A stretch of 64,000 nt of DNA from positions 1-64,000 of the forward strand of contig RBZT01000753.1 in assembly GCA_003693705.1 (NCBI GenBank), in the 5' to 3' direction. The notes beneath the pieces were generated by a model that ran no database searches, was not told where the DNA came from, and saw only the letters and a program-made list of their open reading frames with translations. The translations under genes and the position numbers were made by a program. The stretch comes from Polymyxa betae (Eukaryota > Endomyxa > Phytomyxea > Plasmodiophorida > Plasmodiophoridae). Below are positions 1 to 64,000 of the stretch, piece after piece; positions within the stretch are counted from its first letter, which is position 1; every line of letters begins with the position of its first letter.

Positions 1-128
1 GTGGGATGGGATAAATTATGGAGGGAAAAGTGGGACGATTTTCCATACGCAAAACTATTCTACTAACGTTGTGGAAAGGGACCCTGAAGATCGACTGTAT
101 GATTGAGTGGTGGCAAAATCGTTCGAAT

Positions 129-749
129 TTAGCCTCTGCTTCCACAAAGAGAGCACAGCACAGACCTCGGATCTTTGAACGGGGCGCGCAGTGACATAAT
201 TGCTGTATAGTCTTGGACTGTCATGAAAGCGCGCTTGCGCCACCAAGTACTTTGTTGAACAGTCCAAGAGGTCAACACCTTGGACTTGTAGGAGGTAAAA
301 GCCCGAGTTCCAAATTTCGCTTGTAGCTCAAAAGCTATCCAGGATCTATGATCAACTTTACTGCATCTAAGGGATTGTTGAGATTTAGCAACCATTCTAA
401 AAAAGCAGTACCATTCTCTGCATGTATCCTCGCTTTCGCCAATGCATGCTCGCGGCATAACAGACGGTTTCAAGAGTTGCTGATCTGTTAAAGCATCGTA
501 TCGCCGATATTTGTTGCCGAAAACCGCAGAAAGATGCCGTGCCAAACGGGGAAACCGGTTGTGCTCTGTGAGGTGATCATCGTTCGAGCGAAGAGATGAG
601 CGGTAAGGAACACACGCTTGCCGAAACGTAATTAAGATAGAAACAGAACAAAGGGGCAACGTCACCAGGCACACAATCACATGGTACAGCAGTAACAGGA
701 CACGATCAGAATCAGGATCGAGGACGCCGGCCTCGGGTACGTCGCGCAC
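129..749 (-). CDS. Unidentified ORF with one N-terminal membrane segment
   Basis: This open frame encodes 206 residues. A hydrophobic stretch at about residues 16-43 could be a signal anchor. The rest is basic and Ser/Cys-containing with no motif I recognise. The frame is long for chance, but its composition is not distinctive, and the DNA upstream holds a TTTAGGG-like motif (about 774-782). It could be a real lineage-specific gene, one exon of a larger gene, or chance. No function is proposed. Confidence 0.3.
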   Translation of the reverse strand: MRDVPEAGVLDPDSDRVLLLLYHVIVCLVTLPLCSVSILITFRQACVPYRSSLRSNDDHLTEHNRFPRLARHLSAVFGNKYRRYDALTDQQLLKPSVMPRACIGESEDTCREWYCFFRMVAKSQQSLRCSKVDHRSWIAFELQAKFGTRAFTSYKSKVLTSWTVQQSTWWRKRAFMTVQDYTAIMSLRAPFKDPRSVLCSLCGSRG

Positions 750-1033
750 GACCGGGGTTTTCTGGGTTTAGAGTTTTAGGGTTGTCGAGTGATACGACAC
801 TCTGATCGCCGTTTTTGCAGTATTTCTAAAACGAAAAGTTCACGTGCAATCCAGCTGGTTTCAGCTAATGGCGGAGCTCTTGATGCAATAAATGCGGCAG
901 GTTTCTTGACAGCGACAAAAGTCGAAGTCTTCTGAGGCTGTGTAAGTGACGTGCTTTCCGGCAGCTTGATATCAGAATCTGCAAGACCGGGATTCCCGAC
1001 AAACGCGACAGTTTGTGCGCGAGTGAAGTAACA

Positions 1034-1992
1034 TTAGCCTACAATAGGAATTAGGTTTGCAAATTGACATTTAGTTGGACTTAACCTGTAAGGGAAGTTC
1101 TTCGCTTTCATTTGCAGCCATGAACAAATCGCAATTGTGGGACCTCCCATATCTTTGTCGGACGGGGAAGGAACAGGACTCCAGCCAATGTGATCGACGA
1201 TGTTTGGTTCAGGAGCTGCATTGGTGGTCGGAAAGTAGATCTCTTTTGGCACGGAACTTTCCCGTTTGCGACGATCAATGTCTGATCATTCACAGCTTGT
1301 TTAGTATCCTGTCGCAGAACATCTTCAGGAACTATAACCGGGTCATTGGAATGGGAATAGCTGAGTTCAACCATATCATACGGTATAGAAATTTAAGACA
1401 ATGAGATGAGTTTGCTGAAAAAAATCACTCACAGCAAGAGCATACCTTCAGACGAATCTGTAGGATGTGACTGAAACTGAAAGCTGCACGTCCGTTGCAG
1501 TAGAGCTGCACTATTGGAGGTCGCGCATTCATGACAAGAATGTTCGGCCCTCTATCGGCCCCAAAATTAGCAATACCACAATAGGAATCACCAAATCTTA
1601 CGTATTTCCATCATCATTGCGTGTTTTTGAAACAGCTCTTCGGTTCAATCCAATTCCAGGACCACAATCTCTTTCTGTCCGTAGACAGCAAAAATCCAAG
1701 CTTGTACGCCGGCCAGTTCTCTGGCTCTTATCAAAGATTCAGCAGCTGTATATCATTCCTTAGCTGTCAAACACATTTGCGGCTGTTTGCTTTCACAGAG
1801 CTTCAACTTTGCTGGTCCATATCTCAAATTGTGTCTAAGCTCAGCAACCAAGGCCTCGTTGGTCTTGTTAACGTGGTGTCACAACTTCCACGAATTATAA
1901 AGCGCGAATCATTGCACAATCTATCAACTTCACTGCAATGCCTGCTAACTATGATTCCGTTCACCACTTCATCGTTTAGTGCCTTATCATAA
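1034..1992 (-). pseudogene. Unresolved coding remnants or multi-exon gene, unidentified
   Basis: Read on the minus strand, several consecutive stretches look like coding sequence in changing frames. One begins DKALNDEVVNGIIVSRHC (near 1985). Others contain NEALVAELRHNLRYGPAKLK, ESLIRARELAGVQAWIFAVY and ECATSNSAALLQRTCSFQ. A last piece near 1250-1034 is rich in Pro and Asn. Some joins could be introns of only 22-33 nt, but other breaks have no GT-AG boundary. I do not recognise the product. It may be a decayed gene, a transposon remnant, or a gene whose exon structure I could not solve. Confidence 0.3.
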
Positions 1993-2333
1993 ATCTTTTG
2001 TTCATGAATCGCTTAAATTCGTCATGCTCGAACATCATCAACGTCCATAGTTCTGATTCTTCGTAAATCCCTTAGATCTGCACGGGTGGTTCAGATCAGA
2101 ACATTGGCAAATTTCGATGTTCAGGATCGATATTTGGAGCAAGCCTTTGTGTTGTAGAGCAAAGGAGCCGAATACCATCCTAGAACTTGTACTCCTTCAG
2201 ATTAATTCCAAGCAAATGATAATTTGATCGAGATCAAAATTCTGTTGGCTATACCGTTCATCTTCGTATTCCAAATCTTCAACTGAGCTCCATCGGAAGC
2301 TTGGAGAATCAAAGCTCGCAATGTAGGTCTCCG

Positions 2334-2412
2334 ATCGGGTTTGGGAACAACCCGAAAACCCGAGTTCGGGTTGGGTCGGGTTCGGGTTCGAGTTGAAGGC
2401 TGTACCCGACCC
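2334..2412. repeat. Degenerate CGGGTT-type simple repeat
   Basis: A low-complexity stretch is built from variants of CGGGTT and its complement (AACCCG), switching strand partway. It resembles in style the CCGG-rich degenerate array near 50.04-50.19 kb. No coding or regulatory role can be argued. Confidence 0.7.
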
Positions 2413-3776
2413 AAAAATTAATAAGCGCTTTGAGAAGTCCGTACGAAAGTGGCTCTCCTCAACGATATCAAGGATGAGGGTAACAAATATCTTGGTTTAC
2501 AATGTGAGGATTCAACAGTTAATCCTCTTGATTACTGGATGTCCCAGGAAAAACAGTTTTAAAATATTACTGCAGCCGCCAGAGACATCTCCTTTCTATA
2601 CAGCCGTGAATGGTGCGTGATTTACGACCCGGCGCAATCGGACGAAAATCGCCCGGTCGAAGAATTTACAATCACTGTCAATCGCATTGCTTGGTTACTA
2701 TGATGATGATGTAGCAGCTTGTCTTACCACATTGTTCATCCATTACCAAGCATTGAGATTGAGAATGAATGCAGACTGTTCGACCGGGGTATGATCACGA
2801 GCGGTGTTGAGCTCGCTGAGAATCTCAATAAATGACAAACGATTTGTAATAACGAAATCGAAGTGTTTTATTATGTTAGGGGAAGATAAAGGAGATAAAG
2901 TTGCGCGACCGCGCGACAACCAACACCAAACTGCAATACTGCATACTCTTAAACTGGCATTATAAGATTACAGAAACAGTAATAAAAATTAGCCAGATTA
3001 ATCGAGGCTACACGGGGCGATAGCCGCGGAATGCATCAGAGACAACGCGACCGAAGATGCTGATCTCTCGATAACCAGAAATCATGGTGGACGATTATCC
3101 CGAATGACTAGACTCTGAGGCAACACAAAGTCCCATGCTGGGCGATGTATTCAACATCTCTAGGACTAGAAGAGCTGTGACCTCCGAATATACAGATGTC
3201 AGCGAGCTAGATTCGTAGCTAAAATGAAATCACTGGCTTTGGAACCCGGCGCCTATCAACGTTTTCAAGCTATCTCATACGAGTAATCAAATGGACTCGA
3301 CACCACTCTGGACGAGGCATTTTGAAAGCCTTTTGTGCTTGTGTCTGGCCAGCAGGAACGTACTTTCGTCATCTTGTCTATAAACACGACTTAATTGAAT
3401 TTGTTTCTTTATATGATGTAACTTATTATTCGGCAATTTCCAATCTGAAGATACATTTGATTGACGGGTGGGTTCACAGCTCGGCGCATCAATCGCCGTT
3501 AAGGACTTGCAGCCCGCAGTAAACCACGAGTCCACGACCGAACTCGGGCCAGGATCGTGCTATCGATCATCTGAACTTGGACTTCCTCTGATCGCGATCA
3601 TAAATTCATAACACGAAAAGAAGGGCTTTGGGGCGCGGCCACCTCTCTGACGCACTGACACTGCAGGGTCTCGGGTCGGTATTTCACGGCTTAAACCTCC
3701 TTCCCATATCTATTGAACTGTCCAGAGCGATTCGTCGCTGTTAGCGTCGGCGGCATCGGCGTGCCGATCTGAGCCG
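2413..3776. other. Stretch without a recognised gene
   Basis: I find no convincing gene here. A minus-strand frame of 82 codons (3287-3535) has no recognisable motif. The last 150 bases run directly into the acyltransferase start and should contain its promoter and 5' leader, but no specific element stands out. Confidence 0.5.
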
Positions 3777-5049
3777 ATGACAAAATGGCCAGATTTAAAG
3801 GAGTTGGCGAATCGGGCGTTACAGCCTGGGATGCCATCCAGGACTAAGACGCGCGTTTGGTCGCGTTTGGAGTTGGCATTGGGTGAGGCCAGCGCGAACG
3901 AAGTGAAGGAGATCCTCGAGCTTCAGGAAGCTCTCGATCTTAGGAAGCATTCTCAGAATACTGCTGGACTATTAGAAGCACTCTGGGTTGCTTTTAAGCT
4001 GTTAGTGTGTCTAATTACAGTTCTAGTGCTTGCTCCAATAGAGATAATTGGTATTTATATGAGGTAAATTCTATTATGGTTTAATCAAATATATAGTGTC
4101 GCCTATCGCGTATTTCAATCCACTCTGGAAGAAGCTCGGTTTAAAAAATAACACCCTTCCTACTGAGATGCTGCAGTTATTAACATTTCGTTGGGCTTGC
4201 TGTTGTCTTGGTTTACAAGTAATCTGATTCTGATTGTCTCCTCAAAATCTGCCTAAATTATTGCTAGATTTGTACCGAAGGCGAGGAGCAGTTGCCAGAT
4301 ACGCCAATGATTTTCATGTATTCTCACGCTTCCAACCTGGATCCGATTGCCATCGGTGCTGTCACTCCTTTTCCGCTCAAGTTCATCGCCAAACGCATTA
4401 TATTTTATTTCCCGGTCTTGGGATGGTTATTCAAAGCTTATGGTCATATACCTATTGACCGCGCTAATCGCGAATCGGCCATTGAGTCGCTTAAATTCGC
4501 TGCAAGAAACGTGTGTCGCTCCAATGTTTCGATCGCAATTAGCCCAGAAGGTTTGCTGATTCTCGCGATTTATCTGGTCCCTCATCCAACTTCGAACATT
4601 CTTCGCCATCTTCGTTTTGCTAATGTTTAAGAATTTAATGCAGCCAAATGATGAGTTTCTTAGGCACGAGAAGCGTTTCGGGACACCTACAATCCTTCAA
4701 GAAAGGTCCATTTTATCTGTCGAGTCGATCACGACTACCGATCGCTCCAGTCGTGATTCTTAATGGATACGACAGGATGCCACCTGTTGGATATCAAGTT
4801 CCCCGCCCTGGCCGGATTACTATCCGCTACATGAAACCGATAACCGCCCACTTGGATGACCCCAATCTCGAAGTCGATGAATTATCCCGAATCGTTCGCG
4901 AGACGATGCTTCGCGGATTGGCTCAGGATGACGACGAGTCATTGCCAAGGAAAGTGTACAATTTCTATGAACCACTGTTTACCATACTTCCAGCAGCTCT
5001 CATTGTTATATATCTCTTTATACATCTCTACCTAAACAGATATTTCTGA
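3777..5049 (+). CDS. Membrane-bound 1-acyl-glycerol-phosphate acyltransferase family protein (PlsC/LPLAT)
   Basis: Four exons (3777-4050, 4097-4218, 4268-4550, 4664-5049) join in frame to 354 residues, ending TGA. The protein transfers an acyl group from acyl-CoA to a lysophospholipid, probably in the ER membrane. The family's HX4D motif is intact in SHASNLDPIAIG. The second block, SPEGTRS, is assembled exactly across the third intron. A hydrophobic segment near residues 80-95 and a C-terminal one (ILPAALIVIYLFIHLYL) suggest membrane anchoring at both ends. The first intron boundary could be 13 bases further on, but only the chosen one keeps the frame. Acyl specificity (LPA, LPC or other) cannot be read from the sequence. 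The next gene is convergent, 33 bp away. Confidence 0.88.
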
Positions 5050-5082
5050 TAGTTACACAATGAGGATTATCCATGAATTTTA

Positions 5083-8000
5083 TTAATCTTCGTCGCTTTC
5101 GGTTTCTTCATCATCGGATTCTTTCAAATATTCGATTAATTCAGAGGCCGATTGAACAAATTGTTGATCGCTATCCTCTAGGTCAGCCCACTCTAGAATA
5201 GCTTCCCCTGAAATTGCATCCAGTTGATATAACGCCTTCAGGGCGAAGGGGAATAGCAATCTATGGAGTGAATCAAAAGCAATTCGACATGAAGCGAAGC
5301 AGGCATACCGGTATGGTTTATCTTCGCATTCACATGCCTTAACAAGCCCACGAATGAAGAGAATGTGGTTTTCGTCGGAGCCTTGGCCGTATTTCTCTAG
5401 CAAAAAATTGTACTCACGAAGCAACCTGCTCAACGACTTTAGAACCGCAGTAGAAGGTTTCTGTGATTGAACAGGCGCTGGCTCGATCAAGTCAAAAACT
5501 GTTAGAAGAATGCAGGAGGCGTAAGTCGTCAGGCTGGCGTTGTCAGCGATCTTCAAATTCGCAACCTAAGAAAGGAGTTGATTCGTAAGCAGAAAATTAA
5601 CAATCAAAAGAACTGGCAAAAACAAGGCCTACTTCCAGAAGAATGTCGCTTTTATCAGCGATGTCTTGCTCTCGACATCGCTCAATGGTGGCTTTGATTT
5701 CGCGATAAAGGACGCTGGCGTTGTAGCCTTCTTCATCCCAGGCTGAGTCATCAACACCTTCCACATCGCTAACTTCACACTCGTCATCGCTGCCGAATGT
5801 CATCAGCGAGTCGTTATCGTCATTCTCGTCGCATTCCAACTCCGCAATCCTTTCGTCCTATTCCAACATCAGCAGCGGAAAATGGATTATTGGTTAACGA
5901 ACCCTGAACGCAATGGCGTCCTTATCAGGCGCCAACGAATTGCATGATATTCGGGCCAGCCTTAATCGGTCGATATCGCTCTGTGGTAGATCCTCCTCTT
6001 CCTCATCTAACATTTCCTCCACAGCATCGTCTTCATCGCCGGTATATAAACAGCCCGTGCCTACGTAAAGGATTATGGAAACAGCAATAAAAAGAGAAAT
6101 GCAACAATAACATGAAACGAAGTCAATTTCGAGTTAAACCAACGTAATCAGAGAAAACACAGGAATACAACAAATTGATTACCACCAAGTCCAAGGTCAA
6201 AAGGTGTAATATTGGGATCTTTGCCATCATCAGCCGAGTCAGTATGCCCAATACGAAGACGATCCAGTCCCATATCATCGATACCGAATTCGTGTGCAGG
6301 TCGTCTCTGGATGGGAACCCAGAGCTTTGTATAAGGCGGAATCTGAACGCCTCTTCCAATCTGAACACCTTCACCGACAATCGTCCCGCGACCGATATTT
6401 ACATCGCTGCCGATCTGGACATTTCGGGCGATAATGGCGCGATCGATAACTGTCCTATCCCCAACGGTGCTACCCGACCATATATAGCTACCTATAGACG
6501 ATTTAATCAAAGGCATCTTTGCATGTGAACCTTTTGATTCAAATGTCAACAGATCACAAATAAACCAAAAACGAATAAATAGAAGGAGAAGCACATAGGT
6601 AATGGTCCAGCATTACCAGTGCAGTAGACATCATCGCCAAGAGTAACGTTCCTATCGATAACGGTATCTTCGATGTAGGTTCGGGTCCCGATCTGGCAAC
6701 CACCGCCGATCACAGTATTACGCTTGATAACGGCCGACTGTGCGATTCGGGGCGTCGTCGTACTGGTCGAACCGATCTCCTTGTAAATGTGCAGCCTTTG
6801 GGTCGAATAGGCCGGTCTGGGGCCTAAACCATCGACCGAGAACCTTGATCCATTGCAATTCAGCAAACTATAAATTAAAAATTTTGGGAAACTTTAAACA
6901 ATCATCAGAGTGAAAAAAAAAGCTCTGAAAGCTTTCGGGAAATAAAACAGACATATTCAAGTAGATCCATACCCGAAAGCCCAACGTTCAATAATGTCTC
7001 GACTAACAGAATCGTATGTCTTCAGACAATCGACACGAGCGGCGTATTCATCATGTAGCAAATGAGCATAGACAGACGTGCTCATGATAGACGATCCCAA
7101 AACCTAATTGAGATGAAATCATTTTTTAATCGTTGAGGGAAGTATCCGAATGGGGCGAATTTGTCTGTCAAATTCTCGGCAGAAAAAAAGCGGACCTGTG
7201 AGAAAAAATCGGTCTCGATGTTCTGCAGGTCGAACTGGTCATTGAACAGGGTCAGTACGGCGGGCGAGCACACATAGATGCATGTGTTAAGCAGATCTTT
7301 GTGAAAAGTGACAATCGGGTTGTCGATCATGATATCAACATCGGCAACCAGACGCGATCGGCTCGATAACGGATTCTGATAGCCCAAGACTTTCTGGGAA
7401 GGCGATGCCAATGCCACCATCAGATTATCGCCATCTGCAGATGAAGAATTTAAAAGAAACCTATAGAAAAGAAGAAAGCAGATGAACAGCGTTAAAGGAA
7501 GAATAAAGGCAAGATAAAAGGCAAATGTCGTTCGCCACAATGACAAAAGAAACCTAGAGCATTGCCTGAGATTTGCTTTGAACAAAGATTGAGCGAATAG
7601 AAAGCGCGATTTGGAACTTAGCGATACAATAATAATAACAGAGAGAATTCATAAAATAATTGTTGACTTGAGCGAATTCGATGTTTAGGGGCAGCACGCT
7701 TTAAGACAACCGTCATGATGGCTTCAGGATCGTCAGCCGCACGTTTCTGATGGGCGGTGATGATATGATCCATATCGAGATCGGCGATGGTATCGGCACC
7801 CATGTAGATGAAGAAATCAGAGCGAATGATCTCAAGCTGATGGATGTGGCGAAAGACGTCACCGATGCTGGTGCAATTTTCGTTCACCATCAGGACGGTC
7901 ATTCGCATTGACGACAATGACGACCGAAGTGATTGGCAATATTCGCGAATCACAGCTGGGAACGCACGAACCACGATAAAGCATTCCTGGACGCCAGCCT

Positions 8001-8304
8001 TATGCAAAAAATACCTGAATATTTTTCAAAAAAAAACGGAAATAGGATGTAATTGAATCGGAGGAGAACTGAGCAAAAACTTTTGCTTCAAAGACGTTGA
8101 AATTCCGAAAAAGGATTACAGAGAATAGGTGATTAGCGGCAGGTTGACCAGAGGCAGAAGCGCCTTCGGCTGCGTCTGGGTCAAGGGCGAGAATTGTCGT
8201 TCAAAGCTGTCAGCGAGAAGCAGGGCCTGCAGGGGGACCTCGGCCTTCAGATCGGATCGGGACGTCGCCCGCGAAGACGCCGAGTCCTTCCTTCTAGCGC
8301 TCAT
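5083..8304 (-). CDS. EIF2B5: Translation initiation factor eIF2B, epsilon subunit
   Basis: Nine exons (8304-8120, 8014-7668, 7434-7196, 7103-6973, 6867-6617, 6530-6183, 6060-5903, 5857-5633, 5565-5083) join in phase to 788 residues, the usual length for this subunit. This is the catalytic subunit of the guanine-nucleotide exchange factor for eIF2 in the cytosol. The N-terminal half is a nucleotidyltransferase-like domain (PLQALLLADSF, PKALLPLVNLPLI). The middle carries hexapeptide left-handed beta-helix repeats (IGSYIWSGSTVGDRTVID and neighbours). An acidic linker leads to the C-terminal W2/HEAT domain, which ends with the acidic box ESDDEETESDED that contacts eIF2. Introns are 45-237 nt. It ends 33 bp from the convergent acyltransferase. 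Confidence 0.95.
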
Positions 8305-8566
8305 GGCGAAAATGCCAGAAGTTTATGGAATTCGCAGAACGAAACCTCATCTGCGCAAACGGCGCAATTCTTAATTCTGTTCAATGAAAAGAAATCTTGT
8401 TCGGAGATTCAATTGTGGTTTTCACGAAAGCGGGAACTCAGGATCGTCAGATCATGAAAGATTGAGGACCGAATCTCGTAAATGAAACCGGATTCTACAC
8501 GGACAGAAATAATCAAGCCAGAACGGCTCTTGCGAGCAAATAGTTTATTCAGGAAGATTCGAACAA

Positions 8567-10568
8567 TTAATGAAGATGGAAGGGCAATTTGAAGGTTTTT
8601 CCCTTGACGCGTTCAGCGAGATTCTCGCCGTTATACGAAATCAGGGGCGAAATCTCACAAAGCGCTTTCAAATCGTCAGTTTTTTCAAACGACCCACCGG
8701 CCGCTTTAATCATTGCAATATGGAGTTGTGAGACGGCCTGTCGAGCGGTCTCGGGAGAATCCGGTAGACCTTGGTTTGGTCCATTTTTGACAGCTGCAAA
8801 ATTGGCTTCACGATTCACCATGAACGCACATGGATTTTTAGCCAGAGCTAAACCGTCCTGAATTTCCTATTAGCCCAGAACGCTACAAACGTTCGATTCT
8901 TACGAAAATGAACTTTTCCAGTTTGCAGCCGTTGTTTTTCTGTGGCTTCACGACTTTACCATCACTATCAACAAACGGAATCTTTTTGTGGGCAACATGA
9001 TACCTGGACAAACATCAAATATGGTTTCGGAAATCCCAATCGTTTACGGAATGTCGAGGGCGATGGCGGTTTCTACGAAGCTCAAGGACAGGCAATGGAT
9101 GGCGATATTGGCGGCCCGATACACGAGCGACCCATCAGAGTTCTTGGCTTCCACTAACTGTTTCGGCAATTCGCTGTATTCAACTACAGCCGCTTTTCCA
9201 TCTTTCATGGCCAGCACGCCGACGCTTTCAGCTGGGTCGGTTTTCTCCAAAACCTTGTTCCCGAAATCAACATTGTTCATGGCACCTGCATTGAAGTCAG
9301 ATTTGAAAACTTTAAATATTCAACGAGCACCTAAAACATTAACTTTCAGAATTGCAAAACTAAAATGGTTTTACAGACAATATCCAATAAATTCAGGGTC
9401 TGCAACTTGCACAAGAACGTTATCGACTGAATAGATAAAGATGTGAGAGATTCCTCGACTTCTCATGTCTTGCGAGACGCCCGAATCGGCCATTGCCGAA
9501 TAGATGCCACCGTTCCCATTCGGGCTGCGGCTTGGCGTCGTAAACGATTCCATGACTGAATCATAGTTAAGCACGTTTCCGCCGAACTGACCAAGCGACT
9601 TAACTGATTTTCCCATCGGTTGTTAGGCAAGGCAAGGTTGCCTGCTGGAAGAAGAATACGTATTCTTGCGGGTATCCGAAAAAGTCTTTCGATTGAAAGA
9701 AATCGATTGTTGGCTGATGGGTTGCTGGAGATGTCATGATGTACCTAACACGACATTAAAAGACGTCTCCATTTCTTCGGAACCCATCAACCATGGAATA
9801 TATTCCCGAGAGCAATCTAAATCATAAAATTAACATGCAGAAAGACAGCATTCTCAGAGCGTTACCAAGGTCGTACACAGACGACGAGCCTTCACAGCCT
9901 TTCGCTGCGATGCTACGTAATGTTTGCAGGCGTTCCGCTTGCAGCTGAAACAGGCTCTTTCCAGAGGGCAGCCCGATATCGTACTGGCCTTTTGGCAGAT
10001 CCGAACCCAGACGAGTTCCCTAATAAATTCAAAAGAAAAAAGTTAACACACTGTGTGTTGAAGGGGAATGAAAAGGGAACTTGTTTGGAAGAGAAAGTAT
10101 AAAATTGCAAGGAAGTTGACCAAGTCTTGATCTTACCTGGCCGCCAGCCATCAGCAAAGCTGCCACCTTTCCTTCGGCTATGAGACCTAAGCCTGCTTTT
10201 GTCCATTTCGATCTGGTAGAGGCGTCCGCTTTCTCAGCAGACACCAAATTTTGAAATGGTTCGATTTTCGAAACAGCAGCGGAGACCTCACCTGCGACAA
10301 GTTCAACCTTTGCTTAATAATATTTTCGACAGCCTCCAGTCCAACCTTTGAGATTGGCTTCGATTACGTTGTATAGTTCATCGACAACTTTCAAGTCTAT
10401 CGCCTGTATGAAAACGTTAAGAAATGGCTGTTAAAAACCGGATCAAGAGTAGCGAACATTTAGGTTGGCGACCAGCTCAGCTTTCTGAGCATCATTCATT
10501 TTGCCCAATCCCAGAAAGACATGGCTCTGGTTAGAAAATTTCTGCTGCAAAGATGACAGGACGACCAT
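8567..10568 (-). CDS. UAP1: UDP-N-acetylglucosamine (hexosamine) pyrophosphorylase
   Basis: The enzyme makes UDP-GlcNAc from UTP and GlcNAc-1-phosphate in the cytosol, feeding chitin, N-glycans and GPI anchors. Pieces on the minus strand match the family in order: an N-terminal helical part ([20 protein letters not shown]), the nucleotide-binding signature [20 protein letters not shown] built across an intron, [15 protein letters not shown], the PNGNGGIY loop, [20 protein letters not shown], and a C-terminal part ending [10 protein letters not shown] before TAA. The ATG at 10568 starts a plausible N-terminus. At least seven introns are needed; one near 10.32 kb appears to be only 33 nt. I did not fix every boundary. 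It lies upstream of eIF2B epsilon on the same strand. Confidence 0.9.
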
Positions 10569-11201
10569 GATGGCTTGTTGGTGACTAGACGATATCTCTA
10601 TTGAGAATCCGATGGTCCAGATAATATCTTTTATCTCTCAGTTGTCTCTCTCTGAAGATATCTTCTTGTATGTCTCTATCTTTAGGGGTCCGCGTTAATC
10701 GCCATTCTTTGAGTAACGAAACTTCAACCTGGCATGGCTTGTCTATAAAGCAACACTATAGATACATTACTCGTATTTTATCGGCTCGTGACAATCTATC
10801 CCGTTTATTGAGGTGTTGCCGTGAAAGCAACAAATTCCAACTTTGAATTTGTTGTTGCTTCGATCAATCTGGCTGGCGTAGCTTTAGCTGGAATCAAACA
10901 CCACTATCTGTATCAATATTCCTACATAAACACAAATCTTCAGTTGAAATTGGATAAGATTAATACGATGTAGTTGATACTGAATGCACGGTAGTCGAGA
11001 TTCATTTCTGGTTAGCCGCACGTTTGTATGGGCCCTGTATAGTTGAGAGATGAGTACAGTATCATACATTAGACTGGTCACTGGTCACTGTAATGAGGGT
11101 CCCTTTTACTTATTATACGTAACCTGAGGGTAGCTCCATATCGTCCTCTCCTGCTCTGCTCCTTCGTCTCATCCTTCATTTCCATTCATTGCTAGTATAT
11201 C
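10569..11201. other. Divergent intergenic region between UAP1 and the CARMIL-like gene
   Basis: About 630 bp separate two divergent starts, so promoters for both should lie here. A pyrimidine-rich stretch with repeated TATCTC/TCTCTC runs (10.6-10.7 kb) and an inverted repeat around AACAAATTC/GAATTTGTT (near 10.83-10.85 kb) are visible. No gene or defined element can be supported. Confidence 0.5.
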
Positions 11202-14200
11202 ATGGTCCAGGAAACACAGGCCGAGCGATTTCGCGATTTCCTCGCCGAAACTTTGCAAACGGGCCCCCAGGCTGTCCTCGACCGTGCCTGGAGACGAGGC
11301 TGGGATCCCAGTGATGATCCCGTGTTTGATATAATAACACCAAATGACACGAAGGAAGGCTTCAGCGTTCATTCGGATATGTTCCGAAAATCGCTCAAAA
11401 AGGTTTTATTATCCGACCCAGATACGGAGGAGAAAGATCTGGCTTGGAAAGAATCCGAACAGATTCAAGCTGATATGGGCAAATTGTTAGCGGCATTCAG
11501 GCAAAAAGAAGACGACTATGGCGAGCCTGTTTTTGCTGATCAGCGAGAGTTGCCTTCTGAAAATCATAGTCGGGCAGAAGTTGAAAATGACTTGGAAGAA
11601 GGCGCCGATAATGATCTACGATGCGACCTGCCCGGCTCAGATTTAACAGAACCCGAGACACACATCGTAGGCGAGCTTTTATGCGATTGGAATCAGTCAG
11701 CGATTCTATGTGATCATGTCAATGTTTGTACAGCCAACGCTTTGGCCAAGCAGAAACGTCGTCTGATGCTTCTTACCGATTACCGAATTTCATTCTGTCG
11801 TAGCACTTCGAAGATAAATCGTCCAACTGTTGCGGCGACGATTTTTCTACTCGATGTGATTCGCCTTGAGATTGATGATCAATTTAACATTATTCGCGTT
11901 ATAGCGAGAGACGACGATTTCTATATTTTCGCTCGATCGTCTACCCAGCTTAAAGCCATCATGGAGGCGTTTGCCAAGCAGCTCAGCTTGATTTTAGTCG
12001 GGTATCCAAGCTCAGAGCTGGTTCAGATGCCAACACCCTATTCTCTCAACCATAATCCGAACTTTAGTCAATATGACGCCATTAAAAGAACGTTTGAAGC
12101 GCTGGTTGATCGCAGTGGCGTAATTCTTAACGACTTCCTTCGTTGCATTCAAAGCAGCCTCGAGTATGGTAAAAAAGTCCTCAATCTCAAAGTATGTAAC
12201 TCTCGCTTGGGAAAGGTATTTTGGAAAACTCAATTGACATTCTTTCAGGAAATAACTGGGCCACAACCTGACCAACGAGCCTCATATGCCGCTTTGCTGG
12301 TTGCCTGTCAAGCGCTTCGATACAACTGCACCGAGTTCGACGAACTGATTGCATCGTATATGCCATTTGGAGACACAGGGATGCATGCTGTAGCAAAACT
12401 GTTTACGGCCTCCACTGCTTTCGCCTCAATCGATATTTCCAATACAGCTTGCGCACAGAAGTCTATGCAGATACTTGGAGAAGCACTTAAGAGACCATCC
12501 ACTCCCCATTTACGATGCTTAAATATCTCTGAAAACCTAATTGGCAATGCTGGACTTGCATCGCTGCTGAAGGCGCTTCAATGGGCAAATATTCGCCTGG
12601 AGGTTCTAGCTTGCAGGAAATGCGGACTCTCTGAAAAAGGTTTCGAAGTTCTAGGTTAGTCAGAGGCTATTCATGTTTGTAAGAAATCGAACTAAAACGA
12701 GTTACAGCGGCGTACATGAAAGAAGTACAATCACTAAAAGTTATCGATTTCTCCTCAAACCTGCCTGGCAAGTCAGGTCTGGATCATTTGTTTGAAAGTT
12801 TGATGTTGTGTCCAAATATCGAACGAATTTATCTCGCGAACTGTGGCCCTAACGCCAGGGTTGCTGCGGTTCTACAGTCATTGGTTCAAAACAACCCTCC
12901 AAAGCTCAAATCCTTAGGTAATACTGTGTATCTTTTTTGGTGCCTTTACTCGCTAACCGATCACCAGACCTTTCAAATAACCGCCTATCGTTGGAAGATG
13001 CCGTCCAATTGGCGAACTTGATGAAAGAATCAGAAACACTCAATCAAATTGCTCTTTCACATTGCAAGTTAACACAACAGCAGTCGAATTATATTGTCGA
13101 TGCTATTGTTTCGAATCAAGTTCCTCATTTGCAGTTTGTGGTTGATTTCTCACGAAATACGAATCAAGAAGGTTCTATTTGGCCCGATGCTTTTCAAGCT
13201 TTGATATTTCCGAACGGCTGCCGGAACTTATATGCATTGAACCTTAGCGAATGCAAATTAAGCCCTGATGAATTTGTATCGGTTAGTTTGAAGATTCGAC
13301 CTGGTTGCAGTAATTAACCAGATGTTAGATATGCGAGCATTTGAAAGCTGTCAATCCGCTGACTGTCCTTTCTTTGAATGGAAGCGTCAAAACAGGATTA
13401 TTTAACCGGGAGGCTTGTACAAGGGCAGGCTTAGCTGTCGCGGAATTGATCAATGCTAAAAGCAGTTTGAAAATTCTGTCGCTCGCTGGAGCAAAAAAGA
13501 GCATGCTTGGCCCCGCTGGCGTTAACCTGGTTTTAGAGGCGCTAGTTAAGAACACCTCTTTAAATTGTCTGATTATTTCAAACAACAGTTTAAGCAAATC
13601 TTCCTATGTACGTTTGAATGCTGCCTCACTCTTTATACTGATTTCCACTAGAATATCTTGAGAAGAATGCTTGGTGTTAATACATCATTGCAATATCTAT
13701 CCGTTGATTATAACCGACCGTCGTTACCATCTCTTTGGCAACTCACTAGAGGGTAAGAATGATGCTGCTGCTTGCGATGTCCGATTTTTAATGAATGAAT
13801 TCAGTTTAGTTGCTTCAACAAATCTGTGCTCTAACATACCTCGTAATGATTTCATCAACTGCATCGTCAGCGAGAGATCTCGTGATTTGGTCGAAATCTT
13901 CTCCTCTGCAATTATAAGAAGATTTGAACGCAATGTTCGGCGAAATCTGATGTCTTTCCTTAATTTGGAATCCCTTATCTCTTCTTTATCATGGATCCCG
14001 CGACCGAAACTATTTGGCAGCCATTTAACCAAGACTAATGTCGATTCCATCATTGACGACCTTGAGTTCCCTTCCACTTATCATGAGTTTATCCAGATCC
14101 ATCTATATGAGTGTGGGATTCCATTTATATTGACATGGCTAGGCGATCGTGCTCGATCAAAGAACGGGCTTCGCACCAAGAATATTTTCGGAATCAGCGA

Positions 14201-14618
14201 GCACTCGCTCAAATATAAGCGGGCTTTGGATGCATTCTATGCTGGTCGTCTGGAGTCGGTCAATGATGCTCAATGCTGTGCTCAATTAATCGTCGAATAC
14301 CTGAGGCATCGTGATCCGTTGATCTTATCAAGCTTGACTTGCGAACAGATGAACGCTGCTTTAAGTTCAGGAACTACATTATTGTTGCTGGAAAGCGAAG
14401 TGCATGCTCAAGAACGATCAATTCTTTTCTGGCTTTGTGACTTGCTAAGCGACATTTTAAGTTCTTCCGATTACAACGGAGCGGATGTACATTCTGTAAC
14501 AATTCTTCTCACTACTTGTCTCTATCCTATCGAATCCTGGCTTGATAATGACTTTGACAAGTGTACATTTACTGTTCCCTTGTTTATTGAAAGTTGCATC
14601 AAACTGAGATTAAAATAA
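11202..14618 (+). CDS. CARMIL-like leucine-rich-repeat protein with C-terminal RhoGAP-like domain
   Basis: Six exons (11202-12654, 12708-12917, 12968-13281, 13329-13607, 13652-13752, 13805-14618) join in frame to 1056 residues. A GTATGT...TTTCAG stretch (12192-12248, 57 nt) may be a further in-frame intron. Residues about 165-265 look like the atypical PH domain of CARMIL proteins. Residues about 370-760 are ribonuclease-inhibitor-type LRRs (for example PHLRCLNISENLIGNAGL, DLSNNRLSLEDA). The last 270 residues resemble RhoGAP (KNIFGISEHSLKYKRALDAF, then HRDPLILSSL). CARMIL proteins bind capping protein and organise Arp2/3 actin at membranes; a RhoGAP domain would tie this to Rac/Rho. The position of the arginine finger reads FG instead of FR, so GAP activity may be lost. 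Confidence 0.75.
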
Positions 14619-14684
14619 ATCGACACTATCCAATAGCATTGTCGTGCTAGGAAGCCTACCGCAACCTTCTATATACTCTACCAA

Positions 14685-17600
14685 TTAATTATCCTTTTGC
14701 AAATTGCTTGAACACGCGACAGGATCGTCACTGTCCATCAGCCGACAGAGATCAGGATTGTCGAGACGTTCAAGAATTGCTTTAAAATTAGGACGACGGT
14801 CTGGTAGCTGATGCCAGCAATCGGTCAAAAGCGAATACAATGGATGCGCCCGAAGCTCATCAGTGACATGCGGTCTGAGACCGTTGTTCACAACTTCCAA
14901 AACGATCTGCATCATCTCTTTATCTTGATACGGCTCCTCCCGCGTTAAAATCTCCCACATTATGATCCCGAAAGCATACACATCAGCTGATTCAATTGAG
15001 TCAAACAACGACTACATAAACTGCAGCCGAGTACCTTTCTCAGTGTATTGCTCACCAGAGCAAACTTCAGGACTCATCCAGATTGGGGTTCCAACCTGAG
15101 TCATTTTCTTCTTATCGTCCATGAACCGGGTAAGGCCGAAATCGGCGACTTTGACGTTCCAATTTCGGTCAACTAACAGATTGTCGCTCTGGTTCGTGTG
15201 TTTACAAACCATTAAACACGATGTGTTTCTGAGAATACCTTAAGGTCGCGATGTAAAATCACAGGATTACTTGTATGCAGGTAATGCATCCCGCAAGCGA
15301 TGTCCTTAATGAACTTGAGAATGATGCGGTTTGAGGTCACAAAAGTTCGATCAGCAAGCAGCTGAGCCAATGAGCCACGAGCACAGAATTCAATGATGAT
15401 GCAAAGATCGGGAGGTTGAGTAATGGCTCCTTTAAACTCGATCACGTTTGGATGCTTCAGCTGGCACATCAACGAGGCCTCCGAGCAGAATGCGTCGATC
15501 TGCTCTCCCTTCAGGGTTTTGATAAAAATCTTCTTGACAGCGACGATCTCTCCCCGAGCCTTTGCTAGCCAAACCTCTCCATAGGATCCTATGCCAATTC
15601 TGCGGCTCATATGGATCTCGTTCACATTATACGCATATCGATCGATCTCATGACCTCCTAATTGCATGCCTCGGTCCCTCTGAAGGTATTCAGCTGTAAT
15701 CTCGTCCTGTTTACATGTGGCATCATCCATCACTCGAATGAACTTGCGAGAATTGGAAAGAGCAACAGCAGCTTGGGCGCAGAAAACGGCAAGCAGAGTC
15801 TCTTCTTCTTTTCCAAATCCTCCCTTGTCAGTTTCGTCTTGCACTGATATTAGACCAAATACCTGATTCTCACCAGTTATTTCATCCTGTGCAACAATCG
15901 GCATGCAAATAATGCTGAAGAAACTTAGCGAGTTCTCATCCCAGACGGCTAATTGGACATACCTCTCGCAAGGTGCTCCGTTCGAGTCGATTATCGACTC
16001 GTACCTGTCATCTTCTTGAGCGCAGCTCTGGATTTTAACAGCTTGTGCTGTGCGAGCAACCCAACTACCATAGATAGGTCTAAGCTCTCTATGACAGAAA
16101 AGCTACAATATATCTAACCCGCTTATGCCATAATCCAGACTGAGACGATCCGATTCACTCCCGTTCTCTAACCTGTACATATATCCCTTCTCTGCTTCCA
16201 CCACCTGAAACAATTCAAGAGAAGAACATTTGGCTTGTGTGACATACAAAAAAGAAACAGTGATTCGCTTTCAAGAGATCACTGAGCTGGGACTGCATCT
16301 GGAACATCAGGCTTGAAGTTTGTAGCTCACTCGACAGATTCTTCGTGACATTTAGCATGAATTTCAAATTTCGAACTTGACGTAGGGTTTGATTTAGTGC
16401 CCTCTCAGTCTCTTGATATAAACGGCTATTGTTGATGGCTACAGCTGCTTGAGCTGAAAACGCACCCAGCTGCTTGACGTCATCGTCGCCAAAACTTAAA
16501 CCATGACGTTTGTTGATGACTTGAACGACGCCCACGATCTCGTTTTTGTGATCTTGAATCGACATGCACAAAATATTCCGAGTTCGGTATCCGGTTTCGA
16601 TATCCATTTTTCGAGAGAATCTTGAATCTGCGTATGCATCTGGAATGATGAGGGTCTGTCCAGTCATAGCAACATGTCCAGCAATGCCTCGATCCATTGG
16701 AATCCGAATAATGTCTTCGGTTTCGTTATTGATAGGTAATCTGAGGCCGTCACCATACGACATCGACGATCTTGTGTATAGTTCATTTCGGGAATGATCA
16801 CAGATAAACACTGTGCATCGTTCGACATTGAGCAATTTCTCAACCTGAAGCAGTATGTCAGAGATGATCGAAAACAGGAAGAGTCGTACTTTCTCCACAA
16901 TGATTTGTACCAAAGGGACCAATTGGAGTTCGCGAGAAAGAGCTTTCGTAACTTCCAGGATCGCATCGCTTTGCGCTAGAGATTTCTTAACATCAGTTAG
17001 CAACCTCGAATTCTCAACTGCTATGGCCGCATGAGCAGCGAATGTCTCCAGCAGATCTTCGTCCGCTTCTGTAAAAGTCCCAAATCTCGGGTCCTTGTTA
17101 ATAGCTTGAATAGCACCGACGATGATTCCTTCGCTAGTCTTCATGGGCATGCAGACGATATCGCGGCTTTTGAATCCGGTCAAACGATCCATTTCAGGAT
17201 TGAATCTCGGGTCTGAATGAGCGTCCAGAACTTTTAGCTTATCACCACTGGTCACAACGTATCCTGCTATTCCTTTATCCATTGGCATGCGAATCTCATT
17301 CATGTTAGATTGGAAAGGCAAGTCTGGAGCAGGACGTTTCCCTCGGACCCAGTCAAGAAAGCTCAGTTTGATTCCATGGCTGGCTTCTTTCCAGACAATA
17401 AGCTCGTTAGTGGCGCGATCGACCAGAAACATTGTGCAACGTTCAGCTCGAAGAAGAACCTGAACTTTGTGGGTCACCAACGAAACAATCCCTTGTATTG
17501 TGGTCTGCGATGATAACGCACGAGCCACTTCTAAAAGCGCCATGGACTGGTTATGCTGCTCAATCCCAGTCGCAGCTAATCTTGTAGTAGACTCCAATTG

Positions 17601-18167
17601 CTTGCTTATGGCCAGAATATGACAGATACATTCTGCTAATAGAAGCAATGATTCAGCATGGTCTTGGGAAAAGCTTCCAGAATTGTTATTTATCGCCCTA
17701 ATTACAGCAAGTACCGGGAAGTTATCGCTGCCTGAATGTAAAACAGGAACGCATAGAGCAGATGCTAAATTGGCTCCATCAATATCTTTGGCATAGGCTT
17801 CATGGAATTCAATCTCGCTTCTAGAATTCAGAATTAGAGGTCTTCCATTAGCAAACACGTGCCCAACGATTCCATGACAATTTTCAGGCACATTGCCGTT
17901 GTGCCGAACAAAAATTTGTGCCGATTCACAGCTAACAAGAGAGGCGATTTCGGAATTCAGCACAGTTGCCATGCGCTCAATATCCCATCCAGAACATTGT
18001 AGTAACTGTTGTGTCAAAGTCATGACACGACGAATGGCGCTAGAATCCTGAATCCGATTGACATTAACGGGAACGTGTTTTTCTGCATTCGATGATGAGT
18101 TTCTGAAAATTAGATTCGATATTGAGCTGGCCCGTCTAGATCTAGCCATCTTGAATTCAGATAACAT
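14685..18167 (-). CDS. Multi-GAF-domain tyrosine-kinase-like (TKL) protein kinase
   Basis: The first exon reads 650 codons from 18167. Four GAF domains can be seen: SCESAQIFVRHNG, AERCTMFLVDRAT, VERCTVFICDHSR, then a fourth split by introns and ending GLISVQDETDKGGFG. GAF domains bind cyclic nucleotides or other small ligands. The C-terminal kinase is complete: glycine loop IGIGSYGEVW, lysine in VAVKK, catalytic HRDLKSDN built across an intron, DFG, activation segment GTPIWMSPEV, and ADVYAFGIIMWEILTREEPY built across another intron. It ends TAA 66 bp from the convergent CARMIL-like gene. A 45-nt in-frame intron probably lies near 16.8 kb. It is probably a ligand-regulated cytosolic signalling kinase; the ligand is unknown. 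Confidence 0.85.
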
Positions 18168-18536
18168 GCTCTACAGCATGTCAATGGCTACTCAGAGAGA
18201 ATTTCTGCCAGTAATGATAAGCTGAAATTGACCGTACTGCATGCACTATATTAAGATATCACAGGTTCGATCGGCAGAGCACGTGAATTGGATGAATCTC
18301 CAAGGGCCACATTTCTAACACTTCAACCACGCTTCGTTAATTATCATTTGCAGGCGCTAGATGGGACTGCAAACAGCATCAGGCAATCTTAGCCGACACA
18401 GCATTTCAATCCATTCGGAAGATACGACGAAGTCAGCAAACCACAGACACGATCGTGGTAATCACAAAAGAAACAGTGACAGTCGGATGGACACGAAGTA
18501 TCACAATGAAGAGAAGAAGCGTTAGGAGGTGGCCAT

Positions 18537-18609
18537 TCCCTCGGATCTAACGTAATGTGTCCACTCGGATCTAAGTAACGTGTCGACTCGGATCTATGTA
18601 TCGCGTCTA
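18537..18609. repeat. Short tandem repeat, about 24-bp unit, three copies
   Basis: Three consecutive units share CTCGGATCTAA/T followed by a variable GTAA(C)GTGTC(C/G)A-like tail. They lie in the divergent region between the GAF kinase (-) and the zinc protein (+). They could be binding sites upstream of either gene or neutral. Confidence 0.65.
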
Positions 18610-18811
18610 AGCGGAACTTTCATAGCCCCCAATGAACAGTCAGGTGATCGTTGGCTATCTTCAACAATGAAGGTGGAAGGCATTGAGGCAATTCCTAAAA
18701 CCTACTAAAGTGAATCTTCAGTCATGGAATATTTATTATACTTGATGTGTCTGAGACTTTCAAAGGTCATTGGGGGTTCATTGCGCAATCAGACCTTGAA
18801 ATCAATCCGTC

Positions 18812-19219
18812 ATGGCGCACGTGCTGTCGACCAGCTCGGCTCAGGATCTATCCGCTTTGATGCGAAAGCTACGAAAGCACACGAAGACTGTCGTCCAGGA
18901 GAACACTATCGCCAAACGAACCATCAGCAAATTGCGGCGGAAGAACGCCAAGCTGAAGCTCAAAATCGAGCAACTGCAGCAGCACCGAGCGGTTAGCGAT
19001 GGTGAAACTGCTATCCAGGCGAGGATGTGCAGAAATTGCAAAGAAATTGTTGCTCCAGAATCGTCCTGCATCTACCATCCTGGAAAGTTCTACGATATTG
19101 ACGACGGACAGCGAGAGCTTGATTCTGAGAGCGAGACGTTCGGTCTATGGAGTTGCTGCGACGCTGAGCAGAAAGACGCCATCGGCTGTGAACGTGGCAG
19201 TCACCGATTTTCCAGGTGA
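18812..19219 (+). CDS. Small coiled-coil protein with CHORD-like zinc-binding motif
   Basis: The 135-residue frame has a charged helical region (about residues 15-60) likely to form a coiled coil. It is followed by a cysteine/histidine pattern: CRNCKEI, CIYHPGKFYD, then LWSCCDAEQKDAIGCERGSH. The order C-x2-C, CxYHPG, WSCC, GC, H is that of CHORD-type zinc modules. A second, diverged copy of the last part (TLGCEHARLRF) lies near 19.57-19.60 kb and may be a further exon or a decayed duplicate, since TCCAG/GTGAAC at 19213 could be a donor. CHORD proteins elsewhere act as HSP90 co-chaperone adaptors, but this one is too divergent to assign that role. Confidence 0.5.
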   Translation: MAHVLSTSSAQDLSALMRKLRKHTKTVVQENTIAKRTISKLRRKNAKLKLKIEQLQQHRAVSDGETAIQARMCRNCKEIVAPESSCIYHPGKFYDIDDGQRELDSESETFGLWSCCDAEQKDAIGCERGSHRFSR

Positions 19220-19678
19220 ACTGGTATGAAGCTTTAAATGCCTAATTTCATTGTTAAAATGGAATCATGGTTCGTCTCATGGCATCTTCATTAAGTTCAT
19301 CTGATGGATAATAAAGTGATGTTATCAGATTTATCTATTTCAAGGCGAATCTCTCCATACAGAGTAGAACACGCCTATCTGCCTTCGTCTGCATGGCAAA
19401 TAGCAAGTCAGGCGACTATCACAATAGATGGTCCTTCAGATCTCATGGTGTCGGGTTGTCGCCAGCTTGGACGTCAACAACACCATCGTGCAGGTCGAAC
19501 AACCCGTTTAACATCGTTTTCGACGAACAATCTGCAATATGCGTTAGTAAAGATAGCGACACCCTCGGCTGTGAACATGCTCGTCTTCGATTCTCATTGC
19601 TAGCATGAACTATAACGAGGTGGTTGGAAATTCCAGGTTGCTTTATTGGAAATTGGGCTTTATGGCTGCGCTTTAGTT

Positions 19679-20050
19679 TTATGAATAACCTGCGATAGAT
19701 GCATTTATGGCCGAACGTAGCTCGGCGATTCTTCGACGCCCATTATCTAGAGCAACTTCGTCGTCGAATTCCATTATTTTAACAGCAGACTGTTCACATC
19801 GGTCCAACGCTTGTAAGAGCTTGTTATAACCTTCTTGACGTTGAGCATGCGAAGACATTCGTTGTACAAGAACGAGAAGCTTCTTGAATTGGATCAGATG
19901 CAGACCAAGGCGCTTGCCGAGATGTTCCGCTTTGGAACTGCTACTCTCGCAAATCACTGGAGCCGAGCGGGTGAATGTTTTTGATAACGACGACCTTCGC
20001 GATAGCGTGCTGACAGTTTCGCCCTCGTCTTTAAACGATGAAATTGTCAT
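19679..20050 (-). CDS. Unknown 123-residue basic/helical protein
   Basis: A single uninterrupted frame starts at an ATG in a Ser-rich segment (KDEGETVSTLSRRSSLSKTF) and continues into a helical region with heptad-like Leu spacing (LGKRLGLHLIQFKKLLVLVQ). The product is not recognised. Its end is near the convergent zinc-protein region and it begins 141 bp downstream of the F-box gene on the same strand. The coiled-coil-like C-terminus suggests a protein-interaction role, but this is inference. Confidence 0.4.
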   Translation of the reverse strand: MTISSFKDEGETVSTLSRRSSLSKTFTRSAPVICESSSSKAEHLGKRLGLHLIQFKKLLVLVQRMSSHAQRQEGYNKLLQALDRCEQSAVKIMEFDDEVALDNGRRRIAELRSAINASIAGYS

Positions 20051-20190
20051 CGTACAAACAGCCGAGCCGTTATAGATCTGTTGAGCACGACTGGTGTGGT
20101 ACTGCTATGCGATCTAACAGCATATGAATCTAGAGGAGGACTTTCTCAAAAATCTTTGCTCGAAGCTTGAAAACTGTTCTTACGATAAGT

Positions 20191-20999
20191 TTATTCAAAT
20201 AGCCAGCTTCTTGAGCCTCTCAGTGATGCTGGTACGAACGGGGTTCTGCAGAAAGTCAACGTCACAACAATCATGCCCAATCCTAATAATCCACAGCCAA
20301 AAACTGGAATCAGAAGAAACTGGATAGGAACAACGGTTGGGCCCGCTAAAGTTCGTAGCCAGAAAAGAACGATTGAACAGAACGCAGAACTACACCCAGC
20401 GAAGAGCAAAATCTGCGACCATGAGCTTGGGATATCGAGCTTATAAACTAACAGAATCCCCAGACAGAAGACGACCCACATTGATCTGAAAGCAACGTTC
20501 AGTAGCAAACCGTGATGATGAGGCAAAGTAGATACAAGAGTGCTAAGGAATGCCAACCCAGCAAAATTTGACTATTCCATAAATTCATGACGACGTTGCC
20601 GAATAAGAAAGTTAACAGGCCGCATAGGCCAATCAGGCGAAGGAAGCTGAGATTTGAGTGAGTGGGGGAAAGAGGTAAAGAACGTCTCCGATCGCGGGTC
20701 TGAGCGATTTCGACCCACGATCGTTTCCACCAATGATGGCGAAACAGAAGCCTCCAATGAGTATTGCTTGTCTTGGGAACTGTTAGCGGTAAGGCAAACT
20801 GATCCTTATACACGTTTTGCCATAAATTTGATGAACTACGGGTTGATATCAAATTCCAACGACGACAAGTGCATTCGATGCGAGCGATGTCGCAACCGTT
20901 CAGATGAGCGAATATTATGCTGATGATATCATCAGGAAGCGATTCCAAATTATAAGGTGGCTCAATTTGAAGGGGGATTTCAAACGACCCGTTGTACAT
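20191..20999 (-). CDS. F-box protein with multispanning membrane C-terminus
   Basis: The first frame starts MYNGSFEIP and contains an F-box at about residues 18-60 (LESLPDDIISIIFAHLNGCD, then CRRWNLISTRSSSNLWQNVY). It then enters hydrophobic segments (LCGLLTFLFGNVVMNLW). The apparent frame change near 20.5 kb is resolved by a 50-nt intron (donor GTATCT, acceptor TTTCAG), joining LGWHSLALL to SMWVVFCLGILLVYK. Three or four further membrane segments follow and the frame ends TAA. F-box proteins recruit substrates to SCF ubiquitin ligases through Skp1. Coupling to several membrane helices is unusual and suggests ubiquitination at a membrane. Confidence 0.7.
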
Positions 21000-21096
21000 C
21001 TAAGAATGACAATTGGGCCTCGTGCCCCAAAAAGGATGGTACTAATATCTTACGTAAAAAGACGACATGACACAGAATTCAGAACAGGTTAAACTG

Positions 21097-21818
21097 TTAC
21101 TTCAATGCAGGTTGTGTAGATTGCTTATGTAATTTTTGTGGTGATCGCCAGATGTCAGATGGGAATGATTTCCTCAAAAGGTTTTGTCGGTCACGATCGA
21201 TGGTGACACCACAGGACCTTAAGACTCCAGGGACAGCAACATGCGGTTTATTAACCGTCACGATTGTGTTCTTGACCGTTGGATAATTATCCAGTACGAC
21301 GGTTGCAACTGGCAAGTTTGTCAGCTTATGCGGCCAATCGAAGAACTACAAACAAACTCTCATTGGCAACCGTTTCCACCAGATTGAGGGGTCGGCCCTC
21401 TACAACATCCCGGACCTAGATTTATTGATCAGATGGCTTTAGACACAAAAACTGACAATATGAGACCTTTAGATAAACCTCTGCATAGTTTACTGCATCA
21501 GAAATGGAATCAGTCTGCGCAGCAGGTCGAGAATCAACAGTCATCTTCAGGTCCACGACGAATTTCTACCTCGATTATCAATAATTTTAGAGAAACAAAC
21601 CAATCAGCACCGGAGAGAAAACAGACCTGGCCCAAGTCACGTTCGCTTTGATAAACGCCTGGACTTTACATAAGATGGCAAACATACGCTTGTAGTGGAC
21701 CATTACCATGACGCGCATGGAACACCATCCCACATAGAGTAATGACATCATTACAGACGTTTCCGCTTTGTGTCTGGATCCAGCGGCTGCTGGGTGATCG
21801 CAGGTGCTTCAACAACAT
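21097..21818 (-). CDS. Dihydroneopterin aldolase (FolB family)
   Basis: Five short exons (21818-21707, 21658-21627, 21565-21479, 21415-21358, 21308-21097) join in phase to 166 residues. The product fits FolB throughout: DVITLCGMVFHARHG, then VYQSERDLGQKFVVDLKM with the conserved glutamate, ISDAVNYAEVRDVVEG, NLVETVANEIATVVLD, and TVNKPHVAVPG. FolB converts 7,8-dihydroneopterin to 6-hydroxymethyl-dihydropterin in folate synthesis. The chosen ATG at 21818 gives about 25 residues before the core, basic enough to be a targeting peptide, but an upstream exon is possible. It lies 255 bp downstream of the lipase gene on the same strand. Unlike the fused FolB-HPPK-DHPS proteins of many eukaryotes, no partner domain follows. 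Confidence 0.83.
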
Positions 21819-22072
21819 GGTTTGAAATCGAAAATGAATGAAAACGGCTGGAACAAAATCATGCGCAGCCTGTCTATTGGTGAACGACATGGTGAAATCA
21901 ACCTGATACGACTCTCTGCATTCAGCAAATTTTCGAAAAAAACATGGTGATGAAATATCCAATTTTGTCTTAATAAGAATTCGATAGATAGATTTAAGTT
22001 TGTTGACGATTCGCCAAAAAACTCTCATTAGAATATTGGAATATTTAATTTGAATTTGACTGTAGGTCCTTG

Positions 22073-24016
22073 TCATACTTGACAGGAAATTGATGGGGAT
22101 GTGTCATCCTTCGCTCTTCTAATTGCTTGTTCGAGGGCAGCCTGATGCGATAAATAGCTGTGACTTGAGAGCATTGTTGGCGTGATTAAGATCCCGTCAG
22201 TGATGCCTATATCATCCTCCTCGATATTTTCTCGAATTGGCCGGAGGGGCACCTTTCTTCCAGGGACATAGAGCTGTATGTGCTTATCTTTGTTGCTAAT
22301 CAGCCTAAAGTGGTGTTCGATTTCGTCCTCGATGGCATCGATATCTAACGAATCAAAGAAATCGAACAACTTCTTGTGAACCTTCGATTCATAATCGCAT
22401 GCCCAGCGCCTTGGCATTCGCTTATGCCATGAGGAAGAGCAAATGGCATTTGTCAACACTGACATCTCTGACACCAAACATTTGATGCTTCTCAGATTCA
22501 GTTGAGTGATGAAATCGTCAACAAGGGCAACCTGAGTTACACCGGGCAGGTTTAGAGGAACGCTGAATATAGGCGGGCAACCGAACCCAATAACCCGGAT
22601 CGCTCGGTCTTCGCATGCCGGCAGTGGCTCGTTTTTCAGAAGTACAACCACGGCGGCGGCGGCAGCCGCTCCAAGTGAATGTCCAGTCATTATAAGCTCG
22701 TATTCGGGGTGCTCGATAAGGAATGTTTTCAACTGATCCGACTGAAGTAATTGCTTATGGAGATTGACAGCTGACTTCCAGATACCAGCATGAGCATACA
22801 TCGGCTCGAATCCGTCTACATTCACAGGACTTGGATGGGCATGCAAATCGGTTAGCAAGTCGTGAATGCTAGAGCTGCCGCTTAAAGCTATCCATATTTG
22901 ACGATTATCGTGGTCTGCAAAAATCACGTATGATGGCAAGAACAATGATGGCTCGAAACAGTCGACGATAATATCCTCTTCTTTGACGTCGCATACGATC
23001 ATGAAACCTGAAATGACATTAGCTTGCAGTGCTTAATGATGACGAAGCCAGTTACCTTTCTTTCGACGGTGCTCTTCACGACCTAGAAAATACCGAAAAA
23101 AGCGTCGAGGATTCTGTGTAAATGTAGCATATAGTCCATAGATTCCAATTGCGTATTTGACAGTGCGAGCATAAAATTCGAGATCTTCCAGAGGATGCAT
23201 ATCGAGCTCGTTAACCGCAACACCGCTTTCAATTTCTTGGACTTTTGCAACACGCACCTTACGGTAGCGTTGGAATGCTCGTGTCAGCTTTAAAGCATCG
23301 AGGATGATACTAATCTCCGAAGCATTGCATATATCTTCGAAAATCTCCTTTGCTGTTTGCTCGACATCATCAAACTCACCAACATTACGATGCAGCTCGA
23401 TTTGGTTGTTTACAATACCGAAGAAGTGTCGTTTCAGGAATTTATAGGCTGACTTTGAGATCAACGTGTTAATCATAAAATGATAGATGATGAAAAGCCA
23501 ACTGCATCCAAGATATGCTCCGATTTCGATTTCATCAGGAAGATAGCTCAGTGACCACCAGCCAGTACAAGCAAGATTTAAGAACGTTAGCAGCCATAAG
23601 CACACTTCATTAAACTGCATCATGCAAAGGAATCGATCTGGCGCTTCTTGTATAAAGCGCACAGATAGTCGCAGCAGATGAGAGCATGCCATTGCTCCAA
23701 TCGAAAGGCCTTGAATGATGCATTGGAAGGTGAATAAAGGGGCCCAGTGCAAAAGCGTCACTTCTTTCCGGTCAGCATTTTTAGGGATTTTGAAAGTTAG
23801 AATATAAATGGACCAGATCATTAACATCAGCTGCGAACAAAGCAAAACCGTCATCAAGAAAATCATGAATATTGGCCGGCTATATCCTAGGGCGACACAT
23901 CCTACCAAATTATCAACGACAAGTCGCTTACAAATTGCGAAACGAGACCAACCCGATGTCATCTGGGATGAGAACCGCTTCCTGCAGAGCTTCTTCTTGG
24001 TGCCACGTACTGCCAT
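22073..24016 (-). CDS. Lipase class 3, sn1-specific diacylglycerol-lipase-like
   Basis: Two exons (24016-23056, 23007-22073) join across a 48-nt intron to 631 residues ending TGA. The N-terminal half has about four membrane segments (FMIFLMTVLLCSQLMLMIWS, FTFQCIIQGLSIGAM, and others), as in diacylglycerol lipases. The C-terminal half is an alpha/beta hydrolase: IWIALSGSSSIHDLLTDLHA, nucleophile motif MTGHSLGAAAAA, FGCPPIF, and the aspartate region VDDFITQLN. A late histidine (SSHSYL) could complete the triad. These enzymes hydrolyse diacylglycerol to monoacylglycerol and fatty acid at membranes. Other class 3 lipases with membrane anchors are the alternative. Confidence 0.85.
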
Positions 24017-24528
24017 ATGTTTGGATGTTGATGATTAATTGCTGCACTGGAGGCAGAAGGCAGCTGTCGCTCCATACAATGTGGGCTCCGTCGTGGAAAG
24101 AGCGCTGATTGATTCACCCTATCAATCGATCCCCCTGAAGTTCCGTTTCGTTACTCCATTTACCCATCCATAACCCTATGGCACTTGGGAGCCGCCCCCC
24201 CTAATCCCATAGGTTTGAAAGGACGTAATCCCTAACCAGCAGTCTATAAGCTGTCGTATAATAGTCATTGGAAGTTATACAAGGAAAGATTTAAAGAACG
24301 ATTATAAAAAAATAAGTCTTATTGTTGATTACCAACTTGGATTTCAACTTGGATTCTTCTTGTTCTTGCCAAACTTAATTGAATATTACGTAAAGTTCAG
24401 GATAATGGAGTCCAATTTATCCACGCTGATAAACAAGCGCTTAAGAAGCTTGCAGGGAAGCGGGACTACAGCAATTTCACAGTGCCTTTGACTCTGAAGA
24501 ATTGAAAACCAGCTCTAAGCCAATGGTT
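24017..24528. other. Intergenic region without a recognised gene
   Basis: About 510 bp lie between the end of the dynactin gene and the start of the lipase gene, both on the minus strand. It should contain the lipase promoter. A G-run-flanked stretch near 24.18-24.22 kb contains CCCCCC and CCCATAGG; nothing else stands out. Confidence 0.5.
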
Positions 24529-26020
24529 TCAATATGGTAGCTCTCCACGGTTAATTCCATCTTCTTTGAGCTCTAAATACAGATTACCAAAGCAGGTTAC
24601 GTACAATTGAATCGGCTTGCCGCTGCTGTCAATTCGGGCATAAACAACTGCGACGTCCATGGTGCTGGGACAACATTCTGCAAATTCATTTAGTGGTATT
24701 TTCAACAAAGAAACAGTTACGCTCTGACATGGCATTCAGCTTCAGCAATACTCTTCAGACTTTCTCGACCTAGATTGAGACGGTCAGAATGCGCTGGCAC
24801 ATGGTGAGAAATCATACGGTTCTTAATCCTTTCATATGGTTTCAGCTGAATTTCTGAGGAGTCGATCTTTAACGTTATTGTATGACGAGACTGATTCTCG
24901 AAAGACACCGTGGTTCCATTTAAAGATATCTTTGGGATTAACGACCTAAAAAAATATCGCTCATGAGCGCGCTATTAGGAACTTCAAATCACAGTAATAC
25001 GATGCCAATGCATTTTTGTCAAACGACGAACTGAGTAGAGCGCTGCTTGGCTGATGAAAACCGTAAGCAGAACAACATTCAGGATATACAGCGAGTACCT
25101 TGATCAGAAATCGTCCGCAAACAGAACAACGAGCTGAGGTCCGAGGCATTAAGCACTGTCGGTTTGGAATCATTTCACTAAATAAAAAATTAAACCAGAA
25201 AAATTCTTATGAATGCATTGTACTGAATCGCTTGGTATGGATCGAATGGAGTCATCCATCGGCCTAATGTCCCCAACTGCAAAATCGCAGGCGTTTCCCA
25301 ACGTTCCGCAACCAATTCTCTGTTTTACCGTTATAACGAAGTTTAACCACAGAACCCTAATACCTGTCGTTGGAGACTTGATCTGAGCGGATGTTCTCTT
25401 CGCCTTCCTCAGACTGAAATTTTGAAACCAGGTTGTCCAGGTGGAGGCGCTGGTTTTCCAAAGCGGTTTCTATTGCGTTATGACAAGACCCTGAAATTCT
25501 TCCATTAGTCATTCACTCATAGAGTGCATCCCTGTACTTTGAAGCTCCTCTTCGGACGAGCACCGCTGCGCCCATGTCCAATAGCAGAACACACAGCGAA
25601 AAGTGTACAGACCAGAATCGCAATAAACCTTCAATTGACATTTACACAGCGGACACGCCAGACACTGTGAAGACTTGAATTTACGATGAGCAGAAATCAT
25701 TAATGGATACTCTCAGGCAAGAATAACGTTGTTTATGGGCTATAGCTGGAGATATTGAATCTGAGCACGTATAGCATAGATAGGCATCGACTCTGTGGGT
25801 TGAAAATCAAAAAGCCGACTTTAACTGGAGTAAGCAAGAATAAGTTTGCTCATGAATTGCGTCTGATGATTTAAAAATCGAAAAAATATCCATACTGGGT
25901 GCAGGCACAATTTTGACATTGCAGACGGCAATGTGACTCGCCCTGGGCAGTGCAGAGCAATAACTGCTCAAGGCTGTTCGCCTTGTGGCACCTTTGGCAG
26001 ACAATGGAAACCTTCGCCAT
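24529..26020 (-). CDS. DCTN4: Dynactin subunit 4 (p62)
   Basis: Several exons on the minus strand match dynactin p62, the pointed-end subunit that helps dynactin bind cargo and activate dynein. The start at 26020 gives a zinc-ribbon-like N-terminus (CQRCHKANSLEQLLLC, then CRLQCQNC). The next exon holds the diagnostic block SSQCLACPLCKCQLKVYC followed by YTFRCVFCYWTWAQRC. Further exons give PRTSARCSVCGRFLIKV and the C-terminal beta-rich part (VSFENQSRHTITLKIDSSEI; DVAVVYARIDSSGKPIQLYV), ending TGA. Exon boundaries were not all solved, so the limits are approximate. Together with a flagellar or cytoplasmic dynein system it would support transport or mitosis. Confidence 0.8.
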
Positions 26021-26594
26021 CGCTGATAGACGGGAATGCCAAACCTACAATGAGCTACGGCCTAAACCTGGATTTGCCCTCCTTTATTGGAGGCAACAAC
26101 AGCAATTGAAGCAATTCGACAACTCCAGGCGCATTTTATTTCAGTTTATTCCAAGCTGGGATGACATTGAAAGTGGCTATGTTAATCAAGGGCCATACTT
26201 GTAAACCTGAGAACTACAAAACAGATGCCATTTTAATTAGAAAACACAGAGTATATCCGCTATTTCGATTTTTCAAATGGAACGCGACGATCTGCGCTTT
26301 AATCAGCATTCATTCTTGCCAAAAATCAAGGGCGAAATTTCATTGTTCGAGTTTTCAGGCCTTTTGTAATCTGAAGCAAGATGATACATAACCATACCTG
26401 TTCAAGGTCTGTCACAAGTAATCAACCAAAGCAAAGCTAAAAATCGCTTTCAAATTGAAAAATGCAGTCAGCGCGCCAAAAAAAAGCAGAAATATCTGAA
26501 ACGGCTCTGTGACGAAACTGCGTCAAGAAACAATTTGGGCCGCCGAATCTGCCCTGGCTCTGGTTTAAATTGGCCAGGCGCCGTCGGCTTGGCG
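26021..26594. other. Divergent intergenic region between DCTN4 and RAD21
   Basis: About 570 bp separate two divergent starts. Short plus-strand frames here carry no recognisable motif. Promoters of both genes are expected here. No specific element was identified. Confidence 0.5.
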
Positions 26595-28510
26595 ATGTTC
26601 TTCTCATCGGTCTTGTTCACCAAGCGAGGAAATCTGGCTAAAGTTTGGCTCGCTGCCCACCATCAGGATAAACGTCTAACGAAGGCAATTGTTGTCTCCA
26701 CCAACATTGAAGGTTGACACACTCCCATCAATGACAGTTACGAGAGTTGAATGAGACTTGTAGAATGCTCTCATGAATTAGCAGAACCGACAGTTCCATT
26801 ATCGCTTCGAATATCCGGCCAACTATTACTTGGCGTCGTTCGGATCTATCAACGGAAAGTTAAATACCTTCAAGAAGACACTCAGGTGAATTTTTTGCAA
26901 TTTGCCAATCGAACTTTGAGTTTTTTGGAGATAATTGTTAGTACGATTTACTCATGTTCTTTAGGAAGCTTTAACTAAGGTCAGGATGACTTCTCGACCA
27001 GGATTAGGAGCCCTTGAATTACATCCTTCAAATGCTACTGCTGCATCTGCACAAATTACTTTTATAGATGGAGCTGATCACGACTTCTTCGATTTCGCTA
27101 TCCCCGATATTCCGTTGAATCGTCTGGATGAGATGTGCGAGAATGATTTCGCACAGCAAGAGCTGGCTCGAGATGCTGATATCACTCTCGAAGAGGATGA
27201 TCGGTTTTCCTACAACCTCAGCGTAAATCATGGAGCTAAACAATTTGAAGACGTGGATGATGTGTTAGGAGTTGGCGAAGAAGAAGATATCATCCAGATT
27301 GAACCTTTTGAGGATGCTGGCGATAAAATCGACCAATCTATCGAAATCGCGCGTGACGCTCAAGACTTTGGAATCGAAGATACGCTACCTCTCATTGATG
27401 TATGTTAAGCTCGTGTTTCATTTTTCTGGCAGTTTTTAATGTTCTCTGACTTTAAGCGCTTTCATTGACTCTCGTTCTCAGATTGATATCATTGAAGACG
27501 CTGTCAAGAATGGCGAAATGGACTCTGTTGCTCCTGTAGAGGATGTTGATATGCTTGAAGAACCAATTCCTTTACTTGATCATCATGATACTATCAGCAA
27601 CGTCGAAAACGACCGATCAATAATGGGATCTGTGGACGTTGCACCTGAGCTCGATTGCGAGATTAATATTGCTGTGAAAAAGTCGCGAAAGCGCAAACGC
27701 GCGAAACACGACCGGTCTACCCAGATGACATCTGCCGAAGTAATGGATCAGGATACCAGCAAACTGGTGATGGAAAAGGCAGAATTATTAACTGAGCCCG
27801 AGCCGGAGCTTCTGGCATCCACTTTTGGAGATATTCCTGATTTCCTTATCACGCCATCCGTTACGATTGGGCCTCTTGCCGAAGAGCTCACCGCATTTCT
27901 CGCGGACAGCTTCCGAAAAGGAACGTCGGAAGCCGTCATTGAGATTGCCGATCATCCTGTTGTCCAAGAGGACGAAACTGTGCCTCATTCGACTGAGGCG
28001 CATGCTGATGGACAGGAACATGTAATGGAAGCTGATTTCAACTGCGACCCTGATGATCCAGCCCCTTTCTTTGACGACGAAATTCCAGTTGTCCAGCACG
28101 ATGAACAGCCCGCAGTGGACGACGACGTTCAGCGCCAGTTCGAAGAAGGTTTCATCAGCGCTGATCGTTTGGACGAGCCTCTTCCTGATATTGTCGACCA
28201 AGAGGAGCAGAAGGAAGGCGACGCTCCACAATCAAGCGCGTTCTCTACATGGAGCGACCGCACCAAAAAGATGTGTGTGCTTCTCTCAGAAAGGCTTGAC
28301 AAATCCGAGTCCGAAATTAGGCTTCAATCTCTAATTGAAGGCAAACCGCGATCAACGGCTGCTGTCATCTTTCTCGAAGCTCTGATCCTGAAAACGTACG
28401 ATTTCATCGACCTGGATCAGCCGCAACCCTATGGCGAGATTGAAATTAAGCGAGCATCACGATTCCGCAGTGGTGCTGCCATGGCCGACATGATTGCTAT
28501 AACAGGCTGA
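26595..28510 (+). CDS. RAD21: Cohesin kleisin subunit RAD21/SCC1
   Basis: Four exons (26595-26712, 26764-26885, 26965-27399, 27482-28510) join in phase to 567 residues ending TGA. RAD21 closes the cohesin ring between SMC1 and SMC3 and is cut by separase at anaphase. The N-terminal SMC3-binding domain is clear (MFFSSVLFTKRGNLAKVWLA, then LRISGQLLLGVVRIYQRKVK). The middle is long and acidic with a basic patch (KKSRKRKRAKH). The C-terminal winged-helix domain that binds SMC1 is also clear (STAAVIFLEALILKTYDFID, then YGEIEIKR). A meiotic REC8-type paralogue is less likely given how closely the ends match RAD21. Confidence 0.93.
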
Positions 28511-28843
28511 GATTATTCTTATCTGAGCCACTTAGTAGGCCGACGTCCGTTTTTAGAGACGTCGACTGTGCTTCACTCTGTTTAATAAACAATAAACCTT
28601 TTTATGTAGAGTTTTTATTTTCCATTCACCATGCAAGCTAGGACTATCGTAAATGGATATCTTTCATTGCGAATATGATGCTGGTCGATGCGACATCTGA
28701 TCATTCGTTTACCGAAGCCCAATAGGCTGTGTGAACTCTTCGACGGTAACATTACAGCCTCGCAAGGTGACCGTAGTTGGGCCTGGTCTGGGGTCTTAGT
28801 CACCCTATCAGACTGGGCTCTTGGGGTCTGTCTAGAACCTATC

Positions 28844-30478
28844 ATGGGGTTTTACGTCACCGACGAGACTCGTGATTCATTGCTTAATTATCGATACCAT
28901 GGCGAGGTTCGAACCTGGCGTCTTGGCCACGCTGCTTGTTTCATGATTCTCGCTAGGATCGCTCGCTGCTGTATAAGTATGTGCTCAGTCCGATGGCGGT
29001 ACGCCTAGTAGAGTTTATTCCATTATGGGTTGCTCCCAATGTCATTGTAAGCACATCCAGTTCTTCATAATCGTGCATAATCATTAACACTGATCTTCAG
29101 AGCGTTTTCGGTCTAAGCTTGTTAGTTATTGCTTCTGCCGTGACGTATCTGCACAGTCCTGGTCTAAATTGCGCTTTGCCTGACTCTGTTTATAAGCTTT
29201 GTGCATTGTCTATATTCCTTTACCAGACCTTGTATGAAATGATGTGGTTTCATTTCCCAAACTGACAAGTTTCTAGAGATAATCTTGATGGCAAACAGGC
29301 GAGGAGGATTGGGAATTCGACGCCTTTTGGGTTATTAATCGACCATGGTGTCGATGCTCTAGCAGTCACCATAACGACTCTGATTGTAATTTGTTCAACC
29401 TTCTCTTTTAGTATGATCGATTGACAAGGAAAAGATGGGTGCTGTTTTTCAAACTGGACCTGGTATCCCCCTATTGACGTTATGGCTAATGGGCATGATC
29501 CCTTTTACGTTTGCAACTTGGGAGGAGTCAGTAGCATTCTTGTACCATCTTTCGTAGGGCTTATAATCTTATCCCTAGGTATCACACCGGCAGTCTCGTT
29601 CTGGGGATTCTAAATGGTGCAAGGTATTCCGCAGGCAATCTCTTTTTTACAATATTCTGAATGATCCAAAGTGATGGGTTAGCACTCGCGGTGCTTTGCT
29701 GTCTCCTGCCTGTATTCTTTGGTGACAAAGTCGTTATTTTACAGAGATCTGTCCTGACGTCGTTTTAGGAGCTGAGTTTTGGATAACTCCAATACTCAGT
29801 CCAGAAGCACTCTCGTCCGATTGGGCTTGGATTGGTGCGCTTCATCGCAACAAGATTGTGATTCTGCTGTTAATTATTGGTCTCATTCCAACCGTGATAA
29901 TGAATATGAACAACGTAATCCGCTCTCGAAGAGCGAATTCAAAATCTGTTCTTGGGCCATTCAAAACACTGGGGCCTTTCGTTATTTTGGTCTCGGCGTC
30001 ATTTGTGTGGTTCTTTTATTCACCCAGCAAAGTTCAGACGACAAATCCACGATGGTGCCTTTTTACTATCGGATTCGTCTTTGGAAACATTGCTTGTAAG
30101 AAGCATTTCTGCTCCCAATACTATTTTATTCGCTTCGTGCTTACTTCCAAGTGTTCTCATTTTTTTACTATCGTTTGAGTTATGTTTTGAAGAGTGGATC
30201 TCGGTCAGATTTTTTGACGACATCGTCTAGGCAAATTAATGCTGGCTCATGTGGGAAATCATAATTACCGTGTGAAGCGGTACTCGTTGTTTCCTGTTGT
30301 TGTGGCCGCTATCAACTCGCTGCTTGGAGCTCCAATCAATGAGGTTGCAATCACGATTGTCACATTGGTCACTGCGGTTGCTTGCTGGCTTCATTTTGTT
30401 GTTATCGCTGGATGGGAGATGACTGAAATACTTGGCATTCGGGTGTTTTTTGTTAAACCACTAGCGAAAGCTTGCTGA
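28844..30478 (+). CDS. CDP-alcohol phosphotransferase (choline/ethanolamine phosphotransferase type)
   Basis: The enzyme transfers phosphocholine or phosphoethanolamine from its CDP form to diacylglycerol in the ER or Golgi membrane (last Kennedy-pathway step). Exon pieces join as MGFYVTDETRDSLLNYRYHG, then LLYKYVLSPMAVRLVEFIPL, WVAPNVI, and SVFGLSLLVIASAVTYLHSP. The catalytic signature D-x2-DG-x2-AR-x8-G-x3-D-x3-D is complete and built partly across an intron (DNLDGKQARR, then GLLIDHGVDA). About eight to ten hydrophobic segments follow, ending VFFVKPLAKAC and TGA. At least five short introns are present. Specificity for choline or ethanolamine cannot be decided. Confidence 0.88.
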
Positions 30479-30741
30479 AGATAAATCCTGCAGCATCTCA
30501 CTTGTAAAAATACACAATTTAGTAAACCCTGCAAACATGTAAAAGCCTCCCCAACGAGGAGAATAGGGCCTGCAGCGCTTATTTTGTTCGTTAATGGGGA
30601 GCGATGTCTGCAAGCTACTCTCTAGAAAAGATAATCTCAGCAACCACTATTCGATTTAACAGGTTATGTTACATCCTGCTCATTGTGTAAATCAAACATG
30701 CCAAAGGGATTATCATGATAGCTGCAATGTACAATAATTTT

Positions 30742-32337
30742 TTATCGGGATTTCCGAGCCTTTTTCGTGGCGCTGGCTAAAACCGAGGCGTTATCGAAAC
30801 TGGCTTGAAGGCCGGTCATTGATTTTGATTGTGCCTCAGATCTGGGTGTCCTCAAACGCGATGTTCGTTGTGGCATTGATTGGACGGCATGCTTCGGTGC
30901 CGGCGTATCATCGGCTAATGATAGAAACGCCTTATTACGCGATCGTGTCGTCGTTTTCGCATTTGAGATTGTCTTAATAGCGCTAGCTGATGATGATGAG
31001 GAGGACGACGACGATGACACCGCTTGTGATGCCGCCGTCTTCGTTGCCGAATGCTTCAGCGCTTGTCGTTGTCGTCCAGTCGCTAACGAGGTCAACAGCT
31101 CCGGTTGCCGTTTCGAGGAAACGACCTCGCGAAATTTCGTGAATTCAACGGGCGCCGACGCCGCTTCCGAATCTGACGACGACGATACCACACTGGATTC
31201 GTCATCGTCATCGCTCGATGATACAACGCTTGACTCGATATCGTCCGCGACCTTTGACTTTTCCGTTGGAGTTTTGGACTGTTCTTTGGCGACTTCAAAT
31301 TCATCAGCTGCATTGTTCTCATTGCTCAAAGAAGACGCTTTCGTCGTATCAGCTTCAGTTTTTTGATTTGCCTCTTCGACTTCATCCTCATCGCTGGAAA
31401 GCACCACGCTCGATATGACGTCATCTTCTTCTTCAGCTAAGGCGATATTCGGAGGTGTGTCCTTTCCGACTTCACTCTGTTCATCTCCATCATCATTGCT
31501 TGACGAGGCGACGCTCGGAACATCATCATCGTCATCATCTTTTACTGAGGCTTCTGCAGGAGCTTTCTGAAGTGTGTTTTGGACAACCTCATTCTGTTCG
31601 TCACCATCGTCATCATCGTCGCTCGAGGACGATACAACACTCGACTCGGCGTCGGATTCAGCAGACTGCTCACAATCTTCAGTTTTGTCAACTTGCTCTT
31701 GTTCATCATCAGATGACGACCAATCGCTTGCAGACGAAGGAACGCGATCCGGCGCCGGAACGTTATCAATAGCAGCGTCGTTTGCCTTTTCCAAAGCAGC
31801 ATCGCCTTTCGTAGCTTTGGCATCCTGAACGCTGGTTGACTCCTCTTCGTTATTATCAGACGAGCTGCTGACCAAGCAGGATTCATCGGAAGAAGAGCTG
31901 CCGTCGTTAGATTCTTGATGCGGCGGCGCAGCTTGAGCTGTAGCAGTTGGCTGAGCAGCATCCATTGGCGCCTGTTCTATCGCCTTAATGGGCGCCGGGT
32001 CGGCATCGGGCTCATTTCTGATAGTAGCGCCATCGGCGGCCCGATTGGAGCCGTTCTCGCCATTGATGCCATCGGAGCTGCGTTCAATGAGTACTGCCGA
32101 AGAGATCGCGGCATCAGCACGGTTGGTCTCATCGACAGACGGCTCGGCAGTGATTCGAGCGGCGATCGATGACGACAGATCGGTGGTGGGGCGTGTGACA
32201 GGATCGAGCGCGCTCTCAACAACTGCAAAACAAACGATCAGTTTCGCTCCAAATCCATTGAAAACCCGTTCTAACACAGAAAAGCCAAACGTGAAAAGAA
32301 AGAGACAGCGAGAGGTCGGTCGTCCCATCGCCGCCAT
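30742..32337 (-). CDS. Acidic Ser/Asp-repeat low-complexity protein with basic tail
   Basis: A frame of 531 codons begins with a hydrophobic segment (residues about 10-40). A short Thr/Ala/Pro-rich zone leads to a long acidic array with repeated cores such as VVSSSSDDDD, SVASSSNDDG and SSVVSSSDDDDES. The C-terminus is basic (KTTTRSRNKAFLSL, ending ATKKARKSR, then TAA). The residues 10-40 segment may instead cover an intron (AACAAAACGATCAG context near 32.22-32.28 kb). The SSDDDD cores look like casein-kinase-2 sites, and the overall form resembles nucleolar chaperone-like scaffolds (for example Nopp140/SRP40 style), but there is no family-defining motif. Function unknown. Confidence 0.6.
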   Translation of the reverse strand: MAAMGRPTSRCLFLFTFGFSVLERVFNGFGAKLIVCFAVVESALDPVTRPTTDLSSSIAARITAEPSVDETNRADAAISSAVLIERSSDGINGENGSNRAADGATIRNEPDADPAPIKAIEQAPMDAAQPTATAQAAPPHQESNDGSSSSDESCLVSSSSDNNEEESTSVQDAKATKGDAALEKANDAAIDNVPAPDRVPSSASDWSSSDDEQEQVDKTEDCEQSAESDAESSVVSSSSDDDDDGDEQNEVVQNTLQKAPAEASVKDDDDDDVPSVASSSNDDGDEQSEVGKDTPPNIALAEEEDDVISSVVLSSDEDEVEEANQKTEADTTKASSLSNENNAADEFEVAKEQSKTPTEKSKVADDIESSVVSSSDDDDESSVVSSSSDSEAASAPVEFTKFREVVSSKRQPELLTSLATGRQRQALKHSATKTAASQAVSSSSSSSSSSASAIKTISNAKTTTRSRNKAFLSLADDTPAPKHAVQSMPQRTSRLRTPRSEAQSKSMTGLQASFDNASVLASATKKARKSR

Positions 32338-32390
32338 AATATAGAGAGCCTATAATCGCCCTAATCAATGAGACTATGGCTAAAACTGAA

Positions 32391-32789
32391 TCATGTTGAA
32401 AAACGCCCGTTTGAGGCGGCCAGAAACAAAACCCTTTTGTTTACGTTACCATGGCGGCCATTCCCATCGCTGATTGCATGACGAGGTCTCTTCGGTGGTT
32501 GCAGCGGTACGAGCGGCGATGGGCGCCCGTTCTGGATCGAGCGCGATTGCACGTAGCAGCGGTCGCGATCGTCGAACACCTCGAGGATGAAATCGTCCGG
32601 GTCGATATCGTACCCGTACTGGTCGCGCAGGGAGCGGACGACGGGCGGCCCTTCGTTGTAGAGGACGCTGGCCTTGGTGGCGATAGCCCAGGCGAGATCA
32701 GCGACACGGTCGCCATCGCGTGCGATCTGCAGGAACTTGCGACCCGAAGGCAGATGGACTTGAATCCGACGCCTGGAACCTTCGGCCAT
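32391..32789 (-). CDS. Unknown small protein with ubiquitin-like N-terminal fold (tentative)
   Basis: The 132-residue frame begins with a beta-strand-rich pattern (RRIQVHLPSGRKFLQI, then DDFILEVFDDRDRCYV) typical of ubiquitin-like or coilin-type N-terminal domains. A basic, Pro-rich tail follows (LQPPKRPRHAI). Codon use is GC-rich, like the neighbouring exons to the right. The stop is TGA at 32391. A TTTAGGG-type telobox motif sits about 100 bp upstream of its start. The domain call rests on pattern only. Confidence 0.45.
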   Translation of the reverse strand: MAEGSRRRIQVHLPSGRKFLQIARDGDRVADLAWAIATKASVLYNEGPPVVRSLRDQYGYDIDPDDFILEVFDDRDRCYVQSRSIQNGRPSPLVPLQPPKRPRHAISDGNGRHGNVNKRVLFLAASNGRFST

Positions 32790-32885
32790 CGCTCTTATTC
32801 GTATTTATTAACGGAAATGTCCCGGAAGACAATTCAAAATGTGTGCAGTATCCGCACTGATCAATCGATGTTTATTGATCAATAG

Positions 32886-32900
32886 AAACCCTAAACCCTA
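32886..32900. promoter_or_regulatory. Telobox-like motif (AAACCCTAAACCCTA)
   Basis: Two head-to-tail AAACCCTA units lie about 97 bp upstream of the minus-strand start at 32789. The motif equals the TTTAGGG telomere repeat and in plants serves as a promoter element. Similar motifs recur at about 774-782, 41386-41399, 41759-41775, 41979-41996 and 48544-48558. Confidence 0.4.
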
Positions 32901-32911
32901 GATCTTAGATT

Positions 32912-34270
32912 CTAAGTAACGCTCTTCATTTTTGCTTCAAAGACGCGGGCTTCATGTGAACTATCTTCTGAATTCGTCGAAAAACAATCAAACGCATTTG
33001 TGCTCTGTTTGTATTTATAAACCGGCTTCAGCCTGATAACAGGTTGAAAAATTTGAGATTTTGAAACAGGGTTTGGTGGCCATAAGATCTTATCCAATTC
33101 GTATTCAGAAGATGACACCAGCACGAACCATTTCGCAAGCGAACTGCAAAAAAGTTGACGATTTGAGCTCAAGAGCAGACGATTTCGATTACGTACCTTG
33201 GTCTCTGGGCAGGTGATGTTCGGCTTGCGTTTGACGACCTCATCGGGTCCCGGCTTGTGCCAACCCGTCTGCTGGGACGTCAGAATCGGGGCCCGGAATC
33301 TGTGCTGCGGTGCGAATCGTGGCCGACGGTTACGATAGCGATCTGCAGCCAGCGCTTTCTGGCTCTGATATTCGACCTGGATAACCATCAAATAATCATC
33401 AGATAACAAAAATAACTGTCGCTTTGCGAAACAGAAAATATGGATGGTGATACGCTTATTAAATTGTACGAGACTAACCAATGAAGACTCGGCTATCTGT
33501 CTTGCCTGGCCTTGAACATGCTCGACAGCTGCCTCCCAATCGTTACTGTCAATATCGGCCTGCAACAGATCGCTCGGTCAGGTTGGAGAACGAACAAAGG
33601 AGGTATGAACAGCGTACGCTGCCGTGGAGATGCTGCAAGAGGAGATCGATCTCAGCTGGAGATGGCTCCAGGCCATAGACAATGCACAACAGACGCCGGA
33701 TCGCGTCGTAATTGACCGGCAGACGACCATCAACAGAGAGCCGGTACGATCGGCGCACGGCGTCGAATGCCGGACGGAGACGGTCTGCGGGGACCTGGGC
33801 CAGGTTGACGGCCCGCAGGCTCTGCGACTGAAATGGGTTCTGCGGTCCCAGGCAGGTCAGCCCGAAAAACATCGCTGTTCGCTGCAGTACTGGCCCAGCA
33901 CACCGGGAGCCGCACCTTCGTCGAATGTCGAACAGCCTGACCGTACCGGCCCGATCTGGTAGCATCCAGGGGCAGAATCTGCCCCGGGCCCAGCTTCATG
34001 ATTTCCGGAGACCGTTCGAGGTCCCTGGTGGGCGTACCGGCCCCCGCCAGCCTTCACGGATATCCACATGATGAGGATCCGCAGCGGTCTGAGACTGTCG
34101 AGGAGAGCGGGGTCGACGGCAACGCCGGTCCGATATGGAGCCTGCGACCCATTCCAGCAAGGAGGACGGCCGCTGCCTCGGCTTCAGGTCCAGCGTCTGG
34201 CCGCGACGTTGCCGTGCTGGACCGTCGCCGCTGATGATCGATGTCTCTGGCGCCGGCTTGTGCTATCAAC
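32912..34270 (-). CDS. Multi-exon gene of unknown function, possibly EF-hand-like
   Basis: Minus-strand pieces join well: GLTCLGPQNPFQSQSLRAVN, LRPAFDAVRRSYRLSVDGRL, AIRRLLCIVYGLEPSPAEID, then across a GT-AG intron LHGS-ADIDSNDWEAAVEHV, then VEYQSQKALAADRYRNRRPR and PILTSQQTGWHKPGPDEVV ending near PNITCPETK. The middle part has EF-hand-like helix spacing, but no canonical calcium loop is complete. The last part, rich in Arg/Pro/Gln with a GWH motif, has the look of axonemal microtubule-associated proteins; this is inference. The 5' end (near 34.27 kb) is unresolved. The GC-rich exons contrast with AT-richer introns. Confidence 0.4.
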
Positions 34271-34784
34271 GGCGCCGCAGACGCAGGAGTTCCTTCGTAA
34301 AGTTTTCAACATCTGCGAGAATGGTCGTGCTGTGTTTGTTTTGACTTTTGATATGTTGTCCTCTGATATGTCATTGCATGATTTCGAACTTCGTACGTTA
34401 CCTTCAGTTTCACCTGCTGATTTCAAGTGTGCTTATTGAACGTTGTCGTTGACGCATTCTGTGTCTTCAGATGGGCACCCGGTAGCTTCCATGGAGGTGT
34501 TTTCTGCCGATAATGCTGTCGAAATCACGCTGCGAACCGAGGCGCTACAAGGGCTTAGCGTTCGTATTTCGATTTGTTCCCTATCTGGATCACTAAGATG
34601 GCTTACAGTGGAACGATTTCCAGCTGGGCATGAAGATCGATGGCCTGTTGGTGGGCCAGCTCGACAATCGCGGCTGAAGTTTTTTCCCACTTTTCTGTTA
34701 AAGTCATCGTTGTTTATCATCACGAAACATTCAGCATTACATTTGACAGTAATTTTGATAGATTTTGAGATATTCGAAGTTGGA

Positions 34785-36684
34785 TTAGAATGGATTGATA
34801 TATCGAGCTAAGGCGATCTGCCATCGGAAACACATGGGCCATGATCGCTGCATAACTTCTGGCGGCGACTCGTTCCGAACTATGGCGATAAATTCCTGCA
34901 GAAACGGGTCGTATCCAGCCATGGAATCTTCCAGGATGAGATCTGTGTGCGTTTTGCCTTTGTAGATCCGCAACCTGACATCGACGACGACTCTTTTTAA
35001 GGCACTGCAAAACTCCAAACTGGATGAGACAGGCACTGTTCGATCAGCATCTCCTGAAATTAGTGAAGTTAGGAGAATCAGATCTTAAAGTTGTTTGAAA
35101 TACACACTGCTTCGATGAAACAATCCAGATTAAACACGTCAATTTGTAAACATAAAAAATGTCAATCGAAGTCAGATTGAAAGCAATGAAATAACAAACG
35201 TTGACAACCATGAAAGAGGATAACCTCTGGGAATTCCCCCAGAGGCGTCTTCTGATGATCGTGGTCATTTAAGGCGCAGGTCGGTGACCACATGACCAGA
35301 TTCCGGCCCATTATTTTTCGCAAGACACGTTTATATAGACCTCGTCCATGCAAATGCTGACAGACGGCTTCCAGGTCGTACGGGCCCGCTATCCCTGCAC
35401 AGCACTCAGTAATGACCCGCTCAACCGAACTATTTTCCAGAAGAACAGAAGAAGGTACTTGGAGAGGTCGAGATTAAAGTTATAGTGATAATCAGAGCGA
35501 ACGAAAATGACGACAAATACCAATAAAGCGTCTAAGCTGGGACGGTCTCCAGGCAACTCTGGGCTCGGCCCTTTCCCATTTACATTGCTGAACGAGAGCG
35601 ACAGCGGCAATATGTGCTCCGGCCGACTATGTTCTCATCAGCATTCGAGGCATCGTTCTCGGTACAGACACAACTATACCTGCCCACAAAGCGTGATGTT
35701 GGTCGTGTCGCCATCATACGAGGCGATGTTGTCGAAGACGAAGGAGATGGCATTATCGGCATCGACCAGCATGTCAATGATTCGACCTGGCAGAGGTTAG
35801 CACACTTAGGCCAACAACATCGTCGGATGAAGACCTTGCGGAAAGTTCCTATTCAAGCAAATTTTGAACGCTGCCAGACAGAAAACAGAGATCGGACCTG
35901 TAATCAATCGAGACGAACACAATGCCCTTGCGTGCCATCTCCCAGCCCATAATACTGGCCCACGCTCGATGTCCGATGATCCAGGCACCACCTACAACGA
36001 GCTGTTGGGGCGTGCTCGGCCCAGGCAGAGCGAAAGGATCAGTATACCGGGGAAAAAGACGACGACGGGCCATCCCGCCTCTGGCCTCAGGGTCGTATCG
36101 GTCGGCAGGTAGATATCGAGAAAGCTTCGAGCATGAATTCCATAACGAATCCCGCGCCTGATATTTGGAGCCATGAGATATCTGCCGAACATGATGGTGA
36201 AGGCTGGTAATAGGAGGATTACGAAGACCACCAATCGGAAGGTGCCCATCATCCCTATAGAAGCGCCATTTAGAAACGAATTCGGAACGCGCACCCTGCG
36301 CTAACATTTCCAGCCGAAACCGAATAGTCGCAGAAGGATCACCGTCAGACGCGTAATCAGGACAGCGTCGTCGGCGAAGATCTCCGTGAATGTCTTGCTT
36401 GGACGTACCAGTCCATCGCGTTCCAGGGCCGCCTGGTCGCTGTAAACGATGTCGTCATCTGGCGACCACGGCGACTCCATTTTTTGGGCGGCCTGCACCC
36501 GGACAAACCGAGAAAACTGGCCGAATTGATCACCGATGGCCCGCACCCAGCGACTTCGCCTGCTGGGACGGTACGATCGGCCCGCAGCGGCCAGACGCGT
36601 CAGCAGTGCATTGGGTGAGGAAGAGGGCATGCCGGCACAGGAGAAATATTGTATGAATTGCCGCCCCCGATTGGCGAATAGCAT
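34785..36684 (-). CDS. Alpha/beta hydrolase, isoprenylcysteine methylesterase-like
   Basis: Exons on the minus strand give an N-terminal region with membrane segments (LITRLTVILLRLFGFGW, then FRLVVFVILLLPAFTIMFG), then the hydrolase core: FLDIYLPTDTTLRPEAGWPV and VVFFPGGAWIIGHRAWASIM (an HGG-type oxyanion block reading PGG). IVFVSIDYRNFPQG and IIDMLVDADNAISFVFDNIA follow, and the nucleophile motif GQSAGAHIAAVAL is assembled exactly across an intron at about 35.65-35.70 kb. Then come SGPYDLEAVCQHLHGRGLYK and a late part with VPVSSSLEFCSAL and the histidine in YKGKTHTDLIL. The order and the membrane N-terminus match plant ICME, which demethylates prenylated proteins. Kynurenine formamidase-like esterases are the alternative. 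Confidence 0.75.
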
Positions 36685-37361
36685 GGCGTCGGACGTTCAG
36701 GAATGTGATGTATTAGGTAGATGTTGTTCCAGCAGGAAGGCAATGTTGGTTGAAATAGCGGTGATGTGAGCGAGAATCAAGATGAGAATGATCAGATCGA
36801 GATCGGAGCTGAAATTGCTTTATAATATGGCGTTTGCGAAGTGGCTTATGACGATTTCTATGCGATGAAGATGCTGATTTGATTCTGAAAGAATAAATCG
36901 AGGGTTCACGCTCGGCTCCGGTATTCTCTATTAGTTTAAGGGTGTCGGGCGAAGGAATACCGTAATGAAATCTAGCGAACTTTCTTCGAGAACAAAATGT
37001 CAACGATGAAATTATCGTACGATAAGAAAGGAATCTTATAATATACAAGCGAGGCACAACTGGCGGCGCCTAATGCGACGACATCACTGTTTGTTCTCGA
37101 CGGAGCAACTGAAAACCATCGTGCAATGAATAGGTATGTAGGTGATGCCAAAAAATCGAATTGCGACGATGACGGCATGGGACCATGCTTCATCTTGTAA
37201 TGACGCCATCATCATGATGCAATCGTTTATGGAGTAATGTGTTATAATGTAAAATGAAATCAGGTCAATGGTATAATGTTACCAACCCACTTAAAGGAGG
37301 GTCGCGCCACACCTTCAAACGAAGATTGAAGATTCACGTCTTCTTTCTTGTTATTCCAGCA

Positions 37362-39587
<2,226 letters not shown>

Positions 39588-42339
39588 GCATCGCCCTCGT
39601 TATTTAAATATATTTTATCCACACAATTTACTCAACATCGTTGGGGTATTCTCACCTTTACGGTATTGCGTTAACGTGGTCGCCGTTTAGAATTTATCAT
39701 GTGGTAGCTAGTGGTTGATGAGGGCAGCGTCCCGAAGAGACGATCTGAGCAACCATATCTCAATTGCTGATTTGTGATAATTGAATTTTAAAGTACATTT
39801 GAGCATCGTCGCTCACTCTGTCCCCTGCTGCAATGTTGGAGAGTTTGCGCCATCAGTTTTTCAAAACTTTGTTGCGACTGTATTCGGGAAAATTTTCTAG
39901 ACGCGACGCGTCCAGAGGCTGCTCCAAACGCGCGAAAAAATTTCCGCTAATCTACCTACGGGTATATACGGTATATCCGCAGGCCTCCTTAACCCTGATC
40001 CGAAAAATAAATTTTCACCATCCGTAAATAATTCTTTCATTAGGTTCTTCATTGAAATATTCTTCTTCTTCTTCACTGACATGTATTATAGTGTATAATA
40101 TACACTTTTACGGAGTTCGCAATTTTTGCCCCCAAATCGTTAAAGTTTATATTTTGCGGATATCTCACCCTTCCCACTATGGGTCCCCCGACCTGACGAC
40201 CCAGTCTATTGGCGACCTTGCTGAAATATCCGTAAACACAAGTAAGAAAGTGCGTTTCCAAAATTTGTTGCGATCTGAGTTAGTTTGCGAGTTTTTGCGG
40301 AAGGTTTGCGATTTGCTGTTAGGTTCCTATCTCTTTGTCTGGCAGTGACAGTGGACCATGTCCAGAACTGTCGCTAACCGACAATTCTCTCGCGAGCCTC
40401 ATGGCCCAAGTTCGTCAAATGTGAGAATCGATTCTCCGAACCCACCTTCGTGCAAACGAAATCAGACATCGAAATCGTACAAGTTGAATTCAAGCAATGG
40501 TGTATTGATTATTTATTGCATTAATAAAGCATCATCTCACTAGCAATAAATTATATTCAATCGAAAGCTAACATTAGAAATGCTAACAGAAAAAGCCTTG
40601 AAAAATATAATGGGCAAATTTTCGATGAAACCTTGTTACCGAAACCGGTGTGGCAGGCCTCGCAAGAGACATGAGGATGCTGCTGGCTTTGATATCGCGA
40701 TGCATAATGTGAATTTGTTGCAGCTAGATGAGATAGAAAAGCGTCCATAAGAGATGAATGTGAAGCCGACAGGATGGCGAAAATTCGAAATCGATTAGGG
40801 TGATTGATGAGAGAGTTTGCAGTCGAACTATTGGGTGAAAGCGATCCAACAATGAATACTGTCCATTAAGCACCTAAGCAAACTGAATATATAATTCCAA
40901 CAACTTCAGAGCCGTTAGTTTGGGTCTCGCTGAGAATGAGCATTTCGCTCGCCTGTCTGCCTATGCACTTCATCATTGTACGATCGATGCTGTCCATTGC
41001 TGCAAACTCTGGTGCCGTTATGGTTTGCTGACTCAGTTCCAGCTCCATTTTAAAAAGAAAAAACCATGCACTACTGTATTAAAAAAGTATTCGCAAGTTG
41101 CCGATAGCCAAACCGCTCGCCGAATTTGGCCGTATGGTTTAGATATACGTATATTGATATGGGTGGCGACCTGCGCTGTACATATGTTGACATATTTACG
41201 GGCTGAGCCTATAAATATGCGCACATATTTGGGTCGCAGGTCGCAGGTCCTCACAGTGCCACGGAAAAAGAATGGCGACCTGGACCGTTTATATTATACA
41301 CAGGAAAATTGTCAACTTTGATAAATTCTATAAATTCAACTATTAATCTAGAGTCGATGAAATTTTGCAACCATATCCGGAATGACCCAAACCCTAGCCC
41401 GCAAAAAAGTTTGCGTGAAATTCGTATTCTGGACCTCGTCATTGCTTGCTGCCTTTCCTGACTGTTTTAATGGCGTCCCTGGAAGAGTTTTTCGATACAT
41501 ACGATGATACATCGTTCAATAATGGAAAGGCGATACTGAGGATGATCCCATACAGTGGAATCACGCTCAGCTGCTCAAATAGGCCAATTTTTTGTCTTAA
41601 CGAAGTCGCTGGATGGATGTTTTACGACGACGCTGTTCGTGATTTTCCAGCCGTTTCAGCAATGCCGAGGTTTACCTTTGATTTTATTGTGAACTGTTTT
41701 TTACTTGCTAACCTGTTTAATGCCGTTCGAGAGAGGTTACCATCAAGTAACGTTACCAGCCCTAAACCTTAAACCCCAAAAATGACATGAGGCTATTTAC
41801 GGAGCGATCGCTTGCGCCTCAAAGTGAGCGAACACGACGGCAGCGAAACAGTCCAGAACAGGACTCTTCTGCACAATCGCAGTCTCGAACTCGATGTCAA
41901 AGAGCTCATTAAACACTGTTCTCTTATAGTGTATATTATGCACTATAAGGCATTTCCCCTGTTGTTGCGTGGCCCCACAAACCCTAAACCCTACCCCACG
42001 ATTGCGAAGGCTCCCTTTGAGCTATCATAAAAATTTTTACATAGACATGTAGATAATTACAGGAGCAGCATCAATATAGTATTGATTGGGGTTCATGAGC
42101 TTCCTCAGAGGTTTCACAAATCGTTGAAAACGAAAAGTGGATTTTTCCTTATATAATCAGGCCACTTTAAATAGTGTCCTTGTATGGGACGCTCACTAAA
42201 TAACACTAAATAAATTTTGTGGCGAGCGCTAAATAAGCGCAGCCCAGTCCGTGGCGCAGATAGGTTTTGCGTGTGTTTCCCTTTCCTTTTCGACGTTTTG
42301 GGTGGGGAAATCATCATCTTTCGGATATCAGATTCAGAT
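39588..42339. other. Gene-poor AT-rich interval with hairpins and telobox-like motifs
   Basis: No gene is recognisable in about 2.7 kb. Two related hairpin sequences (40086-40107, TATAGTGTATAATATACAC; 41925-41951, with 9-bp arms CTTATAGTG/CACTATAAG) share TATAGTGTATA. AAACCCTA-type motifs occur at 41386-41399, 41759-41775 and 41979-41996. GACCTGCG/CGCAGGTC inverted and direct copies lie at 41166-41250. Open frames here lack motifs. Confidence 0.5.
41925..41951. repeat. Perfect 9-bp-arm hairpin
   Basis: The arms CTTATAGTG and CACTATAAG enclose a 9-base AT-rich loop. A related sequence, TTATAGTGTATAATATACAC, lies at 40086. The pair brackets a 1.8 kb gene-free stretch. Confidence 0.6.
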
Positions 42340-43018
42340 ATGGGTGGTTACAAGCAGGGCCCTGCTTTCAGCAAGGATCATTGCACTGAATTCGGTCTGA
42401 AAATCACTGCCAGAGATCCTGAAAGCCAGCGTGTTATTTCTGTTCGCTGTGAATTTTGTGTTTATTCTGGGAGGGAAGAAAATGTTGGTGGGAAACGCAA
42501 GCGGACCACCAACGTCAAGTACTTTGAAAAGTTTCGGCCGCAATACTATAAACAGCATCTCATGCTACAACATCAATCTGATTGGGAACAGTATCAGCTA
42601 TGTTCTGTTGAGGAGAAGCGACAATATTTCGAGGGCAAACAGAATCTTCAGAATACCCTTCTTCGACATTTCGAAAATGAAGATACGCTACGGTTCCATG
42701 TAAACTGTGATATCGTTGATGTTATCATCGGAGATCTCTTTAATCCTGACGATGATGAAGTTGCTATGTCTAGAGAAAGAGCTTTAACTTTCTTCAAACG
42801 ATCTGATTCCCAAGATCATCAGCATTCTCAAGATCAGAGTTATACGGTCGAGATTAAATCGACGAAGTTATTTCGACTATCTATTCGATTTGTGGCTTCT
42901 GGAGCGACCTTTCGAATGGCTTCCCGTTTGATTTCTGACACCAAAGACGAAACTGGCTTGAGCTTCCTTGCTGGCTGCAACGAAGGCCGTATTTCCCAAT
43001 TCGTTAAAGTTGTAGTTG

Positions 43019-43557
43019 AAAACCAGAGTGTCATTTTCAGAACTCAAACCAAAAAATGACACATTATAGGGTCTTATAACGTGTCAATTTAGAATTTATT
43101 CTCAAAAATGACGCATTAAAAGACCTTTTAATAATGTGTCATTTTTTGGTTTGAGTTCTGAAAATGACACTCTGGTTTTCTACTCTGGGGCGTGATTTTT
43201 GAGTTCAATTTTCAAAAATGACAACAGATTAATCCGTCCAGTCTCATAGATTAATCCCTCGTTGAAATCAGATTTAAAAAATGACAATATATTACTATGA
43301 TATTTATTTATAATAATCCTTATATTTTCGTGCCAGGCAAGCGTGCCAGGCAAACCCCCTTTCGTGCCAGGCAACCCCCCTAAAATGCCAGGCAAGAATT
43401 CCGAAAATCGGCGAAAAATGCCATTTTCCCATACAAAAATGACCTCGTGCCAGGCAAAGCGCTCGTGCCAGGCAAAATCAGCGAAATCGCACAGAATAAA
43501 AAAATTTTATATCACTTCCACGTATTCATCAAAATATTAATCAAAATAAACCCACCG
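43019..43557 (+). repeat. Left terminal inverted repeat of the AT-rich element
   Basis: The outer 161 bp (43019-43179) form a palindrome with 49-bp perfect arms (43019-43067 and 43131-43179) and an imperfectly pairing centre. The rest contains AT-rich DNA and six copies of the 9-bp palindrome TGCCAGGCA (43330-43475). The inner edge is AATAAACCCACCG. It matches 45369-45926 in inverted orientation with few differences. Confidence 0.9.
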
Positions 43558-43617
43558 CGACATAGATATTATTACGTTATTTGAGGAAAATGTTGAAAAT
43601 GATAAAATGATTAAAAT

Positions 43618-43917
43618 ATGTCTATTAATATAACTGAATATGAGGATATGATATCAAATCATAATTGGATTAGCAGTATAAAAGTAATACATCCAGATGG
43701 GCACATTATAAAAGAAATAAAACCACGATTGGATTTCGATGAAGAATATATAAAAGAACGTGATAAAAAACTTGTTTCAAAGTATATCAAAAAATTAGAA
43801 TATTTCAGTAATCAAAGTTTAGATTTAGATTTATATAATATTCAGATATGTAATTCATTTAGAAAAACATTAATCAAAAATATAATAAACTTACGAATAG
43901 TTATAAATGGGAGTTAA
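43618..43917 (+). CDS. Small AT-rich ORF in the mobile element, unknown
   Basis: The 99-residue product starts MSINITEYEDMISNHN and is rich in Ile, Lys and Asn (for example KKLEYFSNQSLDLDLYNIQI). The next frame begins 3 bases after its stop, a virus- or plasmid-like packing unlike the host genes. No motif is recognised. Confidence 0.5.
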   Translation: MSINITEYEDMISNHNWISSIKVIHPDGHIIKEIKPRLDFDEEYIKERDKKLVSKYIKKLEYFSNQSLDLDLYNIQICNSFRKTLIKNIINLRIVINGS

Positions 43918-43920
43918 ATA

Positions 43921-44100
43921 TGTACCAAGACACAAGAAAAGAACTTATAGATGAATTACAAAAATTTATAAGAGTTATTAATGAAATTAGAAAAGAAAAT
44001 TATTTAAATGTTCACAAACAAAAATATCAAAATAAGGAAAATGTTAAATTATTAAATTTAAATAATGATATAACAAATTTAATTAAATCATTCTTCTAAA
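43921..44100 (+). CDS. Small AT-rich ORF in the mobile element, unknown
   Basis: The 59-residue frame starts MYQDTRKELIDELQKF and looks entirely helical, rich in Lys, Asn and Leu. It starts 3 bases after the stop of the previous frame, suggesting co-expression. No family is recognised. Confidence 0.42.
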
Positions 44101-44250
44101 TAAGGAAAACGATGTTTTCAAAAATACAAAAAAACTGAATTTTTGAAAAAATCTTTAAATAAATAAATAGATTATATTACGTTATTCTACATATAGAAAT
44201 AAAACGGGGGGAAATATTTAAAATAAAAAAATACTTCAAAATAATAATTA

Positions 44251-44472
44251 ATGTTTAATAACAAAATTGCTCTTATTTTTGATGTTGGGGTAAATTTCTT
44301 TTTAGTAACCCGAAAGAATGAAGATTATGAAATTTCTGAAACGAGAAATCAGAAAAGACAAATCACACATTCAATTGATAAATCATTAAAAAAATTCTTC
44401 AAACAAGTAGGAGGGGAAATTGAAATTAATGATATTAATAATGCTTGTGATGATATATATATATATTATTAA
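44251..44472 (+). CDS. Small AT-rich ORF in the mobile element, unknown
   Basis: The 73-residue frame starts MFNNKIALIFDVGVNF, a hydrophobic beta-like strand with an Asp, followed by basic helical sequence (SIDKSLKKFFKQVGG) and an acidic end. An additional 35-codon frame (44475-44582, MGDKRVKEVKDFKFDN) follows 2 bases after the stop. No family is recognised. Confidence 0.42.
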   Translation: MFNNKIALIFDVGVNFFLVTRKNEDYEISETRNQKRQITHSIDKSLKKFFKQVGGEIEINDINNACDDIYIYY

Positions 44473-44717
44473 AAATGGGTGATAAGCGTGTAAAAGAAGT
44501 AAAAGATTTTAAATTTGATAATATTCTGATGCCGAAGAGAATACATGTAGCATTACTCCAATTAAAAGAATTCAGTGTTTAGCGAAAAACAAGGAAAAAT
44601 ATATTAATTCTAAAACCTTAATTTTACGTTATTTACGGAAAATATTTAATTGAAAATATTGTGTCATATTTTTGAAAAAATTAATATTGTTAGAAATAAA
44701 AATATTGTATTATTATT

Positions 44718-44788
44718 GTGATTGTAGTTAAATGGTATAATATTGGTTTGTGGCGCCAATGTTCTGGGTTCAATTCCCAGCAATCACA
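44718..44788 (+). tRNA. tRNA-His (anticodon GTG) inside the AT-rich element
   Basis: A full cloverleaf can be drawn: 7-bp acceptor stem (GTGATTG/CAATCAC), D stem GTTA/TAAT with a GG-containing loop (AATGGTA), anticodon stem TTGGT/GCCAA, loop TTGTGGC with anticodon GTG at 44750-44752, variable loop TGTT, and T arm CTGGG-TTCAATT-CCCAG. The discriminator base is A. No intron is present. The shape is closer to organellar, bacterial or viral tRNA-His (GTG-start, AT-rich arms) than to typical nuclear tRNA-His. Some giant DNA viruses carry a tRNA-His; whether this one derives from such a source or from a mitochondrion is open. Confidence 0.85.
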
Positions 44789-44868
44789 TTTTAAATAATT
44801 TTTAGGGAGGTTGTGGTGATTATTGTTATTGTTATTTTGAATTAAATTTGAGTTGAAATAAAATTTTC

Positions 44869-45207
44869 TCAAATTTGTAACATACATATAATTTCATTTT
44901 TAATATCATTAGGCAAATTCATATTTTTCATCTGTTTAGAATAATATTTTTTCTTAAATTGTTTCTGTATTTTGATTATGGAATTCAAGGTGTTATCATA
45001 TATTTTTTGTGTAATTTTATGTTTATGTTTCCAATATGTTATTTTAAAGTTTCGAATGCCAAGATAATCCTCCCATAATCCACCTGCTATACCAAACCAA
45101 TAGTAATCAAATACATAACTCATTATTCGTTTTTCAATACAATTATCTATATCACAATCATCGGGAAAAGACCTTGATTTATGTTTTTGACAAAGATAGA
45201 ACGCCAT
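44869..45207 (-). CDS. AT-rich ORF in the mobile element with IQ-like helix, unknown
   Basis: The 112-residue frame has an aromatic N-terminal half (MSYVFDYYWFGIAGGLWEDY), then IIKIQKQFKKKYYSKQ, resembling an IQ calmodulin-binding helix. It ends with LPNDIKNEIICML, a pattern seen in F-box-like or giant-virus small proteins. It is the only convincing minus-strand frame of the element. A recent protein-coding gene is likely from its length in such AT-rich DNA; function unknown. Confidence 0.5.
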   Translation of the reverse strand: MAFYLCQKHKSRSFPDDCDIDNCIEKRIMSYVFDYYWFGIAGGLWEDYLGIRNFKITYWKHKHKITQKIYDNTLNSIIKIQKQFKKKYYSKQMKNMNLPNDIKNEIICMLQI

Positions 45208-45368
45208 TTAATGTAAGTATCTATTTATATTTTAAATATTTAAATTAAAATAATGTATTATAGTAATTATGATAATGAATAAATTAAATACAAATACATA
45301 TATCCTTGAATGACGCCATGGGTTCAATTCTGGGTCCATGAACATTATCCATTTAATTCATGGTGTGT

Positions 45369-45926
45369 CGGTGGGTTTATTTTGATTGATATTTTGATGA
45401 ATACGTGGAAGTGATATAAAATTTTTTTATTCTGTGCGATTTCGCTGATTTTGCCTGGCACGAGCGCTTGCCTGGCACGAGGTCATTTTTGTATGGGAAA
45501 ATGGCATTTTTCGCCGATTTTCGGAATTCTTGCCTGGCATTATAGGGGGGTTGCCTGGCACGAAAGGGGGTTTGCCTGGCACGCTTGCCTGGCACGAAAA
45601 TATAAGGATTATTATAAATAAATATCATAGTAATATATTGTCATTTTTTAAATCTGATTTCAAAAATTACAAATGACGGATTGAGAGGGATTAATCTATG
45701 AGACTGGACGGATTAATCTGTTGTCATTTTTGAAAATTGAATTCAAAAATCACGCCCAGAGTAGAAAACCAGAGTGTCATTTCCAGAACTCAAACCAAAA
45801 AATGACACATTATTAAAAGGTCTTTTAATGCGTCATTTTTGAGAACAAATTCTAAAAATGACACGTTATATGACCCTATAATGTGTCATTTTTTGGTTTG
45901 AGTTCTGAAAATGACACTCTGGTTTT
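45369..45926 (-). repeat. Right terminal inverted repeat of the AT-rich element
   Basis: This is the inverted copy of 43019-43557. It carries the same hairpin tip (45765-45926, 49-bp arms, one or two substitutions) and six TGCCAGGCA sites (45445-45595). A few small indels account for the length difference. It is followed by GTAC and then the second TAGTTG. Confidence 0.9.
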
Positions 45927-47142
45927 GTACTAGTTGTTGTTGCTGTCAATCATCAGAAGCTCTACGAAATTCTAAAAAGACAATGGGCATTCTCGATTGC
46001 TCTTGACGCCGGAAATAGCAGCTGGAGCAATTATTTCGACATCCGCATAAGATTCTACGAGCAGAACCAGCTCTTCAACATGCACTTTTTGGCACTCCCG
46101 ATGCACGCAAGGAAGACGACAGAAAATTTGTTTGAAGTGTCCTCAAAGGCATTAGACGTTGTTGCGCCTGAATGGCGAAAGAAGTTGATTGGTATAAGCA
46201 CAGATGGGGAAAATACCATGACTGGACGTTTTCGAGGCGTTGCGACTCGATTTCAGAATGCTGTGGAAGGGAACGATATCTGGCGAGTTTGGTGTGCTCT
46301 CCATCAAGTGGATTTAGTCGTTCAAGAACAATACAAGTGTCTTCTAGATGGAAACTTCTTGGACGTTTTAATCAGTTTAATCGGCTACCTCCGACGACAG
46401 CAAAATCTGATTGCGGAAATGGGTACAACATGCCCAAAACTGATGCTGACCCGCTGGGCGCACATGCATCGATCCACTTAATGGTTTGTTGATCATCGCA
46501 TCTCGGTGCTAGATTATCTAGCTCTAAAAAAGTCTGCATGCACGCCCAGTAATTCATGGTAAATCGATCCCTTTACCGATACAATTTTTTAAATTTCTTT
46601 AGGTGGATTGTTTTGCACGCCTTGAATCGTGTTACAAAAGTTGTTCTCGCGACTGTTACCCGCCTTCAAGGCATGGCGACTTTGATATTACAGCAAAGTC
46701 GACAGATTCAGGAGCTAGGTGTGAAGGTCTGTGAATTGTGCCCAGTGGAAGGCCCTCTTTCTTTTCAAGAAGCTTTGGAAACATCTCAGCATGATTGCGG
46801 TTTTGTTATTGTGGGAGCACACCGTGTGGATGTTAAAGATTCGCAGGCGTTTGTTGAAGACCTTGGCTCTCACGTGATGGAATCCATGCGCCAGTTGCCT
46901 TCTAACGAGGTCCAAGTAATTGCATTGTCCGTTGCCAGATTATTCGCTGGTGTCGTCGATGGTGTGGCTAATGTTGTCTCCGAAAGAGACGCTGCAAATG
47001 ATCCTTCACATCAGAAACTACCACCAGTCACCCCGCCTGAGCTCGTTAAGCTACGAGGATCAGAATTCGGAAATATCATTATCCAAATGAAACCGCGCTT
47101 GAGGCGGAACGGAATGTCTGATGTTGATATCCAGAGGCGGAG

Positions 47143-47203
47143 GTGACGGTTTTCCTCACTCCGGACATAGAGGCGATCTGTCCGGAGTGAGAAAAACCGT
47201 CAC
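47143..47203. repeat. 61-bp near-perfect inverted repeat (hairpin)
   Basis: Arms of 25 bp (47143-47167 and 47179-47203, one mismatch) flank an 11-base loop. It sits between the end of the hAT-like gene (+) and the end of a convergent frame (-). It could act as a bidirectional transcript end or be a tiny fold-back element. Confidence 0.75.
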
Positions 47204-47911
47204 CGCGTCAAAATCGATGTCCCTCGTCGAAAGGTATTGTCGAATGCGGTCTATGTCGCCTTGAGAGAATCCGTTCTCGCGCAACAACTTCTCGTTCAAT
47301 TCAATAACGTACAGGTTTATAGGATGTGAATCGCATAACGTCTCCGTGCCCATAAACTCCTCCTGCCTTAACTCGAAGGAATCCTCTTCCAATGCGGCAT
47401 TGGTGTGCTCTTTGTCGAGTAATGTGAGAAGGAGATTCACATTGCGAGTTTCGAGTAAGCACATGACGCTAGGTAACTAGTCGAGTGGAACGTAATCCAG
47501 GAGGAACTTTAGCAGGTGAGTTAGTTGTAATATGGTCACGAGCTTTAGCAGCACATTTGTTCTGATGCAGAAGCGCCAATCAATGATCAAAGTGAGAGTG
47601 TCACCGGATAGGACGGACTTGAGGCAGCGCCTGAGCGCGTTGGAACAGGGTTCCCTAAGGTTAGACGATGAAAGCGCCTGTTCTGCCGAAACCGCTATGG
47701 ACAGGACCTCCTCCACGGACGGGTCCGATTTGTCCCCATTCCATTTCCAGAAATCATCTCGGATTTCAGTCAGGATGGGATTGTCACAGGCCCTTTCGAA
47801 GTCACGCGGTCCATATATAACAGCACCATATGGCGTATCGAAGATAAGAGCAGATCCAACCGCACTCATATCTATAATCCCACCCTGGGTCACTTCACCA
47901 CCAAATCCCAA
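47156..47911 (-). CDS. Unknown protein, two exons
   Basis: The frame from 47911 (an internal start is MSAVGSALIFDTPYG) reads through IYGPRDFERACDNPILTEIR and DTLTLIIDWRFCIRTNVLLK. An in-frame TAG at 47477-47479 is best explained as the end of a 63-nt intron (donor GTGACC after LLKL). The frame then continues LPSVMCLLETRNVNLLLTLL and ends with a segment encoded by the hairpin (VTVFLTPDRSPLCPE). No family is recognised. It may belong with the neighbouring transposon-derived gene or be host. Confidence 0.45.
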
Positions 47912-48159
47912 TTCATCCCACTCACACTGTCACACACCGTCCATCCAAAAGCGATAACGCAAATATCTATATTGCGCAACTAAAAAGATTGCGCAAGTGC
48001 GCAACTTTTCTGAAACATTTTTATCGTGTCTAAATACGGTATATTATTACGTAATTACATGCTAAATTAAAGTTCCCGCTACTGGAAGACAAAATAAACT
48101 GGATACCGCTCTCACTGTTGTAAGGGCAATTGCTCGAAGCAACCTGATCGCCACAGACT

Positions 48160-48906
48160 TTGATGCCTGGGTCCTCCATAGTCCATATTGGAGGTGAAAG
48201 TGGGACCCCTTTTGGATTAGCACGACAAGCTCTCGACGAATGGATTCCAGATCATTTTGAAGGCGTTCACCCCGAAATCAAGGTTGATCACTATACATTA
48301 GAAGGTTTGAGTAAGTTCGTTTTTCTTCTTGACGATCGCATAACAGCAATGGTGAAGCTTAAAAAGGGGAAATTGATTGTCAATGCGCAAGGAATATCCA
48401 TTTGGACAGATGGCAGTTTGCAAAACGAAGACGATGAAGTCTGGCAGGAGCAGCCGCCATTTCAGCTGGCAAATTCCTGCCCACCAGGCCTATACAGAGA
48501 ATTTTATCGGGTGCGTCTCACAGCCAGTAAAACGCTAGACTCGACCCTAAACCCTAACACGACCATATCAGATATTACCCTCTCTGAAGAGCCGACAGAT
48601 GGCCACTATCATTTCCAGTTATAGTGGAAGATACACCTGTCCACAGACTCTCTGTCTTGTATACAGCAGCTCGCTTGCCTACTCTATAAAGTTAGATATG
48701 TTAACGATACAGTGGCAGATTGCGAAGAAAAACTGGCCATACTGGCCCAGAGCAACGAGGTTGAAGTACACTTCGTGTCAAGCCACACTAAACCTCCCAT
48801 TCCAGAAAGTGAACGAATCGACGGGGTTCTCGAAATCCGCAGCATAGAATGGCACCCCATTAAACCACGACCCTTTTGTTCGCCCGTACCGACTCCATTT
48901 CAATAA
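48160..48906 (+). pseudogene. LINE-type RNase H domain fragment, frameshifted
   Basis: The first frame contains AQGISIWTDGSLQNED, typical of the first catalytic aspartate of LINE RNase H. A second frame resumes with IHLSTDSLSCIQQLACLL and ends EVEVHFVSSHTKPPIPESER, matching the later RNase H motifs. At least one frame change separates them. A telobox-like CCCTAAACCCTAA lies inside (48544-48558). This is a decayed non-LTR retrotransposon end. Confidence 0.6.
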
Positions 48907-49679
48907 AGAAGCAAGAGAGAACTTACAATCTCACCTGAACATAACCATCACAACAAGCCACTGTAGAAACTACACTGATCGAAAGCCGTTTATAGATGAT
49001 AGATATTCCGAGAAGATCGGAAACAAGACAAATTCGATTGGACCATGACAACCCCCACCTCAATATGGCCAGAACCGGAATGCAGGGCCAACCTAAGCAG
49101 ATGAGCACTGAGACAGAAAGCGAATGCAGATTTTGTAATCGGAAAAAGAAATTCTCAAACACCTCCTTATGAATTGTTCCCATCTCGAGACATCGTTGTC
49201 ACGCCACCGATCCGCCTACAGAATCCGCAGCAAAACAGACTTTAATACAGCACTATGGAAACAGCCGGCACACTCGCCAAATTCTCCCAAGGGTGTAGGC
49301 GTCCGAAATATGATTTGTAGGAGAGCCACGGACTTCGGTCTGGTGGCGCCCACCTTGCCGAATGGCACCATAACTAGTACAATCCAAACCAATCCAATCC
49401 AAGTACGGACAGAAAATAATGCCGATATCTGCTCTAGGTTTGTTCGAGAGCGGGAGCGGTGTCTATTTAATCAGCTCTCGTTGTGAATCGGTTTTCCGCA
49501 TTCGAAGCAGACAGCTCTAAGGTTGTTTTACCTCATGCAGGCGCTCAATGTGGCTTTTGAGATTGTATGGTGTCGCGAACGTCAGACCACACGATTTGAT
49601 GGGGTAGCTCGTCGTGGTTATGATTTCAAACATAGACTATCTGAGGATTCCGTGGCATAATATGTACAAAACGTGAACC

Positions 49680-49875
49680 TTAGACTCACTAATAATTGAT
49701 TCTCTTATAGCTAATTCTCGCTTATAATTTTAATAGGGGAAGCGTCCACCGACCTGGGTTCTATGAATTATAACTAATGTCGCTTATAATTAACACAAAA
49801 CCCGTCCACCGACTCTAAAATTGTATATTCTAACTGATACACGCTTACGATTGATACAAAACCCCTCCACCGACC
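49680..49875. repeat. Tandem repeat, about 60-bp unit, three to four copies
   Basis: Successive units each contain a (C/T)GCTTATAATT- or CGCTTACGATT-like core and end with the sharper block GTCCACCGAC or CTCCACCGAC (ends near 49752, 49812, 49874). A partial unit follows. The units have diverged, so the array is old. It has no coding content. Confidence 0.7.
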
Positions 49876-50029
49876 GTATTAATTGTAAGAGAGTACTGTA
49901 TTACCCCTATTATTGTATCAAAAATTGGTATGTCTATCAGAGGCGCAGAATTTTGTTCGCTCAGCTCTGGAGAAATTGCGCACCGCGATTAGGAGAGACG
50001 ACGGGACCCAATAGGGATGGGCGCGGTTC

Positions 50030-50190
50030 CGGTTTCGGCAGGCCGGCTTGAAAATCAGAACCAGCCGGCTAGCCGGCTAGCCGATTAAAAACCGGCTAAT
50101 GCCGACTAGCCGGTTAGGGTTTTTACGTCCTGGGACCGAGACTTGAGAATCACGGACCGGACCGAACCGGACCGGACCGTGCCCAGGTCT
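50030..50190. repeat. CCGG/TAGCCGG and GGACCG degenerate simple repeats
   Basis: A first block is built on AGCCGGCTAGCCGG and a second on GGACCGGACCGAACC. Both are palindromic-leaning low-complexity arrays comparable with the CGGGTT array at 2.3 kb. They may have arisen by slippage; no function is visible. Confidence 0.65.
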
Positions 50191-50309
50191 ATTGTAGGTC
50201 TGATCCGGTTGCCGGATCTGCACAACACAGCAGGAACATTGACGTAAAAAAGAACCAGCTTCTGGGACACGCTGCGTTGGTGCGCCATTGAGTAAGTTTC
50301 CCATTTTCA

Positions 50310-51600
50310 GATAGAACGGTCATTTGGCCAATGCAATGCCGATGGATTCGACGCCGAGATGCCCAGATGCTCAGACCTAGAGCGTTTTACTTCCATATGC
50401 GTGTGACAATGCAGGGATAGAGACCAGAGCAGGAATACTGGCTCCTGGAGAGATCGGGTCTGCCTGTTTCAGTTTGTATTGAATATGCAGGTAATTCCAT
50501 CATATGAATTAGAAGCTATAATGGAACATGAACATAATCGCAATTCTGATAGACTAGGTGTTGGCACTGACCGATGAAGTCGGTGAGCGTGTTGAAGAGA
50601 GCGGATCGGAGCGAACTCGTGACACATGCTGAGGAAGGTGCAAAGAGCACCAGCCGCTTTATCTCGTTTAGCTCATGATCGAATCGGTGTTAGGATCGTC
50701 ATAGATGTCGTGGAAGACGGCGAGCTCACAGCTGGATTCGTCCATGATTTCAGCCATCTCTCTTTACAAGAAGACATCTTAAAAAATGCAACGAAACCGA
50801 TAGCAGAGATCCGTAAAGTGACGGTAGCGAAGAGAGGGAAATTTCTAAGCTGTTATAAGAGCCATAACAGCAGACGATGACTAAACGAAGATGGCCTGGA
50901 TATCCTGCTAAATAGGCAATTAAATCTACATAAGGATTGCAAATAAAGCAACATTTGAAAAGGAGATGAAAATGTGAAAAAATCCGAGCAGAAGCATTAC
51001 AAAACGAAGATAGAAACAAAAACGGGCAAACAAAAGCATAGCAAGGCAAAGGTCACGATTCCAAGCAGCGAGGGTCGGCTTAGGGGAATGCAAAGGCGAA
51101 TCGAGCAACGTTCCCGCCATTTTGTTGCCCAAGACAGAAGAATAGAGCGCTAATGAGCAAAATGGCACAACCGCGTCGATGAAAGCTAAATTGCTTGGCG
51201 TGCGGACATGCAGATCAACTAGTAGAGAACCTTCCCATTGCAAGTATTTAATCACAGTTTCAAATGACGTAACAAGCTAAAGAACAAACTTCTTAAGAAA
51301 CGAGAAAGAGGATCAGAACTGAGAAATCTGAAGCGGATTTTGCAGAAAACAAAAAAATGGTTTCGATACAAGCTTGGCAATACAGCTAATTAAGCTGATG
51401 GAAGAACTTTTAATCAGTGATTGTGATCGGAGTTTAGCAATTCAATGTCGCTCCAGCCCTCTCCACAATATCAGCAATCCTGTTCCCGTCCCATCGATCA
51501 CCATCTGCAGATGATTCTGGCTCGGAGCCCATAACAGCTGAGCTCACGCTCAAAAGACCTGCAGAACTTCCCGTTGCTCTATCAATGTATTACTCGACAT
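50310..51600. other. Stretch without a clearly resolved gene
   Basis: On the minus strand a short piece ending EIMDESSCELAVFHDIYDD (near 50.75-50.68 kb, then TAA) could be a last exon. Hydrophobic frames lie at 50750-51255. I could not join these into a convincing gene. They may belong to the membrane-protein gene to the right or be chance. Confidence 0.35.
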
Positions 51601-51639
51601 CTACAAGAACACATTCAATAAACACAAAAAGGTCTCCGG

Positions 51640-52824
51640 CTATGTGACGCGTCTCAGACCTCGTCCAAGGCGGCTGTCGTCCACACATCCTTTGTGCTTC
51701 TGGCCGAGGATTGCGATTCCTTTGAATTGAAACGCTGATGACGATGTAGGTCGTTGCGAATGTTGATGATGCGCTGGCCGTCCATAATCTGGGAGATGCG
51801 CACGAGATCGTCCACCTTCGAAATTCAGGCCTGCATTTGAAAACAGATAGAATCGCTGTCAGAGCGTCATGGTAATGTAACTTTGGAATAAAAACGGCTT
51901 CCGGAACCCTAAAATTATCGACATTAATAAGGAGCTCTCTATCAAACAACAAACAGAAGGCGCTCTGTTCACAAAACCAAATAAGACTTGTATGACAAAA
52001 ACAAGCTCTCAATACAGAAACAATAGAAGATTCTGAAAAAACAAAGATATGACCATTGTTAGAGATGCAATAGAATGGTCTTTAAGGATGCTACTGAAAA
52101 AGATTTCGAAAAAGTTTATAAAACCCCCTATAGAAAAGAAATCTTTTGTATGGATTATAGAAGTGACGGGAGCTTTGCAGATTGGGCTTTTACAAATTTC
52201 TGCAGCTCTTGAATACATGATTGACGGAACACGAGCCCAAACCAAATGTTGGACGTCAGGGCATGCTGGAAACAGTGGACACGTTGCCAAGGATTTGATC
52301 GCGGCTCGATGACCAGGCCTGGACTCGGAATAGCCATAGTCGTAGAAACAGCGACGAGAACATCCATGATAGAGCATTGCAGAGGCTCTGACCAATTACA
52401 ATGGGACTTATGAGCCAGATGAATACCACCAGAAACGTCACCAATGATCCCAGAAACACAGAAAGAGAAGCAAATTTAAGCGATGTATGATGGCAGAAGC
52501 GCCTTGCGAGGATCCATTCCACAGCGGACGTGATATCACGAAGAGCAGAATAAACCCGATCGCATTCAATCCCAAAACGATGTGCTCGATGGCGTTGTAG
52601 CATCGCGTCAGCTGATATTTGGACACCCAGCCTGCCAATGTATCGTCGGGCTTAGCTCGTAATTGGTCGTTGGTCAGCATCCAATTCCATGCGATCCATC
52701 CAACGTTCACGATGATGCCCTGTAGTACAACGACCCAAGCCAAGCGCTTCAAGCCTGTGAAACTCGGTCTCTCGACCAATCTGGTCGCCGTGTTTGCCAT
52801 GACCGCTTCAGCTTGTGAAATCAA
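51640..52824 (-). CDS. Multispanning membrane protein, unidentified
   Basis: The start at 52824 gives MISQAEAVMANTATRLVERP, then membrane segments (LAWVVVLQGIIVNVGWIAWN, IEHIVLGLNAIGFILLFVIS). Another frame continues with SLSVFLGSLVTFLVVFIWLI and SPIVIG. A likely last exon near 51.83-51.66 kb reads VDDLVRISQIMDGQRIINIR and ends TAALDEV before TGA. The joins between frames near 52.48 and 52.3 kb are not solved; one candidate intron would be only 20 nt. It could be a receptor-like or transporter-like protein; I do not recognise the family. Confidence 0.45.
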
Positions 52825-53046
52825 GTCCGAGAGCCCGAGGGTCGTAGCGCAATTCTCGCAGCAGCACCATTAGCTCCGATGGCTCTTGACTGCTCCCAAT
52901 TGCTCCGCTTTAAGTATCCTTGGCCCTAGTTGGGCCCTCTTTATTACGACAAATCGCTTCAACAATGAATGCATCGTGAGACAGGAGAAGTTCGGATACA
53001 CAATCAAGGCCTGTTTAGCATCAGGGGACAATATGACAGTCAAGTG

Positions 53047-53232
53047 ATGGAGCCAATCGTAATGGGCACTCTGCTGGCTATTGTGGTTCTAGGTGCTATT
53101 GCGACTGTAGGCCCAGCAGGTGTCGGCGCAGCAGCCAAATGGTTTTGCTAGATTAATACAGCTTGCGAATATGGCCATTATTGTAATGGCGCCACGATTC
53201 AGTGCATCGCTAACAGCATTGACAAGCGTTGA
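53047..53232 (+). CDS. Small secreted cysteine-containing protein candidate
   Basis: The frame starts MEPIVMGTLLAIVVLGAIAT, a clear signal-peptide-like segment. A 45-nt GTAGGC...GCTAG intron in phase removes an in-frame TAG and joins to INTACEYGHYCNGATIQCIA, ending NSIDKR and TGA. The mature part would be about 26 residues with three cysteines. Such short secreted peptides are common among effectors of plant-associated protists, but no homologue is recognised. Confidence 0.4.
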
Positions 53233-53814
53233 GGTCCGTCGCGTTTATTCTGATGGTTCTACTTGGATACGTCTACAGTCTTATTGTAAAGATTCAATAG
53301 GTAGTTGAAAGGGGTGCTCGTGCAATATTTCTTGCTGATAGTGGATGGAGACAATAAATGTTTTCGCGTTTTGTCTGGCTAAACAGGTTCAGCTTCTGAT
53401 GCAGGAGTTTTCAACAACGCGCGATTGCAACAATAAATGAAGTCCGGGTGACAGATTGTGGCTATATAATGTCCCAAGGAGTTGTTCCTTATCAAGGGAA
53501 GAGATCTCAATCATAGCAATGAGCTGGCAACGCCTGCTGGTCAGTTCCCAGTACGGTCGGTTTCCGAGAATATTTTGATTTCGGTATCTACGAGCATGAC
53601 CCAAACTACAGGGACTCTGGTTGCCGTTGGTAGCAAGCCCAGAGCTTGATCAACGCCACTGGTCAATCTATGCGAGGCCTTCTGTGAGAACCACACTGAC
53701 CAATCACCAAATACGACGTGGTTTGCTATAAATAGCCCCATGCGGACGTTTTTCCGAAGTTTGTAACGAGAGAGACGCAGCCCCTGTGTAGGGTCGGAAG
53801 ACGGTAATCAGGCC

Positions 53815-53870
53815 CCATGACCCCGCCGCCCCATGACCCCGCCACCCCATGACCCCGCCGCATCCCACCT
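53815..53870. repeat. Short tandem repeat CCCATGACCCCGCC(G/A)
   Basis: Three head-to-tail copies of a roughly 16-bp GC-rich unit lie 25 bp upstream of a possible small secreted-protein frame (53896-54153, MATAILSLALLGVTSAIGII). They may be neutral or a promoter element. Confidence 0.7.
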
Positions 53871-54440
53871 GATTCCTCATTAGTCGCTATATACAATGGC
53901 GACCGCGATCTTGTCGCTTGCGCTTCTCGGGGTGACGTCGGCCATTGGTATTATTGGTCTCGGCACGACGCTGCCGCTGTCGCCTTGCTCGATGCTGGCA
54001 CCGGCGTCGATGGGGCGCCGTGGCCTTGAGCTAAGCTCTGTCTCCCTGCACAACCGGCCTATGCCGAAGCTGCTTCGAATGGTCCCTCAACACCTATCTA
54101 TGACGAAAATGCATCGAATTCAGGCCATGGCACATTGCGTATACAATCGCTGATATCTCCTCTTTCGTTTTTGTGATATATTTTGTCATAGAACGTTGAA
54201 GAAAGCAAAGACAATCTGCTTAAGATTAGTATTATTCAGGTCACATTTTTCTGCCTTTTTTCTTAGTCTCTTTTATTGCATTGTTTTCTTAGAGAGCACG
54301 CTCACAGATTTTAAGCGAATTGTTTTCAAAATCATCGACGTTCTAAGATCGCTGTTTTCCTGCGTTTCCTGCAATTTTGTTTCCTATTTCCTTTCTCGCT
54401 CATCTCGCGTTTGGATTGGTATTGAATCTTGTTACTGCAG

Positions 54441-56694
54441 GCGTCGAGCAAGCGAATTCCTTCACAGGAGGAGGCGGCGAACACCGCCTCCATCATCGAG
54501 CACGGTAGACACTGAGCTCTATCGCCGTCGCCCGCAATTCCATTAACATCGGCCGATAGAAAACCGATTCGTGGCTCAGAACTACGCGCCGCTGCCGATT
54601 GTGTTCTCGCGCGGCTCCAGTGTCTGGCTCTGGGACGTCAATGAGCGCCAGTACCTGGACTTGCTCGGCGCCTATAGCGTTGTCAGCCAGGGTCATAGCC
54701 ACCCTCGTATCCTCTACGCTCTCGTTAATCAGGCTCTTCGACTGGCAACATGCAGCCGCGCTATTCATAACGACCAACTTTCCGGGTGAGAATCGTCATT
54801 TTTTGTTGTTTGAATTTTTCGGACTCGTTTCTTATATTTTTCTCTGCTCTTGGTCTCATACGCCTTCATCCAGGTTTGCGGAATATATCACGAGTCTTCT
54901 TGGTTATGATCGGGTCTTAGTAATGAACACCGGAGCGGAAGCGTTCGATACGGGTAATGTTATCCATCTTCATGACAGGGAGGATTTCCTCACGAGCTTT
55001 GTTCAGCGCTGAAACTGTCGCGCCGTTGGGGATATGCTGTTAAAGGTGTTGAGCAGGATCATGCAAAAGTCGTCGTCCTCCAAGGCAACTTTCACGGACG
55101 TACACTGGGGGCGATCGCGGCGTCGGATGCGTCAAGCAGCGATGGGTTCGGACCTCACCTTCCCGGATTCATTAAGGTTCCTTTCAACGACGTAGACGCC
55201 CTCGAAGATGCCTTCAAAGATAAGTCCGTCGTCGCTTTCATCTTCGAACCAATTCAGGTCTGTCGTCTTGCCATTCCCTCTTCTCCTCCGCTTTGCTCTT
55301 TTCTTCATATTCGAACTTGGTTGTCCATCTTGAAGAACTACACGTTTGCTGTTGTAACATTACCGATACAATAGATGCTGAAAACAAAATATTTTTCCTT
55401 TTATCGTTCGCTCGTCTTTTCATCATCTTTTTTGTTAGCGCAATGATTTTCCACAATGAACCATTTGCCAAGTTGCTTGATTTTGCACGGAAATTTGACA
55501 TTACGTTTGGAGGACAATTTCATTTCAGTTCGTATCATTTGCGTCCCCGTCCTGCTTTATAACGCATTCTAATTTTGGTCTTTGAGCTGCAACCGCGCCA
55601 TTTTCCCTGACTTGTGTCAATGTAGGGCGAAGCTGGAGTTCGCATTCCTTCCGACGGATACCTTCAAACAGTTCGTCAACTTTGCAACAAGTACAATGTC
55701 CTGTTTGTTGCCGATGAAGTAAGGCAGACCGTTGCTGTTTTTCGCCGATTGTTGCTTTGAGGCGATCGCTCGACCCCCGAAAATCCATTGCAAATCTGTG
55801 TACTGACTGTGTCTTCATTCAGGTCCAGACGGGTCTAGGCCGAACCGGTCGCATGTTGGCCTGCGATCACGAAGGCGTTCGTCCCGACGTTGTTATGCTT
55901 GGTGATGGCGCTGGCTCCCGATCCGCACAAACTCTGACCTGTTCGCAGCCAAAGCGCTCTCCGGCGGCATGATGCCGATCAGCGCCGTCCTGGCCGACGA
56001 CGACATCATGCTCAACATCAAGCCTGGCCAGCACGGATCGACGTTCGGCGGCAATGGGATTGCGTCGGCCGTGGCGCTCGAATCTCTCAAAGTGATCGTC
56101 GAAGAAGATTTGGTGTCACGATCTGCCAAATTGGGAGAAGTTCGTACAGATTTCTTCCAATCGCGTTCCCCTCTGAATCGGCTGTTTGTTGATCTACTTG
56201 TTCGCCCTACGGACCTTGTTGTCTTAGGCAAATTCACGACGATCTGATTTTATTGGGGACATGGTCTTGAATCGACCTTCTCCTGGGTTTCTTTTTTCAG
56301 AACATGTTTCTGAGTTTTGATGAGCTTTTGGCGTCTCTTAAATCCAGATTTATCTTAAGTCGTTTCGGATCCCTCTCTATTTTCGCTTCTTCATTCACTC
56401 TTCTCTAACTCGGGCTCTCTTTCGCAGTTCTTCCTGGAAGGCCTTCGCAAGATCAACTCGCCGTACATCAAGAACATTCGCGGCCGCGGCCTGTTCCTCG
56501 CCTTCGATGTTGAGCCGAAAGGCAACCGTTCCGCAAGGAACATCGTGATGTCTGCCCTTGAACGTGGCGTCTTGTTCAAGGAAACGCACAGTCATACAAT
56601 TCGCTTGGCACCGCCTTTCATCATCACTGAAGACGAGATTCGTTTCGCCCTTGATGTCATTCAACAAGCAATTGACGAATATGGGTCTGATTGA
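54441..56694 (+). CDS. OAT: Ornithine aminotransferase (5' end unresolved)
   Basis: The PLP enzyme converts ornithine and 2-oxoglutarate to glutamate-5-semialdehyde and glutamate, usually in mitochondria. Exons join as [102 protein letters not shown] and [20 protein letters not shown], then [20 protein letters not shown]. The PLP lysine is in [18 protein letters not shown], rebuilt across a short intron. The last exons give [20 protein letters not shown] and end EYGSD before TGA. The first coding exon upstream of 54441 was not identified, so the targeting sequence is unknown. Confidence 0.92.
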
Positions 56695-56705
56695 TCTCAT
56701 GTCGT

Positions 56706-56969
56706 TTAATCTGCGAGAAGCTGAGTAATGATATTAATAAACCTGCTGCCTATCGGGGTGCCAACCAATGCCACAGAATAATTCCATACTGCATTACATA
56801 AAGATCTCAGTCGAACCATGTTGCAGCTGCTGTGCTCGCTGACCAGTCTCTTTAGGCGGTATTCCGAGCCCCTGCACGAACAGCTTGAGATTTCACCTCG
56901 TACATGTGTGCGCCACCTCTCCGGCCTCTCCTCGTACTGTCTTTCCAAGTTCTCGATGTTATCTACCAT
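56706..56969 (-). CDS. Unknown short ORF
   Basis: The 87-residue frame (MVDNIENLERQYEERPERWR, later SVALVGTPIGSRFINIITQL) ends 12 bp from the convergent OAT stop. It has an acidic/basic helical N-terminus and one weakly hydrophobic C-terminal segment. No family is recognised; it may be one exon of a larger gene or chance. Confidence 0.25.
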   Translation of the reverse strand: MVDNIENLERQYEERPERWRTHVRGEISSCSCRGSEYRLKRLVSEHSSCNMVRLRSLCNAVWNYSVALVGTPIGSRFINIITQLLAD

Positions 56970-57039
56970 GGACTTGTGGTCTTACACTAGACGATTCCCG
57001 ACCTAATACAGATGAGGAAATTCTACAGGCCTTTCACGT

Positions 57040-57444
57040 ATGGTGAGGAATTGTGGCTCATGGGGTGCTTGATGAGATTTTTTCCTGCGACCGTTAATTG
57101 TCTTCATTGGGACGCGTCGCATGTCCCATTATTTGGCGAGATGAGCGCGGCGCCGAATTCGAACTCGACGAGAACGGCGTTGATCTGGGCCCACAAGGAA
57201 ACCATATGACGCAGAGCAGTGTTGATAACTGTCCCGGTCCTCTTAAATAACTCCATCCATCTTGGTAAAGACTTTCACAGCGACCCTCTTTATATCCTCA
57301 GACGGAAAAATGCTTCCTCCTCATGTTCTGTTTTTGAAACTGAAAATGAAACCTCCGGTTGCGGATGGGATTATTTGGGATGTGAATACTACAGGTATGA
57401 TCAATGATGTGATTTTGAGAAATTCATCAAAGAGACTGTGTTGA
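57040..57444 (+). pseudogene. DDE-superfamily transposase fragment (pogo/Tc1-like), decayed
   Basis: A piece near 57100 reads CLHWDASHVPLFGEM, comparable with the NADETP-type motif. After a frame change, KTFTATLFISSDGKMLPPHV continues LFLKLKMKPPVADGIIWDVN. The ISSDGKMLPP-type stretch is typical of DDE_1 transposases of CENP-B/pogo type. It is broken by frameshifts and truncated. Confidence 0.5.
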
Positions 57445-57633
57445 AGCGAACGTCTATTTTACTGTGGAGGGAGCCTAAACTATATTCAATCGACTCGTAT
57501 ATGGGGTGCATGTGACCGTTGGCTCAGTAAAAAAGAGCTTGAGAAAATGAATGTGTTTGTCAGTTTATTCCAAGCGAAAACTCTTTCCAGGATTTCTCAC
57601 AAGCTTTGAGCCAATCACCTGCATTTTGCTGAA

Positions 57634-58366
57634 GTGACGAACGCTTACCCTGAATTGAGCGAAATTCTGGGCAAGGATTACATTGCAGGAATGGTACAAG
57701 TCTCTACTGCTCCAGCCCTCCCCAAGCCAAAACCGGGAGAATATCGCCCGATCAGCCTGCTTTCGAATCACCGAGTTCATAATACAAACTCGAATCCGAG
57801 ACATAATCAACAAAAAACTGCCACGAAACCAGTTCGAATGCCGTACAGGACACTCAACCTCACACGCTCTCATACGCCTAATACACTACTGCGGTACAAG
57901 CGCGGCCAAAAATGAACAATTCGGATGCATATTTCACGATTTCACAAAAGCGTATGACAGAGTTCCTAAACACATATTAGTCAAAAAAATGATAAAATTT
58001 GGCATCCCACCTCAACTAATACTGATAATTTATGACTGGTTATGCTAAAGAACTTTCAAGGTAATACATAAAAACGCCCTATCTCAAATCCGAGAACAAA
58101 AAAACGGCGTCCCTCAAGGATCCAGCCTCAGTGGTCTACTATGGCTAATATTCGTATACGATATGCCGCTCCCAGCAACCAATTCGAATATTTACGTAGA
58201 CGACACAGTTGGCTGGGTTTCTGCGCCCACAAAAGACGAAGTTACAGAAGGTTTAACACCACAACTCCTAGATATGGAAGCATGGTGTCTACAGAACAAA
58301 ATCAACACCGATAAAACTTGCGTAATGTTTCAACGAAAGTCATCCATCCGATCAGATCCGTACTAG
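57634..58366 (+). pseudogene. LINE-type reverse transcriptase fragment, frameshifted
   Basis: Successive frames give KPGEYRPISLLSNHR, RIRDIINKKLPRNQFECRTG, then IFHDFTKAYDRVPKHILVKK, NGVPQGSSLSGLLWLIFVYD and NIYVDDTVGWVSAPTKDEVT. These are RT blocks in the right order, including the YVDD active site. An in-frame TAA and one or more frame changes show decay. It may belong to the same LINE family as the RNase H fragment at 48.2 kb. Confidence 0.75.
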
Positions 58367-58689
58367 ACGAGGGACCATTAAAACAATGCCCTCCATTAAA
58401 TAATGCTCCAGCCCAGCTTGAATTTTTCAGCGTCATTGTCGCTCTGTCTGTGAGTATTACAGGATTGCGCACGCGCTCCCGAGTCAGATCTAAACCTGAA
58501 GTTTTTGCTTCGGAAAGCGAGCCGAATTGACCAACAAGCTCAATTGGCGATCGACATCCTACAAGGACGCGATGGAATCTGACGGACCTCAATACAGGCA
58601 GAAAACTATGCAAAAAGAATACCATTCTCTACTGCGTAACGGAACATGGACTTTATGACAACTACCTGAATGCCGCACTGCTATCAAAT

Positions 58690-59692
58690 CAAAGTGAATC
58701 TTCAAACTTAAGACCAATGAGGACGGCAGCGTGCTGCGCTACAAAGCTCGACTTGTAGCACAAGGTTTTTCCCAGCGCTAAGGCAACGATTACGACGACA
58801 CTTTTTTTCTTCTGTTGCTTCATTAACAACAATTCGAAGATCGATCAGTTTGAAGGCGGTGGGATATATCGTTCATCATGCTGACGTCGACACTGCGCAT
58901 CTCAACGCGGACTTGGACACAGAGATCTTTGTCACTCAGCCTCTCGGATTCGAATCTCAGAATCTTGAAGGTGCCCAACTTGTTTGACGGACTTAAGCAG
59001 GCGGGCTTTGCTTGGTACCGTCATCTTTGCAAAATTCTAGTCTCGACCCAGGTCTGGTGACCTGGGTCCCGATCACGCTTCACTTCCGATTGCTCTTGTA
59101 CAAGACAATGCAGCAATATCATATCAATGATCGATGCCATCGAGCCTGGCGCCGTCGTCGCCGAAAAGCCGATTGTGGACGTGATTGGCAGCAACGCTAT
59201 CGCAGAGCTGCATGAACATCCTTGGCAGAAGGTCCAGATGGCCTTCGTGCCAGGGATAAAATGGTTTCAGCATGAGACATGCTTATTCGGCTCTGGGCCA
59301 GTGGAATTCAAAGTCGACATCGATTGGTGGAAGCTTGGTTATCAGCCAGAGCCACATCATAGCCTTTTCAACTTCGTTAAGCGTGAGATTGACGTCGATA
59401 TCAAAGTGTTTCTTAGGGCACCACTTGTGGCCAAGTCTTGCGTGACAGCAATCACGGCGGTGGTGACGTTAGACGCCTCTCTTCACTAGCAGGAATCAAG
59501 TATCGTGAAGCAATCGGCTGTTTACTTTGTATCGCCAACAGTACTCGTCCTGACGTTGCACAAGCTGTTCACTATGCTGCTCGATTTGTTCGAGGTTTTC
59601 TTGAATCCCGAAGTTTGAACTACCTAGGACTGGCTGTAATTCTGGAGGAGCCCCCATCACTTCAGGATTTAGTTACCTGTATAAACGAATAA
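58690..59692 (+). pseudogene. Ty1/copia polyprotein (RT) fragment interrupted by unrelated sequence
   Basis: Near 58700-59035 broken frames give YKARLVAQGFSQ, SVASLTTIRRSISLKAVGYI, HHADVDTAHLNADLDTEIFV and LKQAGFAWYRHL, all copia RT blocks. The later copia block YREAIGCLLCIANSTRPDVA lies at 59495-59590. Between them (59127-59440) is a 120-codon frame (VVAEKPIVDVIGSNAIAELH and onward) that does not resemble copia and may be an insertion or a captured gene piece. The element is dead. Confidence 0.65.
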
Positions 59693-60320
59693 ACAGTCGC
59701 GTCCGCAACCTTAGCATTCTCCTTCTTCTTATGAGGATTCATTTCCGATTGTTTCTTCCAGCACTTATCCTCCACATGCCCGCGTCAGCGACAATGATTG
59801 CATGTAGGAACGTTCGCTCCTGCTTTCAGGCAGAACCCGACTCTGAAGCGTACCAAGAGTTAAGCTCGGTTGTGAATGAAGAACAGCAATAATCTCGGGA
59901 AACCGATGAGCAGTATTAGCCATAATGGTGTCAATAAGATAATCATCGTCAAGTTTCTTTTCGGTTGATGAAACCATCTCAATCAAACGCTTCTTTTCGA
60001 GAACAAAAGCATCAATTGATTTTGAATGAGATATTTAACACCCCAAAATGCTGTTTTGGCTTCAGCAGCTCTCAAACGAGACGGTTTTCCATAACGTTCG
60101 GCAAGAGCACTTATGAGATTGTGGCAGAGATCGATATCAGCGAATTGGGAGCAAACTGTGGGCTCCATTGTCAGCAAAAGGATCGCCGCTAGCTGTTTTG
60201 ACGTCTCCGTTTCTGAAGTGCCGTTACTGGACGACGATGAAGGAGCTGTGGTCAGAAACGTCTTAATTCTATTCGACTATGCGTGTAGCTGGATTGCGGA
60301 CAGCCACTCATGGTAGTTGC
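59690..60320 (-). pseudogene. Copia-type gag fragment on the opposite strand
   Basis: Minus-strand pieces read SALAERYGKPSRLRAAEAKT, then KKLDDDYLIDTIMANTAHRF, SLTLGTLQSRVLPE and a CCHC-like knuckle (CNHCR, stop, RGHVEDKCWKKQ) followed by a basic tail. This order is that of copia gag. An in-frame TGA lies inside the knuckle. It faces the copia RT fragment, so the two halves are convergent. Confidence 0.55.
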
Positions 60321-60769
60321 TATCATCTCGCAAATGGGGTTTGACGTGCCCGGCGATCTTGACCGGGTCTGGAAGCTTCACTGGGCCCATAACCAATTCG
60401 AAGGTTAAGGGACGATTAAAGAAGACAACCTTTCAATTAAGAGTATTTTATTTTTGCGTGATGCCGGCAAAACAACGGCCGGCCTTGTTGCCAACACAAG
60501 GGAAGTTGGTGTTGATTATATAATAAGTTGATTGGGATATTTTGATGGCTTAAAGACTGGAACAATTTTTTTGTTCGTAAGATCAGAATGTCGAGTGAAT
60601 CCAGCGCTTCACTCGAACGATTTGATGACAATTGTGGTGCTGGCCCTATCGTTCCTGTATGAGGTATCCTCAGCTAGGAAATTCATGTGCAGAATCGTGG
60701 ATATTCAAGTGGAAATTTGCATTCGCTCAATAGTTCGAGAATGTTAGACTCAATAAGGGCCCGTACCTA

Positions 60770-61060
60770 AGCTCAGTATTCCAGAATCAAAAGTGACGGC
60801 TGGAATTCACATTCGAATTCTTGCTGGAATACAAACAGAATTCTCGCTGGAATTTAAATCGTTTCAAGGATACTGGAATTCTGGCGGCAATGCCCACTCA
60901 GAAGTCCTGAATCAGAGCTGTAGCTGGAATTCCAGTAATTGAATTAATAAGAATTATGACTCGAATTCCAGTAATAGAATACTAGCTGGAGTACCATATA
61001 CTATACGAATACTGGAATTCTGGTCGCGCTTTCATTCCGAAATCCAGTATCAGAAGGCGA
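60770..61060. repeat. Cluster of GCTGGAATTC/ACTGGAATTCTGG motifs
   Basis: About ten imperfect copies of (G/A)CTGGAATTC(C/T), spaced 15-40 bp in both orientations, fill about 290 bp. GAATTC is a palindrome, so the stretch can fold. No gene is visible here or in the flanking 61.1-62.0 kb, which includes two undetermined bases (61515-61516). Confidence 0.6.
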
Positions 61061-62757
61061 AGGAAAGTGACGAAATGTGAAGAATGGCGAAGGGAGGCGC
61101 AATTCCTGGCCCACGCCATCATAGTACACTAGAGCAGTCATCCATATAATCGCGAGCTCAAGACGATTTTACAGGAAACGTTTTTCGTGGAGTCGTCGCT
61201 GATCTTGAGGTGCGCTATTCTGAGGGTTGGAAGATAGCTAAGCTGCAAAGATGAAACTCACGGATTAGGTTATGATCTTTCCAATGATGCATAATTCTAT
61301 ATAGATATAGAGTCAATTTATCAGACCACCCAAAGGTATCAACCCCAATACCAATACTTGATGCAATCTCGAGATTCCTTCGTGAGCTGATAAAATTATC
61401 ACCAATTCTACACTGACAGTATTACAAGTTAGAGCGCAGGGAAATGTATTGGGAGATAATAATTCGAAAGGGAACAAAGCAGGAGTAGCTTTCTCTAATT
61501 TTGCAAGGAAAAAGNNAAATTTTGAAGTTCAACAAAAAACATTTGAAGATCTCTAATTTTTAGTAACTAAACGGACCTGGGTTTACTTAATAATAGGACA
61601 GGCAGGACAGGTGGAAAGGTGATTTAGGGCGACGATAACTGCCGAGGGTTTGGCAGCAGATTCAGGTCGCAGGGACACGACAAGAACAGGTGCGCTTCTG
61701 GATGTCGCGGCAACTTTGCTTTGACGTCGCGGCCGACGGGACGACAATGTCAAGTAGACAGATGAACTTCTTTTGGTAAAGCCAGACACGTCTTACAAGA
61801 AAAAGCGAAACGGTGTAGGATTCATCCTGGTTATGGCGGAAACAATCGTCATGGAGCTGTATGCCGGCATGTAGTTGCTGCGGCAAGAAGAATACGACTG
61901 CTTTGATGACATTTTAATGAAACACAGCGAGCGTCTATAATCTCTTTTCAAGAAAAAAAAAGTATAACAAGATGCATTATTGTGGCAGTAATTAGAACAA
62001 ATTATCTCGATTGTATATTGTTACAAAAGATAAATCATGCAACAGCGTATGAACAGCAAATCAGCATTGAACAGAGAGCAACGACTTCGTCCTCAATCCC
62101 CTCATAGTGAAGACGAAAAAGGTCGTCCAAAGCAGAAACGGACCCGCGAGAAAAACGTTGCAGAACTTCTGCCGAAGATCAAAACACGAAAATATGCAGG
62201 GCCTGGTCCAGTACAACAAAGCCATAATCAGGCGGTTAGCAGCCTTGAATAATTTACACATCAATTCTTTTGGCAAAATGGCGTGATTATTCAAATCTGA
62301 ATATGGCAGCTCGATTAGCAACCTCGAAAAAATTGATTCTTATGAATATAGTTAGCGGCCTCGTATTACAAATTCAAGTTTCGCAATCGTGCAAATCATC
62401 CATTTTTAAAGAAACACCAAATCTCAATCACTGAGCAGAACATTCTGTCTATGACGGCTGTGTCATGATGGTGTGATGCACGGGGGTGAAAGGGTTCACA
62501 GCACGGTCGTTCAATTGTAATAAATTTCATACTGAGCAACTCTCAGTTATCAACTATAAAATTCAAGAATTGGTCACTGGTTACGAACAGGCATAATATC
62601 TGTTCGTTCTCCATTGAAGAGCCTGACAGAAAAGACGAATGTGCGGACGTAGAACGAAACAATAAATTTCGAGCTTTTGTATCATCAGATTTGGATCTGG
62701 TTTCAGGAGAATATCGAAATATGGAAATATCTGCAAAACTCTGTATTACTGAATAGA
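61061..62757. other. Gene-poor interval with an assembly ambiguity
   Basis: No gene is recognisable. Two N bases occur at 61515-61516. A small Lys/Arg/Gln-rich frame (62037-62252, MQQRMNSKSALNREQRLRPQ) has a nuclear-localisation-like composition, but nothing supports it further. Confidence 0.4.
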
Positions 62758-63912
62758 TTATATCAAATAAGAAGGGATTGGGCGCAGATATGATGATAAG
62801 TCAGTACGACATGTCGGACAGGTGCCAGAATTATCACGGATCCACGTCAGCAGGCAGATAGCGTGATATCTCTGTTTGCATTTACACTTAGGTATGGCAT
62901 CTTGTGAGGTCATCGGCTCCAGACAGATAGGACAGTCCTCACCCTATCAGCAGATCGTGTTATTAGAGCAAGACGGATTCAAAACTGAAAAAATCGAGTT
63001 GAACCGTCGTTGATGAAAACAAGGTGCCAAGTTGAATCAATGACAGTTATGAGATTATGAAGCGATGTAACATAACAATTTCAAGGATGTCTGAAATGAT
63101 AAAAAAAAGTGTAACATTACAGTATCAGGTGAGGTCTCATCCAAAGCAGCATCAACACATTCCAAGTGCTCTGAAGTCCACTGCAGAAATTTACGTAAAT
63201 TGTCTTGGTTCGGACTGAATAGAGACTGCATTTTTTCCAAATAATTCCTTGGTTTTAAAGAGCGCAGCCCGTTCAGTAAGCTGCTCATTTCATCGGACAA
63301 ATCCTCGCTATCCCAATGCTGCTCTATAATTCCGTATTCAGAGATACAAACCGAACAAATCGGATTCGCAGACCTTCGATAGCACCCAGATCGGGTAACG
63401 GCATAAAAACCGACAGAAATCGGCCTGCGGTCCAGTACGTCAGCGCCTGAACGACGCTGGGTGCGGTGCGGAACAAGGCTCGGGCAATGCTACAGGCTAC
63501 GAGAGACGCGCGTTGGTTGCCGGACTTGACAATTTCGAAGACGTTGCCGCAATTAATAAACATGAGAATGGCCAGATGATTGGTGTTGCGAATGCCGAAT
63601 TGTTTCGGATTGTTTCCGATGGCTTCTCCGAAGTAAGGCACGTCCTCGAAACTTCGTCAATGGCGTGGGCGGAGAATTGGTTAAAGCGAAATAATCATCG
63701 ACGATCTGGAATATTCCATCGAGCGATAACGAGCTGCTGCGGACTAAATGAGCGATGAAATTGGCTGCCAGATTGATGCGAAGAGCAGTATGAAGTTGAT
63801 CGGAAAGTGGCAGCAGACAAAAATCGATCAATTTTCGATCATCGATCTGTTTCGTTGTTATGACGTTGAGATCAAATAAGTATCTGTCACATAAAATAAG
63901 CCGAATAGCCAT
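62758..63912 (-). CDS. RING-finger protein (probable E3 ubiquitin ligase), 5' end uncertain
   Basis: Exons on the minus strand join as MAIRLILCDRYLFDLNVITT, LRINLAANFIAHL, then across a 100-nt intron to DVPYFGEAIGNNPKQFGIRN, LAILMFINCGNVFEIVKSGN and VVQALTYWTAGRFLSVFMPL, followed by QHWDSEDLSDEMSSLLNGLR. The last exon carries a RING: CPICLEPMTSQDA, KCKCKQRYHAICLLTWIRD, CPTCRTDL, then SSYLRPIPSYLI and TAA. The helical body is unrecognised. The RING implies E2 binding and ubiquitin transfer. The true start may lie beyond 63912 or outside the window. Confidence 0.68.
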
Positions 63913-64000
63913 AATATAACTGAAAACTGCATGAAGATATTGAAGCGGATCAAACGAAAGATAATTTCAAAGAATTATAAAACACAGAGGACGGACTGTC

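Follow-up and report, generated by a model that had tools for sequence, protein, structure and literature searches.

The window, a 64-kb stretch of Polymyxa betae DNA, carries a gene that is interrupted by an inserted element of 2918 bp (Table 1). An earlier note on this DNA had recognised an element of about 2.9 kb, which is real but whose bounds are here corrected to 43014-45931. A scan for 5-8 bp repeats adjoining matching inverted termini yielded a single 6-bp pair, AGTTGT, besides one 5-bp pair located within the terminal inverted repeats (TIRs), and AGTNNAAAACCAGAGTGTCA is the start of all six termini compared at five loci (both ends in the window, and contigs C541, C239, C259 and C432). 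The split gene is a member of a multicopy family within the assembly, and both of its halves are matched by 13 other contigs. The spacing at the junction was compared in 11 of these (C303 and C394, in which the 5' matches end far from the junction, were left out) and equals that expected from an AGTTGT duplication exactly in eight, the eight whose matches reach the junction. The duplication proposed earlier, TAGTTG (43013-43018 and 45931-45936), is shifted into the element and was rejected, since it predicts a spacing 6 nt too long for these eight paralogues and is at odds with the termini starts; the claim of an exact 6-bp duplication thus stands as to length and exactness, but not as to sequence. 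In C420, C348 and C71 the spacing fits neither parse exactly. The element is foreign in composition and was inserted as a unit, and the codon spacing of the paralogues agrees with the restoration of the reading frame upon its removal. The description of the interrupted gene as hAT-like is not borne out, no Pfam family having scored above cut-off for it.

Table 1. Features of the split gene and the inserted element (positions in the window).
Feature	Position	Strand	Remarks
Split gene, 5' part	42355..43013	+	
Target-site duplication (TSD), left copy AGTTGT	43008..43013		Repeat scan and paralogue spacing
Whole inserted element	43014..45931		2918 bp; 5' AGT, 3' ACT; repeat/terminus scan and termini comparison
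Left TIR	43014..43557	+	544 nt
Left terminal palindrome	43014..43184		54-nt arms flanking a centre that holds a GTTATAAGACCCTATAAC-like and a ATTAAAAGGTCTTTTAAT-like smaller palindrome
Six copies of TGCCAGGCA	43331..43474	+	Within left TIR
Promoter-like motif AATRTTKAAAAT	43589..43600	+	Starts 29 nt before 99-aa ORF
ORF, 99 aa	43618..43917	+	No Pfam family
ORF, 59 aa	43920..44099	+	Directly 3' of 99-aa ORF; no motif upstream
Module common to C239 copy	44195..44457	+	98%; motif and most of 73-aa ORF
Promoter-like motif AATRTTKAAAAT	44213..44224	+	Starts 38 nt before 73-aa ORF
ORF, 73 aa	44251..44472	+	C239 form: 84 aa, different C-terminus
tRNA-His, anticodon GTG	44717..44789	+	ARAGORN; Rfam 66.9 bits (Rfam bounds 44718-44788)
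ORF, 112 aa	44869..45207	-	No homologue found
Promoter-like motif AATRTTKAAAAT	45229..45240	-	Starts 33 nt before 112-aa ORF
17-nt box GGGTTCAATTCTGGGTC	45320..45336	+	T-arm-like by eye; identical in related C235 element
Right TIR	45369..45931	-	563 nt
Six copies of TGCCAGGCA (reverse strand)	45452..45594	-	Within right TIR
Right terminal palindrome	45760..45931		Centre oriented as on left, relative to outer end
TSD, right copy AGTTGT	45932..45937		Repeat scan and paralogue spacing
Split gene, 3' part	45938..46478	+	In frame once element and one TSD copy are omitted

The hairpin-tipped TIRs, put at 540-560 bp by the earlier note, measure 544 and 563 nt; their arms align with 532 identical positions of 542 (10 mismatches, 4 gap events) and each is tipped by a palindrome of ~171 nt. 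As DNA, the left tip (43014-43184) forms one long hairpin of -69.2 kcal/mol (z -18.6 against 200 dinucleotide shuffles), and Rfam microRNA matches on the palindromes, all below gathering scores, are a reflection of this hairpin shape. The palindrome centre is oriented as in the window at five of eight scored termini (two of the five being the window's own) and inverted at the other three, a count that omits C405, C227 and C235, which were set aside as uninformative. The element thereby resembles hairpin-ended linear genomes, in which a terminal palindrome is able to fold back and the centre occurs in both orientations, but differs from them in that the inversion among copies is not clean: inverted centres are accompanied by remnants (11 extra nt in C541, extra half-arms in C239), and no flip/flop exchange free of remnants was encountered in the comparison of these two contigs.

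Between the TIRs, the foreign AT-rich composition described in the earlier note is borne out by a GC content of 22.5% (27.6% for the whole element), compared with 45.4% in the remainder of the window. The picture of small ORFs and a tRNA with no recombinase is likewise upheld by simulations, ARAGORN/Rfam and Pfam. The four longest frames (112, 99, 73 and 65 aa) reach lengths attained at their ranks in 0 to 0.5% of 1000 first-order simulations, and a Pfam search of the four element ORFs gave no family above cut-off and no recombinase or transposase family; pPolB, rve integrase, capsid, ATPase and protease were not recognised among them. The 65-aa frame lies antisense to the tRNA and is not counted as a gene. 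Neither the 112-aa ORF nor the 84-aa C239 form of the 73-aa ORF has a homologue among 5.8 billion proteins. The 99-aa ORF matches two PHROG families weakly, a virion structural protein (phrog_15872, E 0.0018) and a baseplate hub (E 0.063), and no weight is placed on either; its single-sequence structure model and that of the 112-aa ORF (mean pLDDT 47 and 45, respectively) are not usable. The window has three occurrences of the promoter-like motif AATRTTKAAAAT, each starting 29-38 nt before an element ORF. The C208, C131 and C366 stretches lack it, as do the ORFs adjoining the TIR in C239 and in C541; L040 and L027 have one occurrence each, with no matching gene start. The tRNA-His, which as a DNA query matched only itself, has A at the discriminator position and T rather than G at position -1. 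Tandem repeats in the element are short, the longest array spanning 54 nt.

The absence of any second copy, which the earlier note named as a finding that would refute it, is not what the assembly shows, since related TIR or tip sequence was found on 34 contigs. Two copies have the same TIR with partly different genes inside: outside the shared module, the interior of C239 differs from that of the window element and includes a Cys-rich 85-aa ORF, with a B-box match below cut-off and no match among viral contigs. On C428 there is a second element, of only 358 bp, whose terminal bases are inverted at 14 of 14 positions and which has an exact 6-bp TSD (CTCTTT), providing the further duplication of this length that had been sought; between related tips it holds an open frame of 51% GC that looks host-like. 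Palindromic tips standing alone are common in the assembly.

Key evidence as to the origin of the element came from the surroundings of these tips, which adjoin a virus-type domain in three (C131, C266 and C366) of the 28 loci examined, Pfam having been run on the frames of four of them (these three and C235). The C131 tip, 80% identical to that of the window over 123 nt (107 bits), adjoins Prim-Pol (PF09250, 6.7e-8) and PriCT_2 (3e-7), together with a DUF5906 match (7.6e-6) which at 27.0 bits falls slightly under the 27.6 cut-off. A tip lacking its outer arm adjoins Peptidase_S74 in C266 (1.6e-6), while a truncated one adjoins NUMOD4 in C366 (9.1e-7). PrimPol, S74 and NUMOD4 domains are also found in giant viruses and phages, and are therefore alone no proof of a Polinton-like virus (PLV). 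Neither a capsid gene nor a packaging ATPase was recognised adjoining the tips examined, and two PLV-like fragments (C208 and C469) have no tip within the stretches examined.

Taken with the TSDs, these findings suggest that the element is probably a miniature, non-autonomous offshoot of an AT-rich lineage of integrating DNA viruses of the Polinton-like (PLV/Maverick) type, fragments of which lie elsewhere in the genome. The earlier note had suggested a non-autonomous form derived from a Maverick/polinton-like or giant-virus element, which is in accord with related tips bordering virus-type genes, and the lineage would be one of PLVs rather than a giant-virus satellite. Since the element has no capsid gene, it is at most a derivative of an autonomous PLV, and the miniature presumably moved in trans. 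In such a scheme, its ends would be the cis-acting part (replication origin or telomere plus integrase site), while a full-length relative would provide primase-helicase, capsid and retroviral-type integrase in trans. The element might then replicate as linear DNA with tips folding back, and integration with a 6-bp duplication would return it to the chromosome; as cargo, the tRNA-His and the small proteins could be made during infection under the control of a virus-style promoter.

To say that no known family matches goes too far, because Polintons and PLVs have been reported with 6-bp TSDs, with TIRs several hundred bp long and, in a few members, with a tRNA-His gene. These TIR and TSD lengths are given for Maverick/Polinton elements in the accessible parts of two studies (PMC12747079, PMC8097293), and the element resembles such elements in its TIR length class, its 6-bp TSD and its first three bases, AGT. 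However, the likeness to the vertebrate Maverick end motif, given as (AGT)2//(ACT)2 or (AG)3//(CT)3 in the part available of PMC8097293, is partial because AGT is single, occurring once at six of six termini and followed by NN and AAAACC. Furthermore, Mavericks/Polintons are 12.7-24.6 kb long, whereas the element is 2.9 kb, no core gene was recognised in it and its terminal palindromes are strong. Helicase-primase variants of PLVs exist in oomycetes, as far as the accessible text of PMC7805220 goes. The Gossevirus/GKS1 PLVs of oomycetes, chrysophytes and cryptophytes are, like the element, integrated in protist genomes, and some are described, in the portions available, with TIRs and 5-7 bp TSDs, but they are 14-40 kb long with capsid genes, and the element has none. 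Its tRNA-His is a trait common to a few members of the GKS1 cluster: from the text at hand of PMC12220804, Aragorn found ten tRNAs in 1107 cryptophyte PLVs, including the tRNA-His of seven R. lacustris PLVs (cluster C3/GKS1) and of one in Storeatula. Truncated EMALEs (endogenous mavirus-like elements) of Cafeteria are shortened viruses that similarly keep TIRs at both ends. They measure 5-15 kb, and the element is both smaller and poor in genes; the word 'hairpin' is absent from the accessible text on EMALEs (PMC8547959). Searches of open-licence papers turned up no palindrome-tipped miniature of such a virus at the kilobase scale.

A transpoviron-like satellite, that is an episome of a giant virus (rather than a PLV) which uses the replication and transcription of the latter and is chromosomal by accident, seems unlikely. 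It would be in keeping with the small episomes known from giant viruses (PMC11788076, accessible text), with the NUMOD4 inside one related tip, with the Cys-rich C239 ORF and its sub-threshold B-box match, and with the motif common to three ORFs, which the C208 PLV-like fragment lacks. As portrayed in the available parts of PMC7031253 and PMC11788076, transpovirons are linear, with TIRs of ~0.4-0.5 kb (380-520 nt, near those of the element), few genes and virus-type promoters. Nevertheless, they are ~7 kb, encode a helicase, mostly have a central tandem repeat (180-600 nt, though absent in the pacmanvirus transpoviron according to the same portion of PMC11788076) and spread with giant viruses. 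The element, at 2.9 kb, has no helicase and only short tandem repeats, so that the resemblance drawn earlier fails on these counts, and a known transpoviron was rejected on the two defining features, helicase and internal tandem repeat. Moreover, the element sits in the chromosome between exact 6-bp duplications, and the second element has its own, which fits this scenario badly; such TSDs at two elements are a pointer to an integrase-using lineage.

Foldback elements and MITEs are non-autonomous and have long palindromic or internally repetitive ends. That the element is of this kind, having arisen from an ordinary DNA transposon of the host that captured viral DNA between its ends, has some appeal in view of the many lone tips and the host-like 51% GC frame in C428, but is more doubtful still: related ends border AT-rich virus-type genes at three loci (C131, C266 and C366), no transposase was seen beside the tips there, and the element itself has ORFs with no transposase family, an upstream motif and a tRNA. 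A mitochondrial origin, by nuclear integration of organelle DNA or of a linear plasmid from the organelle, to which the AT-rich interior and the tRNA gene might lead, is disfavoured and highly improbable given the TSD and the ends and module common to other copies in the assembly; cox1 was sought in the assembly and not found.

Within the PLV reading, a more specific proposal can be put forward tentatively. The element might belong to a class of PLV satellites, kilobase-sized linear replicons with parvovirus- or poxvirus-like foldback telomeres, their own promoters, a tRNA and small genes, which a PLV would replicate, package and integrate; the PLV may in turn depend on a giant virus, and satellites sharing telomeres would swap modules. 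Integrating PLVs are widespread across protist genomes, and we know of no established route by which the ends of primase-helicase PLVs, which have no protein-primed polymerase, are copied. How such ends are copied would become testable with termini that form hairpins, exist in both orientations and lie next to PrimPol pieces. Small passengers are known for phages and giant viruses; that PLVs have them too would be suggested by a 2.9-kb derivative still equipped with a tRNA, ORFs and promoter-like motifs.

The whole-genome search with PF09250 is insensitive, because it gave no match and thus missed C131 despite its hmmscan score (6.7e-8), and that with PF03175 (pPolB) gave no match, nor did its controls. 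There was no match in IMG/VR for exact TIR and tip patterns, among viral contigs for the PrimPol piece, or among viral contigs and phage records for the virion-protein-like gene; a separate search of phage records returned one weak 66-nt match. In favour of the PLV reading, the genome does contain an A32-type packaging ATPase (PF04665, 38.1 bits against a cut-off of 22.8) with one stop inside the match, and the gene beside it looks virion-like.

The AT-rich element lies within contig C359 (74,335 bp) of the Polymyxa betae genome (G000; 24.4 Mb, 541 contigs, referred to by C-numbers). Its GC content is 27.6%, falling to 22.5% in the interior, against 45.4% in the remaining window. It is framed by terminal inverted repeats (TIRs) of 544 and 563 nt, which align over 542 positions with 10 mismatches and four gap events and each contain TGCCAGGCA six times. 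At each end, the outermost ~171 nt form a palindrome with 54-nt arms (the tip), and folding of the left one gave a z of -18.6.

The earlier note had described an inserted unit flanked by a TAGTTG target-site duplication (TSD). The insertion and its duplication stand, but the bounds have to be shifted on account of a direct-repeat scan, common termini and paralogue spacing. A scan for 5-8 bp direct repeats beside inverted termini that match found a single 6-bp pair, AGTTGT (plus one 5-bp pair located within the TIRs), and AGTNNAAAACCAGAGTGTCA starts six termini drawn from five loci, namely the two ends in the window and those at C541, C239, C259 and C432, outside of which the DNA differs. The split gene belongs to a multicopy family: its 5' part has 25 matches and its 3' part has 22, window counted. 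Paralogues were compared on 11 of the 13 other contigs matching both parts (C303 and C394, whose 5' matches stop at residues 94 and 69 of 218, were omitted). In eight of these (C233, C276, C501, C277, C369, C212, C514 and C431) both matches reach the junction, with the spacing expected once the element and one AGTTGT are removed, which is 6 nt below what the TAGTTG parse needs. The other three fit neither parse exactly (AGTTGT/TAGTTG expectations in brackets): C420 has 113 nt (135/141), C348 has 62 nt (63/69) and C71 has 250 nt (252/258). TAGTTG is thus rejected. The description of the split gene as hAT-like is unconfirmed, since Pfam gives it no family above cut-off.

Positions of the features discussed (L-numbers are stretches taken from contigs of the genome)
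Feature	Source	Position	Length
Inserted element	window	43014-45931	2918 bp
Box GGGTTCAATTCTGGGTC	window	45320-45336	17 nt
Box GGGTTCAATTCTGGGTC	L016	371-387	17 nt
Small element with TSD CTCTTT	C428 (L051)	377-746	358 bp
PLV-like fragment	C208 (L033 8000-10000 and L034)	about 78000-81640	
PLV-like fragment	C469 (L040)	4656-6451	
PLV-like fragment	C139 (L041)	1-270	
Further inverted repeat, by eye	C208 (L034 1673-1805)	81672-81804	
Open frames with three GAF matches	window, host part	16215-18167	
Kinase piece after partial GAF domain	window, host part	15212-15904	

The element holds ORFs of 99, 59 and 73 aa on the forward strand and 112 aa on the reverse strand, along with a 65-aa frame antisense to a tRNA gene. 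In 1000 first-order simulations of the interior, ORFs ranked 1-4 reached the observed 112, 99, 73 and 65 aa in 0.5, 0, 0 and 0% of cases. None of the four counted ORFs (99, 59, 73 and 112 aa) has a Pfam family above cut-off; against PHROG, the 99-aa ORF weakly matches a virion structural protein (E 0.0018) and the 112-aa ORF has no match. All three AATRTTKAAAAT sites of the 64-kb window fall within the element, starting 29, 38 and 33 nt upstream of the 99-, 73- and 112-aa ORFs on the correct strand. Three or more arose in 0/500 simulated interiors, a figure that overstates the case because the motif was chosen after such sites had been seen. Including related elements, it precedes five of nine ORF starts tested (window 3/4, C239 1/2, C541 0/1, C235 1/2), the C239 site being homologous to one in the window. 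L040 and L027 each have one further site, in neither case with a matching gene start, and the C208, C131 and C366 stretches have none. The tRNA is an intact tRNA-His with anticodon GTG (ARAGORN, Rfam), whose discriminator is A and whose -1 position is T, not G; an A discriminator without G-1 is the cytosolic-eukaryote type, to which Thg1 adds G-1. A box resembling a tRNA T-arm by eye, GGGTTCAATTCTGGGTC, is present near the TIR of two different elements; ARAGORN finds no tRNA at either site, so these are perhaps decayed tRNA genes.

Searching the genome with the TIR gave at least 32 matches, and with the diverged C227 TIR at least 61; TIR or tip matches are spread over at least 34 contigs, the window's among them. 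The TIRs of C541 and C239 are 89% and 84% identical to the window left arm, and after them comes a Cys-rich ORF (85 aa long in C239) missing from the window copy, in a stretch 98% identical between the two, while C239 and the window have in common a 263-bp module with a 73/84-aa ORF (98%). Judging from these sequences, gene modules are mixed among elements that have the same kind of end. Neither copy is complete, the contig stopping within 1.1 kb (C541) or 1.5 kb (C239) of the TIR start. Among 15 of the 28 loci examined that were scanned for TSDs, only C428 has a clear one at matching ends: its small element ends in ACAAGTGATATTAT (inverted match 14/14) between exact CTCTTT copies, and inside it lies a GC-rich, host-like open frame (51% GC), possibly host sequence captured by a miniature. 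Matches in C84 and C264 fall inside their palindromes and 12/15 loci have none; by eye, C489 has a 5/6 duplication. Also by eye, L018, L019, L024, L025 and L047 have another end type, ACAAGGAGAC..., with the same palindrome motifs, the core palindromes being common to several end types.

When the asymmetric centre of the window palindrome was scored against other termini, it had the same orientation in both window ends, C131, C259 and C432, and was inverted in C541 (116 vs 53), C239 (104 vs 51) and C266 (60 vs 32; shuffle maximum 31). C405 (inverted 35, same 30), C227 (30, 34) and C235 (27, 51; lacking one motif) were scored but not counted. In its outer arm C541 matches the window at 53/54 positions, so the centre turned inside a single subfamily. 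It did not turn cleanly: C541 and C239 retain duplicated pieces, a pattern as compatible with repair by foldback or template switching at a hairpin end as with the textbook flip-flop described for poxviruses (PMC8956199). Possibly, the palindromes were misassembled.

Of the 33 contigs that match the TIR or tip apart from the window's own, 28 were examined (all but C170, C502, C344, C152 and C31). At three of the 28, virus-type domains were found directly inside the tip, Pfam having been applied to frames of C131, C235, C266 and C366. C131, whose tip is 80% identical to the window's over 123 nt and whose opposite end is missing, close to an N run, has Prim-Pol (6.7e-8), PriCT_2 (3e-7) and, slightly below cut-off, DUF5906 (7.6e-6) in neighbouring frames. 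C266 has Peptidase_S74 (1.6e-6) inside a tip without outer arm, and C366 NUMOD4 (9.1e-7) inside a truncated one. At C235 the frames are small and AT-rich, and no Pfam family matches the one tested; the remaining loci consist of a lone or incomplete tip, are interrupted by a contig end or N run, or had no frame followed.

Elsewhere in the genome, C208 ends in an AT-rich Polinton-like virus (PLV)-like fragment with an A32-type ATPase (PF04665, one internal stop), a frame labelled capsid by eye only and a 242-aa gene that we take to be virion-protein-like (penton). Its metagenomic homologues number 10, with identities reaching 69%, and two of three scanned gave a DUF5901 match below cut-off. Two IMG/VR scans gave no relative of this gene, while distant relatives lie in PLV-like fragments at the ends of C469 (30% identity) and C139 (23%). 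More than one virus type may, on this sequence evidence, be endogenous.

We propose that the element would be a miniature of a PLV-type virus, moved and copied in trans. This reading draws on the 6-bp TSD, which is what Polinton/PLV retroviral-type integrases typically leave (PMC12220804, PMC12747079), on PLVs integrated in oomycetes and a single fungus, of which seven have TIRs and three of those also TSDs of 5-7 bp (PMC7805220), and on tRNA-His, which seven Rhodomonas lacustris PLVs of the GKS1 cluster also carry (PMC12220804). Five oomycete PLV elements encode a helicase-primase and a tyrosine recombinase (PMC7805220); as such recombinases leave no target duplication (PMC12220804), the TSD argues for another enzyme here. 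No tip is seen within the examined stretches of the PLV-like fragments of C208, C469 and C139, so the virus is assigned to the PLVs on the basis of TIR length, the TSD and co-occurrence, to which the AGT start adds a little. The parent would then be a PLV whose integrase acted at insertion, and the element would replicate through its hairpins and express its cargo. Among open-licence PMC texts, the searches listed no PLV derivative of kilobase size that has palindromic tips. Nearest are truncated endogenous mavirus-like elements of Cafeteria (5-15 kb, with TIRs; PMC8547959), a 2-kb pacmanvirus episome for which PMC11788076 proposes excision from the viral genome, and Tlr elements, which an older proposal, contested in PMC4028283, regards as non-autonomous derivatives of Polintons.

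The further inverted repeat of C208, just after the PLV-like fragment, is unlike the element tips. The host part of the window also holds the GAF and kinase frames listed in the table.
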